Source of the DNA: Gemmatimonadota bacterium | Lineage (GTDB): Bacteria > Gemmatimonadota > Gemmatimonadetes > Longimicrobiales > Gaopeijiaceae | Length of the DNA: 64,000 nucleotides | NCBI GenBank assembly: GCA_029262115.1 | Contig: JAJCZZ010000049.1 | Coordinates: 124,001-188,000 of the forward strand | Direction of reading: 5' to 3' | Shown here: one piece after another, positions 1 to 64,000 of the stretch | Numbering within the stretch: position 1 is the first letter of the stretch | How the letters are laid out: every line of letters starts with the position of its first letter | The notes under the pieces: generated by a model | Seen by the model: the letters and a program-made list of their open reading frames with translations, nothing else | Told to the model about the DNA's origin: nothing | Databases searched by the model: none | Position numbers and translations under genes: made by a program

Positions 1-489
1 GTCGAAGCCGACACCGGCGGCCTTTTCCTGCGCGCGGTACGCCTTCGTGAGTGGGTCCAGCCCGCGTGCCAGCCCGTCGAGGGCGCTCTCTCCCGGGGCC
101 CGCTCCTCGGCCTTGGTCTCTTCCCACAGCCGGGCTGTGCCGTCACCGAAGAGGTGGGGGTGCCTGCGCACCATCTTGGCTTCCAGGCGGCCGTACACCG
201 CTGCGGCGTCGAACGACCCGGCCTCTTCGGCGACCACGATCTGGAATGCGAGATTCAACAGGAGGTCGCCGAGTTCGCCCTCGAGTTCGAGGACGTCGCC
301 GTCGTGGACCGCATCGGCCACTTCGTGTGCCTCTTCGAGGAGATGCGGCACCAGGGAGCGAGCTGTCTGCTTCGCGTCCCAGGGGCAGTTTGCGCGAAGA
401 AAGCGGACGAGCGCGAGGGCCCGATCGAGGTCGCCGGGCCCTTTGAAACGGGGAGGCTCCGCGGCGTTGTGGGGTTCGGATGGGGGCAT
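1..489 (-). CDS. mazG: Nucleoside triphosphate pyrophosphohydrolase MazG (3' part beyond window)
   Basis: The ATG at 489 opens a frame that stays open to the window edge (163 codons visible). MazG hydrolyses NTPs to NMPs and pyrophosphate and acts in nucleotide-pool cleansing. Visible motifs are CPWD at about residues 34-37, the metal-binding helices LLEEAHE and ELGDLLLNLAFQ typical of the MazG fold (about residues 50-80), and RRHPHLFGD further on, which is also conserved. About 100 residues of the second MazG repeat should lie outside the window. The gene diverges from alr, with a 74-bp gap that must hold both promoters. Family assignment is firm; the C-terminus cannot be judged. Confidence 0.9.
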   Translation of the reverse strand, partial: MPPSEPHNAAEPPRFKGPGDLDRALALVRFLRANCPWDAKQTARSLVPHLLEEAHEVADAVHDGDVLELEGELGDLLLNLAFQIVVAEEAGSFDAAAVYGRLEAKMVRRHPHLFGDGTARLWEETKAEERAPGESALDGLARGLDPLTKAYRAQEKAAGVGFD

Positions 490-563
490 GGGATGGGGCG
501 TTGGGGCAGGCCGGTCGCGCCGGAGTGGAACGCCGACGTTCTTCTTGGCATGTTCCTCCACCT

Positions 564-1685
564 ATGTCAATCGAATCGAGGGGGCGTGCCTGGTTGGAGG
601 TCGACGCCGGAGCGCTCCGGCGGAATTTCCGGGCGGTGCGCGCGTCGGTGGGCCCCTCCGTGGGAATCGTGCCGATGGTCAAGGCGGACGCGTACGGCGT
701 GGGTGTGCGGGAGGCCGTACGCGCGCTCGATGCCCACGAGCCGTGGGGGTACGGCGTCGCGTCCGTCGCGGAGGGAATCGAGCTTCGACGTCTCACCGAG
801 CGGCCCGTCGTGGTCTTCACTCCGATCGCGCCCGGGGAGCTTCCCGCCGCGATCGACGCCGACCTTCGGATCACGGTGTCGGACGAGGCGACTCTCGTGG
901 CCCTTGGGCGGGCCGCGACGGACGGTGCTTCGGCTCGGTTCCACGCCGAGATCGACTCGGGTATGGGGCGGGCGGGCCTCGACCCGCGCGGGATCGACTC
1001 CTGGGGGCCGGCGCTCCAGGCCGCCCTGGCCGGAGGCGCGGTGTGGGAGGGTGTCTTCACTCACCTTCACTCGGCCGACGACTCGCCCGATACGGTGGAC
1101 CCGCAGATCGCGCTCTTCGAGAGCACGTTGGCCCGCCTCGCGCCGGGGCCGGACGTCCTCCGGCACGCCCTCAACAGCGCGGGCTGTTTCGTCCGGCCGG
1201 GGTACGCCTTCCAACTCGTTCGCCCGGGCATCTTCCTCTACGGAGGGCGGCCCGGCATGGAATCCCCCGAGCCCGACGCGGTCGTGAGCCTCCGTGCTCG
1301 GGTCATTCGGGTCAAAGAGGCGCGGCCGGGCGACACGCTGGGCTACGGGTCGACCCACGTGGCGGAGCGCGCGGAACGGTGGGCCACGGTCGCGGTCGGA
1401 TACGGAGACGGGCTTCCGCGTGCGCTCTCCAACAAGGGCTGGGGCGTGGTGGGCGGACGGCGCGTTCCGATCATCGGGCGGATCTCCATGGATGTGACCG
1501 TGGTAGACATCACCGGTCTGCCGTCGGTGCGACCGGGTCAGGTGGTTACCTTCCTGGGTTGCGACGGCCAAGAACGCGTCACGCTCGGAGAGATGGCGGA
1601 TCTGGCAGGCACGATCGGATATGAGGTCCTTACGGGCTTCACACCTCGGCTTCCCCGGATCTGGGAGTTACCGGTTGGACCCTGA
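564..1685 (+). CDS. alr: Alanine racemase
   Basis: PLP enzyme interconverting L- and D-alanine; it supplies D-Ala for peptidoglycan in the cytoplasm. The 373-residue length is normal. The PLP lysine lies in VKADAYG (K40) and the catalytic tyrosine in LGYGS (Y261). AVGYGDG and GRISMD are the conserved C-terminal barrel motifs. The frame is open further upstream (from 480), but ATG 564 starts just before the conserved WLEVD strand and is the sensible start. The stop overlaps the first codons of the damaged cdd reading frame, so both were probably one operon. Confidence 0.95.
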
Positions 1686-1960
1686 CACCCTCGTCCAGCG
1701 TGCTCGTGCTGCTCGGGATTTGGCGTACGCGCCGTACTCGGACTTCCGTGTCGGTGCCGCGCTGGAGACCGTGGACGGTTCGGTATTCCCGGGAAGCAAC
1801 GTCGAGAACGCCTCGTACGGTCTCACCATCTGTGCGGAACGGGCGGCTGTCTTCTCGGCGGTGGCTGCGGGTGAGGTCGGGTGGGGTACGTAGGGAATGG
1901 ACGTTGGACGAACTTCTGCCGGACCGATTCGAAGGGTCGACGCAGAGATCAATGGAATGA
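1675..1960 (+). pseudogene. cdd: Cytidine deaminase remnant with internal deletion and frameshift
   Basis: From TTG 1675 the frame reads a typical CDA N-terminus: [13 protein letters not shown], the substrate motif SNVENASYG and the first zinc motif CAER. It then stops at 1891-1893 after 72 codons. The +2 frame immediately continues with TLDELLPDRFEG, which matches the usual CDA C-terminus (ELLP..F) and ends at 1960. Everything between, normally about 40-45 residues including the PCGACRQ motif with two zinc-ligand cysteines, is absent. The product cannot form the zinc site. This is either a real decayed gene or an assembly deletion; the two ends match the family too well for chance. Deoxycytidine salvage would need another enzyme. 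Confidence 0.82.
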
Positions 1961-1985
1961 CACGAGGGCGAGACTCGGATATCAC

Positions 1986-3293
1986 GTGATACGGATCAAA
2001 TTTTTTGCCCTGGCGGGGCTGTGCGTGCTCGGTTCAATGGCGTGCTCGGAACTGAACCCGACATCGCTGGACGAGGAGTTCCTCCCGCCGGCCCCCCTGA
2101 CAGCCGAGATCCGGCTGGGGTGGGACGCGTTCGCGAGCAACCTGGAGGTCTTCGGAGGCTTCGGCTCTCCGCTGGAGCTCGGGAGCGGAGTCACCGCGAG
2201 GCTGTTCGCCGGGACGTTGAACGCGCGGACGCTGGCGCGTTTCACCGGGTATCCCCAGGCGGCGACGGTTCGCGACAGTGCGGGGAATACGCGAGCGGAC
2301 AGCACCCTGACGTTCGTAGGTGGATGGGTCGTGGCGGTCGTGGACACCCTCGCGAGTGTGTCGTCGGGCCCGGTCACGCTGTCGCTCGGTGCGCTCCAAC
2401 AGGAATGGGACCCACGGACGACTACGTGGGAGTTTGCGGTGGACACGATCAACGACCGCCGCTCCTGGAGTGAACCGGGTGCCGGGCCCGCAACGGACCT
2501 GGGAATGGCCGTCTGGGATCCGGCCGAGGGCGACTCCGTCCGCTTCGCCGTCGACTCGGCCCAGGTGGCGGCGTGGGCAGACACCCTCGATCTGAGCCGG
2601 GGCGTCCGCCTGGCGGCGGAAACCGAGGGCGTTCGCCTCAAAATCAACAACGTGTTTCTTCGGCTGGATACGCGATCGTCGATCGATCCGGACACGGCCC
2701 TGGTCCTCACGGCGCCGCGACAGACCATCACGTTCATCTATGACCCGATTCCGGCGCCTCCGCCCGACGGGATCCGAATTGGCGGTGCGCCGTCGTTCCG
2801 TACGGTTCTGGATATTCGTGTGCCGGATGCCCTGACCTCACCGCAGAGTTTGTGCGACGCGGCAGGGTGCCCGTTCGCGCTCACCGTAGAGCGCCTCAAC
2901 TACGCGGCCATCGTGCTTCGAACGCGAGCGACCCCTCCGGCTTTCCAGCCGACGGATACCGTGAATCTGGACGTCAGACCTGTCCTGCTTCGCTCGGCTC
3001 TCCCAAAATCCCCGCTCGGCACGTCGATCACCGGGGGCCTCGGTCGGCGTGTGGGTCCCGACCTGTTCGGCTCGGCTGCGGGCGCGGAGATCGAGATCCC
3101 GGTGACCCAGTTCATTCGAGACCTGATCCGCGGCGCGACCGCGACGGGTGCCACGCCCCCTTCGACGCTCGCTCTCCTGTCGACCTTCGAGCCCCTTTCG
3201 ATTGCGTTCGCCTCTTTCTACGGCCCGGGCTCTGATCTGGAGCCGGTGCTCAAGCTCGTCGTGACCGCGGGCCCATCGGTGACCCTGCCATGA
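1986..3293 (+). CDS. Secreted lipoprotein of unknown function, DNRLRE-like character
   Basis: I chose GTG 1986 because it gives a clean lipoprotein signal: basic start, hydrophobic run, then lipobox GSMAC with the lipidated Cys at residue 20. The mature 415 residues are rich in beta-strand patterns. Segments such as WDPRTTTWEF, SVRFAVDSAQVAAWAD and the C-terminal ASFYGPGSDLEPVLKL recall DNRLRE-type extracellular proteins, but I see no catalytic motif. The stop overlaps the next gene by ATGA, so it is translationally coupled to a predicted outer-membrane barrel. I infer an exported surface or periplasmic pair. Function unknown. Confidence 0.7.
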   Translation: MIRIKFFALAGLCVLGSMACSELNPTSLDEEFLPPAPLTAEIRLGWDAFASNLEVFGGFGSPLELGSGVTARLFAGTLNARTLARFTGYPQAATVRDSAGNTRADSTLTFVGGWVVAVVDTLASVSSGPVTLSLGALQQEWDPRTTTWEFAVDTINDRRSWSEPGAGPATDLGMAVWDPAEGDSVRFAVDSAQVAAWADTLDLSRGVRLAAETEGVRLKINNVFLRLDTRSSIDPDTALVLTAPRQTITFIYDPIPAPPPDGIRIGGAPSFRTVLDIRVPDALTSPQSLCDAAGCPFALTVERLNYAAIVLRTRATPPAFQPTDTVNLDVRPVLLRSALPKSPLGTSITGGLGRRVGPDLFGSAAGAEIEIPVTQFIRDLIRGATATGATPPSTLALLSTFEPLSIAFASFYGPGSDLEPVLKLVVTAGPSVTLP

Positions 3294-4498
3294 CGCTCAC
3301 ATTGCCTGGATCCCTGCGTTCACGCCGCTCGGCGGGTCGTGTGGCGCTCTTCTTCGGATGTGTGGCGGCGGTCGGCTCATCGAGCTTGGAGGCGCAGTCG
3401 CTGTTCAACGGGGTGGGTCTGGGAGTACCCACCGACCCCGTCGACGCGCGCAGCCGGGCGCTCGGGAATATCGGCATTGGTCTGTGGGGCACCGCACTCC
3501 TGCCGGGAGATCCGGCGGCGGCGGCGGGGATCACCGTCCCCACCGCGCTGTTCACCGCGCAGCCGTCCTGGGTGGAGTCGACCCGTGACGGGACGACCGC
3601 CGAGGCGCGGTCGACTCGCTTTCCACTCCTCGGGATCGCCTATCCTGCGTGGAACCTGGGGACGCTCACCTTTAGCTTCGGGTCGTTCCTCGACCAGCGC
3701 TTCAGCGCAGAGCGGGCCGTATCCCTGGAGCTTCAGGACGGCCCTCTCGACGCCACCGACGAGTTCCGCTCCGAGGGCGGCGTCTCCGAGATCCGCCTCG
3801 GCCTCGCGCGACCTCTGACCGGATCCGTGGCTGCGGGCCTGCAGGTGGGGCGCTACAACGGCACACTGACGCGGACGCTCACGCGATCTCTGGACGGAAT
3901 CGACGCCGAGGGTTCGGTGCTCGACTTCTCCGCGAGCGGCCGGTGGGCCTATTCGGGGACCTCCGTGACGGCGGGGGCGTCCATGAACATCGGGACCGTC
4001 GGCCGTGTGGCGGGGAGTGTCACCTGGTCGGGCGACCTTGAAGCGACCCCGTCCGAGTCGACCGAGGCGTCCGGGCGGGCCTACGACCTCCCGTTGCAGA
4101 TCCGGCTCGGTGGGACCGCGGTCCTGGCCCCCGGGTTCGCCGTGACGGCATCGTTTGGGAGTGCTGACTGGACCAGCGTGTCTGCGGGTCTCGGAAATGC
4201 CACCGCCCAGAGCGCTCGGACGTACGGGGCGGGCGTCGAACTCGGTCGCGCGCAGATCCTGGGCCGTAACGCACCTCTTCGCTTCGGCTACCGGCGGTCG
4301 GACCTTCCGTTTGCCTTGGCCGACGGCTCACCTCGTGAGATCGTCTGGTCCGGCGGGTTCGGACTCGGCCTCAGCGAGACCGCCAGCGTGATCCTGGCCG
4401 GCGTCGACCTGGCGCTCGAGCGGGGTACGCGCTCCGGGGGTCTGATCGACGAATCCTTCTGGCGTGCCGCGCTGACGTTGAGGGTGGCTGGGTTCTGA
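3290..4498 (+). CDS. Predicted outer-membrane beta-barrel protein
   Basis: The 402-residue protein has an N-terminal signal sequence ending near SSSLEAQ (about residue 36). It then shows alternating hydrophobic/polar strands with many Gly and aromatic turns, and ends in Phe (RVAGF), the usual last residue of Gram-negative barrels. The N-terminal motif VDARSRALGNIGIG resembles PorV/FadL-like proteins, where an NPA-like plug follows the signal peptide. It overlaps the upstream lipoprotein gene by 4 bp, which suggests that the two work together at the outer membrane. The transported ligand cannot be told. Confidence 0.7.
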   Translation: MTLTLPGSLRSRRSAGRVALFFGCVAAVGSSSLEAQSLFNGVGLGVPTDPVDARSRALGNIGIGLWGTALLPGDPAAAAGITVPTALFTAQPSWVESTRDGTTAEARSTRFPLLGIAYPAWNLGTLTFSFGSFLDQRFSAERAVSLELQDGPLDATDEFRSEGGVSEIRLGLARPLTGSVAAGLQVGRYNGTLTRTLTRSLDGIDAEGSVLDFSASGRWAYSGTSVTAGASMNIGTVGRVAGSVTWSGDLEATPSESTEASGRAYDLPLQIRLGGTAVLAPGFAVTASFGSADWTSVSAGLGNATAQSARTYGAGVELGRAQILGRNAPLRFGYRRSDLPFALADGSPREIVWSGGFGLGLSETASVILAGVDLALERGTRSGGLIDESFWRAALTLRVAGF

Positions 4499-4502
4499 CC
4501 CC

Positions 4503-5789
4503 ATGCCGGTCTTCTACCACACGTTCGGCTGCAAGGCCAACCAGTACGACACCGAACGGATGCGCCAGGAGGCCGAGGCGCGGGGTGCGTCGACGGTAGA
4601 AGATCCCGGCGCCGCGGACGTGTGCGTGGTGAACACCTGCACGGTCACCAACCAGGCCGATGCGGGCGCGCGCCGGTACATCCGCCGGATGCGCCGGGAG
4701 CATCCGGACGTGCGCATCGTCGTGGCGGGATGCTCCGCCGCCCTACGGGCCGACGAATATTCCCGGATGGACGGAGTCTCCCAGGTGGTGGCCGGCCACG
4801 ATCCGATGGCCGTGGCGGCGAGCGTCGTCGGGGCGCGGCCGGTACAGATCGAGTTGCGGACCGGTCTCGACCGGATCGACACCGAGTCGATCGGCGGAGC
4901 CCTGCTTCGCGAGCGGCGAGGGGCCACCCGTGGATGGCTGAAGGTCCAGGACGGCTGCGACCGGAAGTGCTCGTTCTGTGCGACCCGCCTGGCCCGAGGG
5001 GCGTCCCGATCGAGGCTCCCGGAGGAGATCGTGGCCGAGGCGCGGGCCCTCGCTCGGCATCATCCGGAACTCGTCGTGACCGGGATCCACATCGGGCACT
5101 ACGGCCTGGACTTGGCGACGCCGTCCACACTGGGCGGGCTCCTTGCCATGCTCATCGAGGCCGTACCGGACGTCCGCTTCCGGCTCGGGAGCGTCGAGGC
5201 CACCGAGGTCGACGACCTTCTCCTCAATCTGCTTGCGACATCCGGCGACCGCCTCGCCACACACCTTCACATGCCTCTCCAGAGTGGAGCCGATCCCGTG
5301 CTCCGCCGAATGCGTCGTTGGCATACGCGAGAGCAGTACCGCCGACGCGCGCTGGAGATCGCCGAGAGGGTAGCTCCTCTCGGGCTGGGGGCGGACGTCA
5401 TCACAGGATTCCCGGGCGAAACCGAGGAGGACCACGCCGACACGATGCGGTTGGTCGAAGAGCTTCCGTTCACCTACCTCCACGTTTTCCCGTTCTCACC
5501 CCGGGACGACACCGTGGCCGCCGCTCTCCCGGACCCTGTGCCTCAACGGGTGGCGGGCGAACGGAGTCGTGAGCTGCGCAACCTCGCGCAGACGAAGGGT
5601 GCGGCCCACGGGCGTGCACGGTCGGGTGAACGGGCCGCCGTGGTCGTGGAAGGGGACGGCGCGACCGGACTGACCGAGGACTACGTTCGCGTGACGGTAT
5701 CAGGCGAGCGTCCGGACGGGGCGTCGGGACTCGTCTCCGGTCGCCTGCGCTACGCCGGGGATCATCTGTATATTGTCTCGCCCCGATGA
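4503..5789 (+). CDS. mtaB: tRNA (t6A37) methylthiotransferase MtaB
   Basis: Radical-SAM enzyme that converts t6A37 to ms2t6A in tRNAs decoding ANN codons. The N-terminal UPF0004 domain has Cys10 (FGCKANQYDTE), Cys46 (NTCTVT) and Cys77 (AGC) for the auxiliary cluster. The radical-SAM cluster motif CDRKCSFC lies at residues 152-159, with a C-terminal TRAM-like region. KxNQYDTE plus NTCTVT distinguish MtaB from MiaB. Length 428 is normal. It lies 4 bp after the barrel gene and 19 bp before miaB, so two paralogous methylthiotransferases form one unit. Confidence 0.92.
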   Translation: MPVFYHTFGCKANQYDTERMRQEAEARGASTVEDPGAADVCVVNTCTVTNQADAGARRYIRRMRREHPDVRIVVAGCSAALRADEYSRMDGVSQVVAGHDPMAVAASVVGARPVQIELRTGLDRIDTESIGGALLRERRGATRGWLKVQDGCDRKCSFCATRLARGASRSRLPEEIVAEARALARHHPELVVTGIHIGHYGLDLATPSTLGGLLAMLIEAVPDVRFRLGSVEATEVDDLLLNLLATSGDRLATHLHMPLQSGADPVLRRMRRWHTREQYRRRALEIAERVAPLGLGADVITGFPGETEEDHADTMRLVEELPFTYLHVFPFSPRDDTVAAALPDPVPQRVAGERSRELRNLAQTKGAAHGRARSGERAAVVVEGDGATGLTEDYVRVTVSGERPDGASGLVSGRLRYAGDHLYIVSPR

Positions 5790-5808
5790 TTTCCCTGGAT
5801 TGGACTCC

Positions 5809-7182
5809 ATGAGCGACCAACCGCGCAAACGCGCGTACGTCGAGACGTACGGCTGCCAGATGAACATCAGTGACGGCGAGCTGATGGAAGGGATTCTGGA
5901 GACCTCCGGGTACGAGATCGTGTCGTCCCCGGAGGCCGCCGACGTCGTGCTGGTGAACACATGCGCAATCCGGGAGCACGCCGAGCAGAGGGTGCTTGGT
6001 CGAGTGAGCCAGTTGAGCGCCTTGAAGCGTGAGCGGCCGGACATGGTCGTGGGCGTGACCGGTTGCATGGCCCAACGTCTGGGGGAAACGCTCCTCGGGG
6101 ACGGTCGGGTCGATCTGGTCATGGGACCGGACGGCTATCGCTCCCTTCCGGCGGCGCTCAGCGGTCTCGGCGCCCCCAAGCCCGCCCCCCGTCAGAAACG
6201 TCGCCGAGGTCCCCAACTGGCTGTCCTCGATCTCAACATGGGGGAGAACTATCAGGGGCTCGAGCAGCGACGGGCGGAGGGGCCGTCGGCGTGGGTGCCG
6301 ATCCAACGCGGCTGCGACCATCGGTGCACGTTCTGCATCGTCCCGTACGTTCGGGGCCCGGAGAAGAACCGTTCGGCCGAGGAGATCCTGACCGAGATTC
6401 GTGGGCTTGCCGAGACGGGGGTGAGCGACGTGACCCTCCTCGGGCAGACCGTGAATTCGTATCGATGGGATGACTGGTCGTTTTCCCGCCTGCTCAGGGC
6501 GGTCGCGCGGGTGGACGGTATCCGGCGTGTGTGGTTCACGTCACCCCACCCGAACGACGTTACGCCCGAACTCGTTGCCGCCATGGCCGAGGAAGACGCG
6601 GTCTGTGAGCAGCTTCATCTGCCCGCGCAGTCGGGGTCGGACCGCACGCTGAAGCGGATGCTCCGACGCTACACCGTGGGGTCGTTCCTCGATAAGGTGG
6701 AGATGGTCCGCTCCTCGATTCCAGACGTCTCGCTGTCCACCGACATCATCGTCGCGTTCCCTGGTGAGACGGAAGACGAGTTCGAGCAGACGCTCGACCT
6801 CATGCGCGCGGTCCGCTTCGACGATGCGTATACATACCGGTATTCCCCGAGGGACGGCACTCCGGCAACGCGCCTTCCCGCCGATCAGTTCGTTCCGGAC
6901 GACGTCGGCCAGGGACGGCTGGAGCGCCTGATCGAAGTGCGCCGGTCGATCCAGTCCGAGATCAACCGGAGCGAGGTCGGTCGGACGGAGGAGGTGCTCG
7001 TCGAGAAAGTCGCCCGGGGACCGGGGCAGATTCTCGGCCGGACGCGGAGGAACAAAGTGGTTGCGTTCCCTGGAAACCCCGAGTCGATCGCGACCTACAC
7101 GCAGGTGATCCTCGAATCGACCACCGGAGCGACGTTCGTGGGGCGAGAGGTCGCCCGACCGGCTCTGGCCGCGATCTCGTGA
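5809..7182 (+). CDS. miaB: tRNA-2-methylthio-N6-dimethylallyladenosine synthase MiaB
   Basis: Methylthiolates i6A37 to ms2i6A in tRNAs reading UNN codons, using SAM and two 4Fe-4S clusters. ATG 5809 gives SDQPRKRAYVETYGCQMN, the standard N-terminus; the frame is open from 5773 but the extra 12 residues are unlikely. Auxiliary-cluster cysteines are at 16, 52 and 86, and the radical-SAM motif CDHRCTFC is at 169-176. A TRAM domain is at the end (VEKVARG..LGRTRRNKVV). 457 residues, normal. Its stop overlaps the GTG of the next gene. Confidence 0.95.
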   Translation: MSDQPRKRAYVETYGCQMNISDGELMEGILETSGYEIVSSPEAADVVLVNTCAIREHAEQRVLGRVSQLSALKRERPDMVVGVTGCMAQRLGETLLGDGRVDLVMGPDGYRSLPAALSGLGAPKPAPRQKRRRGPQLAVLDLNMGENYQGLEQRRAEGPSAWVPIQRGCDHRCTFCIVPYVRGPEKNRSAEEILTEIRGLAETGVSDVTLLGQTVNSYRWDDWSFSRLLRAVARVDGIRRVWFTSPHPNDVTPELVAAMAEEDAVCEQLHLPAQSGSDRTLKRMLRRYTVGSFLDKVEMVRSSIPDVSLSTDIIVAFPGETEDEFEQTLDLMRAVRFDDAYTYRYSPRDGTPATRLPADQFVPDDVGQGRLERLIEVRRSIQSEINRSEVGRTEEVLVEKVARGPGQILGRTRRNKVVAFPGNPESIATYTQVILESTTGATFVGREVARPALAAIS

Positions 7183-7499
7183 ACCGTGTCGCGGGGGTCG
7201 CCGGGGTCGCGCTGGTCCTGATCCTCTCGATGGCCTTCGCAACGCTGAACGGTGGTCAGCGCGTCACGGTGCGCCTCGGCGTCTACACGCTCTACTCGGT
7301 GCCGCTCACGGTCGTCGCGTTCGGTGGCCTCATCACCGGCATGCTGATCATGTTGGTGGCGGGCGTGCATTCGGACTTGAAGGTGCGGCGTATTCTGCGC
7401 GCTCGGCTGCTCCAGGAAGGAGCCGAGGAGCGGAGCCGCTTCGTGGACCGCAGCCAGCAAGATCTCTTCCAAGGAGGAACGACCTCGCTTGAGGAGTAG
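7179..7499 (+). CDS. LapA-domain inner-membrane protein
   Basis: A 106-residue protein with two hydrophobic helices (about residues 6-26 and 42-64) separated by a short basic/polar loop. This is the layout of the LapA/YciS (DUF1049) family, proteins associated in other bacteria with envelope and LPS assembly. The second half is a charged, probably helical cytoplasmic tail. The start GTG overlaps the miaB stop (GTGA), so translation is coupled. Family assignment is from topology and length more than from motifs, so the function is tentative. Confidence 0.65.
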   Translation: MNRVAGVAGVALVLILSMAFATLNGGQRVTVRLGVYTLYSVPLTVVAFGGLITGMLIMLVAGVHSDLKVRRILRARLLQEGAEERSRFVDRSQQDLFQGGTTSLEE

Positions 7500-7526
7500 G
7501 ACGTCACCCCGGCGGCCTCATCCCCG

Positions 7527-9752
7527 GTGAGGGGATGGCCGCCGGTGTCCCGGCTCGCGCTCACGTTCGCGACCGGGACCGTGGCCGCACTCCATTTCGG
7601 CCTGCTGTTGCCGGCCGTGCTCCTCCTCAGTTGGACCTGGTTGCCCATCCGGCCATGGGCTCGCCCTCTGACCGTGCCCATGGCCTGCGCGGGCCTTGCC
7701 GGCCTCCTCGTCGTGGGGGGCGGCGGAGGCACGGAGTGCTCGTCCCTGTCGTCTGGCGCCGTGCACCTTCATGGTCGCTTCGTCGCCCCGACGCGTGGCA
7801 CGACGCCGTTCGCGGTTGAGGGTCGACCCGCATGTAAGGAGTTGCGGGTGTGGACCGATCAGCGAGTCCGGGCGGGCGAGCGTGTCGAGATCCGCGGCCA
7901 GGCCCGGGGGGGCAGGGCAGGAACGGTGGTCCTCGCCCAGGAGGTGGTCGCGGCCCCGTCCGACCGCGGAGACCTCCGGTGGGCCGCCGTGCGGTGGCGG
8001 GGTCGATTGGTCGAGCGGATCCACGACCTCTTTCCCGAGCGGGGCGCGCTGGTGACGGCGCTGATTCTTGCGCGCCGGGAAGGACTGGAGCCGGAGGTGC
8101 GGGACGCCTTTGCCGCGACCGGTACCTCCCATCTTCTCGCGATCTCCGGCTTCCACGTCGGCGTGATTGCGGGTATAGTGCTAGGCGCGCTCCGCGCGCT
8201 CGGGGTGGCGCGCACGCGCGCTCTGCTGGCCGCCTCAGTCACGACGTGGGGATACGTTCTGTTCCTCGGCGCCCCGTCCGCGGCCAGTCGCGCCGCCACG
8301 ATCATCACTGTGTCGGCGTTGGCGGCGGTGCGTGAACGCCCGCAGGCCCGTTGGGGGGCGTTGGGTACGGCCCTCCTCCTTCTGCTCGGCGTGGCGCCGG
8401 CAGCGCTTGAGGAACCCGGCTTCCAGCTCTCGTTCGCCGGAGCCGCCGGCCTTGCGGCCTGGGCTCGACCCCTGGAACGGAGATTCCGGAGCCTGACGCC
8501 GCCAGCCGTCCCTACCGCTCTCCTGTCGGCGCTCGCCGCGGGCGTGGCGGCCACGGCGGCGACGCTGCCGGTCGTGGCGTGGCACTTCGAGCGCCTGTCC
8601 CTTGTCGGTATCCCGGTAACGCTCATCGCCTCACCCTTTGTCGCGTTCGCCTTGCCCGGGTCCCTGGCTGCCGTGGCCTTCTCCTTCGTTTCGCAGGGGG
8701 CCGGGAAGTTCCTCGCAGGAGGTGTCGACACCGTGCTCGTGGGGCTCAACCTCGTCACGACGTCCATGGCTGCGCTTCCATGGGCGAGCGTGTGGGTCCC
8801 ACGAACGTGGGTCTCCGTGGCCGTGGCGGGGGCCGGTTTCGTGCTCATCGCCGCCCACGTCGGCGGCGTGAACGGGCTTCGTCGCCGTATCGCCGCTGGG
8901 ACCGCGGCGGCGGCTTTCCTTATCCTGTGGCCGATCGCGGCGGGCCTCGGTGGCTCCGGTCGCCTCGAGATCCTCACGATGGATGTGGGGCAAGGCGACG
9001 CCATCGCGCTGCGAAGCCCGAGAGGCCGGTGGATCCTGGTGGATGCGGGACCCCCGCCGTCCCGCTCACCGGGGCCCGTGGTCGCCACGCTCCGCCGCCG
9101 GGGTGTGACACACCTCGCCGCTCTCGTGCTGACCCATCCGGACCTCGATCACATCGGCGGAGCTCCTGACGTGCTCGCCGACCTCGGCGCTGCCGTCGTC
9201 ATGGACCCGGCGCGCGCGACCGGAAAGAGCGGGTACATCGACGTGTTGGAGGCCGCTCTCTCCCACGGGATCCCTTGGCGGCCGGCGTCGGCCGGTGCGG
9301 TGATCCGATTGGACGGGGTCGAGCTCGAGGTCCTGCACCCTGGACCGCATGGAGGTGAGGTCGGAGTCGGGAGCAACGACGGATCGGTGGTTCTGAAGGT
9401 CCGCTTCGGCGACTTCGACGCCCTCCTCACCGGAGACGCTCCCGCCGAAGTGGAGCGGGCTCTGGTGCGGTCGGGCGCCCTGGGATCGATCGAGGTACTG
9501 AAGGTCGGGCACCACGGGAGTTCGACGTCGACGGACTCGCTGATGCTCGCGACGGCACGCCCACGAGTTGCATTGCTCTCGGTCGGTCGCCGAAACCGAT
9601 ACGGCCACCCAGCGTCGGACGTCATGGGGCGGCTCGCTCGAATGGGCGTCGAGGTGCATCGCACGGATCTGCAGGGATCGATCCGCTTGATCGCGAGGCG
9701 TGACGGCTCGTTCGACGTGGCGGGCGAACGTCCGGGAAAGCCCGTCCGTTGA
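7527..9752 (+). CDS. comEC: ComEC/Rec2-family DNA uptake channel
   Basis: Inner-membrane protein for passage of single-stranded DNA during natural transformation. The order of domains is standard: N-terminal membrane and OB-like region (1-170), the Competence membrane domain with [14 protein letters not shown] at about 190-205, many transmembrane helices to about 470, then a metallo-beta-lactamase-like domain. That domain has MDVGQGDAI, the metal motif [10 protein letters not shown] and KVGHHGSS. 741 residues is normal and all lactamase-like ligands seem present. GTG 7527 was taken as start; GTG 7545 is an alternative. No other competence genes are in the window. Confidence 0.9.
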
Positions 9753-9807
9753 CCGGATTTCGTGTGGCGTCGAGCTTTCACCCCCGTTCCCGCAGCCCAG
9801 GATCGCC

Positions 9808-10809
9808 ATGCCTGAGAGCCACGTTGTAACCATCTCCCGATTCCTGGTCGATCAGGAGCGGCTCCACCCGGAGGCCACGGGGGCGTTCACCGATTTGCTG
9901 AGCGACATCGCGCTGGCGGCGAAGATGATCGGGCGGGAGGTGAACAAGGCGGGCCTTGTCGAGATCCTCGGGCGTGCGGGGGAAGAGAACGTCCACGGAG
10001 AAGAGGTCCAGAAGCTCGACCTCTACGCGAACGAGGTCATCTTCAAAGCCCTCGACCACACCGGGCGGCTCGCGTGCATGGCGTCGGAGGAGAGCGAGGG
10101 CTTCATCCCCATCCCGGAGAAGTTCCCCACGGGCGACTACGTGCTGTTGTTCGACCCATTGGACGGCTCCAGCAACATTGATGTGAACGTGTCGATCGGG
10201 ACCATCTTCTCGATCCATCGGAAGGTCAGCGAGGGGCCGAGGGGCGACTTGATCGACTGCCTTCAGGCAGGCTGTCGTCAGGTGGCCGCTGGATACGTCC
10301 TCTATGGCTCGTCCACCATGCTCGTCTACACCACGGGCACGGGGGTCCACGGCTTCACGTTGGATCCGTCCATCGGCGAGTTCCTCCTGAGTCACCCGGA
10401 CATGACCATGCCCGAGCCGCCGGCCAAGGTCTACTCGGTGAACGAGTCGTACTACCCCCGCTGGTCGGAGCCCCAGCGGCGGTTCGTCGATCACTTGAAG
10501 GGCGAGGCCGGCTTCAACTCCCGGTATATCGGTTCGTTGGTCGCCGACGTTCACCGAACCCTGTTGACCGGGGGCATCTTCATGTACCCGGCCGATTCGA
10601 AGAGCCCGAACGGAAAGCTCCGGCTCCTGTACGAGGCGTCGCCGCTCGCGATGGTCGTGGAGCAAGCAGGCGGGCGGGCGAGTACCGGGTCACGCCCGAT
10701 CCTCGACATCGAGCCCACGGATCTCCACGAACGCACACCCCTCTACATCGGCTCCGCGGGCTTTGTCGAGCAGGCCGAGCGGGCGCTGGCGGGCGGCTCG
10801 AAAATCTGA
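9808..10809 (+). CDS. fbp: Fructose-1,6-bisphosphatase, class I
   Basis: Hydrolyses fructose-1,6-bisphosphate to fructose-6-phosphate in gluconeogenesis. ATG 9808 gives 333 residues, the usual length. The metal and substrate signature [13 protein letters not shown] is at about 115-127, preceded by the conserved ASEE at 92-95. The C-terminal [20 protein letters not shown] motif carries the active-site lysine and family signature. The frame is open from 9700, but the upstream residues overlap comEC and look noncoding. It is separated from the next gene by a 171-bp regulatory gap. Confidence 0.95.
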
Positions 10810-10894
10810 ATTGTCTCGGTTTTCCGAGGTATTCCAGGTCTTTCTGACGAGGAGAATCTCCTACTCCCACAATCGTTTCCACTGTTTACGCCCC

Positions 10895-10910
10895 TGGCAC
10901 TTTTATTGCA
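10895..10910 (+). promoter_or_regulatory. Near-consensus sigma-54 (-24/-12) promoter
   Basis: The sequence TGGCACTTTTATTGCA matches the RpoN consensus TGGCACG-N4-TTGCA at every conserved position except the G after CAC, and it has the exact 10-bp distance between GG and GC. The predicted start of transcription is near 10921, leaving a leader of about 60 nt that contains the stem GCCCGA/TCGGGC (10934-10947). This is the only intergenic gap before the large secreted protein gene. Sigma-54 control implies a bacterial enhancer-binding activator acting from upstream. Confidence 0.65.
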
Positions 10911-10980
10911 CGGGACGCGACCCAGTAGCATTGTGCCCGAGATCGGGCATGCCATTCACCCTTCATGGGAATCAGGTGAC

Positions 10981-13900
10981 ATGAAGCGTTTCAAGTATTT
11001 GACCCTCGCTGCGCTGGTAGCGTTCGGGGCCTGTGACGACGGAGGCGAGCCAATCGTCGACATCGATGCAAACGGCACCGTTACCGGCTCGGTCACGATC
11101 GAGGGGGTAGCCGCTTCTGGTGTTACCGTAGCGCTTTCGTCCGGCGCCACCACGACGACGGACGCAGCCGGAGCCTACACCTTCACGGGTGTGGACGCCG
11201 GAGCGTACACGGTCAGCATCAGCGGCTTCTCCTCCGATGCCACATTCTCCGCAACCTCGCAGACCGCAACCATCTCCAGTACTGGACAGGTGGTCACGGT
11301 CAACTTCGACGGATCGTTCGTCCGCACCTCCGCCATCATCGGTTCTGTACGGGCCGGCGGCGTTGGCCTGTCGGGCGTGACCGTTTCGATCGGTTCGTCG
11401 ACGACGACGACCGACGCGGACGGCCAGTACTCTTTCAGCGGCCTCCGCGCCGGTGACTACACCGTCGCGTTGTCCGGCTTCGACGCGACCCAGTACTCGT
11501 TCGCCAATGCGTCCATAGACGTGACGGTGGCGGTCGGTGAGTCGCAGGTCGTTTCCTTCTCCGGCCTCCTGTTGAGCAACGCCACGATCCAGGGCTCGCT
11601 CTACATCGACGAGACGCCGAGCAACGACACGTTCGACAACGCCGAGGCCAAGCTGGCCGTGGCGAATGTCACGGTCGGGCTCGAGCGCGCCATCGGCGAC
11701 ACGATCTTCACGGTCACGGACGCCAACGGTGACTACACGTTCACCGACCTCGAGGCGGGCACGTACAAGCTCATCCTCCGGAGCACGGACTCGGACATCC
11801 CGAGCAACGTGGTCTACGGTCAGAACGGTAACGTGGCCCTCGTGGCTCTCGGTGCCGGTCAGACGCAGACGGTCAACTGGCCGTTCGACATCGTCACGCA
11901 GCGGGTCGAAGCGGCCGCCTTCTTCGGAACGGACGCGCAGGTTTCCCTGACCCCCGGCCCGGGCATCAACCCGACGCCTGGCGTGACGCTCGACCTGTAC
12001 GACACCGAGTCCAACGCCACTTCGGGTGGGACCACGGGCCGTCTGGACACCGCGGTGACCGGCGCCGACGGTACGGTCACCTTCCGCTTCGCGCGGTCGG
12101 CCGATCGTAGCCCCGCGGGTGCCACGCCGGACCGCATCGTCTTTGCGCGGTACCGGTCGATCGCCACGGCGGGCAAGACGCTGAACGGCGAGAACATCAT
12201 CGAGATGAAGTGGACCGGTGGTGACTCCACGCTGATCGCGCCGGACACCTTCGATCTGTTGAACAGCGGCATCGTCCTGCGCTTCAAGGCGCAGACGATC
12301 CGCGGTGACAGCCTCGCAGGCTGGAACGCGGCCTTGTACCGCAACGACACGATCATGTCGGCCACGGCCATTCAGTCGACCACCACCAACGCCCAGGGCA
12401 TCGGGACGTTCACGGAGAGCACCGGCCCGGCCGCGCTACCCGACACGTTCCGCATCCGCCTCTCGGGTGCTCAGTCGTTCGCCAACACCCTCGGACACGG
12501 GTGGCGGCAGGCGCCGGACGCTGACGCGCCGGCGTTCAACAGCGGTCGGTATCTGGCGCTGGCCCACGACGGCACGCAGCCTGACACCGTATACCTCGGT
12601 GAAGAGCTCGTGACGTTCACGGACATGCACCTGCTGGCCAACGTTCACCACGAGCGTGACGACTCGACGAGCCTCCCGACCTACACGGGTGGGGACAACA
12701 TCGAGAACATGGACCGCATCCAGGTCCAGCTCTACCGCGTGAACTCGAACGGCTCGCTGACTTCGATCGGCACGGTCCAGCCGTCGATCGATTCCGGCGC
12801 GGTTGTGTTCCTCAACGTGCCGCTCGGTACGTATCGGCTCCGCGCTCGTTCGCTGTTCAACAGCGTGGACCTCCTGAACGACACGTCGTTCACCATCACG
12901 TTGGATGGTGCTTGGAAGGACACGACGTTCGCCCCGCTGGCGGGTAGCGCGGGCAAGTCGACCTTCGCGTTCAAGTACAACAACACGTCGCTGACCGGTC
13001 TCGTCCGGGCTGCCGACGGCACGAACGTGAACGGCGCGACGGTTCGGATTCAGCCGACGGCCGACAACATCCAGCCGAACATCACCGACACCACGGTTAC
13101 GGTGAGCGGTGGGTCGTGGGGCCTCAGCGGCCTGCGCGAGGGTCCGTACATGATCACCGCTTCGGTGGGTGACTCGACGGCCGCCTGGGAGCTCGTGACG
13201 TTCACGGGCTCGGGGAACACGTCCGCCTCCATGGGGATCCGTGACCTCCAGAACAACGGCGACGACGACATCGTGAACTTCCGTGCGGTGCGTCTCGATA
13301 CCGAGATCCGGGGCGTGGTCATCAACGATCGCGACAATGACTTGAACACGATCGATCCTGATGAGGCGCTCGCCGGTGCCGTCCTGAACCTGTACAAGGA
13401 CAACACGGGCACCGCAGTGGTTTCGGCCGACTCGCTCGTTGCGACCGCAACGACGGACGCGGGTGGACAGTACTCGTTCACCGGTCTGCGTGAGGGTCGT
13501 TACATCGTGAAGGCAGTGGCTGGGACGCCGAGTGCCGCGACGGACGTTCTCCGCGGTCTTGGAATCGACACGGCAATCGTGTCGACGGCTGCGACGACCA
13601 CGAACCTGGGTGCGAACAACACACGGCGCGTCGGTACGTTCACGCCGAATCCGCTGCCGCGCTGGAACTACAACACCAGCCACCCGGATCACGGGCACCT
13701 CCCGAACAACTTCACGTTCCTTTACAAGAACGGGACGGCGACCGGTACGATCACGAACGCCGCCGGTGGTGCAGCGATCGCAGGCATGACGGTTTCGCTG
13801 CGTCGCTGTGATAACTCGGTCGGCTCGGCCTCGCCGCCGAACCCGGTGGATCCGGACGGCGCAGACAACATCGCTGGCAACGGCGACGACGTCCGCTGCA

Positions 13901-14100
13901 TCACGTTCCTCGGCACCACGCAGAACGCGGTGACGGATGCCTCGGGTGTCTTCACCTTCTCGAGCTTGATCGAAGGTGTGTACGAAGTAACGCCGCAGCC
14001 GGGTACGGTTGGTGGGTTCACGAACGCGAACCCGTCGGCCAGGCTGTTCCGCATCGTCGGCAACGGCGATGTCGAGACGGGATCGTTCACGGCCAACTGA
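10981..14100 (+). CDS. Very large secreted lipoprotein with repeated CarboxypepD_reg/SdrD-B-like domains
   Basis: ATG 10981, with AGGTG just upstream, gives 1039 residues. The signal peptide ends in lipobox AFGAC (Cys18). The rest is a string of Ig-like beta domains. The unit 'TTTDADGQYSFSGLRAGDYTV' occurs in several variants near residues 53-76, 138-163, 250-274, 820-850 and 985-1010, the hallmark of carboxypeptidase-regulatory-like/SdrD B domains. The composition is Thr-, Asp- and Gly-rich. No catalytic motif is visible. I infer an outer-membrane-anchored structural or adhesive protein. It is monocistronic, between a sigma-54-like promoter and a strong terminator, so its expression is probably controlled separately and may be high. 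Confidence 0.8.
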   Translation: MKRFKYLTLAALVAFGACDDGGEPIVDIDANGTVTGSVTIEGVAASGVTVALSSGATTTTDAAGAYTFTGVDAGAYTVSISGFSSDATFSATSQTATISSTGQVVTVNFDGSFVRTSAIIGSVRAGGVGLSGVTVSIGSSTTTTDADGQYSFSGLRAGDYTVALSGFDATQYSFANASIDVTVAVGESQVVSFSGLLLSNATIQGSLYIDETPSNDTFDNAEAKLAVANVTVGLERAIGDTIFTVTDANGDYTFTDLEAGTYKLILRSTDSDIPSNVVYGQNGNVALVALGAGQTQTVNWPFDIVTQRVEAAAFFGTDAQVSLTPGPGINPTPGVTLDLYDTESNATSGGTTGRLDTAVTGADGTVTFRFARSADRSPAGATPDRIVFARYRSIATAGKTLNGENIIEMKWTGGDSTLIAPDTFDLLNSGIVLRFKAQTIRGDSLAGWNAALYRNDTIMSATAIQSTTTNAQGIGTFTESTGPAALPDTFRIRLSGAQSFANTLGHGWRQAPDADAPAFNSGRYLALAHDGTQPDTVYLGEELVTFTDMHLLANVHHERDDSTSLPTYTGGDNIENMDRIQVQLYRVNSNGSLTSIGTVQPSIDSGAVVFLNVPLGTYRLRARSLFNSVDLLNDTSFTITLDGAWKDTTFAPLAGSAGKSTFAFKYNNTSLTGLVRAADGTNVNGATVRIQPTADNIQPNITDTTVTVSGGSWGLSGLREGPYMITASVGDSTAAWELVTFTGSGNTSASMGIRDLQNNGDDDIVNFRAVRLDTEIRGVVINDRDNDLNTIDPDEALAGAVLNLYKDNTGTAVVSADSLVATATTDAGGQYSFTGLREGRYIVKAVAGTPSAATDVLRGLGIDTAIVSTAATTTNLGANNTRRVGTFTPNPLPRWNYNTSHPDHGHLPNNFTFLYKNGTATGTITNAAGGAAIAGMTVSLRRCDNSVGSASPPNPVDPDGADNIAGNGDDVRCITFLGTTQNAVTDASGVFTFSSLIEGVYEVTPQPGTVGGFTNANPSARLFRIVGNGDVETGSFTAN

Positions 14101-14131
14101 GTTGACCTGATCGATCGGGCCGAAAGGCTCA

Positions 14132-14173
14132 CGCCCCCGTCCGGGTTTTCCCGGGCGGGGGCGTTCTTTTTTG
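14132..14173 (+). terminator. Rho-independent terminator of the large secreted protein gene
   Basis: A 14-bp stem (CGCCCCCGTCCGGG paired with CCCGGGCGGGGGCG, one G-U pair) closes a TTTT loop and is followed by TTCTTTTTT. It starts 32 bp after the stop codon. This is one of the two strongest intrinsic terminators in the window. Confidence 0.93.
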
Positions 14174-14196
14174 TACCTGCTTTCCTATTTTCCACT

Positions 14197-15207
14197 GTGA
14201 CCGACGCAACCGCAGAGTCCGCCTACGTCCGGCGCTACGCCAACCTCCCGGAGCGGGATCCTCGGGCCGGACTGCGTGGTTTCGCGCTGACCGCGCTGGG
14301 CCGGCTCGCCCCGCTGCTCGGGCGGGGACGGCGAGCCCTGGCGCGACCCCGCCTTCAGGTGCTCAACCTCCACCACGTGTTTCCGGACGAAGAAGCCGGC
14401 TTCCGTGCGCTGCTCGAATGGCTCCGTCGGACCGGGCACGATCTGGTGCCGTACGGGGAAGGGGTACGAGCCCTGTCCGAGGGCACGCTGACCCGGCCCT
14501 CCGTCGCGTTCACGTTCGACGACGGCCTTGCCACCTGCGTTCGGGCCGCAGAGATCCTCGAGGAGTTCGGGGCGGTCGGCTGTTGCTTCGTCGTCACGTC
14601 GATGGTCGGTGAGACCGACCCGACACGAGTGGCACGATTCACGGCGGAGCGGATCCATATGCCCCCCGTGAAGTTCCTGAGTTGGCACGACGTCGAGTGG
14701 CTCCTTCGCCGAGGTCATGAAGTCGGCAGCCACACACACGCCCACCTGATGGTGGCGGAGACATCGGAGCAGGCGCTGGCTGAGGACCTGGAGCGCTCTC
14801 GGGAGCTACTGACCGCCCGGTGCGGAGGCGCCTCGCACTTCTCGTGGCCGTACGGGCGCTTCCATCACTTTTCCCGCGCGGGGGCCGAGGCGGTGTTCGC
14901 GGCCGGATTCGACACGTGCGCGTCCGCGGAGCGTGGGGCGCATCCGCCTTCCTCCGGGTCGGACCTCCGCGACCTGTGCATACGGCGCGACCATGCGATC
15001 GCCGCGTGGCCGCTGTCCCACCATCGGTGGTTCATCGGAAACGCGGTCGGGTCCATGGTCCCGGAGAATAGTCGGTGGCCCGCGGACCTTCAGCCACGAA
15101 CGGCCGGGGTCGGGGGCGCCGCGGCCACCGAGATCGACCGGGTGACCGCCACCGATGTAGACGGGACATCGGCCAGGGGTGTCGGCGGGGCGGAGGGCTC
15201 CACGTGA
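14197..15207 (+). CDS. Polysaccharide deacetylase (NodB-like)
   Basis: Member of carbohydrate esterase family 4, which removes N- or O-acetyl groups from glycans. The NodB motifs are visible: VAFTFDDG at about residues 103-110 (metal and catalytic Asp pair) and the metal ligands in GSHTHAH at about 182-188, with FSWPYGRF further on. No signal peptide is seen; the start GTG 14197 lies only 24 bp after the terminator, so a cytoplasmic or membrane-associated role in nucleotide-sugar or lipid-linked glycan synthesis is possible. The last 50 residues are low-complexity. The GTGA overlap with the formyltransferase gene suggests joint action. Confidence 0.82.
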   Translation: MTDATAESAYVRRYANLPERDPRAGLRGFALTALGRLAPLLGRGRRALARPRLQVLNLHHVFPDEEAGFRALLEWLRRTGHDLVPYGEGVRALSEGTLTRPSVAFTFDDGLATCVRAAEILEEFGAVGCCFVVTSMVGETDPTRVARFTAERIHMPPVKFLSWHDVEWLLRRGHEVGSHTHAHLMVAETSEQALAEDLERSRELLTARCGGASHFSWPYGRFHHFSRAGAEAVFAAGFDTCASAERGAHPPSSGSDLRDLCIRRDHAIAAWPLSHHRWFIGNAVGSMVPENSRWPADLQPRTAGVGGAAATEIDRVTATDVDGTSARGVGGAEGST

Positions 15208-15992
15208 GGCTGGTCGTCATGACGCAGCGCACGTACGGTCTGGGAGCGCTGGCACTGCCGCTTCTTGGGGGTGACCCTCGTCTCGATGTGGTGGGCCTCC
15301 TCCACGTTTCGGACGGAGGCGGATCGAGGAGGCCGTGGAGACGCGTGCTCCGCAAGGTCCGGCGGATCGGACCGGTGGGGGCACTCAACGGGGTGCGCAT
15401 GAGACGGTGGTACGGACAGGACCTCGCGCAGGCCCTCGACCTGCGTCCCGTCGATGAGGTGGCGGTTGGTCTGGGGGTGCCCGTAGTACGCGTGCCGGGG
15501 CCGGGGGCGCCCGAAACAGAGCGGGCCTTGCGCGACTGGGGGGCGGATGCCGCGCTCTCCCTGGGCAATGGATACATTCCCGAGCGGGTTTTCTCCGTGC
15601 CGCCCTTGGGGATGGTGAACGTCCACCACGAGTTGCTACCGGACTTTCGCGGCGCCCAGGGTGTGATCTGGCAGCTTCACGAAGGGTCAGCGACCACGGG
15701 CTTCACGATCCACGCCATCGATCGATCGTTGGACACCGGCGCCGTTCTCCTCAGGGAGGAGGTGCCGATCCGGTTCGGTCGCACGCTGGGCGAGACCGTG
15801 ACGACCACGATGGCGGAGTTGTATCGGCGAAGCGCCGACCGGCTCTCGGACGTGCTCGCAAACCTCGAAGATCTGCTCAGGACGTCGCCGCCCCAGGGGC
15901 CGGGTCGGTCCTTTACGACTCCGTCGCTGACTGCCTACCGGCGCATCGTAGAAAACCACACGCGCCTGGCCGGCCTGCGGGGCGGTTCATAG
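15204..15992 (+). CDS. Formyltransferase-family protein (methionyl-tRNA formyltransferase-like fold)
   Basis: GTG 15204 overlaps the deacetylase stop and gives 262 residues. The core NVHHELLPDFRGAQGV carries the catalytic Asn-His...Asp arrangement of N10-formyl-THF-dependent formyltransferases, followed by GFTIHAID..LDTGAVL, the second conserved motif. The N-terminus is not the usual Fmt one and the C-terminal OB domain of Fmt is missing. It is therefore more likely a sugar or small-molecule N-formyltransferase or a hydroxymethyl/formyl transferase of surface-glycan metabolism than Fmt itself. Coupling with a deacetylase (free amine made, then formylated) fits that idea, but this is inference. 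Confidence 0.75.
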   Translation: MRLVVMTQRTYGLGALALPLLGGDPRLDVVGLLHVSDGGGSRRPWRRVLRKVRRIGPVGALNGVRMRRWYGQDLAQALDLRPVDEVAVGLGVPVVRVPGPGAPETERALRDWGADAALSLGNGYIPERVFSVPPLGMVNVHHELLPDFRGAQGVIWQLHEGSATTGFTIHAIDRSLDTGAVLLREEVPIRFGRTLGETVTTTMAELYRRSADRLSDVLANLEDLLRTSPPQGPGRSFTTPSLTAYRRIVENHTRLAGLRGGS

Positions 15993-17018
15993 CAACTGGG
16001 CAACGTCTCGGTCGAAGTCATCGAGGAGCCGTGCGCGTTCGGCAGAGTCGACGAACGCATGCTCAAAGCCGGCGCGCGCAACGTCTCGTAGCTGGTCCGG
16101 CGTGAAGCCGAGGTGGTCCCGAGCGTTTCGGTACTCCTCCGTGAGCGTGACCCCCGACATGAGCCGGTTGTCCGTGCATAAGGAGATCGAAACGCCCCGG
16201 TCGAGGTACTCACGGGCCGGATGCTCGGAGAGCGACGACGCGACCCGCGTCTGAACGTTCGAGGTCATGCACACCTCGAGAGGGATGCCCCGGTGGCGGA
16301 CGACCTCCTCGAGTTCAGGATCTTCCGCCAGGCGAGTCCCATGTCCGATCCGCTCGGCACCGACGTCGACGATGGCCTGGCGGAGCGATGGCGCGCCGTA
16401 TCCCTCCCCGGCGTGGACCGTGACCGGTAGCCCCGCATCCCGCGCGATCTCGAAGGCGTCAAGGTGATCCCTGGCGGGAAATCCCTTCTCCGCGCCCGCC
16501 AGGTCGAACGCGGCCACCTCGCCGGCCGCGAAGCGGGCGGCTGTGCGGGCCATGCTCACAGACTCCGACGCTGGTAGGCTACGCAGGGCACAGACGATGA
16601 CGCGGGCCCTCGTGCCCGTCTCCGTCTGCCCTCGGGCCGTACCACCCAGCACGGCTTCCATCACCGCGTCGAGCGTCAGTCCGTCTGTGGTGTGCAGACC
16701 CGGGCAGAAGCGCATTTCCACGTACCGGACATTCTCGGCGGCGTGGTCCTCCACCAGTTCGAAGGCGATCCGCTCGAGAGCGTCGGCGTCCTGCATCACG
16801 GAGAGGGTCAGGGCGAATCGGGCGAGGTACTCCTCCAGACTCGCCGCGTCCGAGACCAACATGTGGGATCCCAGCGCCAATTCGTCGTAGACGGGCAACG
16901 GCGCCCCACGGTCCTTTGCCAGCTCCGCGAGCGTGGTGGCCCGGAGGCTTCCATCGAGGTGGACGTGCAACTCGGCCTTTGGAAGCCGAAAGAGCACCTC
17001 ATCACTGGCCGTCAGCAC
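15987..17018 (-). CDS. add: Adenosine deaminase
   Basis: Zinc hydrolase converting (deoxy)adenosine to (deoxy)inosine. The motifs are in order: KAELHVHLDGSL (HxH zinc ligands), HAGEG with the third His, GHGTRL, and ISLCTDNR with the metal Asp. GTG 17018 starts inside the purF stop region (GTGCTGA), a typical coupled start, and gives 343 residues; a longer frame to 17093 would overlap purF too much. It is the last gene of the long pur operon. Its 3' end overlaps the convergent formyltransferase gene by 6 bp. Confidence 0.92.
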   Translation of the reverse strand: MLTASDEVLFRLPKAELHVHLDGSLRATTLAELAKDRGAPLPVYDELALGSHMLVSDAASLEEYLARFALTLSVMQDADALERIAFELVEDHAAENVRYVEMRFCPGLHTTDGLTLDAVMEAVLGGTARGQTETGTRARVIVCALRSLPASESVSMARTAARFAAGEVAAFDLAGAEKGFPARDHLDAFEIARDAGLPVTVHAGEGYGAPSLRQAIVDVGAERIGHGTRLAEDPELEEVVRHRGIPLEVCMTSNVQTRVASSLSEHPAREYLDRGVSISLCTDNRLMSGVTLTEEYRNARDHLGFTPDQLRDVARAGFEHAFVDSAERARLLDDFDRDVAQLL

Positions 17019-18484
17019 TTGGCGGGACCCTCCGGAGAGGCGAGCCCCCGCTTCACGTCGACGAGTTCGGCCGGGTAGTCGCCGGAGAAGCACGCGTTGC
17101 AGTACGGGCCGCCTTCGGCGACGGCGCCCTGCATGCCCTCGAGCGACAGATAACCCAGCGAGTCCACCCCCAACACCTCGGCGATCTCAGGAATGTCCAT
17201 CGACGCCCCGATCAACTCGCTCCTGGTCGGCATGTCGATTCCGTAGAAACACGGGTTGCGTACGGGCGGGCTCCCGATCCTGAGGTGTACTTCCTTCGCA
17301 CCGGCGGCGCGAAGCATTCGCACCAGGCTCTTGCTGGTCGTGCCCCGCACGAGGGAGTCGTCGACCACGACGACCCTTTGCCCATCCAGAACCTCGCGGA
17401 CCGGATTGTACTTCATGCGGGCGCCGAAGTCGCGGTCCTTCTGCGTGGGCTGGATGAAGGTGCGGCCGACGTAGTGGTTCCGAAGGAGTCCGAGTTCAAA
17501 AGGAATTCCGCTCTCCTCGGCGTAGCCCAGAGCCGAGGAGTTGGCGCTATCGGGAACGCTGATGACGCAGTCTGCCTCTACGGGGTGCTCCTGCGCCATC
17601 GCGCGCCCGAACGCCCGGCGAGCTCGGTCCACGCTCATGCCCCAGATCCGCGAGTCGGGGCGGGCGAAGTACACCAACTCGAAGATGCACGGAGACGGGC
17701 GCTCGGCGGGTTGTAATGAACGAAGTCGCTCGACCGTGCCGCCGTGGATCTTCAGAACCTCTCCCGGTTCGATGTCCCGGACGTACTCGGCCCCGAGGAT
17801 GTCCAGGGCGCACGTTTCGCTCGCCACGATGTGACCGGCGCCCATCTGCCCCAGAACGAGCGGACGGAATCCCCGTGGATCCCGCACCGCGTAGACGGTG
17901 TCGCCGACCGAGACGACCAGGGAGAAGGCCCCCTCCAGATGGCCGAGTGCGTCATCAATCTGGGCGTCGACCGATTCGTGCCGGGACTTGGCGATCAGAT
18001 GGACGAGGATCTCCGAGTCGGAGGTGGTCCGGAAGATCGCTCCCTCTTCGACCAACCGGTTCCGGAGGTCGAGCTGGTTGGTGAGGTTGCCGTTGTGCGC
18101 CAACGCCATCTCGCCTCGGGCATAACGGGCCGTGAGCGGCTGGACGTTCTCGATGCCCGCGCCCCCTGCCGTGGAGTACCGGACATGGCCGACGGCCGTC
18201 GGCCCCTTGAGACCCGAGAGCGTGGCTGCCGAGAACACGTCGGAGACGAGACCTACGCCCTTGTGGACGCGGGTCGCTCCGTCGTCGACCGCGACGATAC
18301 CGGCTGCCTCCTGCCCCCGATGCTGGAGTGCGTAGAGAGCCAGAAACGCGAGCTCTGCCGCCTTCTCGATGCCCACGATGGCCACGACGCCGCACTCCTC
18401 CTTCGGTCGATCGTCCAGCGAATCGACGGTGATGTCGGTGGGGCGGGGGAGAACGGGAAGGGATACCCCGGACGGGAGGGGCAT
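17012..18484 (-). CDS. purF: Amidophosphoribosyltransferase
   Basis: First committed step of purine synthesis: PRPP plus glutamine to phosphoribosylamine. The N-terminal nucleophile Cys31 (EECGVVAIVG) follows a propeptide that is normally cleaved. The Ntn-glutaminase domain is residues 31-260; the PRTase domain has the PRPP loop VVVVDDSLVRGTT. Cysteines in CFYGIDMP and YCNACFSG near the end fit the Fe-S type enzyme of B. subtilis. 490 residues, normal. ATG 18484 shares one base with the purL stop (TGATG). Confidence 0.95.
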   Translation of the reverse strand: MPLPSGVSLPVLPRPTDITVDSLDDRPKEECGVVAIVGIEKAAELAFLALYALQHRGQEAAGIVAVDDGATRVHKGVGLVSDVFSAATLSGLKGPTAVGHVRYSTAGGAGIENVQPLTARYARGEMALAHNGNLTNQLDLRNRLVEEGAIFRTTSDSEILVHLIAKSRHESVDAQIDDALGHLEGAFSLVVSVGDTVYAVRDPRGFRPLVLGQMGAGHIVASETCALDILGAEYVRDIEPGEVLKIHGGTVERLRSLQPAERPSPCIFELVYFARPDSRIWGMSVDRARRAFGRAMAQEHPVEADCVISVPDSANSSALGYAEESGIPFELGLLRNHYVGRTFIQPTQKDRDFGARMKYNPVREVLDGQRVVVVDDSLVRGTTSKSLVRMLRAAGAKEVHLRIGSPPVRNPCFYGIDMPTRSELIGASMDIPEIAEVLGVDSLGYLSLEGMQGAVAEGGPYCNACFSGDYPAELVDVKRGLASPEGPAKC

Positions 18485-20775
18485 CAGCCGGTCTCCCCAA
18501 GGTCCATCAGCTTCGGGATCGCGGAGAAATAGATGTCCGCAACCTGAGCGGCCGGCAACGAAATCGAACCGTCCTTTGCCTTCAAGATGAAGTCACCGTC
18601 CTGCTCTCCCACCGTGCCGATGATCCGCACCGGGACCCCGTGCCGCTGGGCCGTCTCGAGCACCGCCGAAGCCTTGTCCGGGCCGCACGAAACAACGACC
18701 CGTCCGTGCGCCTCGCCGAAGAATGCTCCGACCGGGCTGACGTCGTCGTCCACAGTGACATCGACGCCGAACGGGCGCTCCGATCCAAGCGCGCTCTCGG
18801 CCAGGGTGCAGGCCAAGCCTCCCTCCGAGCAGTCGTGCGCAGACGCGAGGAGCCGCTGGTGAATCATGTCCAGCACGGCGCGTTGAAGAGATCGCTCGGC
18901 TTCGAGGTCCACGCGAGGCGGATGGCCCGCCACCAGATCCGCGATCACGTAGAGGTACTCGGAGCCCCCGATCTCATCGGTGTTGCTCCCGAGCAGAAGG
19001 ATGGTGTCACCTGGCTCGGAGAAGCCCGCCCGAGTGATGTGGTCCACATCCTCCACCACTCCGACCATTCCGATGACCGGCGTGGGATAGATGGCCCGGC
19101 CGTCGGTCTCGTTGAACAGCGACACGTTGCCGCCCGTGACCGGCGTCTCGAAAAGCGCGCACGCTTCGGCCATCCCCAGGACAGCCTCACGCATCTGGTA
19201 GTAGATGTGCGGCTTGAGCGGGTTGCCGAAGTTGAGGTTGTTCGTGATGGCTGTGGGCTGGGCGCCGACGCACACCAGGTTCCGGGCCGCTTCGGCCACG
19301 GCGGCTCGCGCGCCGTTGCCCGGGTCCAGGTAGACGTGACGTCCGTTGCAGTCCGTGGTGGCCGCGACCGCACGCCGGGTTCCGCGGATTCTGACGACTC
19401 CGGCGTCGCCGCCTGGAGGGACGACCGTCGAGGTCCGGACCGTCGTGTCGTACTGCTCGTAGATCCACCGCTTCGAGGCGACGTTCGGGGACCCGAGTAG
19501 CTGCCGGAACGTGTCGGTCAGGTCTCCGGTCGGGCGCAGGTACGGAGACACGTCCATCGTCCGCAGCACCCGCACGTCGTCCCCTTCGATCCCCTCCCGT
19601 TCGTAGGTCGGGCACCCCTCCGTCAGGGGAAGGGCCGGGATATCCGCGACGACCACGCCGTCCTCCAGCACCCGGAAGCGCCCGTCGTCTGTGACGGTTC
19701 CGATCACGGCGGCTTCGAGCTCCCACTTCTCGAGGATACGGCGGACTTCGTCCTCCCGGCCGTCGTTGGCCACCACGAGCATCCGCTCCTGCGATTCCGA
19801 GAGCAGGATCTCGTACGGCGTCATGCCGGGTTCGCGCACCGGCACAAGCGCCATGTCGATCTCGACGCCGCTCCCGCCGCGCCCGGCCATCTCCGAGGCG
19901 GAGGAGGTGATTCCGGCCGCACCCATGTCCTGGATGCCGGAGATGGCACCACTGGAAATGAGCTCGAGAGAGGCCTCCAGAAGCAGCTTCTCCGTGAACG
20001 GATCGCCGACCTGAACCATGGGGCGACTCGACGCGTCGTCGTCTTCGCTCAACTCCTCCGACGCGAATGTCGCGCCGTGGATACCGTCGCGGCCGGTCCG
20101 CGCTCCGACGGCCATGAGCGAGTTGCCGGTGCCGGTGGCCGCCGCCGTCATGAGATCGCCTCGTTTCATCAGGCCGAGGCACATCGCGTTCACAATGGGA
20201 TTGCCCGCGTATCCGCGATCGAACATCACCTCTCCGCCGATGTTCGGGATCCCGACGCAATTCCCGTAGTCCCCGACACCGGCCACGACGCCGCCGAAGA
20301 GGTAGCGGACCCGTCCGGAGTCAAGGTCGCCGAAGCGGAGGGAGTCGAGCACGGCAATCGGGCGGGCGCCCATGGTGAAGATGTCCCGCAGGATTCCACC
20401 AACCCCGGTCGCTGCCCCCTGGTAGGGCTCGACGGCCGAGGGGTGATTGTGGGACTCGATCTTGAAGGCCAACGCGTACCCGTCCCCGATGTCGATCACT
20501 CCCGCGTTCTCGCCCGGTCCCTGGATCACCCACGGCGCCTTCGTCGGAAGGAGTCGGAGCAGCCGCTTGGAGTTCTTATACCCGCAGTGCTCCGACCACA
20601 TGGCGCTGAAGACGCCCAACTCGGTAAACGTCGGCGGGCGGCCCATGAGGTCGACGACCCGGGCGTACTCCTTCTCCGAGAGGCCGTGATCGGCCACGAC
20701 CTCGGGTGTGATCTCGGGGTCCCCTCGCCGGGGTTCGACGTCGATGACGGGAGCGGTGCCGTCGGCCTGGCTCAC
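18484..20775 (-). CDS. purL: Phosphoribosylformylglycinamidine synthase subunit PurL
   Basis: ATP-dependent synthesis of FGAM from FGAR with ammonia delivered by PurQ and complex formation via PurS. GTG 20775 gives 763 residues, the size of the small (Gram-positive/archaeal) PurL; the open frame to 20859 would run into purQ. The motifs [34 protein letters not shown] and AHDCSEGGL are diagnostic. The gene lies 37 bp after purQ in the order purS-purQ-purL-purF. Confidence 0.95.
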
Positions 20776-20812
20776 GATGTTCCGTACTCCATTGGGTGGT
20801 GGCGCGTGGAGG

Positions 20813-21508
20813 TCATGCGGTAGCGGATAGGGCGTGCACAAGGGAGTCGAAGAGTCCAAGTCCGTCGGTCGAACCGAGCAACTCCTCGGTGGCCCGCTCA
20901 GGGTGGGGCATCATTCCCAACACGTTCCCGCGCTCGTTGACGAGCCCTGCGATGTTGTGCCACGAGCCGTTGGGGTTCGCGGCGTCTGTCGCCTCGCCCG
21001 ACGGGTCGACGTACCGAAAGACGACGTGCCCTTCACCCTCGATACGCTGAAGCGTCTCCTTGTCCGCTTCGAAGTTGCCTTCGCCGTGGGCAATCGGAAT
21101 GGACAGCAGGTCACCCTTCTCGTAGGCCGACGTGAACATCGTGTCGTTGCGCTCGACCCTCAGATGAACCGGGTGGCTGCGGAAGCGGAGGGACCGATTC
21201 TTCATGAGCGCGCCCGGAAGGAGGCCGGCCTCACACAGGATCTGGAATCCGTTGCAGATGCCGAGAACAGGGCCGCCGGCGTTGGCGTACGTCACCACGT
21301 CTTCCATGACCGGACTCATCCGCGCGATCGCGCCGCCTCGCAGATAGTCCCCGTACGAGAAGCCCCCCGGAAGCATGACCGCGTCGTACTCGGTCAGGCC
21401 CCGCTCACGGTGCCATACGAAGGTCGGGTTTCCGCCCACCTGCTGCACGGCTTTGTACAGGTCGTAGTCGCAGTTCGACCCCGGGAACGTCACGACGGCA
21501 ACCTTCAT
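20813..21508 (-). CDS. purQ: Phosphoribosylformylglycinamidine synthase glutaminase subunit PurQ
   Basis: Class I glutamine amidotransferase supplying ammonia to PurL. The oxyanion motif is [13 protein letters not shown], the nucleophile Cys85 lies in GICNGFQ, and the catalytic His and Glu are in MMPHPERA. 231 residues. ATG 21508 overlaps the purS stop by 4 bp. Confidence 0.95.
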
Positions 21509-21771
21509 GCGTCCGCGGTCTTCCCGACGACGGACACTTCAAAGTCCTCCGTCACAGGGTTCGCCAGGAACTTCCGGCACATGGCATGTGCCGCCTCGAT
21601 GGCATCCGATTCGGACGGCGCGTCGAGGTCGAGGTAGACGACCTTACCCACCCGGGCGTCGTCGACCCCATCCCATCCGAGCGACTGAAGCGCATGGTGG
21701 ATGGCTTTGCCTTCCGGATTCAAGAGACCGGGGCGGGGCTTGATTCGAATCTCGAGGTGGATCTGGCTCAA
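21505..21771 (-). CDS. purS: Phosphoribosylformylglycinamidine synthase subunit PurS
   Basis: 88-residue structural subunit that joins PurL and PurQ. The N-terminal strand [18 protein letters not shown] and the following [13 protein letters not shown] match the PurS family, and size and position directly before purQ are as expected. It starts 18 bp after pssA, showing that the phospholipid genes are embedded in the purine operon. Confidence 0.93.
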
Positions 21772-21789
21772 GAGATGTGTCTCCGTGGT

Positions 21790-22668
21790 TCACACGTCAT
21801 CATCGTTGATCTGCGAAGGGTCGGTGGAGGAGCGGGGGCCGAGCTCGGCATAGTCGATCCGTCGTGCCTCTCGTTCGTGGTCTTCGTCCTGGTCGTCGTC
21901 TTCGAGGAGCGGGTCGCCGCCCGGAAGCCGATCGAGGAGTCCCAATAGGACGGACTTGATCAGTCCCCACGAAGCGTAGAGAAGGAGCATCGGAAAGAAG
22001 AAGTAGCGCGGAACGGCCAGCGCCGCGAAGAGGCCGCCGAGTACGAGCACCGTGTTGGTGATCCCGCGCGCGCCGCGGAGACCGATCCGGGGCACCTTGG
22101 CATAGGGCACATGACTGACCAGAAGCACGCCGATCAGCACCATGCCGACCGCAATGATCTGCCCCCAGGGGCGGTCGGAGAGGTAGACTTCGAAGAACGG
22201 GGTTTGACTGAATGGGTAGAACGAAGCGAGCAGCATACCAGCGGCCGGAGACGGCAAGCCGTGAAAATATCGCTTCTGGTCGCCGCCGGCCTCCACGTTG
22301 AAGCGCGCCAGACGCACGACGACGGCCGTCACGTAGACGTAGGAGAGCGTCCAACTCCACTGGGTGTCGGAGAAGAACAGGTGGTACATGATGTAGCCGG
22401 GCGCCACGCCGAACGAGATGGCGTCGACCAGCGAGTCCAACTCCGCGCCGAACTTCGAGCCCGTCCGCGTGAGACGTGCGATGCGCCCATCCAGCATGTC
22501 CAGGGTGCCGGCGAAGATGATGAACCACCCGGCCCAGACCATGTCGCCGCGACTCGCTGCGACAATCGCATAAAGCCCGAAGAATAGATTCCCGAGGGTG
22601 AAGGCCGACGGGAGGATGATCACTCCGCGTTGGAGCGTCTGTCTCGGACCTGCACGGGGAGGCGTCAC
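21790..22668 (-). CDS. pssA: CDP-diacylglycerol-serine O-phosphatidyltransferase
   Basis: Membrane enzyme making phosphatidylserine from CDP-diacylglycerol and serine. The CDP-alcohol phosphotransferase signature D-x2-DG-x2-AR-x8-G-x3-D-x3-D is complete from Asp57 to Asp82 (DMLDGRIARL... and AELDSLVD). Seven or so hydrophobic segments follow. The last 30 residues are acidic and low-complexity. ATG 22668 overlaps psd by 4 bp, so the two steps to phosphatidylethanolamine are coupled. Confidence 0.93.
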   Translation of the reverse strand: MTPPRAGPRQTLQRGVIILPSAFTLGNLFFGLYAIVAASRGDMVWAGWFIIFAGTLDMLDGRIARLTRTGSKFGAELDSLVDAISFGVAPGYIMYHLFFSDTQWSWTLSYVYVTAVVVRLARFNVEAGGDQKRYFHGLPSPAAGMLLASFYPFSQTPFFEVYLSDRPWGQIIAVGMVLIGVLLVSHVPYAKVPRIGLRGARGITNTVLVLGGLFAALAVPRYFFFPMLLLYASWGLIKSVLLGLLDRLPGGDPLLEDDDQDEDHEREARRIDYAELGPRSSTDPSQINDDDV

Positions 22669-23333
22669 GGCGTGTCCGCTGCGACCTGGCGAGCCATGGG
22701 AGTCACGCCGACTCGCACCTTCTCACCGACCTCGACGAGGACCTGCCAATCGAGGGGCAGGAAGAGGTCGACCCGCGAGCCGAAGCGGATGATCCCGAAG
22801 CGCTCGCCTCGTGTGACCGTGTCGCCGACTTCCGGGTCCGTGACGATGCGGCGAGCCACCAGACCGGCGATCTGACGCACCAGGACCGGACCGTTCTCGG
22901 TGGTGATGCCAAGCGACGCCTGCTCGTTGATCTCGGATGCCTTCTCGGCCCAAGCCACGGCATAGGCGCCCGGCTTGTACACGCGGTGGTCTACCCGACC
23001 CGATACGGGAGCCCGTTGGACGTGCACGTCGAAGACGTTCAGGAAGATCGTGATCCTCCGTGCTCGCCCGCCCATGAAGGTCGGCTCGTCCGCTTCCCTC
23101 ACGCCGATGACCTTGCCCTGACCCGGCGCCACGACGATGGTTGGATCGGCGGGGACCGTCGGGGTCGGATTGCGAAAGAACCACAGCGAAAAGACGGTGA
23201 GGAGCCCGAACACGACGGCGCCGCTTTGCAGGAGCCGGGCGGGTCCGTAGCCGGCGTTGGCGACGGCCCACGCGACGGCGGCGACCAGGAAGAACGCGGC
23301 AATGAACGGGAGGCCCTCGGGGGCGAGCTTCAC
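22665..23333 (-). CDS. psd: Phosphatidylserine decarboxylase, short type
   Basis: Converts phosphatidylserine to phosphatidylethanolamine using a pyruvoyl cofactor made by self-cleavage. The cleavage motif FGS is at residues 184-186 (RFGSRVD), so Ser186 becomes the pyruvoyl group. The motif FLNVFDVHVQRAP is conserved. Two transmembrane helices are at the N-terminus. 222 residues matches the short PSD-A type common in diderms other than enterobacteria. It overlaps purC and pssA by 4 bp each. Confidence 0.93.
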   Translation of the reverse strand: MKLAPEGLPFIAAFFLVAAVAWAVANAGYGPARLLQSGAVVFGLLTVFSLWFFRNPTPTVPADPTIVVAPGQGKVIGVREADEPTFMGGRARRITIFLNVFDVHVQRAPVSGRVDHRVYKPGAYAVAWAEKASEINEQASLGITTENGPVLVRQIAGLVARRIVTDPEVGDTVTRGERFGIIRFGSRVDLFLPLDWQVLVEVGEKVRVGVTPMARQVAADTP

Positions 23334-24283
23334 AGATCGACTCCAAAGAGCGGCGCGTGGAAGTGGTCCAGGTGTACGCCGGTCAGCCGCCGGAAGACGT
23401 CCAGGTATCGTTGGGACGCGGCCGCGACCACCTCATCGGACAGGCGGGGAGGCGGGGGGCGCTTGTTCCAGTCGTCCAGAGTCTCGAGCCAGTCGCGGAT
23501 GGGCTGTTTGTCGAGCGACGGCTGGCTCCGCCCGGGCGCGTAGTGCTCCCTGGGCCAGAAGCGTGAGGAATCGGGCGTCAGAACTTCGTCGATCAGGCGC
23601 AGCGTACCATCTGCGTCGTGCCCGAACTCGAACTTGGTGTCCGCCAGAATGATGTCGCGCCCGGCCGCGACGTCACGCCCGTGCGCATAGATCTCCAACG
23701 AGGCTTCACGGAGCCTCTCGGCGAGCGCGTCGCCCAGGATGGACCGCGTCTGCTCGAACGTGATGTTCTCGTCGTGGTCGCCCCTCGCCGCCTTGGTCGC
23801 GGGCGAGAAGATCGGCGGGTCCAACTGGTCGCTCTCGCGCAGACCACGGGGAAGAGGCTCACCCGCGAGCGTCCCTGAGGCGGAGTACTCCTTCCACGCC
23901 GAGCCGGAGATGTAGCCCCGAACGACGCACTCGACCAGGACGGGCTGCGTCCGGCGCACGAGCATCGCCCGGCGGGCCCAGGCGTCCCGTGAGGCCGCCA
24001 GGGACGGATGGCGCGCCACGACCGCGTCCGGGTCCACGGCCAGAAGGTGATGAGGCACACGACCGTCGAGCTGCTTCAGCCACCAGGCGGTGATGAGTGT
24101 GAGGACCTCGCCCTTCCGCGGGACGGGGCGATCCATGACCACGTCGAACGCGCTGACCCGGTCGCTGGCGACCATGAGGAGCGTGTCTGCGTCCACTTCG
24201 TAGACGTCGCGAACCTTCCCCCGGTGCAGGAGGGGGAGTTCGAGGTCGGACTCCACTACGACCGGGCCGTCAGACACGGACAT
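23330..24283 (-). CDS. purC: SAICAR synthase
   Basis: ATP-dependent ligation of aspartate to CAIR in purine synthesis. The motifs RGKVRDVYEV, the signature SDRVSAFDVVM, ECVVRGYISGSAW and ILADTKFEFG are all present. 317 residues, the longer eukaryote-like form also found in several phyla. It overlaps purB by 14 bp and psd by 4 bp. Confidence 0.95.
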   Translation of the reverse strand: MSVSDGPVVVESDLELPLLHRGKVRDVYEVDADTLLMVASDRVSAFDVVMDRPVPRKGEVLTLITAWWLKQLDGRVPHHLLAVDPDAVVARHPSLAASRDAWARRAMLVRRTQPVLVECVVRGYISGSAWKEYSASGTLAGEPLPRGLRESDQLDPPIFSPATKAARGDHDENITFEQTRSILGDALAERLREASLEIYAHGRDVAAGRDIILADTKFEFGHDADGTLRLIDEVLTPDSSRFWPREHYAPGRSQPSLDKQPIRDWLETLDDWNKRPPPPRLSDEVVAAASQRYLDVFRRLTGVHLDHFHAPLFGVDL

Positions 24284-25712
24284 CGGCGGCCCCCAACCGG
24301 TCGAGCCGCTCCGCGTATCGGCCCAGGGCCGGCCGGACGTGATCCTCGAGCATCCGGTCGACCTGCTCAGGGGCCCGTCCCACGAAGCGCGTCGGGTCGA
24401 TCAGGGCTTCCAACTCGGCCCGATCCATCCCGAAGGCGTCGTCGCCGGCGATCCGCTCGAGGAGGTCCGCGTCGCTTCCCTCGTCCTTCATCCGGCGGGC
24501 CGCGTCCATCGAGTGGCGCCGAATGCGCTCGTGGAGCTCCTGTCGATCGCCCCCGCGCGACGTGGCGTGCATCAACACGGTCTCGGTGGCCATGAAGGGG
24601 AGGTGCTCGGCGAGGTTGCGACGGACGACTTCGCGGTTCACGATCAGCCCGCTCGCGACGTTCTCGACCAGGACCATCGTGCCGTCGAGCGACAGGAAGG
24701 CGTCGGGAAGCGACAGCCTGCGGTTCGCCGAATCGTCGAGTGTCCGTTCGAGCCACTGTGTCGCGGCCGTGAAGGCCGGGTCGAGCGAAAGGGTGATGAC
24801 GTGCCGCGCCAGCGCACAGATGCGCTCCGCCCGCATCGGGTTGCGCTTGTAGGGCATGGCCGACGAACCGATCTGCTCGGACTCGAACGGCTCCTCGACT
24901 TCGCGCAGATGGGCCAGAAGCCTCAGATCGTGGCCGAACTTCGACGCGGATGCGGCGGTCCCCGCCAGTGTGGACTGGACGGCGTAGTCGACCTTGCGTG
25001 GGTACGTCTGCCCGCTGACGGGATACGCTTCCTCGAAGCCGAGCCGTGCACCCACCGCCTGGTCGAGGGCGTCGACCTTCGCGCCATCTCCCTGGAAGAG
25101 CTCCAGGAACGACGCCTGCGTTCCGGTCGTGCCCCGCACCCCTCGGAAGCGCAGCGTCTTCAGTCGAAATTCGATCTCCTCGAGGTCGAGCAGGAAGTCC
25201 TGGATCCAAAGCGTCGCCCGCTTTCCGACCGTGGTGGGCTGGGCCGGCTGGAAGTGCGTGTACCCGAGCGTCGGGAGGTCCCGGTACTCCTCGGCGAACA
25301 GCGCCAGTGCCCGGATGCACCTCAGAAGACGGTCGCGGATCAGCCGAAGGGCGTCCCGGTGCAGAATCAGATCGGTGTTGTCACCGATGAAGGCGCTGGT
25401 GGCGCCCAGGTGGATGATCCCGCGCGCGGCCGGAGCGTCGTCTCCGAAGAGGTGAACGTGCGCCATGACGTCGTGGCGGAAGCGTCGCTCGTACTCGGCC
25501 GCGCGTGCCAGGTCGAGCGTGTCGAGCTGTTCTCGCATGGCTTCGACCGCACCGTCGGGCACCGAGAGACCGAGCTCCCGCTGCGACTCCGCCAACGCGA
25601 GCCAGAGGCGTCTCCACGTGCCGAAGCGCCGGGCGGGGGAAAAAATCTCCTGCATCTCCCGCGAAGCGTAGCGATCCGCGAGAGGGTGGGAATACCGCGA
25701 AGTATCGGTCAT
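24270..25712 (-). CDS. purB: Adenylosuccinate lyase
   Basis: Removes fumarate from SAICAR and from adenylosuccinate. The fumarase/aspartase-superfamily signature GSSAMPYKRNP lies in the flexible catalytic loop; TSAFIGDNTD and YTHFQPAQPTT are the other conserved regions. 480 residues, similar in size to the animal-type enzyme. ATG 25712 shares one base with the htrA stop. Confidence 0.95.
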   Translation of the reverse strand: MTDTSRYSHPLADRYASREMQEIFSPARRFGTWRRLWLALAESQRELGLSVPDGAVEAMREQLDTLDLARAAEYERRFRHDVMAHVHLFGDDAPAARGIIHLGATSAFIGDNTDLILHRDALRLIRDRLLRCIRALALFAEEYRDLPTLGYTHFQPAQPTTVGKRATLWIQDFLLDLEEIEFRLKTLRFRGVRGTTGTQASFLELFQGDGAKVDALDQAVGARLGFEEAYPVSGQTYPRKVDYAVQSTLAGTAASASKFGHDLRLLAHLREVEEPFESEQIGSSAMPYKRNPMRAERICALARHVITLSLDPAFTAATQWLERTLDDSANRRLSLPDAFLSLDGTMVLVENVASGLIVNREVVRRNLAEHLPFMATETVLMHATSRGGDRQELHERIRRHSMDAARRMKDEGSDADLLERIAGDDAFGMDRAELEALIDPTRFVGRAPEQVDRMLEDHVRPALGRYAERLDRLGAADVRV

Positions 25713-27163
25713 CAGCGCCAGTAGAAGTCACGGGCCACGTACTGCCCGTTGCGTTCGAAATAGAGACGAAGTGAGCCGCGCCCTCGGAGTGCCTGGAAGG
25801 CGGCCGCCACCTCTTCCGCGCTGCGTACCCTCGCCCGGTTGATCTGTACCAGCACATCTCCGACCTGAAGCCCGAGCTGGGTCGACATGCGCTCCGAAAT
25901 GGCCGCGACCATAGCCCCGTCGTCGCTCATGAGGCCCCTTTCGGCGCGAATCTGCGCCGTCACCGACACCAGATCGATCTCATCGAGCACCGTCACTCGC
26001 GTGGCCGCCAGGGACGGAAGGCCTGAGGCGACGACCTGAACGGGGCGGGGCTGTCCGTCGATTCGGATGGACAGCGCGTCCCCGGCCCGCAGGTCCAGGA
26101 GGAGCGCCTCGAAGTCCAGCGGCGCCGCAAGACCGCGCCCGTTGGCCTCGAGCAGGCGGTCGCCCGGAGCGATCGCGGCGCGATCCGCAGGGGAGCCAGG
26201 CACCACGCGCGAGACCCGCACCCCGCGCGTCCGGCCCCACTCGTCCGCCTCGACAGGCTCGACGTCCAAGCCGGTCCACGCGCGCCGCACCTCACCGTGC
26301 TCGACGAGGTCGTCGGCGATCCGGAGGGCACGGTTGATGGGGATCGCGAAGCCGAGCCCCTCGCTCCCGCCCGAGCGCGAGAAGATCGACGCATTGATCC
26401 CAATCACCTCGCCGAGGGCGTTCACCAACGGGCCGCCCGAATTCCCCGGGTTGATGGAGGCGTCCGTCTGAATCATCCCCAGATAGAATCCCTCGTCCTG
26501 GGACGAGGGCACGATGTTTCGTCCGACCGCGCTGATGACGCCGGCCGTGACGGTCGGCTCCGCGTCCGAAAAGTAGGTTGCGAACGGATTACCGATGGCG
26601 ACGGCCCACTCGCCGATGAGCACGTCGTCGCTCGAACCGATCGGTGCCACCGGCAAGTCCGTACCGCTCACCCGCAGGACGGCGATGTCGGTCACCTGGT
26701 CCGTGCCGAGAAGTTCGGCGTCCAGATCCCGCCCGTCGGCGAGGGTCACCTTGATGCGAACGGCGTCGCGCACCACGTGATCGTTGGTGAGGACGATCCC
26801 GTCCGCCCGCACGATCACGCCCGATCCGAAGCCGGCGCTCTGGCGTTGGCCGCCCCCGGGCATGAAGAAGTTCTCCCACGGGCTCCGGGCCTGAACGCGC
26901 TCGGTGCGGATGACGCTGATGTTGACGACCGCTGGGGCCGTCCTCGATGCAGCCCGCACGATGGCCGTGCGTCGGGACGTGTCGAGGTCGACGGACTCCT
27001 GGAGGGCCACCGAGTCCGCCGTGTAGGCCGGCTCGGCGAGAGACGCGAGTGAGCCCGCCCTCGGGAGGACCGCCAGGGCGTTACCGGGAACGGAGGCCGC
27101 GCTATTGTCACAGCCCCCGACGAGGAGGATCAGTCCTGCGGCCCAGAGCGTTCTTCGCACCAT
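25712..27163 (-). CDS. HtrA/DegP-family serine protease, predicted lipoprotein
   Basis: Periplasmic quality-control protease. The signal peptide ends with lipobox LLVGGC (Cys18), so it is probably membrane-anchored. The triad is His129 (TNDHVV), Asp159 (TDIAVLR) and Ser242 (GNSGGP), all intact, with an N-terminal activation region before. PDZ1 is at about 285-375 and a second, weaker PDZ at about 400-475. 483 residues. It lies 7 bp after talC and directly before purB, an unexpected place but the spacing indicates one operon. Confidence 0.92.
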   Translation of the reverse strand: MVRRTLWAAGLILLVGGCDNSAASVPGNALAVLPRAGSLASLAEPAYTADSVALQESVDLDTSRRTAIVRAASRTAPAVVNISVIRTERVQARSPWENFFMPGGGQRQSAGFGSGVIVRADGIVLTNDHVVRDAVRIKVTLADGRDLDAELLGTDQVTDIAVLRVSGTDLPVAPIGSSDDVLIGEWAVAIGNPFATYFSDAEPTVTAGVISAVGRNIVPSSQDEGFYLGMIQTDASINPGNSGGPLVNALGEVIGINASIFSRSGGSEGLGFAIPINRALRIADDLVEHGEVRRAWTGLDVEPVEADEWGRTRGVRVSRVVPGSPADRAAIAPGDRLLEANGRGLAAPLDFEALLLDLRAGDALSIRIDGQPRPVQVVASGLPSLAATRVTVLDEIDLVSVTAQIRAERGLMSDDGAMVAAISERMSTQLGLQVGDVLVQINRARVRSAEEVAAAFQALRGRGSLRLYFERNGQYVARDFYWR

Positions 27164-27170
27164 CGTTCGG

Positions 27171-27827
27171 TCAGATCTCCGCGCCCAACGTTGCCCAGTC
27201 GGCCAGGAATGCTTCCAGACCCTGGTCCGTCAGGGGATGCTTCGCAAGCATCCAGAGCACCTTCGGGGGCATCGTACCGGCATCGGCCCCGATGAGCATG
27301 GACTCCACGACGTGCTGCGGATGTCGCAGCGAGGCCGCCAGAATCTGTGTCTCGAAGCCGTAGTTGTCGTAGACCTGCCGGATCTGGTGGATGAGCTGCA
27401 TTCCCTCCCCCGAGATATCGTCGATCCGGCCGACGAACGGCGACACGAACGTCGCACCGGCCTTCGCGGCCAGAAGCGCCTGCGACACGGAGAAGCACAG
27501 CGTGACGTTCGTGGGCGTCCCTTCGTCCGTGAGGGCCCGGCACGCCTTGAGGCCCTCCTCGGTGAGGGGGAGCTTGACCACGATGTTGTCGTGGATCTGG
27601 GCGAGCTTCCGTCCCTCGGTGAGCATGGTCTCTTTGTTCGTTCCCACCACCTCCGCGCTCACGGGGCCGTCCACGATGTCGCAGATCTCCCGGTAGATCT
27701 CTTTGGGGTCGCGGTTCCCGGCGGTCTTGGCCATCAGTGACGGATTCGTCGTGATCCCGTCGATGAGGGTGGCGTCGGCAGCGCGACGGATCTCGGAAAG
27801 GTCGGCGGTGTCGAGGAAGATCTTCAT
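27171..27827 (-). CDS. talC: Transaldolase / fructose-6-phosphate aldolase, short type
   Basis: 218-residue member of the TalC/FSA subfamily. The Schiff-base lysine is Lys85 in [28 protein letters not shown] and SPFVGRIDD are family motifs. By family the reaction is transfer of dihydroxyacetone in the pentose-phosphate pathway, or aldol cleavage of fructose-6-phosphate; the sequence alone does not decide. It overlaps truA by 4 bp. Confidence 0.93.
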
Positions 27828-28642
27828 GATGGGGCTACGCTACTCGGTCGCGGGTCAGGGTCGGCCTCACGGGCCGAGCGAGGTGTAGAAAGATACTCAA
27901 CTTTGGCCAGGAAGAGCCCCTGGGAGGGGGCCGGCGCGGAGGTGATCAGACCTGGCTTCCGGGCCAACAGGCCGGGAACGTCGGATTCCGGACGCTTGTC
28001 CCGGCCGACATCGATCATCGTCCCCACCAGGTAGCGCACCATGTGGTGGAGGTACCGGTTGGCGCTGACCCTGAACTGGACACCCATGCCCCAGCGGCTC
28101 CAGCCTGCCTCGGTGACGGTACAGAACTCTCCTCGATGGGGTTGGCCCGACTTGGCGAAGCCCGCGAAGGAGTGCCGACCGACGAGGTGGCCCGCGGCGC
28201 GCCGCAGCCGAGGGAGATCCACAGCTTCCATCAACGGCCAGCACCACGGGCGTTCGAACGGCGAGCCGGTGGCGTCGTCGATGCCCACTCGGTACACGTA
28301 GCTGCGCGCTGTCGCGTCGAACCGAGGATGGAAGCGTGGATCCGCCACGGAGGCGTCGGCCACCCAAACGTCTCTCGGCAACACCGCGTTGAGCGCCCGG
28401 CGGAGCTCGTCGGGGTCCCACCGCACCGGGAGGTCGACGGCCACCACCTGGCCGGTGGCATGTACGCCTGTGTCGGTGCGACCCGACCCCGTGACCGGGC
28501 GCGCTTCCTGGGTGAGTCGCTCAAGGGCCGCTTGGAGGTCACCCTGGACGGTGCGGTGCGTGGGTTGGAACTGCCACCCGTGGAAGCGGGAACCATCGTA
28601 GTGCAGCGTGAGCCGGAGCCGGTGCGTATCGCCAGTTTCCAC
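27824..28642 (-). CDS. truA: tRNA pseudouridine(38-40) synthase TruA
   Basis: Forms pseudouridine at positions 38-40 of the anticodon stem-loop. The catalytic Asp57 is in [21 protein letters not shown] and SYVYRV are conserved. 272 residues. The GTG start at 28642 has no clear ribosome binding site and lies almost at the predicted transcription start of a TTGACA promoter, so a leaderless mRNA is possible. First gene of the 12-gene minus-strand operon that ends with add. Confidence 0.93.
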
Positions 28643-28648
28643 CGCGGA

Positions 28649-28676
28649 AAGGTACCCGGAGGTCGAGCAGTGTCAA
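28649..28676 (-). promoter_or_regulatory. Possible promoter of the truA-pur operon
   Basis: A perfect -35 box TTGACA (minus strand, 28676-28671) is followed after 16 bp by TACCTT (28654-28649), a poor -10 box. The predicted start would fall at about 28642, the first base of the truA GTG. Only the -35 box is convincing. This is the only gap upstream of the 12-gene operon. Confidence 0.35.
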
Positions 28677-28792
28677 GCGATCACCGGCCGAGGGGAGTTG
28701 GTCGAAAAACCGCGCTGTGATTAGGATTTCCATCGGGCGTCCACCCTGGACGGACCGCGTCTATATCCCTCTCGATCGAGCCGTCGTCCGCC

Positions 28793-29851
28793 GTGACCGA
28801 CCCAGGAACAGCAAGCGAAGCACCACCCCTTGCGGTCCTTCTCGAGAAGGTCGCTGACGGACAACACCTCTCGTCCCGCGAGGCGGAGTCGATGGTGGAC
28901 GCCTTCATGGATGGGTCTGCCTCCGAGCCTGTCATGGCGGGCTTCCTGGTAGGCCTTCGAGCGAAGGGTCTGGATCCATCCGAGGTCGCCGGCGGTGTGC
29001 GGTCCCTCAGGAAGTTCATGATCCGCGTCTCCGCGACCGATGTCGACGCACTCGTCGATACCGCCGGAACGGGCGGGGGGAGTGTCACCACCTTCAACAT
29101 CTCCACGGCGGCGGCGCTCGTCGCGGCGGGGGCCGGCGCGCGGGTCGCGAAGCACGGGAACCGCTCGTTCACCTCCCGAAGTGGCAGCGCCGATGTCCTG
29201 GAGGCCCTGGGCGTTCGGATCGATCTGGATCCGACGCAGATGGCGGCGGTGTTGGACGAGGCCGGTATCGTTTTCATGTTCGCTCCGACGCTCCATCCTG
29301 CCATGCGTCACGTCGGACCGGTCCGCCGTGCCCTGGGGGTAACGACCATCATGAACGTCCTCGGACCGCTGACAAACCCGGCCGGCGCACGCCGCCAGGT
29401 CGTCGGGGTGGCCGATCCGCGTCTGCTGGAGCTGGTCGCCGGCGCCCTCGAACAGCTGGGTCACCATCGGGCACTCGTCGTCCACGGGAGTCCGGGCATG
29501 GACGAGGTAAGCCCGATCGGCTCCACTCGCGTCGCTCGGCTCGCCGACGGACGTCTCGAACTCGAGGTCGTGGAGCCGGAGGAGATGGGCGTGGAGAGGG
29601 TGTCCGCCCCGTCACTCCGAGGCGGCGAACCGGAGGACAACGCTCGGATCATCAAGGCCGTCCTGAGAGGCGAGAAGGGCGGGCCCCGGGCCGCCGTGGT
29701 TCTGAACGCCGCCGCTGCGCTCTACGTGGCGGGCGTCGTGGATACTCTGGCCAGCGGGGCCGAAATGGCGAGGGAATCGCTCGACTCGGGCGCGGGCAGG
29801 GAGGCGCTGGAGAGGCTACGGCGCGCTACGGCGCGGGTGGTCGAACGCTGA
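28793..29851 (+). CDS. trpD: Anthranilate phosphoribosyltransferase
   Basis: Second step of tryptophan synthesis: anthranilate plus PRPP. The PRPP motif GTGGGSVTTFNIST, the anthranilate motif KHGNRS and VLGPLTNPAGA are present. 352 residues from GTG 28793. It is separated from the rest of the trp genes by lexA on the opposite strand. No trpE or trpG is found in the window. Confidence 0.95.
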   Translation: MTDPGTASEAPPLAVLLEKVADGQHLSSREAESMVDAFMDGSASEPVMAGFLVGLRAKGLDPSEVAGGVRSLRKFMIRVSATDVDALVDTAGTGGGSVTTFNISTAAALVAAGAGARVAKHGNRSFTSRSGSADVLEALGVRIDLDPTQMAAVLDEAGIVFMFAPTLHPAMRHVGPVRRALGVTTIMNVLGPLTNPAGARRQVVGVADPRLLELVAGALEQLGHHRALVVHGSPGMDEVSPIGSTRVARLADGRLELEVVEPEEMGVERVSAPSLRGGEPEDNARIIKAVLRGEKGGPRAAVVLNAAAALYVAGVVDTLASGAEMARESLDSGAGREALERLRRATARVVER

Positions 29852-30032
29852 CCCTGACGCCGCTCAGGACCGACAGCGGGAGCCCGATCAAAGGCGCGGC
29901 GTGATGGTCGTCCTGCTGGACGACGGCCTGCACGGTCCACGGTCCCGGAAACAGCGCCGCGTCCGGGGGCGACAGCCAGAGCACCCGCCGACGTTCTCCC
30001 TGAACCCGACCGACGACAAACGTCTCTCTCAT
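29826..30032 (-). CDS. Small hypothetical protein coupled to lexA
   Basis: A 68-residue frame starts 2 bp after the lexA stop (TGA-cc-ATG), the spacing of translational coupling, and overlaps the 3' end of trpD by 26 bp. It begins METs with MRETFVVGRVQGERRRVLWL, has a Val-rich middle and ends in a Pro-rich tail. No known motif is recognised. The close coupling argues for a real gene; its location inside GC-rich DNA where chance frames are common argues for caution. Confidence 0.45.
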   Translation of the reverse strand: MRETFVVGRVQGERRRVLWLSPPDAALFPGPWTVQAVVQQDDHHAAPLIGLPLSVLSGVRVSVRPPAP

Positions 30033-30034
30033 GG

Positions 30035-30643
30035 TCAGTACTTCCGGATGACGCCGACGACCACGCCCTGGATGCGAACGTCGGACGCGTCGACGACGAT
30101 TGGGCTCATGGTCGGGTTGGCCGGCTGAAGCCGAATCCGGCCCCCCGGCTCCCTGTAGAGCTTCTTGACGGTGGCCGAGTCACCCCGGACGAGGGCCACG
30201 ACCATTTCACCATCCTCGGCCGCGTCCTGCGCCTGAACGACGATGTAGTCGCCGTCGCGGATCTGCTCCTCGATCATCGAGTTTCCTTCAACTCGCAGCA
30301 CGTAGTTCTCGCGCTGCCGACGGACCATGTCCCTGGGAACCGAGAGGGTTTCATGATCCTGAACAGCTTCGATCGGCAACCCGGCCGCGACGGCCCCGAG
30401 GAGGGGAAGCTCCACCGCCGCGGCTTCCTGTCCCGAGCCCACCATCTCGATGGACCGGCTCTCATTGTAGGACTTCCTTATATATCCCTTGCGTTCCAGA
30501 TTGCTGAGATGCTCGTGAACGGTTGCGAGGGACGAGTACCCGAAGGAATCCGCGATCTCTTCGAAGCTGGGTGCGTACCCGTGCTCGGCGATGAAGCCCT
30601 GGATGTAGTCGAGAATTTCCTTCTGTCGCTTGGTCAGCGGCAT
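30035..30643 (-). CDS. lexA: SOS repressor LexA
   Basis: Represses DNA-damage genes and cleaves itself when RecA is active. ATG 30643, preceded by GGGAGG, gives 202 residues; an open frame to 30763 has no such site. Residues 1-65 form the winged-helix DNA-binding domain, starting with LTKRQKEILDYI. The cleavage site is Ala87-Gly88 (GAVAAG), with the serine Ser122 (EGNSM) and the lysine Lys160 (ATVKK) of the peptidase. All key residues are intact. Confidence 0.96.
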   Translation of the reverse strand: MPLTKRQKEILDYIQGFIAEHGYAPSFEEIADSFGYSSLATVHEHLSNLERKGYIRKSYNESRSIEMVGSGQEAAAVELPLLGAVAAGLPIEAVQDHETLSVPRDMVRRQRENYVLRVEGNSMIEEQIRDGDYIVVQAQDAAEDGEMVVALVRGDSATVKKLYREPGGRIRLQPANPTMSPIVVDASDVRIQGVVVGVIRKY

Positions 30644-30669
30644 CGCTTGTCCTCCCTGGCGTTCACGAC

Positions 30670-30710
30670 CCGAATAGGAACCGAATAAGGGTACCCGAAC
30701 GTTGCCCGAA
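30670..30710. promoter_or_regulatory. Candidate LexA operator: four direct CCGAA repeats between lexA and trpC
   Basis: The 58-bp gap holds CCGAA at 30670, 30681, 30695 and 30706 (TTCGG on the lexA sense strand), with spacings of 11, 14 and 11 bp, about one helix turn each. Pairs read CCGAATAGGAA-CCGAATAAGG and CCCGAACGTTG-CCCGAAAC. LexA usually represses its own gene, and direct-repeat operators are known outside the Gram-positive and enterobacterial groups, so these are the best operator candidates here. They reach the TTG start of trpC. Confidence 0.45.
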
Positions 30711-31526
30711 ACGCAAGCGACTCCTTTGCTGCCCGGCATCCTCCGGGAGATCGTGGCCCACAAGCGGGCTCAGTTGACTCAATCGTCGGGGCGGCGGGCG
30801 GAAGTCGAGCGCGCGGCCCACTCGAGGCCGCCGGCTCGGGACTTCCGCGCTGCTCTGGCAGTTCCGGATCACGTTTCCCTGATCGCCGAGGTGAAGCGGC
30901 GGTCGCCCGGAGCCGGCCAGATCCGGCCCGGACTGTCGGCCGCGGCGCTGGCGGGCACGTACGAGAAGAGCGGGGCCTCGGCCCTGAGCGTGCTCACGGA
31001 CCTCGAGTTCTTCGGCGGATCCCTGGCGGATCTCGTCGAGGCGCGTGAGGCCACGGGTCTCCCGGCGCTGCGCAAGGACTTCACGCTCGATCCGTTCGAC
31101 CTGTTGGAAGCGCGGGCCTCGGGCGCGGACGCCGTTCTGCTGATCGTGCGCATCCTTGGCGATCGTACGCTGCGACGGCTGCACGGGGAGGCGGAGTCGC
31201 TCGGCATGGCGGTTCTCGTGGAGGCACACGACGAACGCGAGGTGGCTCGTGCAATGGAGGCTGGGGCGCGCATCCTCGGGATCAACAATCGGGACCTCGC
31301 GACGTTTACCACCCGTCTCGACACCACCCTCGAACTCCTGAACGGGGTTCCGCCCGACGTTCTCGTCGTCTCCGAGAGCGGCATTCGGACCCGGAACGAC
31401 GTCGAGAGACTGGCCAGGGCGGGGGTGGATGCGATTCTTGTGGGTGAGACCCTTCTGCGTGCCGACGCGCCGGGTGAGATGACGCGAGAACTCTCGTCCG
31501 TTCCACGGATCGATCGTCAGGCGTGA
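30702..31526 (+). CDS. trpC: Indole-3-glycerol phosphate synthase
   Basis: Closes the indole ring from CdRP in tryptophan synthesis. The motifs LIAEVKRRSPGAG (catalytic Lys), ALSVLTDLEFFGG, LRKDF and GINNRDL are present; VVSESGI follows. 274 residues from TTG 30702; TTG 30726 is a good alternative because IGPS usually starts just before ILREIVAHKR. The gene diverges from lexA and its start lies among the candidate LexA repeats. It overlaps trpF by 4 bp. Confidence 0.94.
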   Translation: MPETQATPLLPGILREIVAHKRAQLTQSSGRRAEVERAAHSRPPARDFRAALAVPDHVSLIAEVKRRSPGAGQIRPGLSAAALAGTYEKSGASALSVLTDLEFFGGSLADLVEAREATGLPALRKDFTLDPFDLLEARASGADAVLLIVRILGDRTLRRLHGEAESLGMAVLVEAHDEREVARAMEAGARILGINNRDLATFTTRLDTTLELLNGVPPDVLVVSESGIRTRNDVERLARAGVDAILVGETLLRADAPGEMTRELSSVPRIDRQA

Positions 31527-32206
31527 CCATGCGGCCTGCGGTCAAGATCTGCGGTCTGACTCGGCGGGTGGATGTCGTGGCGGCCGACCAAGCCGGCGCC
31601 GACTATGTAGGTATGGTTCTCTCCGCGGGCTTTTCCCGATCCGTCGACCTCACCGCCGCCCAGGATCTGATCGACGGCGTGCGAGCTCGCCCAGTGGCGG
31701 TGCTCGTGGATGAGTCCGCCGACCGTGCGATCGAGTTGGCGACGCGGATCCGCGCGGACGTTGTCCAGCTTCATGGCCAGGAGGCGCCCGAGACCGTGAA
31801 GGCGATCGCGCACGGCGGGGATTGGGGCGTATGGAAAGCGGTCCGGGCCGCGACCCTGACCGATCTCGAGCGGGCGGTCGAGCGCTACGGTCCGTTCGTG
31901 GACGGGTATCTCCTGGAGGGGCGTATCGAAGGGGTCGTGGGTGGGGGCGGCGCCGTTCTCCAGGTGGGGGACGAACGCATCGTCCGAGCGCTTCTTCCCG
32001 AGGGTGCTACCTTCGTCCTCGCGGGTGGTCTGGGGCCGGCCTCCGTGGGGGTCGCACTGTCTCGTTTCGGGCCGGACGTGGTCGACGTGAGCTCCGGCGT
32101 GGAATCCAGCCTGGGTTGCAAGGACGCGCGCCGCGTGGAGCACTTCGTGGCCGCAGTCCGAGCGAGCCCCCCGCACGCAAACTTCGAGCAGGGAGATCCG
32201 TTGTGA
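31523..32206 (+). CDS. trpF: Phosphoribosylanthranilate isomerase
   Basis: Amadori rearrangement between TrpD and TrpC. The catalytic Cys is in VKICGLTR, and VQLHGQE and the C-terminal DVSSGVES motif are present, with the phosphate-binding [10 protein letters not shown]. 227 residues. GTG of trpB overlaps its stop. Confidence 0.94.
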
Positions 32207-33387
32207 CCACCGCCGCGCCCGTTCACTCGTACTTCGGAGCCTTTGGCGGGCGGTACGTGCCCGAGACGCTGATCGGTGCACTCGACGAGTTGGAGGCTGC
32301 GTTCACGTCCGCGGTCGTCGATCCGGCGTTCCTGTCCGAGCTCGACGGGCTGCTGGCGTCGTACGTGGGACGGCCAACGCCGCTGTATCGCGCCCGGCGT
32401 CTGGAAGAGGCTGCCGGCCATCCGGAGATCTACCTGAAACGCGAGGATCTCAACCACACCGGCGCCCACAAGATCAACAACACGATGGGGCAGGCGATGC
32501 TGGCCCTGCGCATGGGCAAGCGGCGGATCATTGCGGAGACGGGTGCCGGCCAACACGGCGTCGCCACGGCTACGGCGTGCGCTCTGTTCGACCTGGACTG
32601 CGTCGTCTACATGGGTGAGGAAGACATCGAGCGGCAGGCCCTGAACGTCTATCGTATGAAGCTCCTCGGTGCCGAAGTTCGAACGGTGTCGTCCGGTACG
32701 CGAACGCTCAAGGACGCGACGAACGAGGCGATCCGCGATTGGGTCACCAACGTCCGTGACACCCACTACATCATCGGGTCGGTGGTCGGGCCGGCGCCCT
32801 TCCCCCGCATGGTGCGCGACTTCCAGTCGGTCATCGGCCGGGAGGCCCGCGCCCAGATGCTCGAGACCGCGGGGCAGCTTCCCGGTGTCGTGATCGCGTG
32901 TGTGGGCGGTGGCTCGAACGCCATGGGAATCTTCCATCCGTTCGTGGACGACGTCGGGGTATCGCTGGTGGGCGTCGAAGCTGCGGGGGAGGGACTGGAC
33001 AGCGGACGGCACTCCGCATCACTCTCGTCAGGGTCACCAGGTGTCCTTCACGGGTCGCTCAGCTACCTTCTCCAGAGCGATGATGGTCAGGTCGCTCCCG
33101 CTCACTCGGTTTCGGCTGGGTTGGATTATCCCGGTGTGGGACCTGAGCATTCGTTCTTGAAGGATTCGGGGCGGGCGCGATACGTCTCGGTGGATGACGA
33201 CGAGGCCCTGGAAGCGTTTCACCGAATGTCGAGACTGGAGGGGATTATCCCGGCGTTGGAATCCGCACACGCGCTCGCCTATGTCCTTCGCGACGGGGCC
33301 TCCCACGCTCCGGAGAGTCCGATCCTCGTGTGCCTTTCGGGCCGCGGAGACAAAGACGTGGCCTCGGTCGCGTCGAGGGCGGGCTAG
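32203..33387 (+). CDS. trpB: Tryptophan synthase beta chain
   Basis: PLP enzyme joining indole and serine to tryptophan. The PLP lysine is Lys90 in [20 protein letters not shown] and the phosphate loop GGGSNAMG are conserved. 394 residues from GTG 32203. The usual neighbour trpA does not follow; two other genes lie between. The frame is open upstream, but that part is the shadow of trpF. Confidence 0.96.
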
Positions 33388-33392
33388 CCTGG

Positions 33393-35180
33393 ATGACGGA
33401 ACTCCAGTCGGGCGGCGGCACGACGGGCGAGACCCCGATCGCAACGGCGGACTGGAACGCTGATTCAGTCCCGGTCGCGGCGCTTGGCGAACTCTTCAAC
33501 ACACTCGCGAAGGCGCTGCGGGCATTCCAGTTGTACGACGAGAACAACCCAGTGCGGCACCGCTTCATCGAGAGCCTTCGTGGGTCGTTCACATCCCTAT
33601 GGGCGGAGGTGGAGACGCTCAAGTTCTCCGTGGACGAAGACCGGATCCAGGCAGGCGTGCATGAGGTCTACCGATCCGACGATCGGACCGACTCGTTGGC
33701 ATTCCTCTTCTACAAGGACGGGATTCGGGAGATCGCGTTCCGCCCAGGAATCGAGGGCGCAGAACTCGAGCGGTTCCTCTCCGTTCTCCAACGGGCTCGT
33801 AAACTGCTTCCCGAAGGCGATGACCTCCTGACCGTTCTGTGGGAAGAGGGCCTCGAGTTCTTCCTGTACCGGTATGTCGACTTCCTCGCGGAGGGCGTCG
33901 AGATGCCGGTGAAGGGTGGGGGCAACTCGGAAGCCGACTTCAAGCAGGTGCTCGAAGGAGACGCCGAAGAAGGAGAGGCCGAAGAAGGAGACGCCGAAGA
34001 AGGAGAGGAGGATGCGCAGGAGCCGACCTCGGGTGAGGCCGCCGAGGACGACGCCTCATCAAAGACGGTAAGCAAAGAGGACTTCAATCCGACGCTGTAT
34101 TCTCTCGATCCACGAGAGATGAAGTTCCTACGGACCGAACTCCAGAGGGAACTCGATCGCGATCTGCGCATGGACGTGCTCAGCGCCCTCTTCGATCGCC
34201 TGGAGGAACCCGGCCGGCGGGAGCGTCAGTCCGAGATTCTCGAAATCCTCGCCACGCTCCTCCCCAACTTCATGAGCCGGGGCGCACTGGTTCCGGCGAC
34301 GCGAGTCCTCCACGAGTTGAGGAAATTCGAAGCGACCCCCAACCTCTTCGATGAAGAGCGGATGGCCCTCTCGCGAAGGCTTTTGGACGAGGTCAGCCAA
34401 CCGGCGTTCATCACAGAGATGATCCATGCCCTGTACGACGGGACGGTGCGGGCGTCACCGCAACAACTGGCGGATTTCCTCCAATTTCTGCGCGCTGAAG
34501 CGTTGGCTCCTTTGTTGCGCGCCACGGAGACCGTGGGGCACAAGGAGCTTCAGGAGGTCCTCCGACGAGCGACCCACGGGATTGCGGAGCGCAACCGCGG
34601 CGCCGTCCTCCGCCTCCTGAGTGAACAGGATGCCGTGGTCGCGGCGGGGGCGGCGCGAATTGCCGGCGAGATGCAGATCAAAGAGGCTGGCCCGGCGCTG
34701 GCAGATCTGCTGGCCCATCCGAATGCGTCGGTCCGCCTGGCCGCGGTGGAGGCGGCGGTGAGCCTGAAGGCTTCGACAGCCGCCGGGGCGCTCCAGGCGA
34801 CCCTGGACGACCCGGACCGCGAGGTGCGAATCGCCGCCGCGCGGGCCCTGGGCGAGTTGAAGTACCGACCGGCCGGAGGCCGGCTCGGTCAGATCGTCCA
34901 GGAGAAGGAAATCCGGGACGCCGACATCACGGAGAAGGTCGCAATGTTCGAGGCGTACGCGCTGGTGGCGGACGAGGCGGCCGTCCGTCTGATGGACAAG
35001 CTCCTCAACGGGAAGGGCTTTCTCGGGAAGCGAGAGCCCTCGGAGATCCGAGCGGCCGCGGCGCTCGGACTGGGATGCGTCACTTCCCTCTCGGCGTCCC
35101 GGGCTCTCCAGAAGGCGGCCGGCGACGACGACGCGGTCGTCCGTAGCGCCGTGAATCGTGCGCTGCGGGAAGGGGAGTGA
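33393..35180 (+). CDS. HEAT-repeat protein with an N-terminal domain shared with the next gene
   Basis: 595 residues from ATG 33393, 5 bp after trpB. Residues 20-150 form a domain with ALRAFQLYDENNPV, LKFSVDEDRI and IREIAFRPGIEGAELERFLSVL. Residues 185-225 are an acidic Glu/Asp/Gly/Ala linker encoded by tandem 15-bp repeats. From about 235 helical repeats follow, and those near 425-510 (AAGAARIAGEM, VRLAAVEAAVSL, VRIAAARALGEL) are clear HEAT units. No catalytic motif. The N-terminal domain resembles that of the downstream HD-GYP protein, so both probably act together, perhaps in second-messenger or protein scaffolding. Function unknown. Confidence 0.82.
   Translation: MTELQSGGGTTGETPIATADWNADSVPVAALGELFNTLAKALRAFQLYDENNPVRHRFIESLRGSFTSLWAEVETLKFSVDEDRIQAGVHEVYRSDDRTDSLAFLFYKDGIREIAFRPGIEGAELERFLSVLQRARKLLPEGDDLLTVLWEEGLEFFLYRYVDFLAEGVEMPVKGGGNSEADFKQVLEGDAEEGEAEEGDAEEGEEDAQEPTSGEAAEDDASSKTVSKEDFNPTLYSLDPREMKFLRTELQRELDRDLRMDVLSALFDRLEEPGRRERQSEILEILATLLPNFMSRGALVPATRVLHELRKFEATPNLFDEERMALSRRLLDEVSQPAFITEMIHALYDGTVRASPQQLADFLQFLRAEALAPLLRATETVGHKELQEVLRRATHGIAERNRGAVLRLLSEQDAVVAAGAARIAGEMQIKEAGPALADLLAHPNASVRLAAVEAAVSLKASTAAGALQATLDDPDREVRIAAARALGELKYRPAGGRLGQIVQEKEIRDADITEKVAMFEAYALVADEAAVRLMDKLLNGKGFLGKREPSEIRAAAALGLGCVTSLSASRALQKAAGDDDAVVRSAVNRALREGE
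33963..34007 (+). repeat. Three 15-bp tandem repeats inside the HEAT-protein gene
   Basis: The unit GCCGAAGAAGGAGA plus G or C occurs three times without other change, in frame, and encodes Ala/Glu-Glu-Glu-Gly-Glu/Asp in the acidic linker. The repeat is in multiples of three, so copy-number change would not break the frame. Confidence 0.85.
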
Positions 35181-35181
35181 C

Positions 35182-36597
35182 GTGGCGGAACTGAATCTCC
35201 AGGAAGAAGGAAAGCGGGTCCTCACCGCCTTCTACGGGGCGATGAGCGCCTTGAAGCTGTACCCGGTCGAGAACGAGACTGTGCAACAGGCTCTGACGGA
35301 GCTCCAGAGCGTGGTCGAGCGCGTCGTGACGGCCGAGGGGGGCGCCGAGGTGCGGGTGGTCGGCGACTTCTTCTTTCTCAACGAGACCCGCCTCCGTCTG
35401 GACCTGTCCAACTTCGCGACGTTCGGATCGTTCGCCCGGTCCCTGCAGATTCACGGGATCGGGGCCGTGGAGATCCACGCGGGTATCCAGCGGGCCGAAT
35501 GGGCCCCGTTCGTTTCGATGCTCCTTCGCAAGCCGGGACAGCCCGAGCCGTTCGGCTCCTTCATGGAGGGGCTGGCCGGGGCTCCCGTCCATCATCTCGA
35601 GTTGCGGCCCGAAAAAGGGGTCGAAGAGCCGGCGCAGGACGAAGAGGCGATCACGAAGGCGAAGCGCACCTACGCACAGTCGGTACAGGTTGCCAAGGAC
35701 GTGTTCGGAGACGTACGCCTGGGCAAAGCGGTCAACGTCCGAAAGGTGAAGCGGGCAGTGCAGGGGATCGTCGATCAGGTCCTGTCGAACGAGAATTCGA
35801 TGGTGACCATGACCACCCTTCGCGACTTCGACGAGTACACGTTCACGCACTGTGTCAACGTCTGCATCTTCAGCGTCGTGATGGGTCAGCGCCTGGGGCT
35901 CGAGAAGATCCAACTGTACGATCTCGGGCTGGGTGCGCTCTTCCACGATATCGGCAAGCAGCGCGTCGACGTGGACATCATCAACAAGCCGGGCGGCCTG
36001 ACCGACCACGAGTGGCAGGAGTTGAAGGAGCACACCACCGAGGGTCTGCTCCAGCTCTTCCGGATGCACGGGTTCGCCGACGTGCCGTATCGTCAGATGC
36101 TGATGGCGTATGAGCATCACATGAAGACCGATCTGACCGGGTACCCGGCCAACCGTCGTGAGCGAGACCCCACGCTGTTCAGTCGGATTGTGGCCGTCGC
36201 CGACGCGTTCGACGCGGGGACGTCCGTGCGTAGCTACCAGTACAAGCCGTGGCCTCCGGACGCGGTGCTGAAGGAGATGAGGGACAACCCTCGACGGGGC
36301 TTCGACCCGCTGCTCGTGAAGGCGTTGATCACCGCGACCGGGGTGTACCCGATCGGCACGTTGTGCATTCTCGACACGCACGAGTTGGCCGTCGTGTCCG
36401 AGGTGAACAAGGATCCGGATCTGCTCCATCGTCCCAAGGTCAAAGTGATCTCGGACGCCATGGGCGTGCCTCTGGCTGAGCCGGTGACTCTCGACCTTGC
36501 TCAGCTGGATCCGGCCACGGGTCAGCCGGCGCGCGGGATCATCAAGACGACCGACCCACAGAAATACGGCATCCGCGTGAGCGACTACCTGACGTGA
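35182..36597 (+). CDS. HD-GYP domain protein (probable cyclic dinucleotide phosphodiesterase)
   Basis: 471 residues from GTG 35182. The N-terminal 140 residues (ALKLYPVENETV, VRVVGDFFFLNETRL, GIGAVEIHAGIQRAEWAPFVSML) resemble the N-terminal domain of the upstream HEAT protein. The HD-GYP domain follows at about 215-400, with ALFHDIGK (His255-Asp256) and the GYP motif at 320-322 (TGYPAN), and YEHH before it. Key metal residues are present, so c-di-GMP (or related) hydrolysis is likely by family. It overlaps trpA by 4 bp, so it is cotranscribed within the trp operon. Confidence 0.88.
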   Translation: MAELNLQEEGKRVLTAFYGAMSALKLYPVENETVQQALTELQSVVERVVTAEGGAEVRVVGDFFFLNETRLRLDLSNFATFGSFARSLQIHGIGAVEIHAGIQRAEWAPFVSMLLRKPGQPEPFGSFMEGLAGAPVHHLELRPEKGVEEPAQDEEAITKAKRTYAQSVQVAKDVFGDVRLGKAVNVRKVKRAVQGIVDQVLSNENSMVTMTTLRDFDEYTFTHCVNVCIFSVVMGQRLGLEKIQLYDLGLGALFHDIGKQRVDVDIINKPGGLTDHEWQELKEHTTEGLLQLFRMHGFADVPYRQMLMAYEHHMKTDLTGYPANRRERDPTLFSRIVAVADAFDAGTSVRSYQYKPWPPDAVLKEMRDNPRRGFDPLLVKALITATGVYPIGTLCILDTHELAVVSEVNKDPDLLHRPKVKVISDAMGVPLAEPVTLDLAQLDPATGQPARGIIKTTDPQKYGIRVSDYLT

Positions 36598-37385
36598 CCG
36601 GTCGATCCATTGCGGAGGCCTTCTCGTCCCGTGCGAGTCGTGGACAGGCCGCGCTCGTCCCGTACGTCACCGCCGGCTACCCCGGGCTCGACGACACAGG
36701 CGCAGTTCTCGACGCGCTCGCCGATGCCGGCGGGGACGTGCTGGAACTCGGCATTCCCTTTTCGGATCCGCTCGCCGACGGCCCGACCATTCAACGGTCG
36801 TCGTTCGAGTCGCTCGAGAACGGGACCACGGTCGCGCGCGTGTTGCAGGCGCTTCGGGACTTCCGGGGTCGCCGGGACACCCCGGTCGTGCTGTTCACGT
36901 ATCTGAACCCCGTTCTCCGCTACGGCTTCAAGGCCTTCCTGGCGGACGCCGTGGACGCCGGAGCGCAGGGCCTCCTCCTGACGGATCTCCCGACTGGGGC
37001 GGACCCGGATCTCGAGGAGGCCGTGCCCGACGCCGGGCTCGACCTCATCCGTCTGGTGGCACCTACCACGGCGGTCGAGCGGATCGGTACGGTTGCGACC
37101 GGGGGTGGGGGCTTCGTCTACTACATCTCCCGGACCGGAGTCACCGGGGAACGCCAGGAGCTGTCGAGCTCTCTGGCCGACGAGGTGGCGAACGTGCGAT
37201 CCGTGGTGGACCTCCCGGTCGCCGCGGGTTTCGGTATCGCCACGCCCGACCAGGCCGCGCAGGTGGCCGGGCTCGCGGACGGGGTCGTGGTCGGCAGTGG
37301 CGTTATCAAAGCACTCGGTTCCGGCGGCGTCGATGGCGCGCGCGACTTCATCGCATCACTTCGGCGAGGGATGGACGGGGATTGA
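36594..37385 (+). CDS. trpA: Tryptophan synthase alpha chain
   Basis: Cleaves indole-3-glycerol phosphate to indole for TrpB. The catalytic Glu is in LELGIPFSDPLADGPTIQ, the catalytic Asp in LLLTDLP, and the phosphate loop in GFGIATPDQA and VVGSGVIKAL. 263 residues. ATG... is replaced by a GTG at 36594 overlapping the HD-GYP stop. Its 3' end overlaps the convergent rqcH gene by 30 bp. Confidence 0.95.
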   Translation: MTGRSIAEAFSSRASRGQAALVPYVTAGYPGLDDTGAVLDALADAGGDVLELGIPFSDPLADGPTIQRSSFESLENGTTVARVLQALRDFRGRRDTPVVLFTYLNPVLRYGFKAFLADAVDAGAQGLLLTDLPTGADPDLEEAVPDAGLDLIRLVAPTTAVERIGTVATGGGGFVYYISRTGVTGERQELSSSLADEVANVRSVVDLPVAAGFGIATPDQAAQVAGLADGVVVGSGVIKALGSGGVDGARDFIASLRRGMDGD

Positions 37386-39230
37386 CCCTCCGCCGTCGGC
37401 GAGCCGGCGGGCCACCGCGAAATCCGGAGTTACGAAGACCGTGCGCACCCGCTCCGGCACGACCTGTCCGGGCGCCGACTTTCGTGGTTTTCGTACGTAC
37501 TTCTTGAAGGTCCAGGAGACCGCGACACTCCCGGAGGTCCTGGCTTTCGAGTGCACCGCGGCCAACACCGCGGCCTCGGTCAGATCGCGGGCGGGTGGAG
37601 CTTCCTTTCTCCCCCAGCGGAGAATGACGTGCGCGCCGGCCGCCTGATGGGCGTGGAGCCATACGTCATCGGGAGCCGAGTGCCGAAACGTCAGCGCGTC
37701 GTTGTGCCGTGCCCCTCGTCCGACCCGGATCTCGAGGCCGCCGGAACTCCGGTAGCTCCGGTACGGCAGCGTTGCTTCCGTGCCGTCCGGGCCCGTGGGG
37801 GCCGTTCGCGGACGAGGGAGCGCGCGCTGGAGCTCGTCTACTCCGATGTCGCCGCGCCCCGCTCGCGCGGCCAACTCACCCAGGGTCGCCACCTGGTTAC
37901 GAGCGCTCGCGAGGAGACCGGGAAGGCGGGCCGCGGCCCGCTCGGCCCGGGCCGCACGGTCATAGTATGCCTCGGCGTTCTTGTGGGTGGAGAGCCTGGG
38001 GTCGAGCGCCACGGTCACCGGCGTGCCGTCGAAGCCGTCGAGCGTGACCGACTCCGCTCCCGACGGGACGTCGCGAAAACGGGCGAGGACGAGGTCTCCG
38101 ACGGCCCGGAGGCGGTCGGGGTCGGGTAAGGCCGAGAACTCCGCCTCCAACGCGGTCACCCTTCGTCGCGCGAGGTCGCGCGTTCGATCCAGGTGATCGA
38201 TCACTTCCGGCGGGAGGAGCGACGCCTCGGACGCGTCCCGGATGTCCGGTCCGGTCGGATCGATCGTGGTGGAGAACGCGGCCAAAAGGCTGTCGACACG
38301 CTCGGAGGGGACGCCTGGGAGCGCCATGGGATATGGTTGTGCCCCACGCTCCGTTTGCAGGATCACTGCGCTTCGTCGGTCAGCGCGCGCCAGTCGCCGC
38401 CACAGCGCCAAGCTGGGGTCGTCGTGCGGGTCGTTGCCGATCATGCCCTGGTCGACACGTGTGGCGGGCTTGTCAGCACGGGTGGAAGCTCCGTGGCCGG
38501 GGTCGGGCCCCGCGTCGACGTGGCCGGACCTCCCATCGTCACGGTCGGATATCCCGCCCGCGAGGTCGGAGGGCTCGCCGCCATCGTCCGGCGCGGCGTC
38601 CTCCGAGGAGGCGATGGCGGGGGACGCGCCCGCCGCCGCCAGGATCGCATCGGCGTTCAGGGAGGAGGTCCACGCGACCCGGGCGATCAATGCACGTCGG
38701 CGTGAGGGCGGCGGCTCGCCCAGGATCTTCCGCTCCCACCACGCCGGATCCAGCTCACCTTCCGTGCCCACGCGATCGGTCGGCGGAGGGGGGCCGTACT
38801 TCTTCCCAACGCGGATCGGACGCGCACCGGACCGCGTGACGAGGGCGTGCCGGATGATGCGCGACGGCACCTCGCACACGATCGCGTTCCACTGGTTCCC
38901 GAGTAACTCCACGACCACGTCGACCGCGGAGTGGCCCGGCTTCAGGGGCATCAACTCCATCCGAACGATTCGTTCGTCCGGCGGTGCGTAGATCCGTCGC
39001 ACCCGAGCGGGCAGACGGAGGTCGGTTGCGGCGGGCTCGGACGGTGGCCGAAGTGCGAGGGCGCCTCGCGTCGGGTGGAGCCGCCAAACGAGGGTCTCTT
39101 CCCTGAAGAAGAACAGAGCGTCACGCCGCGCCCCGTCGAAGCGAATCGCACGGAGCCGGGCGCCGACGAGGGCGTCGTGGAGTTCGGCGGCGAGCGCGCG
39201 CGCGAGTGGGGCGTCCCAACGGAGCGTCAT
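37356..39230 (-). CDS. rqcH: RqcH/Rqc2-like NFACT protein (ribosome-associated quality control)
   Basis: In other bacteria RqcH binds obstructed 50S subunits with tRNA and adds alanine tails to stalled chains. ATG 39230 gives MTLRWDAPLARALAAELHDALVGARL, the typical NFACT-N start (frame open to 39296). The NFACT-R domain (DUF814) is near the C-terminus: SSGGLEIRVGRGARHND, DVWLHAHQAAGAHVIL and AAVHSKAR. The middle (about 200-300) is an unusual Asp/Gly/Pro-rich insert. 624 residues. It is alone on this strand between trpA and panB and overlaps trpA tail to tail. Confidence 0.87.
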   Translation of the reverse strand: MTLRWDAPLARALAAELHDALVGARLRAIRFDGARRDALFFFREETLVWRLHPTRGALALRPPSEPAATDLRLPARVRRIYAPPDERIVRMELMPLKPGHSAVDVVVELLGNQWNAIVCEVPSRIIRHALVTRSGARPIRVGKKYGPPPPTDRVGTEGELDPAWWERKILGEPPPSRRRALIARVAWTSSLNADAILAAAGASPAIASSEDAAPDDGGEPSDLAGGISDRDDGRSGHVDAGPDPGHGASTRADKPATRVDQGMIGNDPHDDPSLALWRRLARADRRSAVILQTERGAQPYPMALPGVPSERVDSLLAAFSTTIDPTGPDIRDASEASLLPPEVIDHLDRTRDLARRRVTALEAEFSALPDPDRLRAVGDLVLARFRDVPSGAESVTLDGFDGTPVTVALDPRLSTHKNAEAYYDRAARAERAAARLPGLLASARNQVATLGELAARAGRGDIGVDELQRALPRPRTAPTGPDGTEATLPYRSYRSSGGLEIRVGRGARHNDALTFRHSAPDDVWLHAHQAAGAHVILRWGRKEAPPARDLTEAAVLAAVHSKARTSGSVAVSWTFKKYVRKPRKSAPGQVVPERVRTVFVTPDFAVARRLADGGGSIPVHPSPK

Positions 39231-39329
39231 CTCGACCCCTCCACGGCCCGCCTGGCCCTTCCAATGGTCCCGGGCGCGCTCCATGTTTCCAGGCATCCTC
39301 CCGGATTCCTCGGTCTGATCGGAAACGCC

Positions 39330-40169
39330 ATGGCGGCAGACGGCTCAAAGCGGAAAGGAAGGCCCTCGTTACGGCACTTCCTGGAGATGAAGCGTGACGG
39401 ACGTCCCATCGTCGCCATGACGGCGTACGACGTCCAGTTCGCTCGCCTCGTCGAGGAGGCTGGAGTCGACCTGATCCTGGTCGGGGACTCGCTGGGCCAG
39501 GTGGTGCTCGGATACGATTCGACCATCCCGGTCACGCTTGACGAGATGATCCACCACGCCCGGGCGGTACGGCGCGGCGCGCCCGACACGTTCGTGGTGC
39601 TCGACATGCCGTTCCTGACGTATCAGGTATCGCCGGAGGAGGCGCTGCGCAACGCCGGCCGGGCGCTGAAGGAGGCTGGGGTCCACGCGGTGAAGATCGA
39701 GGGCGGGGGCGAACGCATGTGCGAGGTGGTCAGCCGCCTGGTTACCGCCGGTATCCCGGTCATGGGACACGTGGGGCTCACGCCGCAGTCGGTCCACGCG
39801 CTGGGAGGGTACCGCGTGCAGGGCCGGACGGATGAAGGCGCCAAACGGCTCATGGTGGAAGCCCGCGCCCTCGAGGAAGCGGGCGTGTTCGGGATCGTCC
39901 TCGAGCTGCTGCCAGCGGAGCTCGCTCGTTCGATTTCGGAGTCGCTCACGGTCCCGACGGTGGGGATCGGTGCCGGTCCCGGATGCGACGGTCAGGTCCT
40001 GGTGATCTACGACGCGTTGGGTCTCAACAAGGGGTTCTCACCTAAGTTCCTGAAGTGCTTCGCGGATCTACGAACCGCCGCTCTCGATGGGCTGGAAGCG
40101 TACGCCGAGGAGGTACGCGCGGGCAGCTATCCGGCGTCGGAACATTCGTTCTCCGGCCCCGAGGCGTGA
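39330..40169 (+). CDS. panB: 3-methyl-2-oxobutanoate hydroxymethyltransferase
   Basis: First step of pantothenate synthesis, adding a hydroxymethyl group from methylene-THF to ketoisovalerate. The motifs VAMTAYD, LVGDSLGQVVLGY (metal Asp), VKIEGG (catalytic/metal Glu) and GHVGLTPQ are all visible, as is GIGAGPGCDGQVLV. 279 residues from ATG 39330; the open frame upstream is the antisense of rqcH. GTGA overlap with panC. Confidence 0.95.
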   Translation: MAADGSKRKGRPSLRHFLEMKRDGRPIVAMTAYDVQFARLVEEAGVDLILVGDSLGQVVLGYDSTIPVTLDEMIHHARAVRRGAPDTFVVLDMPFLTYQVSPEEALRNAGRALKEAGVHAVKIEGGGERMCEVVSRLVTAGIPVMGHVGLTPQSVHALGGYRVQGRTDEGAKRLMVEARALEEAGVFGIVLELLPAELARSISESLTVPTVGIGAGPGCDGQVLVIYDALGLNKGFSPKFLKCFADLRTAALDGLEAYAEEVRAGSYPASEHSFSGPEA

Positions 40170-41005
40170 TTGTCGCGCGGGACCGAGGCGCTCTGTCGGA
40201 CGCTCTGGAACCGCTCCGCGAGCGAGGCACGGTCGCCCTGGTGCCGACGATGGGCTACCTGCATGACGGACACCTCTCTCTGGTCGACATCGCCCGGGAG
40301 TCGGCCGACTCGGTGGTCGTGTCGATCTTCGTGAACCCGCTTCAGTTCGGAGTAGGGGAAGATCTGGAGACGTATCCCCGGAGCGAAGAGCACGACCTCG
40401 ACCGCCTGCGCGAGCGCGGCGTGGAGGTCGTCTTTACGCCTACGGTTCCGGAGATGTACCCCGACGGCGACCCGATCGTGACCGTCTCTCCTGGCCGGCT
40501 CGGTCGCCGCCTGTGCGGGGCGTTTCGCCCGGGTCACTTCGCCGGGGTCCTCACGGTGGTCGCCCGCCTGTTCGGGCTCGTGCGGCCCGATGCGGCCGCC
40601 TTCGGTCAGAAGGACTATCAGCAAGCGACCCTGATCCGTCGGATGGTACGGGATCTGGAGATGGGCGTGGAGGTGGTCACAGGGCCGATCGTCCGGGAGG
40701 CGGACGGTCTGGCCATGAGCTCACGGAACGCCAACCTCACGCCCGCCGAGCGAGAGAGCGCGGTGGGCCTGTCCCGGGCGCTCGAAGCGGGAGCCGATGC
40801 GCTCGCCACAGGCATCACGGATGCCCCGCGCGTTCTGGATCACGTGCGGGCCGTGCTCAGCGGGTTCGATCTCCTCGAGCTTCAGTACGCCGAGGTGGTG
40901 GACGCCCGGAGCCTCGAGACGGTCGACGTCGTCCGCGAGGGAAATGTCCTGGCGCTCGCCGCCTTCTGCGGCACGACCCGGCTCATCGACAACAGGGTCC
41001 TGTGA
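40166..41005 (+). CDS. panC: Pantothenate synthetase
   Basis: ATP-dependent condensation of pantoate and beta-alanine. The nucleotidyl-transferase motifs are VPTMGYLHDGHLSL (HxGH-like), VNPLQFG, FGQKDYQQ and MSSRNANL (KMSKS-like). 279 residues from GTG 40166. It overlaps yqeK by 4 bp. Confidence 0.95.
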   Translation: MIVARDRGALSDALEPLRERGTVALVPTMGYLHDGHLSLVDIARESADSVVVSIFVNPLQFGVGEDLETYPRSEEHDLDRLRERGVEVVFTPTVPEMYPDGDPIVTVSPGRLGRRLCGAFRPGHFAGVLTVVARLFGLVRPDAAAFGQKDYQQATLIRRMVRDLEMGVEVVTGPIVREADGLAMSSRNANLTPAERESAVGLSRALEAGADALATGITDAPRVLDHVRAVLSGFDLLELQYAEVVDARSLETVDVVREGNVLALAAFCGTTRLIDNRVL

Positions 41006-41592
41006 CCGGTACGGGCCTCCACCCGATCGTCGCGGCCGCGGCGGAAGGGGATCTGCCGGAGTGGAGCGTGGCGGGATCGGAGCGCCGCGGACACGTCCGT
41101 CGGGTCAGCGCGCTGATGGGCGAGTGGGCCGCCGCTCTGGCCCTGTGTCCCGACGATCAGGCACGATGGCGCGCGACGGGACTCCTGCACGACGCCCTCC
41201 GTGAAGAGGAGCCGGACACGCTTCGGCTTCATGTCCCACCCGTCTTTCAGGACCTGCCGGACTCCCTTCTCCACGGCCCGGCGGCGGCCGAGCGGCTCCG
41301 ACTCGAGGGTGTCGACGACGGTGAGGTGCTCCAGGCCGTCGCGTTCCACACGGTTGGGCATCCGTCGTTGGGTCACCTCGGCCGCGCGATGTACGCCGCG
41401 GACTTTCTGGAGCCCGGGCGCGACCTTTTGAACGAGTGGCGCGCATCGCTGCGCGGCCGCATGCCCGGTCAGGTCGACGGTGTCGTGCGGGAGGTTCTCG
41501 GTGCCCGCCTGCGCCACCGTGTGGACCGAGGAACCGTGATCCGTCCGGAAACCGTGGCGTTCTGGAACGTCGTCGCGGGGGAGCGTCGATGA
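41002..41592 (+). CDS. yqeK: YqeK-like HD phosphohydrolase (probable Ap4A hydrolase)
   Basis: 196 residues from GTG 41002. The HD motif is LLHDAL; the downstream LLHGPAAAERLRLEGVDD, FHTVGHPSLG and YAADFLEPGRD match the YqeK family, which hydrolyses Ap4A symmetrically to ADP in other bacteria. In Firmicutes yqeK stands with nadD and rsfS; here it lies between panC and a LytR_C gene. The N-terminus lacks a long leader. Function by family only. Confidence 0.78.
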   Translation: MTGTGLHPIVAAAAEGDLPEWSVAGSERRGHVRRVSALMGEWAAALALCPDDQARWRATGLLHDALREEEPDTLRLHVPPVFQDLPDSLLHGPAAAERLRLEGVDDGEVLQAVAFHTVGHPSLGHLGRAMYAADFLEPGRDLLNEWRASLRGRMPGQVDGVVREVLGARLRHRVDRGTVIRPETVAFWNVVAGERR

Positions 41593-42059
41593 CACGGTTG
41601 CTCGCCGCCGGGGTCGTGATCGTGCTGGTTGGGGTGGGGATTTTCCTCGGGTCGGCAGTGTCCCAGTACGACCAGACGCAGGCTGGCACGTCGGTGGCGG
41701 GTCCCCCCGAAGGCATGAGGGTGCGGGTGGAAGTTCTGAACGGAGGGGGGGTGGTGGGCGTGGCCGGCGAGGCCACCCGCGTTCTGCGGGACCTGGGCTT
41801 CGATGTAGTTTTTTATGGCAACACTCGGGAGTTCGGCCAGGACACCTCTCGGGTCCTGGATCGCGTAGGTCGGCTCGACGCAGCCCGCTCCGTGGCGGAC
41901 GCACTCGGGATCCGGAGCGTGCGGACCGAGCCTGATTCGAATCTATACCTCGACGTGAGCGTAGTGCTCGGTACCGATTGGACCCCCACGGACGAGGGGC
42001 CGGCCGAGTCGCGGCAGGCCCGTCCACGGTGGGATCCACGGGGCTGGGTGGGACGCTGA
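41589..42059 (+). CDS. LytR_C-domain membrane-anchored protein
   Basis: 156 residues from ATG 41589, overlapping the yqeK stop (ATGA). One N-terminal transmembrane helix (about 4-22) is followed by a linker. A LytR C-terminal domain then begins with VRVEVLNGGGVVGVAGEATRVLRDLGFDVV, the characteristic 'EVLNG' strand and glycine turn. LytR_C alone, without the LCP catalytic domain, is common next to yqeK and its role is not established. Probably periplasmic. Confidence 0.72.
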   Translation: MTRLLAAGVVIVLVGVGIFLGSAVSQYDQTQAGTSVAGPPEGMRVRVEVLNGGGVVGVAGEATRVLRDLGFDVVFYGNTREFGQDTSRVLDRVGRLDAARSVADALGIRSVRTEPDSNLYLDVSVVLGTDWTPTDEGPAESRQARPRWDPRGWVGR

Positions 42060-42082
42060 GTTGATATGACGGAGATCACCGG

Positions 42083-42841
42083 ATGAGCCGCAAGGATTCA
42101 GGAAGGACAGCTTCCGACCGACGAAAGGCGCGGCGGGAAAGCCGCGAGCAGGCGGAGGCTGCGGAAGAGAACGGTGCGCTCGAGTGGCTCAAGTCGGGCG
42201 TGGTGGCCGTGGCGCTGTTTTTCTTTCTGAGAGCGTTCATCCTCCAGACGTTCGTCATCACGTCCGGTTCGATGGAAGACACGCTGCTGGTCGGGGACAT
42301 GCTGGTGGTCAATCGGGCCGCGATCGGCTCGCCGATCCCGTTCACCGGGCTACGCATCCCCGGATACTCGACGCCGAAGCGAGGCGACGTCCTGGTGTTC
42401 GACCCCCCCCACGAAGAAGATCTGAAGCTGGTGAAGCGCCTCATCGGACTCCCGGGCGACACGGTGGAGATGCGGGACGCGGTTCTCTACCTCAATGGCG
42501 TGCCTCAGGACGAACCCTACGTCCGTGACGAGCAGCGCGGCCCGGACCAGCACCCGTGGATGGTGTGGCAGCGGGAGGTGCTGGTTTCGTCGGTCGACCA
42601 GGGGACCTACTCGCCGACTCGGGACGACTGGGGTCCGCTCGCGATTCCCGAGGATCGTTACTTCATGCTCGGTGACAATCGCGATTCCAGCTTCGACTCC
42701 CGCTACTGGGGCCTCCTGGAGGGATGGCGCCTGGAGGGGCGGGCCGTGTTCAAGTACTACTCGTACAACAAGGACTCCTACCGCCCATTTCCATGGCTAC
42801 GCGAAGTGCGCTGGGGTAGGATCGGCAAACCGATCCGGTAG
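42083..42841 (+). CDS. lepB: Signal peptidase I
   Basis: Cleaves Sec and Tat signal peptides at the inner membrane. The single N-terminal transmembrane helix spans about 38-58; the nucleophile Ser63 is in ITSGSM and the general base Lys118 in LVKRLIGLPGD; box E GDNRDSSFDSRYWG is complete. A 30-residue charged cytoplasmic extension precedes the helix. 252 residues. Last gene of the panB-panC-yqeK-LytR_C-lepB run, 23 bp after its neighbour. Confidence 0.94.
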   Translation: MSRKDSGRTASDRRKARRESREQAEAAEENGALEWLKSGVVAVALFFFLRAFILQTFVITSGSMEDTLLVGDMLVVNRAAIGSPIPFTGLRIPGYSTPKRGDVLVFDPPHEEDLKLVKRLIGLPGDTVEMRDAVLYLNGVPQDEPYVRDEQRGPDQHPWMVWQREVLVSSVDQGTYSPTRDDWGPLAIPEDRYFMLGDNRDSSFDSRYWGLLEGWRLEGRAVFKYYSYNKDSYRPFPWLREVRWGRIGKPIR

Positions 42842-42864
42842 CGAAGAGATTCGTCCGGCACTGA

Positions 42865-42891
42865 AACCGGGGGGCCGGAGCGGCCTCGGTT
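42865..42891 (+). terminator. Hairpin after lepB, no U-tract
   Basis: Stem AACCG/CGGTT enclosing GCCG/CGGC with a GAG loop begins 23 bp after the lepB stop. It lacks the T-run of an intrinsic terminator, so it may be a Rho-assisted end or an mRNA 3' stabiliser. Confidence 0.4.
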
Positions 42892-42938
42892 CGGGTGGCG
42901 ATGCCCGCGCCCAAGGCAGAGTCAACCGACTTCCAATG

Positions 42939-43217
42939 CTACGCGGGAGGGCTTTGCCCTTCATACATCTCCATAAGTAGGTCGTCTCGCTCGTACTCCA
43001 GGACCGAGATCTTCTCCCGAAGCCGTTTTATGGAATCCCAAGAAACCGTGGCGGCTATGAGCACCCCGCTCAGCCACGCAACGACGGTCTCAGCTGTCCA
43101 AGACAGGGCCCGCAAACACCTTTCAACCTCACGCGAACGGGCAGCGTCGGTGAAGCGCACTTGTATCTGTCTCCGGCTTTGGGCCTCTAGATCATCCTGC
43201 TTCCCTTCCATTCCCAA
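42939..43217 (-). CDS. Small membrane protein with C-terminal coiled coil
   Basis: 92 residues. A basic/acidic N-terminus is followed by one hydrophobic segment (about 44-58, VVAWLSGVLIAATVSW) and then a heptad-like helix SIKRLREKISVLEYERDDLLMEMYEG. Codon use is less GC-rich than in neighbours (TAT, ATA, CTA, GAT), hinting at recent arrival or a different origin. It lies 83 bp after the large P-loop protein gene on the same strand, so it may be the last member of that operon. No family is recognised. The rest of the 458-bp gap 42842-43299 holds only the lepB hairpin. Confidence 0.55.
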   Translation of the reverse strand: MGMEGKQDDLEAQSRRQIQVRFTDAARSREVERCLRALSWTAETVVAWLSGVLIAATVSWDSIKRLREKISVLEYERDDLLMEMYEGQSPPA

Positions 43218-43299
43218 CTCCGGTGAGAGTGGTGGTGCCGAATCGGGACGGGTCGATGGCCCATCCGACCATCCATTTCGTGCGCGGGCCAGGTAAGCG

Positions 43300-46200
43300 C
43301 TAATGCACGATATTCTGGGTGGCGAGATGGGCGCTGACCGCGCCGACGAGCAACGGCAGGATCTCGTACCGGATGGTATCTTCGATTTCGGACACGCCGC
43401 GATCGTTCTTGCCCGGAACAGCCCGGATGATGTGGCGGTTGCTCAGCGACTCGAGAATCTGAAAGCTCTCGTGCCGGGGTAGGCGGAACACAGCGTCGTG
43501 CTCCCCGAGTGTGAGGGTCCGGTGCTCGAGGAAGGCCTTGAGCGTGAAGTTCTGGTTCAGATCGAGGCCGTACAGGAACGAGAAGTCGAGGGAGTTCGGC
43601 GGGCGCATGGTCACCTCGCCCTCGCTGGCCGTGAAGTCGGCCGAGCGAAGCCACTGGTACAGGGCCAGGCGGAGGTTCCCATGCGACGAGCGGTGGAGTC
43701 GATCGAAGAAGTCGGCCTCGACGATCTCGGCGCGTGCGGACACACTCCGCGCGCGATCGAGCCTTCGCCGCAGCAAATGCCGCCCTTCTTGGGGTTCCTG
43801 GAAGGTGAGAACCAAGCCACTGCGTCGATGCCGCGTCATGATCAAAGAGCGCAGATCGTCCGCGCTCAGCGGCGCCACGTCGAGGCGGTCGACCTGGGCG
43901 ACCGCGGTGGGCTCGGTCCGCTGCACCAGTTGCCAGGCCGACGGATTGATCGATGCCGCCCACAGGACCCGCGGCTCCGTCTCGGCCATCAGCGTCAAGA
44001 AGCGCTCGATCAGATCCGTGCCGGATGAGACCCGCGTGTAGAGGTGCTCGATGTTGTCCAGAATCAGAAGGTCCGGGACGTCGGCCCGCGGCGCCCTGAG
44101 GATCTGGCCGGCGAGCTCGTCGAGGGTCGCGGCCGCCGGCACCCTCAGATGCTTGCTGAGGAGCGCGCAGAAGGCCACCTCGTCGGTGACACGATGATCG
44201 AGTCGGTGATACAGCGATTCGCCGCCGGCCTTCTCGACCCGCTCCCGGAGCACCTTCAGGAAGGACGACGTGCCAGCCCCGTGCCCGCCGGTTACGATCA
44301 AAGGGACCCCGTTGTCACCGTGCCACCGCTGCCAACGGAGCTCGGTTTCGGCCATGAGCGTGTCACGGCCCACGAGAAGTGCCCCCTCTGCCAGCGGCTC
44401 CCCGGAGAAGAGTCGCTGATAGACGAGAGGCAGATCCATCATCATCTGGTCGGCGACCGAAAGCGCCCGGGCGGTCTTGAAGCTGGCGTCTCTCGACCCT
44501 TCGTCGGCGCCGACCAGCGCGCGACCCCGGCGAACGAACCGGGACGCCTGCTTTCGCAGGGCCGCCAGCCCGCGGTCACGAATCTGGCCCGCGCGGCGGA
44601 GCGTCGGGCCGAGCCGCCGCCAGACGTGCGACGCCTGCCGCTCGACGGTGCTCTGAGCGTCCAGGAGACGACCGCGAACCGTACGCGCCAGGGCGCGCTC
44701 CACCAGACGGTCGCAGCCGGCTGTCAGTTCCAGACCGAGTTGGGCGCGAATTTCCGCGACGACCTCCTCGACCGGCCTGTTCGCGGCCCGCAACCCATCC
44801 GCCGCACGGGTGAGTCCGTCCGACAGGAGCTCACGACCGGCTTTGGTGTCCTCGTCACGGGCCCCGTTCAGTTCGGCCTCGGCGGATTCGAACCCGTAGG
44901 CGACCACCTCGGCGACCTCGTCCAGCGCCGCCGCCACACGTGGCGCGGCTTGCACGAGAAGCGCCGGGAGGGTGCGGATGCGCTCGACCCGGAGGGAGTC
45001 GAAGGACTGTCGCCCGGCCTCCTGGAGGCGTACCACACGGGGGTCTCCGCCTGGCGAACGCATCGTGGCCGGGTTCTCGGGGAGCCGGTGGATGACCAAC
45101 TCCACCGGCATACCGCGCAGGACGTTATGGAGACGCGACACCCCCGTGTCCGACGCGCGTCGCGCAGCGTCTTCAAAGCTGGGCGCGACCGGCCGGACGG
45201 CCTTCACCTCCGCGAGGACTCTGTGGGCGGCCTCCCGCAACGAGGGCAAGGCCTCGAGAAGGTCTTCCGCGGCACCGGCGTCCGCCGCGAGAGCATCCAG
45301 CGCCTCGGCCGACGTGCGCGCCACCCTCTCGAGGGCCGAGGCAGCGTCGGCGCGAAGGCGCCCGGGCAGGAGCCGCTCCAGACCCTTTACGGTGTTGAAG
45401 GTCGTGAGGAGCGATCGGTGCAGAGCGAACCGGTCGAGCGTTTCGCGGCCCCACCCGTCCCACGCTCCTACGGGGGCGGGCCGGGGCAGAGGAGGCGGCT
45501 CAGGGCGCGCGGAGTACGGCGGGATTCCGGCCTGGCGAGTGTCGGCGGTCAGCTCGTGGCTCCACGTGTCCACCGCGAGGACCGCCTCGGCGCTCGTCTC
45601 CGATCCGGGCGTGGCCCCCGCCGCCGACTTCAGAGCCGCGTCCAGCTCGGCGGCGGCGGCGGCCACGTCCGTCCAGATTTCTTCGGGCTTGGCCGCCTCG
45701 ACATCGACCGCCTCCCGTTCGGTCGTCGCTTCCAGGACGACCTCGATCCAGTCCCTCCAGGCCGCCTCCACACCCGCTGACCACCGGCCCCACGCTCGGA
45801 GTGCGTCGTGGTACAGATCGGCCCAGCCCGGTTGCACATGGTGGTGCACGTGACGGCGCGACACCGCTTGGAGGTCGATGGTTCGCACACCGCTCGACGG
45901 TCGGACGCGTAGGAAGAGGCGGGCGGCGGCACGGCCCATTCGACGGAGGACGCCCCCGGGAACGGGCTCGAGAAGTTCCTCCGTTCCCGTGCGGAGTTCG
46001 TGTCTCCGAGGTAGGCTCGAAAGCGCCGCGGACATCTCCTCGACGGCGGCACCGTACCGCTCCGAGACCTGGGACAGCGGCTCGTGCTCCTCCCACGCCT
46101 CGGCCAGCGGGCCCTGCACCTCGCCGGCCACAGCCTCAACGTAGCCGGCCAGGCGGGAGCGTGCCTCGGACGGATCGTCGGGACAGGCGCCAGCGAGTCC

Positions 46201-46353
46201 GTGCTCCCCGAGGAGCGCGCGATGTCGCTTCCGAGCCTCGCCCACCGCGGTCACAAGCGGCGGCGCGGTCTCGCCCTCCGGCGTCGACCAGAAGGTACGA
46301 AACGCGGAATGCGCCGCCTCGTCGGCGAGACGGAGTGCGCTATCCACGATCAT
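43300..46353 (-). CDS. 1017-residue helical protein with degenerate STAND/AAA-like P-loop module
   Basis: ATG 46353 overlaps the mscS-like stop by 14 bp. Residues 1-640 are Ala/Glu/Arg-rich and predicted mainly helical, without a recognised domain. At about 660-900 there is a P-loop NTPase-like region: IVTGGHGAGTSSFLK (residues 687-700) occupies the Walker A place, but the invariant lysine is Thr695. Walker B is DLLILDNIEHLY (Asp766). VLWAASINPSAWQLV looks like sensor 1. The C-terminal 130 residues look winged-helix-like (FLEHRTLTLGEHDAVFRL, ILESLSNRHIIR), as in Orc/Cdc6 and STAND proteins. No transmembrane segment is clear. The missing lysine suggests nucleotide binding or hydrolysis is weak or lost. 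Function unknown; coupling to an ion channel suggests regulation of it. Confidence 0.75.
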   Translation of the reverse strand: MIVDSALRLADEAAHSAFRTFWSTPEGETAPPLVTAVGEARKRHRALLGEHGLAGACPDDPSEARSRLAGYVEAVAGEVQGPLAEAWEEHEPLSQVSERYGAAVEEMSAALSSLPRRHELRTGTEELLEPVPGGVLRRMGRAAARLFLRVRPSSGVRTIDLQAVSRRHVHHHVQPGWADLYHDALRAWGRWSAGVEAAWRDWIEVVLEATTEREAVDVEAAKPEEIWTDVAAAAAELDAALKSAAGATPGSETSAEAVLAVDTWSHELTADTRQAGIPPYSARPEPPPLPRPAPVGAWDGWGRETLDRFALHRSLLTTFNTVKGLERLLPGRLRADAASALERVARTSAEALDALAADAGAAEDLLEALPSLREAAHRVLAEVKAVRPVAPSFEDAARRASDTGVSRLHNVLRGMPVELVIHRLPENPATMRSPGGDPRVVRLQEAGRQSFDSLRVERIRTLPALLVQAAPRVAAALDEVAEVVAYGFESAEAELNGARDEDTKAGRELLSDGLTRAADGLRAANRPVEEVVAEIRAQLGLELTAGCDRLVERALARTVRGRLLDAQSTVERQASHVWRRLGPTLRRAGQIRDRGLAALRKQASRFVRRGRALVGADEGSRDASFKTARALSVADQMMMDLPLVYQRLFSGEPLAEGALLVGRDTLMAETELRWQRWHGDNGVPLIVTGGHGAGTSSFLKVLRERVEKAGGESLYHRLDHRVTDEVAFCALLSKHLRVPAAATLDELAGQILRAPRADVPDLLILDNIEHLYTRVSSGTDLIERFLTLMAETEPRVLWAASINPSAWQLVQRTEPTAVAQVDRLDVAPLSADDLRSLIMTRHRRSGLVLTFQEPQEGRHLLRRRLDRARSVSARAEIVEADFFDRLHRSSHGNLRLALYQWLRSADFTASEGEVTMRPPNSLDFSFLYGLDLNQNFTLKAFLEHRTLTLGEHDAVFRLPRHESFQILESLSNRHIIRAVPGKNDRGVSEIEDTIRYEILPLLVGAVSAHLATQNIVH

Positions 46354-47908
46354 CCTCGCCGTCGCGCCCGGAGGGCCGGTCCTCCACAGGCCCAACTCCG
46401 TCCGGCGGTTCGTCCTCCCCGGATGGCTCGTCCTCGCCGGGCGGTTCGTTCTCTGCCGCCGGTTCGTCCTCCCCGGCGGGCTCACTCTCTCCGGCTTCGT
46501 CGGTGCCGTTCTCGGCGGGGTCTTGCGCATCGAGACTACCGTCGTCGGCCCGGCCACTCCCCCGACCGTGCTCGGAGTCACCGTTCACTTCCGGCGGCAT
46601 TTCGGTGCGGGAGAGGTCCAGGTATGCGCGCATCCCGTGGGCGGGTGTCATGAGACCTGCTTCGCGGAAGGCGGCGCGCGCTCGCTCGGTCACGTCGCTC
46701 TGGAAGAGGAACTCGTAGCGGGGGTCGAGGACGTACGCCTTCACCCGGAGGTGGGTCAGGAACGTCTCCTTGAACTCGTCCTTCACGAGCACGACGATCG
46801 GCTTGCTCAGGTAGACGTACTTCGACGACGTAGCGGCCTCGAACGCGATCTTCTTCGCGCGGGCCTCATCGACCGTGCCCGGCAGATACAGGTCCGTGAC
46901 CACCTGGCAGTTCAGCTCGCCCGAGTTGGCGTTCGAGACCTGTCCGTCGACCACCTGGGCGTTCGGCACACTCACGAGGCTGTCGTCGGGTGTGACGATC
47001 CGGGTCGACCGGATGCCGATAGACACGACCTCACCATAGGTGCCCCCGACCTCGACCTTGTCGCCGACCTGGAAGGGCTGGTCGAACACGAGGATCAGTC
47101 CGCCGAACAGATTCTTCAGGAGGTCCTGGGCGGCGAAGCCGACCGCCACGCCGACCGCCGCCGCCGCCGCGAGCATCCCCTGGGCGTCGACCTCGAAGAT
47201 CACCCGGACGATGAAGAAGACGGCCGAGGCCCACGCGAGAATGCGAACGATCGGAACCGACCGCTTCCAGAGCAGACGCGTGCGTGGGTATCGCTCGGCC
47301 AGCGCTTCGAGCACCCAGACGATCGCCCCGATGGCAAGGCGCACCACCACCAACACGATGATCGACCAGAGGATACGGAAGGCCAGTCCAAGCGCCGTGT
47401 CCCCGGCCGCTTCGACGATCCGCCCCGACTGCGCCGCGACATCCGGGCTCTGGGGCATCGAGGACCGTCGAACCTGCGATCCGAGGGAGTCCAACCGTCG
47501 TTCCAGAGCCAACTGGCCCGCCGCGACGTTGAGCAGCAGCCGAGTCAGTTCAGGGTCGATCGCGACGGTCGTCTGACCGCCGGCGGCGGGTGGGGCCACG
47601 CCCGCCGACCCGGACACGTCCGCCGGTCCGGCGCTGGAGTCGGATTGGGCGAGGTCCTCCGTCGCCGAACTCGCTCCTCCCTGGTTCGCTCGTGCCTCCT
47701 CCGTGAGCTCGCCGGAGTCGGGGCTCGGCACCGCCACGACGACCGAGTCGGGCACGGAAGCCGGGGGTGCCGCCCCGTCTGCGACCTCCACTGTGTCCGT
47801 GACAACGGGCCCGAGTTCCGGCTCCTCCCGGCCGCACGCGACGGCGGCGGAGGCGACCAACAGTAGGGCCAGGGTCGAGCGGAAGCGGGTCAAGGGAGCA
47901 CACGACAC
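46340..47908 (-). CDS. MscS-family mechanosensitive channel with lipoprotein-like start and Pro/Glu-rich tail
   Basis: Start chosen at GTG 47908 (TTG 47893 or ATG 47950 are possible; none has a clear ribosome site). The N-terminus reads as a lipoprotein signal, SAAVAC, with Cys25. About 110 low-complexity residues follow, then three hydrophobic helices and the MscS pore helix AAAAAVGVAVGFAAQDLLKNLFGG, next the beta domain FQVGDKVEVGGTYGEVVSIGIRSTRI and the C-terminal MscS domain to about 430. The last 80 residues are repeated GEDEP/PPGEDEP units. Channels of this family open under membrane tension. The tail and the coupling to a large P-loop protein are unusual. Confidence 0.85.
   Translation of the reverse strand: MSCAPLTRFRSTLALLLVASAAVACGREEPELGPVVTDTVEVADGAAPPASVPDSVVVAVPSPDSGELTEEARANQGGASSATEDLAQSDSSAGPADVSGSAGVAPPAAGGQTTVAIDPELTRLLLNVAAGQLALERRLDSLGSQVRRSSMPQSPDVAAQSGRIVEAAGDTALGLAFRILWSIIVLVVVRLAIGAIVWVLEALAERYPRTRLLWKRSVPIVRILAWASAVFFIVRVIFEVDAQGMLAAAAAVGVAVGFAAQDLLKNLFGGLILVFDQPFQVGDKVEVGGTYGEVVSIGIRSTRIVTPDDSLVSVPNAQVVDGQVSNANSGELNCQVVTDLYLPGTVDEARAKKIAFEAATSSKYVYLSKPIVVLVKDEFKETFLTHLRVKAYVLDPRYEFLFQSDVTERARAAFREAGLMTPAHGMRAYLDLSRTEMPPEVNGDSEHGRGSGRADDGSLDAQDPAENGTDEAGESEPAGEDEPAAENEPPGEDEPSGEDEPPDGVGPVEDRPSGRDGEDDRG
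46396..46500 (-). repeat. Degenerate tandem repeat coding the Pro/Glu/Asp tail of the MscS-like protein
   Basis: Imperfect 15-24-bp units rich in GGCGAGGACGAGCC encode EPAGEDEP, ENEPPGEDEP and SGEDEPPD. The repeat stays in frame and lies just before the start of the P-loop gene. Length variation is likely between strains. Confidence 0.6.
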
Positions 47909-48072
47909 GAGGGACCGACGAGGGGAACGCCAATGTCGGCAGGCCCACATGTGGACGTCAATTCGGACGGCTCTTCGGGCGGCTCTTCGTATGCCGACTC
48001 GAACGCCGATCCGGGTGCTGATCTGGACGCTGACCCGGACGCTGACCCGGACGACCCTCGCCGCCCGCCCAC
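47909..48072 (-). repeat. Spacer with short tandem repeats between rlmN and the MscS-like gene
   Basis: A 12-bp unit GGACGCTGACCC (plus-strand reading) occurs twice perfectly at 48025-48048 and a partial third follows; more degenerate copies lie at about 47999-48024. The Asp-rich plus-strand frame and the Arg/Val-rich minus-strand frame produced by it are not convincing proteins. The region has no clear promoter, so mscS transcription may come from rlmN. Confidence 0.6.
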
Positions 48073-49149
48073 TCAGCCCCGTCCGACTTTGAGTTCCGTG
48101 AGCGCGTGCGCTCGGAGTTGACCGCACGCAGCGTCGATATCTCGCCCCCGCGTTTCGCGAATGGCGGCGGAAACCCCGCGGGACTCCAGCATCCCCCGAA
48201 AGGCTTCGATCCGCTCGGCCGGAGACGGGCCCCACGGCTGGTATGGGATGGGGTTGAATGGGATGAGATTCACGAAGGCGCCGACCCTCTTCGCCAGGAC
48301 GGCAACCCCGGGTACCAACTCGAGGGCGTCGTTGACCCCGTCGATCATCGTGTACTCGAAGGTGATCCGGCGGCCGCCCGCTTCGTTGAAGCCGTCGAGC
48401 GCCGCCATCACATCGGGCAGGGGATGCCGCTTCTCCAGAGGGATCAGGGTGCCACGCAGCTCCGTTTCGGGGGCGTGCAGCGAGAGCGCGAGCCCGAACT
48501 GCTCGGGCCGTGCGGCCAACTCTTCGATGCCCGGCACGACCCCGACGGTCGAGACCGTGATCCGGCGGGCACCCACGCCGTAGCCGCCGTTCAGGATCGT
48601 GAGGGACGGCATCACCCCTTTCCGGTTGGCGAGCGGCTCGCCCATCCCCATATAGACGATGTTGGTGATGGAACCGTACCCGTTGTCCTCCGCCCACCGC
48701 CGGGACGCTCGGTACTGGCCGACGATTTCGCCGGGGGTGAGCTGGCGGTCGAAGCCTCCCCACCCGGTCGCGCAGAACGTGCACCCCATGGCGCAGCCCG
48801 CCTGGGAGGAGATGCACAGCGTGAGTCGGCGCGCCGTTGGAATCAGGACCGACTCGACGACCTGGCCGTCCGAGAGCCGCCACAGATGCTTGGCGGTGGT
48901 GTCGGAGCTGACGGAGACCCGATCTTCCTGAGGCTCGTCGAGCCGGAAGGCCTGTGCCAGCGCCTCCCGCTCGTCCGCGGGAAGGTTGGTCATTCCTTCG
49001 AAGTCGGCCGCGAGCCCCTCATAGACCCAGTGCCGCACCTGGCCCGCCCGATACGCGGGTTGGCCCCGCGCGCGGAAGTGATCCGAGAGCGCCACGTCGA
49101 GAGCGTCCGGGGTCAGGGATAGAAGGTCGGTAGATTCAGCGTCGCTCAT
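48073..49149 (-). CDS. rlmN: 23S rRNA (A2503)/tRNA (A37) C2-methyltransferase RlmN
   Basis: Radical-SAM methyltransferase. ATG 49149 gives 358 residues. The cluster motif is CAMGCTFCATG, followed by GMGEPLAN and STVG. The methyl-carrying Cys pair would be the one in DIDAACGQL near the C-terminus and an upstream partner. The frame is open to 49278 but that part overlaps the divergent aspS leader. It faces aspS across a 143-bp gap. Confidence 0.94.
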   Translation of the reverse strand: MSDAESTDLLSLTPDALDVALSDHFRARGQPAYRAGQVRHWVYEGLAADFEGMTNLPADEREALAQAFRLDEPQEDRVSVSSDTTAKHLWRLSDGQVVESVLIPTARRLTLCISSQAGCAMGCTFCATGWGGFDRQLTPGEIVGQYRASRRWAEDNGYGSITNIVYMGMGEPLANRKGVMPSLTILNGGYGVGARRITVSTVGVVPGIEELAARPEQFGLALSLHAPETELRGTLIPLEKRHPLPDVMAALDGFNEAGGRRITFEYTMIDGVNDALELVPGVAVLAKRVGAFVNLIPFNPIPYQPWGPSPAERIEAFRGMLESRGVSAAIRETRGRDIDAACGQLRAHALTELKVGRG

Positions 49150-49165
49150 GGGTACCGCTGGTTTC

Positions 49166-49192
49166 TTGAAACGGGTCGGAGGCACGTATAAC
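49166..49192 (+). promoter_or_regulatory. Candidate aspS promoter
   Basis: TTGAAA (49166-49171) and TATAAC (49187-49192) each match the sigma-70 boxes at 5 of 6 bases, with a short 15-bp spacer. Transcription would start near 49199, giving a leader of about 94 nt before the aspS ATG. Confidence 0.45.
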
Positions 49193-49214
49193 TTAGCCGA
49201 CGATTCCAAGCCGT

Positions 49215-49267
49215 TGTACGGCAACGCGTACAGGGACCCGCCGCCGCGTGGCGCCGGTCCTTTTTTT
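49215..49267 (+). promoter_or_regulatory. Possible transcription attenuator in the aspS leader
   Basis: Two hairpins in series: TGTAC/GTACA (49215-49232, loop GGCAACGC) and GGACC.../...GGTCC (49234-49260) whose stem continues with GCC/GGC pairs. The second is followed at once by TTTTTTTCTTTC, which makes it look like an intrinsic terminator 26 bp before the aspS start codon. No T-box sequence is seen. The arrangement fits leader-level control of a tRNA synthetase, but the second stem has mismatches. Confidence 0.45.
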
Positions 49268-49292
49268 CTTTCAGGCAAACGGAGTTCCGTCG

Positions 49293-51101
49293 ATGCCGGA
49301 GCAGGAGATCGAACGCACCGCGTTTCGCACCCGACTGGTCGGCGGCGTGCGCGGCGCGGACGTGGGCAGCCGCATGCGCCTCGCGGGCTGGGTCCACCGG
49401 CGTCGCGATCTCGGCGGGGTCTACTTCGTCGATCTGCGCGACCGGAGCGGGCTGCTTCAGGTCTCGCTCGGCCCGGAGTGGACCGATGCGGCGGGACTGG
49501 ACGTCACGGCGGGCCTCGGAGCGGAAGACGTCGTGGTGGTCGAGGGCACCATCCGGGCGCGCCCCGAAGCCAATCCAGAGCTGCCGACCGGCGAGGTTGA
49601 GTTGCGAGCGGAGCGGATCGAGCGCCTGTCCAGGGCGCGCACGCCGGAGATCCCGGTGTACCGATCGCCGGAAGAGGAGTTGCCGTCCGAGGAGCTCAGG
49701 CTCCGGCACCGTGTTCTGGACCTGCGACGCCCCGAGCTGCAGCGGGCGCTCCGCTTGCGTCACGCGCTCGTTCTGGCGGCACGCAACTACATGGATGGGC
49801 TCGGATTCGTGGAGGTGGAGACACCGATCCTGACCAAGCCGACCCCTGAGGGCGCCCGGGACTTCCTCGTGCCCAGCCGGGTGCACAACGGCGAGTTCTT
49901 CGCACTTCCGCAGAGCCCGCAGATCTACAAGCAGCTCCTGATGGTCTCCGGATTCGACCGGTACTTCCAGATCGCCCGCTGCTTCCGTGACGAGGACCTG
50001 CGCGCCGATCGGCAGCCGGAATTCACGCAGATCGACGTGGAGGCCTCCTTCGTCGAGGTGGACGACATCCTCCGGTGGATGGAGGGGCTCATGGCCTGTC
50101 TCGGCGAGGTCGCGGGCATCGACGCGCCCACACCGTTCCCGCGCATCACGTGGGCCGAGGCCATGGAGCAGTACGGCTCCGACCGCCCGGACCTCCGCTT
50201 CGCACTGAAGATCCAGGATTGGACGGAGGCCACGCGCGGGGTCGATTTCCGGATCGTTCGGAGCGCCGTGGAGGCGGGCGGACGGGTGCGTGGAGTCCAC
50301 GTCCGGGGGGGCGCACGCCTGTCCCGCCGGGAGATCGAGGGGGTGGAGGCGGCGGCCAAGGCGGCGGGCGCACCGGGGCTGCTCTGGGCGAAACGGACCG
50401 AAGAAACCACTTCGGGTACGATCAGTAAATTCCTTGGTAGCAAAGAATTAGAGACGCTGGCTCTTGCGGTAGGTGACCTGGTGTTCATGGCCGTCGGCGC
50501 GGACGTGGTTACATCGCCAGCACTGTCGGCGACCCGATCCGCCGCCGCCGAGGCCATGGCCCTCCCGCTCGAGCGGGAGCACGCCTGGGCCTGGGTGGTC
50601 GACTTCCCGGTTTTCGAGGACGACGGCAAGGGGGGCTTGGCGGCCGGGCACCATCCGTTCGTCATGCCGCATCCGGACGATCTGGACCTCCTCGACGCCG
50701 ATCCGCTGAAGGTCCGGGGACTTGCCTACGATCTGGTGTACAACGGGTCGGAGTTGGGATCGGGGAGTATTCGTATCCACGAGCCCGACCTCCAGCGGCG
50801 GGTCCTCGGGCTGCTCGGCCTGTCCGATGAGGCCATCGAGCGGAAGTTCGGCTTTCTGCTGGAAGCGTTGGGGGCAGGGGCGCCGCCGCACGGTGGCGTC
50901 GCCCTGGGCATGGACCGCATCGTGCAACGGTTCGTTGGGGCAGCGAGCCTCCGGGACGTGGTCGCCTTTCCGAAGACGACGGCGGCCCGTGCTCTGTTCG
51001 AGGGGGCACCAACCCGTGTGGATGACTCCGAGCTGGTGGAGCTCGGCATCCGGAATGTGGGCGCCGACCCGGCGTCCGAACCCGACCAGGAGAGCGTGTG
51101 A
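49293..51101 (+). CDS. aspS: Aspartyl-tRNA synthetase
   Basis: Class II synthetase. ATG 49293, preceded by GGAG, gives 602 residues, the bacterial size including the GAD insertion domain (about 290-420). The N-terminal OB domain has GWVHRRRDLGGVYFVDLRDRSG; motif 2 is FQIARCFRDEDLRADRQPEFTQ; motif 3 is GVALGMDRIV. Whether it also charges tRNA-Asn cannot be decided without comparison. GTGA overlap with phoH. Confidence 0.95.
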   Translation: MPEQEIERTAFRTRLVGGVRGADVGSRMRLAGWVHRRRDLGGVYFVDLRDRSGLLQVSLGPEWTDAAGLDVTAGLGAEDVVVVEGTIRARPEANPELPTGEVELRAERIERLSRARTPEIPVYRSPEEELPSEELRLRHRVLDLRRPELQRALRLRHALVLAARNYMDGLGFVEVETPILTKPTPEGARDFLVPSRVHNGEFFALPQSPQIYKQLLMVSGFDRYFQIARCFRDEDLRADRQPEFTQIDVEASFVEVDDILRWMEGLMACLGEVAGIDAPTPFPRITWAEAMEQYGSDRPDLRFALKIQDWTEATRGVDFRIVRSAVEAGGRVRGVHVRGGARLSRREIEGVEAAAKAAGAPGLLWAKRTEETTSGTISKFLGSKELETLALAVGDLVFMAVGADVVTSPALSATRSAAAEAMALPLEREHAWAWVVDFPVFEDDGKGGLAAGHHPFVMPHPDDLDLLDADPLKVRGLAYDLVYNGSELGSGSIRIHEPDLQRRVLGLLGLSDEAIERKFGFLLEALGAGAPPHGGVALGMDRIVQRFVGAASLRDVVAFPKTTAARALFEGAPTRVDDSELVELGIRNVGADPASEPDQESV

Positions 51102-52117
51102 CGAACGGAGACACGATGGTCGAACACAAGCTGGACGCCGAGGGGGCCGACCAGCTCATGCTGACGGGTGTGAACGACGCGAACGTGCAGGAGTTGCACC
51201 GACTGTTCTCGGTCCGCGCCGTGCTCCGCAGGGACCAGGTCCTGCTCTCGGGCTCCGTGGAAGCCATTGAGCGCGCGGTGCCCGTGGTGAAACATCTGAT
51301 CGAGCTGGCCCGCCTGCGCGTGCCGTTCGACACGCCCGACATCGCGCGTTTCGCCGAAGGAATGGACGCGATGGGTGTCGACGGGGTGGTCAGCCCCACG
51401 GACGACGTGCGCATCGCGCTCCCGGGCTCCCGGCGTGTCATCACCCCGAAATCCGAAGGTCAGCGGCGCTACATCCAGTCGATTGCGTCGAACGATGTCG
51501 TCATCGGCATCGGCCCGGCCGGAACGGGGAAGACCTATCTGGCCGTGGCGTGCGCCGTGGACGCGCTCTACAAGAAGAGGGTTCGTCGCATCATTCTTGC
51601 ACGTCCGGCCGTGGAAGCGGGAGAGAATCTCGGCTTCCTGCCGGGAGACCTGCAGGAGAAGGTCGACCCGTACCTCCGGCCGCTCTACGACTCCCTCGAA
51701 GACATGATGCCGCAGGACAGAGTCCAGAGGGCGCTGGAGGACCGGACCATCGAGATCGCGCCCCTGGCGTATATGCGGGGCCGCACGCTCTCCGACGCGT
51801 TCGTCATCCTGGACGAGGCCCAGAACGCGACGACCGCCCAGATGAAGATGTTCCTGACCCGTCTGGGGCTGAACTCCCGGGTCGTCATCACGGGAGACAA
51901 GACGCAGATCGACTTGCCCCGGAAGGTCGATTCCGGCCTGTTGGAGGTCGAGCGCATTCTCACGGGTATCGAGGGGATATCGATCGTGTACCTCGACGCC
52001 AAGGACGTGATCCGTCATCGCCTGGTGAAGGACATCATCCGCGCCTACGAGCGGGCGGACGAGAGCGAAGGAGAGGACGACATCGAGGCTTCCGGCGAGG
52101 GGAACGGCCGGGCGTGA
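51098..52117 (+). CDS. phoH: PhoH-family ATPase
   Basis: 339 residues from GTG 51098. Walker A is GIGPAGTGKTYLA and Walker B VILDEAQN, with ITGDKTQIDLP after it. The N-terminal 120 residues form the KH-like domain seen in the PhoH (YbeZ) type. In many bacteria PhoH stands next to ybeY and acts in RNA metabolism; here pgpH lies between them, the arrangement phoH-pgpH-ybeY known from other phyla. Confidence 0.92.
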   Translation: MTNGDTMVEHKLDAEGADQLMLTGVNDANVQELHRLFSVRAVLRRDQVLLSGSVEAIERAVPVVKHLIELARLRVPFDTPDIARFAEGMDAMGVDGVVSPTDDVRIALPGSRRVITPKSEGQRRYIQSIASNDVVIGIGPAGTGKTYLAVACAVDALYKKRVRRIILARPAVEAGENLGFLPGDLQEKVDPYLRPLYDSLEDMMPQDRVQRALEDRTIEIAPLAYMRGRTLSDAFVILDEAQNATTAQMKMFLTRLGLNSRVVITGDKTQIDLPRKVDSGLLEVERILTGIEGISIVYLDAKDVIRHRLVKDIIRAYERADESEGEDDIEASGEGNGRA

Positions 52118-52130
52118 CGCTCCGGCACTG

Positions 52131-54449
52131 GTGCAGCACATGAAGCGCGTTCGCGCTCGTTCGACCGGATCGTCCAGGGATCGGGAGGAGTTGGCGACCC
52201 CGCCGACGCCGTGGGACAAGGCGGTCTTCCACGGGCTGAGATTTGCGCTGCTGGCTGCCGTTTCGCTGACCATCACCGTTCTGTTCCCTCCGCGCCCCAC
52301 CATGGAGGTCGGCGGGTACGAACTGGGCATGGTCGCGCCGGAGGATATCATCGCGCAGATCCCGTTCAGCGTGCCGAAGACCCCGCAGGAGTTGGCGCGG
52401 GAACGGGCGCTGACCATGGAGGGCGTGCCTCCGACCTTCGATCGCGTCCCGCAGGCGGCCGACTCGATGGCGGCCCAGCTCCGGACCTTCTTCGACGCGG
52501 TCGGCGTGGCGGCCGAAGAGCGCGACCGGGCCCGCGTGCTCGCCATTCTTCAGGAAGAGTCACTCGCCGCCTCCCCGTCCCAGGTGAACTACCTGATGGA
52601 CGCGGACTGGCGGGACGTCATCCGCCGGACCGCGTTGACTGCGACGACCCAGATCATGCCGGAGGGCGTCGTCGACGCCACCCAGGCGCTCGACCTCACG
52701 ACCGCCTCGGTCACGGTCCGCGAAGGAGAGGTCGAGCAGTCGCTCCCGGCTGAGGACATCGTAACGAGTCGGCAGTTCCTGGACGCCGCGCTCGGGATCC
52801 TGCCGTCGTCGGCGCCTCCCGACGTCAACGACCTGCTGCGCCTCATCCTGATCCGGCACATCGATCCGACGTTGGTGCTCAACGTGGTGGCCACGGAGCT
52901 GGATCGGGACGCCGCCGCGCGCTCCGTCCCGACCACCAAGGGTGACCTCCTGGAAGGCCAGGCGATCGTGCGCGAAGCCGATCCCATCGGGCAGGCCGAG
53001 TTGGAACGGCTGAACGCATACGAGGAACAGCTCCGGAGCCGGGGTCTCATCGAGCGGGAGGGTGTCCAGATCGGTTCGGTGCTCGGAAGTATCCTCCTGA
53101 ATGGTTTGCTCCTGGCCATCTTCGGGTTGCTGCTGCTGTTCTTCCGCCCCGAGGTCTACGCGAACATTCGCTGGGTCTTCCTGATTGCCGTGCTGGCGAC
53201 GGCGTACTTCGCCGCCGCCGCGCTGATCGCGCGAAACGGGCTCGACCCGGAGTGGCTGCCCGTGGCATTCGTGGCCCTGCCCGTCGGCGTGCTGTGGGAC
53301 ACCCGCATGGCGCTGGTGCTCGTGCTGGTTCTGGCGGCCATCACCGGCACGCTTCCGCCGTTCACCGACTACGGGGTCGTGCTGTTCGTCATGGTCGCGG
53401 GCGCTGCCGCGGCCATGAGCGTGCGGGCGGTGCGTCGGCGTTCGGAAACGTGGGTGTCGATCGCCATCATCGCCCTCGCGGCAGGTGCGGTGCTGCTGGG
53501 CCACGGTCTGGCCACGGGCCATGAGATGACGGACGTGTGGTGGGGCACGGTGCGCGCCGCCGGCAACGCGACGGTGTCGGCCCTGCTGGCCATGGGCTTC
53601 CTGTGGGTCTTCGAACTGTTCACACAGATCACCACGGACCAGACGCTCCTCGAATGGGCCGACCCGACGCGTCCGCTGCTCAAGCGGCTGTCGCTCGAGG
53701 CCCCGGGGACGTACGCCCACAGTATCAACGTGGCGAATCTGGCCGAGGCCGCCTGCAATTCCATTGAGGCGAACGGGCTTCTGTGCCGGGTCGGCGTCTA
53801 CTACCACGACGTCGGCAAGATGCTCAAGCCGCACTACTTCGTGGAAAACCAGCCCGAGGGACGGAACCCGCACGATCGGCTGAAGCCCGAGACCTCCGCT
53901 GAAATCGTTCGGGAGCACGTCACGGAAGGCGCCCGCCTCGCACGGGAGGCCGGCGTGCCGGAGATCGTCGTCGACTTCATTCTGGAGCACCACGGCGACC
54001 AGAAGATCGGCTTCTTCTACGAGAAGGCGCGCGAGGAGTACGGCGAAGACGTCGACGAGGCCCGCTTCACCTATCCGGGGCCCCGGCCGCGCTCGAAGGA
54101 GACCGCCATCGTGATGCTGGCCGACTCGTGTGAGTCCGCCACGCGTGCCATGCAGGACCCCACGCCCGAGCGCGTGCGTGAGCTCATCAACACGGTGGTC
54201 GAGGGAAAGATCGCCCAGCGCCAACTCGACGAGTCTCCGTTGACCCTTCAGGAGATTGCCATCGCCAAGGAGCGCTTCGTCAACATCCTGGGCGGCGTAT
54301 TGCACCGGCGGATCGAATACCCGGCCACGAAGCACCTGACGGACGCACCCGATGAGGCCGAGGGCGACGAGGCGTCCGCCGGTGCGGGTCGGGCGCGCGA
54401 CGAGGGGGACAAGGGGCTCCGTACCCCCGATCGGGAGGGCGCCGAGTGA
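52131..54449 (+). CDS. pgpH: PgpH-like 7TM-HD phosphodiesterase (c-di-AMP)
   Basis: Integral membrane protein with an extracytoplasmic N-terminal 7TMR-HDED domain (about 60-310), seven transmembrane helices (about 320-515) and a cytoplasmic HD domain, with TYAHSINVANLAEAA, YYHDVGKM and EHHGDQKI. Members in Firmicutes hydrolyse c-di-AMP. 772 residues from GTG 52131; ATG 52140 is also possible. All HD metal ligands appear present. Overlaps ybeY by 4 bp. Confidence 0.92.
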   Translation: MQHMKRVRARSTGSSRDREELATPPTPWDKAVFHGLRFALLAAVSLTITVLFPPRPTMEVGGYELGMVAPEDIIAQIPFSVPKTPQELARERALTMEGVPPTFDRVPQAADSMAAQLRTFFDAVGVAAEERDRARVLAILQEESLAASPSQVNYLMDADWRDVIRRTALTATTQIMPEGVVDATQALDLTTASVTVREGEVEQSLPAEDIVTSRQFLDAALGILPSSAPPDVNDLLRLILIRHIDPTLVLNVVATELDRDAAARSVPTTKGDLLEGQAIVREADPIGQAELERLNAYEEQLRSRGLIEREGVQIGSVLGSILLNGLLLAIFGLLLLFFRPEVYANIRWVFLIAVLATAYFAAAALIARNGLDPEWLPVAFVALPVGVLWDTRMALVLVLVLAAITGTLPPFTDYGVVLFVMVAGAAAAMSVRAVRRRSETWVSIAIIALAAGAVLLGHGLATGHEMTDVWWGTVRAAGNATVSALLAMGFLWVFELFTQITTDQTLLEWADPTRPLLKRLSLEAPGTYAHSINVANLAEAACNSIEANGLLCRVGVYYHDVGKMLKPHYFVENQPEGRNPHDRLKPETSAEIVREHVTEGARLAREAGVPEIVVDFILEHHGDQKIGFFYEKAREEYGEDVDEARFTYPGPRPRSKETAIVMLADSCESATRAMQDPTPERVRELINTVVEGKIAQRQLDESPLTLQEIAIAKERFVNILGGVLHRRIEYPATKHLTDAPDEAEGDEASAGAGRARDEGDKGLRTPDREGAE

Positions 54450-54904
54450 CCGGCCGCTCCCTCGAGGTGGTGGTGAATCTCGGAGATGCCGACGTCGTTT
54501 CAGGCCAGTCGATCGCGGATGCCGTGCGGGCCACGCTCGTGGACGGTGGCGTTCGGGTCGGCGAGCTGTCGATGACGCTTCTGCACGACGACGCCATCCG
54601 TGACCTCAACCACCGCTACCTGGGCAAGGACCGACCCACCGACGTCATCGCATTTTCACTCGGTGAAGAGGACGCCGTCCTCGGTGACGTCTACCTCGGA
54701 GTGGACCAGGCACGGCGCCAGGCTGAGGAGTTGGGGGTGGACATCGGTGAAGAATTGCTGCGGCTGGCGGTGCACGGGACGCTGCACGTTCTCGGACACG
54801 ACCACCCGGACGGTCCCGAGCGCGTCGAGAGTGAGATGTTCGTTCGGCAGGAGGCGCTCCTGACGGAGATCCTCGCTGCCCGCTCGGAGCGCTCCGATGC
54901 CTGA
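54446..54904 (+). CDS. ybeY: Endoribonuclease YbeY
   Basis: Single-strand RNase for 16S rRNA maturation and ribosome quality control. 152 residues with RPTDVIAFS, GDVYLG and the zinc motif HGTLHVLGHDH. It starts with GTG overlapping the pgpH stop and overlaps mgtE by 8 bp. Confidence 0.94.
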   Translation: MTGRSLEVVVNLGDADVVSGQSIADAVRATLVDGGVRVGELSMTLLHDDAIRDLNHRYLGKDRPTDVIAFSLGEEDAVLGDVYLGVDQARRQAEELGVDIGEELLRLAVHGTLHVLGHDHPDGPERVESEMFVRQEALLTEILAARSERSDA

Positions 54905-56255
54905 ATCGCCGCCCTTGCAGGAGGTGGAGTCCCTCGAGGACCGGCTCGACCAGCTCGTCCAGGCCGGCAACATCGACGCGATTTCCGAACTCTCGGAGGA
55001 ACTCCACCCGTCGGACGTGGCGGACGTACTGGAGGCCTTGGACGAGGGCCAGCGGATCCGTCTGCTGTCGTCCCTGTCGGTCGAATTGGCGTCTGAAGCC
55101 CTCGCCGAGATGGAGGACGGCGAGGACCGGGGCGATCTCCTGGCCGCTCTGGAGCCGGCCAAGGGCGCCGAGCTGATCCAGGAGCTGGCCGATGACGACG
55201 CCGTCGATCTCATCGGGGAGCTCGAGCCCGACGAGCAGAGCCGTCTCCTGGCCGCCATGTCGGTCGAGGACGCCGGCGAACTGCGCGAGCTTCTCGAATA
55301 CGACGAGGAGACCGCCGGCGGCCTGATGACCACGGAGGTGGTCAGCGTCATCGGCAGCCTGACCGCCGGCGAGGCGCTGATCGAGGTCCGCCATCAGGGC
55401 AGGGAGGTCGAGGACTTCTACACCGTCTTCGTCGTGGACGGCACGCATCGCCTCCTGGGGACGGTCCGGCTCGACCATCTGGTGACCGCGGACACCGAGA
55501 GCCGGGTCGAAGACCTCGTCGAGCCCGTGCCCGCGTCCGTCCCACCCGACCTCGACCAGGAGGAGGTCGGCCGGCTGATCGGGCGCTACAACCTGGCCTC
55601 CGTGCCCGTCGTGGACTCACAGGGCGTGCTGCTCGGTCGGATCACCTTCGACGACGTGATCGACGTCATCGAGGCAGAGCAGACCGAAGACATCCTGCGG
55701 CTGGCCGGTGTGCACGATGAAGAAGAACTCCGCCAGACGTGGACCGAATCGATCCGCACGCGGCTGCCCTGGCTCGTCCTGAACCTGATCACGGCCGCGG
55801 TCGCCGCGTCCGTCATCCTGTTCTTCGAAGACACGATCGCCCAGATCACGATCCTCGCGTTCATTGCGCCGATCATTGCCGCGCTGGGCGGGAGCTCTGG
55901 CACGCAGTCGCTGGCCATCACGATCCGAAGGCTCACGCTCGAGGGTCCCAAGGCCACACGGGGCTTCGTGGCCAAGGAGATCCTGGTCGGGCTCGTGAAC
56001 GGAGCCGTGCTCGGGCTCGGCCTGGCCGTCATTGCCCAGTTCATTCCCGGCGGCACGCCGCTGCTGGGCGTCGTGGTCATGCTGGCCATGTGGGTCAACC
56101 AGATCGTTGCCGGCTTCGCGGGCGCGTTCATCCCGACCACTCTGGAGCGGGTGGGTGTCGACCCGTCCGTCGCATCGTCGGTCTTCGTGCACACGCTGAC
56201 CGACTTGTGCGGCTTCTTCCTGCTGCTGGGCCTGGCCACCTGGTTCCTCCTTTGA
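54897..56255 (+). CDS. mgtE: Magnesium transporter MgtE
   Basis: Mg2+ channel gated by cytoplasmic Mg2+. The N-terminal superhelical domain (about 20-125) is followed by two CBS domains (about 130-255: MTTEVVSV, ASVPVVDSQGVLLGRITFDDVIDVI), a plug helix and five transmembrane helices. PIIAALGGSSGTQS forms the pore region; FVHTLTDLCGFF ends it. 452 residues, normal. ATG 54897 overlaps ybeY. Confidence 0.95.
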   Translation: MPESPPLQEVESLEDRLDQLVQAGNIDAISELSEELHPSDVADVLEALDEGQRIRLLSSLSVELASEALAEMEDGEDRGDLLAALEPAKGAELIQELADDDAVDLIGELEPDEQSRLLAAMSVEDAGELRELLEYDEETAGGLMTTEVVSVIGSLTAGEALIEVRHQGREVEDFYTVFVVDGTHRLLGTVRLDHLVTADTESRVEDLVEPVPASVPPDLDQEEVGRLIGRYNLASVPVVDSQGVLLGRITFDDVIDVIEAEQTEDILRLAGVHDEEELRQTWTESIRTRLPWLVLNLITAAVAASVILFFEDTIAQITILAFIAPIIAALGGSSGTQSLAITIRRLTLEGPKATRGFVAKEILVGLVNGAVLGLGLAVIAQFIPGGTPLLGVVVMLAMWVNQIVAGFAGAFIPTTLERVGVDPSVASSVFVHTLTDLCGFFLLLGLATWFLL

Positions 56256-56271
56256 CGCGCCGGGGTCGGGG

Positions 56272-57933
56272 GTGAAGCGGCTCGTCCGGTCGTTCAAGGT
56301 CCTCTGGCGGCTCACCCCCTTCGTCGTGGCGTTCCTGCGGGACCGGAAGAGCTGGATCCTGTTCGGCAGCCCGGCCGTTCGCACGGCGGCGCACCACAAG
56401 CGAAGGGCCGAGCGGCTGTCGGCCCGACTTGCCGCGCTCGGTCCCACATTCGTGAAGCTCGCGCAGCTTCTCAGTTCGCGCGCCGACATCCTGCCCGAGC
56501 CGTATCTTTCGGAAGTCGGGCGTCTGCAGGATCAGGTTCCGCCCGACCCGCCCGACCAGATCATGAAGGTCATCCAGGCGGAGCTCGAGGGGGCGGCCCA
56601 GGAGCTCTTCGAAGATTTCCAGACCGAGCCCATGGCCGCCGCCTCGCTCGGACAGGTGCACCGGGCCCGGGTGGACGGGCGCGACGTCGTGGTCAAAGTG
56701 CTACGGCCGGGAGTCGAACCCGCCATCGCCCTGGACCTGGACATCTCATTCGGGCTGTTGTATTGGCTGAACATCCTGTTCCCGAACCACCACGTCCGCG
56801 CCCTGACCAACGTTGTCCGCGAGTTCAGCGTGCGGGTCCGCGACGAGATGGACTTCCGCAAGGAAGCCGAGAACATCGCGCACTTCCAGGAGGTCTTCCG
56901 GGACCAGAGGAAGGTCCGGGCGCCGCAGGTGGTGGCGCGGTTCACGCGGCGGCGCGTCCTGGTCATGGAGTACATCGACGGCACCAAGATCGACCGGCTG
57001 CACGGCCACTTCGACTCCGGACGGCTGACGTTCCGGTCCGTTATGGAGACGCTGACCGGCGCGTATCTGCGCATGATGATGGTCGACGGCTTCATGCACG
57101 CCGATCCGCATGCCGGGAATCTCCTGGTCCAGGACGACGGCACGCTCGTCGTGCTCGACTGGGGCTCCGTCCTCGAGGTTCCGCGCTGGACCCGCGAGTC
57201 CATCCTGGCCACGGCTCTGGCCGTCGGTCGGGAAGACATCGACGGGGTCATCAACGAGATGTATCGCCTGGGGATGATCAGCCCCGAGGTGTCACGCGGC
57301 GAGATCCGCGAAGCGGCCACCGAGATCCTGAAGATCCTCGAGCGCGCCCGCACCACGAATCGGCAACGGATCGTCGAGGAGATGCTCGACGGCCTGCTCG
57401 ACACGTTCTACACCTGGCCGATCGTCCTTCCGCAGGAGTTGGTCTACTTCTTTCGGACGGCCGCGCTCATCGAAGGGCTCGCGTTCCACTACGACAAGAA
57501 CTTCGACGGGCTCACGTTCATCCGCGGGGTGGTGAAGGACCATCAGGCCGAGTTGATCCGCTCGGCCGGTCAGCAGCCCGTGCAGATGGCGAAGGACTTC
57601 GTGGACGAGGCCCAGACGGTCGTGCGCTCTCTTCGTGACCTGGTGAGCCGTGCGGAGCGCGAGGAGTTGAGGGTCCGCGTCCACCCCCGCGACATCCAGT
57701 CGCAGGAGCGCTTCGTGCACCTGCAGGCGCGCCGTCTGCTGCTCAGCATATTCGCTACGGCCACCGCGGTCATCTCCTCGATCCTCTTCCTGGAGCTGAG
57801 GAACTGGTGGCTGCTCGGAACGGGCCTCATTGCCTCGCTCATCATGTTCGTGGTCGTCCTGTTCCTCCCGACGCACCTTCTCGAAAACCCGCTCCGGCAC
57901 GCCCGGGGCATACGACCGGAAGAATGGCGGTAG
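56272..57933 (+). CDS. ABC1/UbiB-family atypical protein kinase
   Basis: 553 residues from GTG 56272. The lysine of the KxGQ-like motif is in LGPTFVKLAQLLSSR (Ala in place of Gly); AAASLGQVHRA is the Ala-rich loop, VVVKVLRP the ATP lysine, DEMDFRKEAEN and HADPHAGNLL the catalytic loop, and VVLDWGS the metal Asp. Two C-terminal transmembrane helices (about 485-530) anchor it. Members support ubiquinone or other isoprenoid lipid metabolism; the substrate here is unknown. No ubi or men genes are nearby. Confidence 0.9.
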   Translation: MKRLVRSFKVLWRLTPFVVAFLRDRKSWILFGSPAVRTAAHHKRRAERLSARLAALGPTFVKLAQLLSSRADILPEPYLSEVGRLQDQVPPDPPDQIMKVIQAELEGAAQELFEDFQTEPMAAASLGQVHRARVDGRDVVVKVLRPGVEPAIALDLDISFGLLYWLNILFPNHHVRALTNVVREFSVRVRDEMDFRKEAENIAHFQEVFRDQRKVRAPQVVARFTRRRVLVMEYIDGTKIDRLHGHFDSGRLTFRSVMETLTGAYLRMMMVDGFMHADPHAGNLLVQDDGTLVVLDWGSVLEVPRWTRESILATALAVGREDIDGVINEMYRLGMISPEVSRGEIREAATEILKILERARTTNRQRIVEEMLDGLLDTFYTWPIVLPQELVYFFRTAALIEGLAFHYDKNFDGLTFIRGVVKDHQAELIRSAGQQPVQMAKDFVDEAQTVVRSLRDLVSRAEREELRVRVHPRDIQSQERFVHLQARRLLLSIFATATAVISSILFLELRNWWLLGTGLIASLIMFVVVLFLPTHLLENPLRHARGIRPEEWR

Positions 57934-58997
57934 ACACCCACATCACCGACGCCCACGCCGCACTCCTCGCTCGGTTTCGTGACGGCGTTCCCATTGCGCT
58001 CGCGCGGGCCATTTCCGTGGTCGAAAACGAGCGCCCCGGCTTCCAGGCGTTCTTGCACGCCGTGCTCGCAGAGGGCCCTGAGAGCGCCCGGATCGGGGTG
58101 ACCGGGCCGCCCGGGGCGGGGAAGTCCAGCCTGGTGGCCGAAATCGCCACCGCGTTCCGAAAGAACGAGGAGCACATCGGCATCGTCGCGGTCGACCCCA
58201 CGAGCCCGTACTCGGGCGGGGCGCTTCTCGGCGATCGGATCCGCATGAACGATCTCGCGACCGACCCCCGCATCTTCATACGATCGATGGCCACCCGGGG
58301 ATCGCTGGGCGGGCTTGCCACGACCACGAAGGAAGTCGTGGATCTCATGGACGCCTTCCGCTTCGACCGCGTCCTGATCGAAACCGTGGGCGTCGGGCAG
58401 ACCGAGTTGGAGATCACCGCTGCCGCCGACACCGTCGTGGTCGTGCTGGTCCCCGAATCGGGCGATGGCATTCAGGCCATGAAAGCCGGCCTCATGGAGA
58501 TCGCCGACGTGTTCGTCGTGAACAAGGCGGATCGTCCCGGGGCCGATCGGCTTCTCAAGGAGATCCGCCAGGCGATGCACCTGCGCGCCGGAACCGCCCT
58601 CAAGAACGTTCCCGCCCATCACGGTGCGGATCTGAGCCGGGTCGTGAAGAAGGAGCGCTCGACCGAGCCCGAGCCGGTCGATGGCGGTTGGGCCGTGCCC
58701 GTGCTCAAGACAGTCGCCCAGACCGGCGAAGGCGTCCCCGACCTGCTCGAGGCCATCGATGGGCATCGGGCCTGGCTCATCGAGAGCGGTGAGCTGGAGA
58801 ATCGTCGCCGGGCGCGCGCGCGCGTTCGCGTGCGTGACGTGGTGGAGCGGGAGCTCAGGCGGGTCGCGTGGCGCTCGGAGGTCGTGGGTGAGCGGCTGGA
58901 AGGCGGGCTGGACGCGATCGTCGCGGGGGAGGCCACCCCGTACTCGGTGGCCGCGGACGTGTTGGACGCGGTGCTGGGACGTGGGGCGACGGGTTGA
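57924..58997 (+). CDS. meaB: MeaB-family G-protein chaperone of methylmalonyl-CoA mutase
   Basis: GTPase that protects and reloads B12-dependent mutases (ArgK/MeaB/MMAA family). 357 residues from ATG 57924. Walker A is VTGPPGAGKSSLV, switch region DPTSPYSGGALLGDR, then ETVGVGQ and VVNKADRPGA. It overlaps the UbiB-like gene by 10 bp and precedes the mutase gene by 496 bp; the mobile-like element in between may have split an older meaB-mutA operon. Confidence 0.93.
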   Translation: MAVDTHITDAHAALLARFRDGVPIALARAISVVENERPGFQAFLHAVLAEGPESARIGVTGPPGAGKSSLVAEIATAFRKNEEHIGIVAVDPTSPYSGGALLGDRIRMNDLATDPRIFIRSMATRGSLGGLATTTKEVVDLMDAFRFDRVLIETVGVGQTELEITAAADTVVVVLVPESGDGIQAMKAGLMEIADVFVVNKADRPGADRLLKEIRQAMHLRAGTALKNVPAHHGADLSRVVKKERSTEPEPVDGGWAVPVLKTVAQTGEGVPDLLEAIDGHRAWLIESGELENRRRARARVRVRDVVERELRRVAWRSEVVGERLEGGLDAIVAGEATPYSVAADVLDAVLGRGATG

Positions 58998-59034
58998 AGC
59001 TGCTCTTCGGCTCGGGCTGACGCTACCCGGCGCT

Positions 59035-59284
59035 AGTGTGGTGTTACGAAAGTTCGCGAGCCACCGAGAGGGCCGAGGCGCGACCCAGGTCCTGCGGACC
59101 CGGGTACCCCCCTGGTAGGCGCGACCCAAGTCCTGCGGACTCGGGTACCCCCGAGGAATAGCACCGCTATGGGGTACCCGCGCCGAAGGCGTGGGTCGAG
59201 GAGCAACGACCCAGGGCCGGATGCGGGCACCGCGCGAAGCGTGGTCCCCTCGAAATGGCCGAGACACTTTCGTAACACCACACT
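59035..59284. mobile_element. MITE-like element with 19-bp perfect terminal inverted repeats
   Basis: AGTGTGGTGTTACGAAAGT at 59035-59053 is repeated exactly in reverse complement at 59266-59284. Inside are two direct 35-bp copies (59077-59111 and 59118-59152, two differences) and an inverted echo of the same words (GGGGTACCC...GTGGGTC, 59171-59198). No transposase frame fits in 250 bp. No clear target duplication is seen. The ends look like those of a non-autonomous DNA transposon. Confidence 0.75.
59077..59152 (+). repeat. Two 35-bp direct repeats inside the MITE-like element
   Basis: GGCGCGACCCAGGTCCTGCG... at 59077 and its copy at 59118, 41 bp apart, differ at two positions. Each ends in GGGTACCCCC. 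Confidence 0.85.
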
Positions 59285-59493
59285 TGGGCTGACGCACGTC
59301 GGCGGCTCGGGCTTACCCACCCTCGCGGCTCGAGCTGACGCACCTCAATGGCTCCCGGGGGACTCACCCGGAGGGTCTGCGTTGACCCTCCTTCTCGAAA
59401 CACGGCATCTTTAGAGGGATATCAAGGGGCGGAGGTGGGCCGTTCTGACGCCCACTGGCCAGGCGCGCACGTTGTTCACTGGGGGAGCACTGG
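59285..59493 (+). other. Leader region of the mutase gene
   Basis: Contains short repeats of GGCTCGGGCTGACGC (variants at 59305 and 59328, and another at 59009 left of the MITE) and, near the end, GGGGGAG 8 bp before the ATG as ribosome binding site. I see no clear promoter. The rest of the 496-bp gap is the MITE-like element and about 37 bp after meaB. Confidence 0.5.
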
Positions 59494-61218
<1,725 letters not shown>

Positions 61219-61222
61219 GGAG

Positions 61223-61518
61223 GGGCGCGTCATATTGGCGCTATGCTGCGTTGGGCTCCGCTTCGTTCCCTGCGAAGTACCTTTCGGTACTCCTCGGGAT
61301 CCGATGCTCGCCCGCCTTGCCTAGCATCCAATCTGACACGCCTCGAACTTGGTGGTGGGCGCGTCATATCGGCGACCCGCTCGCTCCGCTTGCGGGTGCC
61401 CCGCTGCGTCTGCTTCCGCCCCGTTCCCCGCGAAGTAGGGGGCACCCGCGCGTAGCGTGGGTCGGTACTCCTCGGATCCGGTGCTCGCCCGCGTTGTCTG
61501 CTCTAGCATCCAATCTGA
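61223..61518 (+). repeat. Two imperfect long repeats after the mutase gene
   Basis: Copy 1 (61223-61336) and copy 2 (61355-61518) both start with GGGCGCGTCATAT and end with CGGTACTCCTCGG...GCTCGCCCGC...CTAGCATCCAATCTGA. Copy 2 carries about 50 extra bases (GCACCCGCGCGTAGCGTGGGTC). A third partial copy with CATATTGGCG occurs near 61580. No protein frame is convincing. Confidence 0.7.
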
Positions 61519-61680
61519 TCTGAAGCACCCCTTCGGAGATGGTGGCGGGTTGTTTGGGTCGCCGACGCCTTCGGCGCGGCATATTGGCGCGGCCCACGCC
61601 CTCAAGGCGCGGGTGCCCTTTGGTTGGGCGAGCTGGCCCTCACGGGCGCGTCGCGTCCCGCAAGCCATCCCCGGAGAAAC

Positions 61681-61709
61681 TTGACGCGCACCTCGACCGT
61701 ACCTATTTA
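61681..61709 (+). promoter_or_regulatory. Candidate promoter upstream of a noncoding unit
   Basis: TTGACG (61681-61686) and TATTTA (61704-61709) are 17 bp apart. The -35 box is good (5 of 6) and the -10 box weak. Transcription would begin near 61716. Confidence 0.35.
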
Positions 61710-61715
61710 GCAAGC

Positions 61716-61960
61716 CTCCCCTAAGTCTCGAGAAACCCGCGAGAACCGATGCGACTCTTCCTCACCACGAACGGCTACGGCTCCTCCGCCCCCTGGGGCG
61801 CGGATGTGGTGCGCGTGCGTGACGCGTCCATGGTCCACGGGGTCAAGGCGCCGATTTCCCTGACGCGGGAGGCAGATACCTGACGTAACTGACAGTACAG
61901 TCGAGGCAGAGTATCCGGTCTTCCGCCGCCCCACGCGGCAGGGAAGCCCGGATTTTTTAT
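61716..61960 (+). ncRNA. Possible small RNA or short-peptide transcript
   Basis: The stretch between the candidate promoter and the strong terminator is about 245 nt. It holds one 44-codon frame (ATG 61749 to TGA 61883, beginning MRLFLTTNGYG) without a ribosome binding site. I do not recognise 6S, SRP, tmRNA or RNase P signatures in it. It could equally be the leader of the ABC exporter gene with an attenuator. Confidence 0.3.
61913..61960 (+). terminator. Strong intrinsic terminator
   Basis: ATCCGG/CCGGAT, CTTCC/GGAAG and GCCGC/GCGGC pair in one long stem (61913-61953) around a CCCAC loop, followed by TTTTTT. It stands about 700 bp after the mutase stop, so it most likely ends a separate transcript or acts in the leader of the next gene. 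Confidence 0.85.
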
Positions 61961-61969
61961 TGCCTGTAC

Positions 61970-61986
61970 GCGGGTCCGCGACCCGC
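61970..61986 (+). promoter_or_regulatory. Hairpin just upstream of the ABC exporter start
   Basis: Perfect 7-bp stem GCGGGTC/GACCCGC with a CGC loop ends 20 bp before the ATG. It may influence translation; no U-tract follows. Confidence 0.4.
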
Positions 61987-62005
61987 TTCTTCGAGAGACA
62001 CCATC

Positions 62006-64000
62006 ATGAACGAGAACACGGAACAGTCGATCGATCGGCGCATCGTCGAGCGATACACGGACCAGCCAGCCCGTATGCCTTCCGGGGCCCGGGCGGCGGT
62101 CGAGGGCGCCTGGGGCGGCCGCCCGGTTCAACTCTACGCGCTCGCCGATCTGGACGGGGCGATGCGCCTGAGCGAGTGCTGGCTGGCGCTGGGTGAGCAG
62201 CACGTCGCGTTGGTGCGTCCGGAAGGCCATGGCTGGCGTGTCGAGAGCTTCGGGCGGCGCCGGATCGAGGCCGTTCGAGAAGCACCCGGACTGTCGGGGA
62301 GCACCCTGACCCTCCTCGGCGCGCCGGACGAGCCGGCCCTCGCCGTGGTTCGCTACACGCACCGTCAGCGGCGCACGGTCGAGAATGTGCGCTTCGTGCT
62401 CGAGCAGGAGGTCGAAGGGCGTGACGTGCCGACGGGGGATGCCGATGCGGAGTACGCCGCGAGTGTGGCCGGACCGATCCGTGAGGCACAGGCTCTGGTC
62501 GCGTCCAACGAGCGGGCCGTGCTGTGGCGACTGATTGGATACCTGGGACGGTATCGCCGGGAAGTCGTCATTGGATTCGTGGCGGCTACGCTCATCACTC
62601 TGGTGAGCCTCGTGCCGCCGTGGCTGGCCGGGTACCTGATCGATGAAGTGGTGCGACCGGTGCAAGACGGCACGCTGTCAGTGGAGCGGGGCGGGTGGAT
62701 CGCGTGGATCGCCGTCGTGGCGATGGCGCTCGTGTACCTGATCCGGCAAGCCGGCGCGCTCTTACGTCTCCGCTACATGGCGGTTCTGGGCGAGTGGGTC
62801 GCACGGGATCTGCGCACGGAGCTGTACGAACACATGCAGCGGCTGTCGCTGGCCTTCTACTCGCGGAAGAAGACCGGAAGTCTGATCACGCGAGTAAGTT
62901 CCGACACCGATCGCCTGTGGGACTTCATGGCGTTCGGCATCGTCGACGTGAGTCTGTCGGCGGTCATGCTGATTGGGCTGAGCACAGTGCTGCTCAGCCT
63001 CGACTGGAGGTTGGGATTGGTGATGGTCGTGCCGGTCCCGGTCTTCTGCTGGGCGATTTTCAAGCACGGTGAACACATGAACCGGCACTTCATTCGCGCG
63101 TGGCGGAAGTGGTCGGGTGTGACGGACGTCCTGTCCGACACGATTCCGGGGATGCGCGTGGTGAAGGCGTTCAACCAGGAGGAGCGGGAGACCGGACGAT
63201 TCAATGACAGGAACACGGACGTGACCGACGAATTCAACCGGATCCACCATTCGTGGACGACGTTCTGGCCGGTCCTGATGTTGGCGGTTCATGGCACGAC
63301 GGTGGCCGTGTGGGCCTTCGCGATGCCGAGGTTGCTCGGCGCGGACGGGCAGGTGGCCCTGTCGGCAGGGACGTTCGTGTCGTTCCTGCTGTACGCCACG
63401 ATGTTCATCGGACCCATGGAGATCATCGGGCAGATGGCGCGTACGGTGCAGCGAGCGACGACGTCGGCACACCGAGTGTTCGAGGTACTGGACACCGAGC
63501 CCGAAATCGTGGATACCCGGCAGCCTGTTCGCCTGGAACCGGTGCGAGGTCAGGTGGAGTTCGACGACGTGAGCTTCGGGTACGACGGGGTACGGCAGGT
63601 GCTGCGCGGCGTGTCGTTCGTGGTCGAGCCCGGGGAGATGATCGGGCTTGTCGGGCCGTCGGGTGGAGGCAAGACGACGGTCACGAATCTGATCGCGCGC
63701 TTCTACGACGTGACCGCGGGCCGCGTGCTCATCGACGGAGTGGACGTGCGTGAGCTCGATACGGGGCACTACCGCCGACAGATCGGCATGGTGCTACAAG
63801 ATCCGTACCTGTTCCACGGGTCGTTGGCCGAGAACGTCCGCTACGGACGTCCAGACGCGGATGTGGATCAGGTGGTGGAGGCCGCGAGAGCGGCGAACGC
63901 GCACGACTTCATCGTCAAGCTGCCGCAAGGCTACGACACGGTGGTGGGCGAGCGTGGTCAGAACCTGTCGGGAGGAGAGCGCCAGCGGGTGTCGATCGCG
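62006..64000 (+). CDS. ABC exporter half-transporter with an extra N-terminal domain (runs off the window)
   Basis: ATG 62006, 665 codons visible. Residues 1-165 are an uncharacterised soluble domain (VQLYALADLDGAMRL..., VRFVLEQEVEG) placed before the usual exporter. The transmembrane domain with about six helices follows (about 180-500), with the coupling motif SDTIPGMRVVKAFNQEERE. The nucleotide-binding domain has Walker A GPSGGGKTTV (about 549-558), the Q-loop QDPYLFHG and signature LSGGERQR; Walker B and the H-loop lie outside. The N-terminal domain may resemble the DUF1854-like domain linked to some exporters, but I am not sure. Substrate unknown. Confidence 0.87.
   Translation, partial: MNENTEQSIDRRIVERYTDQPARMPSGARAAVEGAWGGRPVQLYALADLDGAMRLSECWLALGEQHVALVRPEGHGWRVESFGRRRIEAVREAPGLSGSTLTLLGAPDEPALAVVRYTHRQRRTVENVRFVLEQEVEGRDVPTGDADAEYAASVAGPIREAQALVASNERAVLWRLIGYLGRYRREVVIGFVAATLITLVSLVPPWLAGYLIDEVVRPVQDGTLSVERGGWIAWIAVVAMALVYLIRQAGALLRLRYMAVLGEWVARDLRTELYEHMQRLSLAFYSRKKTGSLITRVSSDTDRLWDFMAFGIVDVSLSAVMLIGLSTVLLSLDWRLGLVMVVPVPVFCWAIFKHGEHMNRHFIRAWRKWSGVTDVLSDTIPGMRVVKAFNQEERETGRFNDRNTDVTDEFNRIHHSWTTFWPVLMLAVHGTTVAVWAFAMPRLLGADGQVALSAGTFVSFLLYATMFIGPMEIIGQMARTVQRATTSAHRVFEVLDTEPEIVDTRQPVRLEPVRGQVEFDDVSFGYDGVRQVLRGVSFVVEPGEMIGLVGPSGGGKTTVTNLIARFYDVTAGRVLIDGVDVRELDTGHYRRQIGMVLQDPYLFHGSLAENVRYGRPDADVDQVVEAARAANAHDFIVKLPQGYDTVVGERGQNLSGGERQRVSIA

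Follow-up and report, generated by a model that had tools for sequence, protein, structure and literature searches.

What switches on the gene for a very large secreted lipoprotein in a bacterium of the Gemmatimonadota, a widespread phylum with few cultured members? A first-pass annotation of the 64-kb stretch of DNA analysed here (the window) had placed a sigma-54 promoter in the gap before this gene, which would tie a probable cell-surface fibre or adhesin to an enhancer-binding regulator. We examined the proposed promoter in its setting, across its own genome and in a set of 59 genomes. The features of the locus are collected in Table 1.

Table 1 Features of the lipoprotein locus, with positions in the window
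Feature	Position	Strand	Remarks
Fructose-1,6-bisphosphatase, class I (fbp), upstream gene	9808..10809	+	start set by eye; PF00316 and PF18913
Putative activator site 1, TCGAAAATCTGA	10798..10809	.	2 mismatches to TCAGAAATCTGA; distance conserved in orthologues
Putative activator site 2, TCGGTTTTCCGA	10816..10827	.	18 bp from site 1
Possible third half-site, CTTTCTGA	10840..10847	.	by eye; weak, included in no count
Sigma-54 promoter (probable)	10895..10910	+	–24 box TGGCAC 10895–10900, N5, –12 box TTGCA 10906–10910
Predicted transcription start	10921	+	12 nt after the C of the –12 GC; from promoter geometry
Predicted 60-nt 5′ leader	10921..10980	+	inverted repeat TGCCCGAGATCGGGCA; small hairpin before AGGTGA
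Large lipoprotein, 1039 aa	10981..14100	+	signal peptide with lipobox (Cys18); CarboxypepD_reg and SdrD_B beta-sandwich repeats
Intrinsic-terminator-like hairpin	14131..14164	+	strong, with T tail; downstream of the lipoprotein stop

The sigma-54 site and its frequency

The first-pass annotation had read a TGGCAC-N5-TTGCA motif with correct spacing in the gap before the gene, and the sequence bears this out: TGGCACTTTTATTGCA, on the + strand, is a full copy of the motif. It lies in the 171-nt gap (10810–10980) between the fbp stop codon and the ATG of the lipoprotein gene, at a motif-to-ATG distance of 86 nt. It scores 11/11 against TGGCAC-N5-TTGCW, which we take to be the sigma-54 consensus, and its GG-N10-GC spacing is correct. 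Even with one mismatch allowed, it was the single TGGCACN5TTGCA match in the window; at that stringency 0.39 matches are expected per window, and at least one occurred in 30 of 100 shuffles.

The accompanying argument that such a motif is unlikely to arise by chance proved weaker than claimed. The own genome (G000, 5.45 Mb) contains 10 matches to TGGCACN5TTGCW versus 8 for the backward pattern, itself an imperfect control; over 59 genomes the counts were 155 versus 184, and with one mismatch allowed the own genome gave 56 versus 120. As the genome-wide counts do not exceed the backward control, we rejected rarity of the motif as proof. The significance of the site stems from its place, strand, spacing and conservation, not from its count.

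A search for rpoN, suggested along with the original claim, was positive. The own genome carries one rpoN (G000:C39, 213.5 bits, cut-off 22.8) as well as 21 matches to the sigma-54 activator domain (PF00158), 18 of them strong. Since rpoN was found in 58 of the 59 genomes (the exception, G013, is 77% complete), its absence is useless as a test.

Eight of the ten TGGCACN5TTGCW sites in the own genome, that of the lipoprotein gene included, were inspected. Five others stand 66–98 nt before plausible starts of short proteins (48–121 aa) that all contain a hydrophobic stretch close to the N-terminus, which suggests, but does not prove, that many of these sites are real. One of the remaining two lies 29 nt before a start, and the other is ambiguous. 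Two tiny lipoprotein-like genes of 58 and 74 aa (L005, G000:C69:4959; L007, C101:150336) each follow an exact sigma-54 site by 85–98 nt and encode similar protein ends (LVISFDE..LALAFK and LILSFDE..LALTFIR); they may form a small sigma-54-controlled lipoprotein family. Exact sites also occur 66–79 nt before short hydrophobic proteins at L006 (G000:C91:151580), L002 (C5:3505) and L013 (C8:92115), possibly parts of a wider envelope regulon.

The lipoprotein and its neighbours

A longer open reading frame from 10906 is not the gene, because the ATG at 10981, preceded by the ribosome site AGGTGA, opens a signal sequence whose lipobox the orthologues share. The lipobox-like start reads MKRFKYLTLAALVAFGAC, and Cys18 is invariant in the five aligned sequences, namely the window protein and four near full-length orthologues that are 45–50% identical to it. 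Near full-length orthologues were present on three named contigs and partial ones on two, all from metagenome-assembled genomes of Gemmatimonadetes. The domain matches comprise five CarboxypepD_reg stretches (118.7 bits) and four of SdrD_B (PF17210, 120 bits, cut-off 29.7). The AlphaFold model (mean pLDDT 55.7, pTM 0.27) is usable only for about residues 30–315; over about residues 30–305 it matched SdrD, Cna-B, pilin and transthyretin-like carboxypeptidase domains, and model residues 199–306 superimposed on SdrD (4jdz_A) with Z 12.6 and an rmsd of 2.0 over 101 aligned residues. A role as a surface fibre or adhesin is plausible from domains and model. A lipid-anchored stalk or coat protein is the most likely reading, although a shared fold does not show function.

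Because a terminator-like hairpin follows the stop codon, the gene is probably monocistronic. Directly behind this terminator, a polysaccharide deacetylase and a formyltransferase-like gene (14197–15992) form a pair that is possibly glycan-modifying. The neighbours scanned then continue with purine, phospholipid and housekeeping genes; a PEP-CTERM/XrtA polysaccharide locus was not seen among them. On the upstream side, fbp is the neighbour in several orthologous loci, and its C-terminus was recognized by eye in G001, G008, G011, G018 and G020. In the predicted leader, TGCCC...GGGCA forms an inverted repeat right behind the predicted start; it is conserved in L055, L057, L104, L123 and L124. 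We make no claim for leader hairpins, since the folding z-score was –1.1 versus shuffles and a compensatory change occurred in only 1 of 14 pairs.

Conservation of the promoter at homologous loci

It had also been proposed to look for the same motif before other CarboxypepD_reg proteins. Among relatives the motif was indeed recovered, at 23 of 37 places, whereas the own genome holds no second match to the lipoprotein. The set consisted of 38 places, from relatives and from the own genome, matching the N-terminal part of the protein, with the alignment starting at query residue 1–27; 37 had sufficient DNA upstream, and in G001 the contig with the gene offers only 55 nt. Internal repeats were left out, as were weak or edge places starting by residue 27 (L099 at G013:C524, G009:C4, G046:C39 and G054:C65) and L088 (G012:C37), whose start lies beyond the match. 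L123–L125 were inspected but not added to the 37.

A sense-strand sigma-54 site of at least 9/11 was present in 23 of the 37 upstream regions, of at least 10/11 in 18 and of 11/11 in 7. Spacers of 2, 3, 4, 6, 7 and 8 instead of 5 bases yielded 0, 1, 0, 0, 0 and 2 of 37, and the antisense strand 1 of 37 (none with another choice of start codons). Shuffled upstream regions gave a mean of 0.93 and a maximum of 4 in 200 sets, and 3 of 94 control regions, taken upstream of ORFs at the activator and rpoN loci of the own genome, carried a site. Since the 37 loci share ancestry and some are paralogues of each other (G012 contributes six), these counts do not represent independent events. Five lipoprotein paralogues in G012 (L061, L084–L087) each possess a 10/11 site; in the paralogue on C55 an in-frame stop occupies codon 3 of the aligned start.

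No good site was found in 14 of the 37 regions. Five of these have an fbp neighbour (G002, G010, G016, G021 and G033); none was seen at the G032 upstream sequence. In SZUA-1190 (L124), the region upstream of the gene at 4001 contains an exact copy of the palindrome described below but TGGCAC-N4-TTGC, one base short, which reflects either a decayed promoter or an assembly error. In G001, a member of the same genus, TGGCACTGAACTTGCC is located on contig C630, the last 55 bases of which are the first 55 of the contig holding the gene.

A palindrome at a near-fixed distance from the promoter

The upstream regions of the orthologues share a palindrome, TCAGAAATCTGA (consensus TCRGAAATCYGA), which we consider a putative activator (enhancer) site. 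Site 1 of the window overlaps the fbp stop codon and begins 97 bp before the start of the –24 box. Site 2 is embedded in the palindrome CTCGGTTTTCCGAG at 10815–10828 and deviates from TCAGAAATCTGA by three mismatches, or by one from a set of four variants. Across the 37 upstream regions the best palindrome matches were exact in 5, with one mismatch in 1, two in 4 and three in 8, where shuffled sets predict 0, 0.02, 0.72 and 5.6, respectively; there is some circularity in this comparison, because the palindrome was derived from the same regions.

The first base of the palindrome was found 95–99 bp upstream of the –24 box in G000, G008, G011, G018, G020, G007 and G029. Second copies, some of them weak (2–3 mismatches), occur 18–20 bp away, corresponding to two helical turns, in G000, G008, G011, G029 and G012; the distance is 36 in G020 and 30 in G007. 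Both its sequence and its distance are conserved, as for an upstream activator site of a sigma-54 promoter. Together with the conservation of the promoter at homologues, the palindrome strongly supports the original proposal of a sigma-54 promoter before the lipoprotein gene.

A search of 10 genomes returned 20 exact TCRGAAATCYGA palindromes. In eight cases a sigma-54 site scoring 10/11 or more lies 95–109 bp downstream, and all eight precede one of two lipoprotein families, the window type or the second family introduced below. At the other 12 the best downstream sigma-54 score was 9, so exact palindromes away from the lipoproteins are probably mostly due to chance. At L100 (G029:C18:58685), the exact palindrome TCGGAAATCCGA is followed by a 9/11 sigma-54 site 129 bp downstream.

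A composite module and a second lipoprotein family

Both elements were combined in the pattern AAATCNGA-N75-105-TGGCAN6TTGC. This composite matched once in the 5.45-Mb own genome and 13 times in 12 of the 59 genomes, while its backward control gave no match. Eight of the 13 matches precede lipoproteins of the window type, and three (G017, G018, G030) a second, dissimilar lipoprotein with a start like MKKLxRTALFAGVLAFGVAACGDDV. The G030 representative had no Pfam match and did not resemble the window protein significantly (BLASTP E 0.45). One composite match in G005 (L301, G005:C1:3315233) precedes a PRC-barrel protein, and one in G024 (L312, G024:C59:107232) a protein that by eye resembles small heat-shock proteins.

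Protein searches revealed the second family in 9 of the 59 genomes. Both elements were present in 6 of the 9 upstream regions that could be read, at 108–111 bp, placing the same module before the second lipoprotein family in six related genomes; the G016 locus was dropped, as its start was not found. An independent test was provided by six second-family loci detected by protein similarity rather than by the pattern: three (G010, G021 and G033) carry both elements, compared with a mean of 0.001 and a maximum of 1 in 1000 shuffles. No module was seen at the two G032 loci or in G027.

A candidate activator

The best candidate for the regulator is L038, a response regulator encoded at G000:C79:33487–34893 beside a histidine kinase, in a cassette next to dnaN. 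It combines a receiver domain (PF00072), a sigma-54 AAA+ domain (PF00158) with a readable GAFTGA loop, and a Fis-type HTH (PF02954), and the neighbouring kinase is of HAMP-HisKA-HATPase architecture; domains and adjoining kinase are those of an NtrC-type two-component activator. The cassette (L298, G000:C79:28943–39443) encodes a lipoprotein-like protein, the kinase, the activator, a secreted coiled-coil protein and a barrel-like protein. The lipoprotein-like, periplasmic coiled-coil-like and outer-membrane-barrel-like assignments were made by eye, and none of these proteins had a Pfam match. Judged by length alone, gene order and sizes look alike in G020 and G025.

The case for L038 comes from co-occurrence. 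Its orthologue (E at most 1e-130) is present in 26 of the 59 genomes, all of the own family. Among the 35 family genomes, 21 have both L038 and the lipoprotein, 5 the activator only, 1 the lipoprotein only and 8 neither (Fisher 4e-4). The lipoprotein-only genome is the 77% complete G013, and two activator-only genomes, G017 and G030, carry the second lipoprotein under the same module. Scored against a strict module before either lipoprotein, 14 genomes have both, 12 the activator only, none the module only and 9 neither, giving Fisher values of 0.005 within the family and 7e-7 over all 59 genomes, with kinship ignored. The strict 14 leave out G005 and G026, which fit the two-mismatch palindrome rule and possess L038; G022 and G025 have weaker palindromes. 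In eight of the 26 L038 genomes (G002, G003, G009, G016, G019, G023, G027, G032) the module was not seen before either lipoprotein; G027 has an 11/11 sigma-54 site lacking the palindrome. Of the nine family genomes that lack L038, G013 alone gave a lipoprotein match; as the DNA upstream of it is missing, its score of no module reflects only the composite search.

In the 10 genomes compared, many of them in short contigs, the lipoprotein gene was never seen next to an activator gene, and no autoregulated activator with the same palindrome was found among the activator upstream regions examined. Naming the activators by NCBIfam was uninformative, all falling below cut-off. In three genera an activator gene (L208, G020:C13; L212, G014:C31; L214, G006:C49) has its own upstream sigma-54 site, the identical TGGCACTGGTCTTGCT in each; the own-genome orthologue, L042, lacks such a site within 400 nt.

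Alternative explanations

Could the resemblance to a sigma-54 promoter be a chance product of a short, AT-richer gap, with the gene read from a sigma-70 type promoter? The frequency of the bare motif, no higher than that of the backward control, would allow for this. A crude scan of 10700–14400 revealed no sigma-70-like site, both boxes and the 5-base spacer are conserved in relatives, and the composite matches nowhere else in the own genome; the comparison of orthologues in particular argues strongly against chance, and we regard this explanation as very improbable. We hold it equally improbable that the palindrome at 10798–10809 is no activator site but merely the conserved coding end of the bisphosphatase (Ser-Glu-Ile-stop), even though TCAGAAATCTGA coincides with the last fbp codons in G001, G008, G011, G018 and G020. 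In the first G029 copy the palindrome stands after the fbp stop at a similar distance from the promoter, and at the G007 locus and six second-family loci no fbp ends over it (by eye), again at a similar promoter distance. As the palindrome thus occurs outside fbp in G029, G007 and the second family, it is not just a coding relic; moreover, the second copies 18–20 bp away sit after the stop codon.

A more serious contender, to which we assign somewhat less than an even chance, accepts promoter and palindromes as real and assigns them to another activator, either the universal NtrX-like L033, the universal L034 or one that was not retrieved. Orthologues of L033 and L034 are present in 12 of 13 other profiled genomes (the exception being G006, with one locus covered), the profile comprising only part of the activators (in G005, 6 of 17 strong ones) and L048 and L291 contributing no protein to it. 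The co-occurrence statistics for L038 ignore kinship, and G024 has a composite match, before the heat-shock-like gene, in a genome without L038. Set against this are G022 and G026, both with the lipoprotein and a sigma-54 site, whose only full activators are the orthologues of L033, L034 and L038: L033 and L034 also occur in G014 and G024, which have no lipoprotein match, and L038 alone of the three is absent there. Nor do universal regulators account for a module seen in 14 of the 26 genomes with L038 and in none of the 33 without. For L038 as the regulator of the module we would put the chances at about even.

Comparison with known systems

The nearest known system is the control of PEP-CTERM proteins by PrsK/PrsR and sigma-54. 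According to Haft et al. (2006, PMC1569441), these surface-protein genes of Proteobacteria mostly form single-gene units; their sigma-54 site is accompanied upstream by another motif, repeated in some cases, that is interpreted as an activator site. The motif pair precedes 99 of 167 such genes, the spacer from the nearest motif 1 averaging 62.8 nt (32–92), and an NtrC-like regulator with its kinase shares the phylogenetic profile of the system (PMC1569441). Transcription of pepA in Aquincola is reported to depend on RpoN1 (PMC9850573). As far as these accounts go, the window locus is alike in its single-gene unit, sigma-54 site, repeated upstream motif and co-occurring kinase and NtrC-like regulator, and similar in spacing, with 67 nt between the end of site 2 and the –24 box and 85 nt between the end of site 1 and that box.

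The two systems differ in their targets, which here are lipoproteins with a lipobox, and in phylum. No PEP-CTERM signal was detected in the window protein (Pfam E 0.001; NCBIfam 1e-8 for the whole protein and E 1 for the last 79 residues), which ends in ...VETGSFTAN. The PrsR cut-off (TIGR02915, 502.6 bits) was reached by none of the 16 own-genome activators scanned, a set without L046 and L049, which are incomplete at contig ends; L035 came closest with 411.1 bits, and L038 scored 379.8. The palindrome also lacks the TTTACA of motif 1, a comparison limited to the 3′ end of that motif as given in PMC1569441.

On a broader scale, Francke et al. (2011, PMC3162934) associate sigma-54 with genes for polysaccharides, lipoproteins and the envelope in a range of phyla; gemmatimonads are mentioned in their paper once, within the references. 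The present locus fits this general theme of control over the cell exterior, and the sections of that survey on these genes contain nothing on the promoter, palindrome or protein family of the window. The protein itself resembles MSCRAMM SdrD adhesins and Cna-B pilins in its four SdrD_B beta-sandwich stretches and its fold match. It differs in that the SdrD family model NF012181 gave 40.7 of 2500 bits, far below cut-off, and in being a lipoprotein with no LPXTG anchor visible by eye.

Conclusions

We consider it highly probable, from conservation and spacing, that 10895–10910 functions as a sigma-54 promoter and that the palindromes serve as its activator sites. Judged by sequence, the enhancer–promoter module is genuine, ordinary in its mechanism and new as a regulon. 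In the mechanism we propose, a phosphorylated NtrC-type activator, for which L038 with its kinase beside dnaN is the best candidate, would bind one or more copies of the TCRGAAATCYGA palindrome about 97 bp upstream of the –24 box and, by DNA looping, contact RpoN-containing RNA polymerase at the promoter. Transcription would start at about 10921 and yield a single-gene message ending at the hairpin, and the product would be a very large lipoprotein in which beta-sandwich domains are strung together like a stalk.

One enhancer–promoter cassette before two dissimilar families invites a wider reading, which we put forward tentatively as the less likely side of the balance: a two-component system dedicated to this family of bacteria, encoded in the dnaN cassette, may sense the envelope and switch on interchangeable giant surface lipoproteins. 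If this is true, each lineage would retain the switch and change the coat. Among the open-access papers listed for sigma-54 or RpoN in Gemmatimonads, there was none on a regulon of this kind. The module described here would be a second case, beside the PEP-CTERM proteins, of large surface proteins under enhancer-dependent sigma-54 control, suggesting that, as a rule, costly surface coats are well served by tight on–off control. For the cell surface of the Gemmatimonadota, the promoter, the putative activator site and the candidate regulator together make up a testable regulon.

Follow-up and report, generated by a model that had tools for sequence, protein, structure and literature searches.

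A putative two-gene system for ion and cell-volume control pairing an MscS-type channel with an AAA+ protein in Gemmatimonadota and Acidobacteriota

MscS channels are textbook passive tension valves, whilst Trk and Ktr potassium channels pair with TrkA and KtrA nucleotide-binding rings, which are RCK/Rossmann proteins. Coordination between valves and ion transport is well known from animal cell-volume regulation; to our knowledge, a nucleotide-controlled valve coordinated with ion transport has not been described in bacteria. We analysed a 64,000-nucleotide stretch of a Gemmatimonadota genome (hereafter the window; contig JAJCZZ010000049.1, positions 124,001 to 188,000), in which an MscS-type channel gene overlaps the gene for a 1017-residue partner protein. 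The channel shares its beta domain (PF00924) and the region of the pore helix with MscS (E. coli YggB type) and the superfamily at large, but differs from ordinary MscS in its obligate AAA+ partner, the lack of a PF21082 match, a lipoprotein-type N-terminus and, in this genome, an acidic tail. As is generally known of Trk/Ktr, a membrane ion pathway and a putative cytoplasmic nucleotide-binding regulator share one operon. Here, however, the regulator is an AAA+ protein with a winged helix and the channel is of the MscS type, and a family search of the window partner protein returned AAA-type matches only, with no TrkA_N or TrkA_C domain. Cdc6/ORC-type ATPases likewise have a winged helix after their AAA+ core, and relatives of the partner match the nSTAND/AAA_16 NTPases above Pfam cut-offs (AAA_16, AAA_22 and nSTAND1). 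Both groups are set apart from the present family by its long helical N-terminus, its transporter fusions, its linkage to MscS and, in the clade of the window, a lost P-loop. K-Cl cotransporters (SLC12, TIGR00930) and CPA/CPA2 antiporters form the N-terminal parts of five fused relatives, which differ from the free transporters in having the AAA+ module as their C-terminal part and an MscS-like gene after them. AVAST and NLR-like STAND defence proteins likewise join a P-loop NTPase to a large helical part, but the partners here are transporters rather than nuclease or protease effectors, and neither a defence-library match nor a mobile-element context was found.

Because the pair lacks the features that define the nearest regulated-channel and defence systems, we regard it as a new kind of system. 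The novelty is that of the system, its protein superfamilies being already known; if any regulated MscS channel were counted as one kind, the system would be a variant of that kind. A preliminary description of the locus had named no described system with these parts, and this holds in the libraries and papers that were searched. No paper on an MscS/AAA+ pair was found in the literature covered, which includes few subscription journals; in the islands of an unrelated restriction system (PMC11090510) a mechanosensitive channel is just one gene among others.

The channel gene lies on the reverse strand at 46340–47908, as seen from the ORF and its translation, and homologues adjoin the ATPase gene in all intact relatives. 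Counted from the GTG at 47908 the product has 522 aa, although the start is uncertain, with the TTG at 47893 and the GTG at 47950 as alternatives. Membership of the MscS superfamily is indicated by the beta domain at 46925–47125 (PF00924, MS_channel_2nd, E 2.5e-21) and by the aligned pore motif GFAAQD; tension-gated conductance would be a further property of that superfamily. Transmembrane helices, placed by hydropathy and alignment, span 47126–47404, the last of them being the pore helix AAAAAVGVAVGFAAQDLLKN. The cytoplasmic vestibule region that follows (46600–46924, from domain search and alignment) is diverged, and the Pfam search found no PF21082 vestibule domain in this channel; seven of the nine MscS-type genes in the genome carry that domain. 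Since three of 14 control genomes with PF00924 likewise gave no PF21082 match, we read the lack as one diverged domain in a channel that stays within the superfamily. The vestibule region is strongly alike across the partner channels, and this conservation makes it a likely candidate for the surface on which the partner docks.

Two further features of the channel had been pointed out in the preliminary description, and both were borne out. The lipoprotein-like start is weak in the window, where a predicted lipobox (AVA-C) places its Cys at 47834–47836, yet among the partner channels a strict lipobox pattern occurs in 30 of 45 from Gemmatimonadota as against 0 of 14 from Acidobacteriota. The Pro/Glu/Asp tail (46343–46599) is real, acidic and of low complexity, and in alignments with relatives it is seen in this genome alone; past the pore motif the window channel has 266 residues, compared with about 187 in most relatives.

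The partner gene occupies 43300–46353 on the same strand (ORF, profile search and fold model), and its start overlaps the channel stop by 14 bp (46340–46353), as first described; both genes are real. The overlap is 4 bp in most relatives and may couple translation of the two genes. A long helical region of about 640 aa makes up the N-terminal part of the product (44434–46353), as judged from AF2 secondary structure of low confidence and from profile matches to other subgroups that are uneven. Profile comparison aligned this region with its Acidobacteriota counterpart (96.7%, 477 columns) and with that of the CPA fusions (97.0%, 520 columns), and likewise the CPA with the SLC12 fusions (96.9%, 525 columns); the comparison of Acidobacteriota with CPA fusions was not significant. 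Strong for three pairs and weak for one, these matches are suggestive of homology of the helical region across subgroups. The full-length AlphaFold model (five rows, pLDDT 49) serves for helix content alone. The C-terminal 416 residues, modelled from a five-row alignment at pLDDT 72, form an AAA+ core and a winged-helix domain (43303–43566). The AAA+ assignment rests on this AF2 core, on its Foldseek matches to Cdc6/ORC and on AAA_16 matches above the Pfam cut-off in L012 and L117, and profile comparison also matched winged-helix repressors to the C-terminus. Among solved structures Foldseek ranked Cdc6/ORC proteins highest (best E 2e-10); TM-scores were about 0.4 and rmsd values large, which makes the likeness one of fold class and of the order of domains rather than of detailed structure. 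A PDB search with the single partner protein gave no useful match. In two relatives (L127:3561-8818 and L128:1235-4663) the AAA+ protein, again followed by an MscS gene, apparently has its own signal sequence and, within the helical part, membrane segments, and a free-standing 107-aa copy of the winged-helix part lies about 5 kb downstream of a full pair in L062 (12574-12897).

A STAND/AAA-like module beside a helical part had been proposed for this protein; the module is confirmed, whereas the label of P-loop protein says too much of the window copy, in which the P-loop is degenerate (GGHGAGTSS). Motif alignment places the Walker A remnant at residues 689-696 (GGHGAGTS; 44266–44289, reverse strand), with Thr in place of the Lys typical of active ATPases, and the Walker B region at residues 762-767 (LLILDN; 44053–44070, reverse strand), with Asn at the catalytic Glu position. 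Across the family the Walker A Lys is present in 19 of 64 proteins, namely all 16 Acidobacteriota-group rows and three from Gemmatimonadota (L012, L060 and L061), and absent from 45, which mostly have Val or Ile at that position. Of the 19 Lys-bearing proteins, 14 retain the second acid of Walker B; of the 45 Lys-less ones, 2 do. On a tree made without the Walker motif columns, from a short search and with several long branches, loss of the Lys maps as a single change in a 45-member Gemmatimonadota clade that includes the window and has retained the pair. As both the Walker A Lys and the Walker B acid are missing, the window protein is probably a relative of ATPases that does not hydrolyse ATP itself.

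Linkage between the two genes is constant and reciprocal. The large-protein profile gave strong matches (E<=5e-25) in 49 of 395 Gemmatimonadota genomes, of which G012 and G253 look like near-copies. The profile of the channel was searched separately (E<=1e-70) and matched 45 Gemmatimonadota genomes once each, and this MscS subtype was absent at that threshold from every ATPase-negative genome among the 395. The four remaining genomes comprise G103, G109 and G394, in which a contig ends inside the ATPase gene or at its start, and G043, whose divergent locus has its own short MscS-like gene, which overlaps the stop of the ATPase gene. Outside Gemmatimonadota, a scan of genome contigs yielded two loci, L092 (Acidobacteriota) and L093 (Bacterium HR08), and 13 of the 297 genomes searched from the former's phylum contain 15 convincing loci between them, with an MscS-like gene directly downstream of the ATPase gene in 15/15. 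The survey of homologues suggested in the preliminary description has thus found the pair in every intact locus of the two phyla sampled, which strongly supports its proposal of a membrane pore with an NTPase-like protein as its dedicated partner. With nine MscS-type genes in the window's genome, the chance of a given gene adjoining one of them would be well under one percent. Distances among channels and ATPases correlate at 0.91, a value obtained without species-tree control and not taken as evidence.

Gene order differs between the forms. In the Lys-less clade including the window the channel gene precedes the ATPase gene, most often overlapping it by 4 bp; the reverse order is found in Acidobacteriota and in the three Gemmatimonadota loci with a canonical P-loop. 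Three Lys-less loci that seemed to have the ATPase first were ORF-overlap artefacts and really have the MscS gene first. Apparent MscS-ATPase fusions in L044, L053, L055, L074 and L086 were rejected, as their 1400-1800-aa stop-free frames overlap a separate MscS frame. Weak matches of the phylum search at profile positions 560-767 (E 1e-3 to 1e-7), as well as those in G543, G627 and G305, were taken to be general AAA matches or fragments and were not counted.

The five fused relatives point to the kind of process that the module serves. In L061 (Gemmatimonadota, 1195-6396, forward strand) and L125 (Acidobacteriota, 4290-9353, reverse strand) an N-terminal K-Cl cotransporter is joined to the helical/AAA+ module (TIGR00930 E 6e-118 and 6e-108, under the full-length cut-off of that model), and the two group in the tree with support of 99. 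Three others (L117, L119 and L126) have an N-terminal Na_H_Exchanger domain of a CPA antiporter (E 1e-17 to 1e-21); L117 adjoins two further antiporter genes and an ordinary MscS gene, and L119 adjoins TrkH (7e-61) and TrkA. All of the fused transporters are proteins of monovalent-cation balance, and an MscS-like gene comes after each fused protein, which suggests that the general job of the module would be to couple monovalent-cation transport to an MscS-type protein. In alignment, the usual Gly/Ala pattern of the pore is missing from the short MscS-like proteins encoded after the K-Cl fusions; their pore helix looks degenerate and they may be non-conducting. In L119 (4054-11996, reverse strand) TrkA, TrkH, the antiporter-AAA+ fusion and the MscS-like gene stand in one same-strand row, possibly a complete cation-balance operon.

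Taken with the linkage, these features indicate that the pair is probably a dedicated two-gene system for ion and cell-volume control, built from an MscS-type channel and an AAA+ regulator. The channel would be the inner-membrane pore, of MscS type, and the large protein would act on it from the cytoplasm as an AAA+/Cdc6-like regulator, its long helical region docking on the membrane transport partner in physical contact and its nucleotide state setting the pore open or closed. The canonical form, found in Acidobacteriota and a few Gemmatimonadota, is predicted to bind and probably to hydrolyse ATP; being ATP-competent, it could let pore opening track the ATP level or cytoplasmic ionic strength as the sensed signal. 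In the clade of the window, where the Lys was lost once and the acid is nearly always gone, the regulator may be a nucleotide-binding or purely structural gate. A broader version, more tentative and still a realistic possibility, is that one AAA+ module controls cell volume in bacteria generally, fitting onto MscS, K-Cl and CPA proteins and setting their activity by its nucleotide state, and that in one clade it became a gate without catalytic activity while the channel there gained a lipid-anchored periplasmic arm. If ion and cell-volume control by the pair is true, some bacteria control their emergency valve through nucleotides and in step with ion transport, and the clade in which the pair has outlived its catalytic residues offers a natural experiment, since clades can be compared for whether they require ATP turnover.

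The alternative that survives best, unlikely as we consider it, is that the AAA+ protein is an assembly or quality-control factor, on which the MscS oligomer and related transporters depend for folding, insertion or disassembly but not for gating. AAA+ proteins commonly remodel complexes, and a constant 1:1 operon linkage would suit a dedicated chaperone; covalent fusion to a transporter, however, would be unusual for a turnover chaperone, and retention of the gene without catalytic residues throughout the 45-member clade argues against an ATP-driven remodeller there.

The preliminary description had offered stress response or abortive defence as possible roles, and ion or osmotic stress is the better of the two given the K-Cl and CPA fusions and the TrkH/TrkA neighbours. 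In an abortive system the AAA/STAND-like protein would sense infection and open the MscS pore, with death or arrest of the cell as the outcome. Its core does lie in the AAA_16/nSTAND neighbourhood, whose fold serves NLR-like defence, and a pore could plausibly act as effector, but PADLOC gave no match at the window locus and only weak P-loop matches among relatives, no relatives were found on plasmids, phages or viral contigs, housekeeping genes surround the window locus, nearly all genomes hold a single copy of a pair that persists for long, and the same module is fused to cation transporters. The lack of defence-library matches and of mobile relatives, together with the fusions, makes this reading, and with it any protection against phage, quite improbable.

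A transcriptional or otherwise DNA-linked regulator, in which the winged helix binds DNA and so connects gene expression or the chromosome with the state of the membrane, has a similarly slim chance. Cdc6/ORC initiators, the closest solved folds, have winged helices, and the resemblance of the C-terminus to winged-helix repressors means that the domain could be a DNA binder instead; the fused forms, however, are tethered to multi-pass transporters, and the winged helices of AAA and STAND proteins often act as lids or contact surfaces. A channel working as an osmotic valve and nothing more, with the pore and beta domain of ordinary MscS and a partner that is simply co-transcribed, is hardly credible when every intact locus in two phyla is paired despite swapped gene order and changing neighbours.

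A small membrane coiled-coil protein had also been counted in the locus. This ORF (42939-43217) begins with TTG, has a codon score of -1.6 versus +241 for the ATPase gene and no family match, and tblastn found no convincing relative in any fetched locus; with neither codon bias nor conservation beside the pair to speak for it, we rejected it as a third component, and the locus therefore consists of two genes. These are flanked in the window by housekeeping genes, which from sequence and general knowledge we take to be an RlmN-type methyltransferase gene upstream on the same strand (48073–49149) and a convergent signal peptidase gene downstream (42083–42841). No third gene is conserved with the pair, the next commonest neighbour family occurring in 10/62 loci. 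A macro-domain-like gene adjoins the pair in about five related loci (e.g. L055:2892-3422 and L049:8231-8503), probably as a clade-specific neighbourhood.
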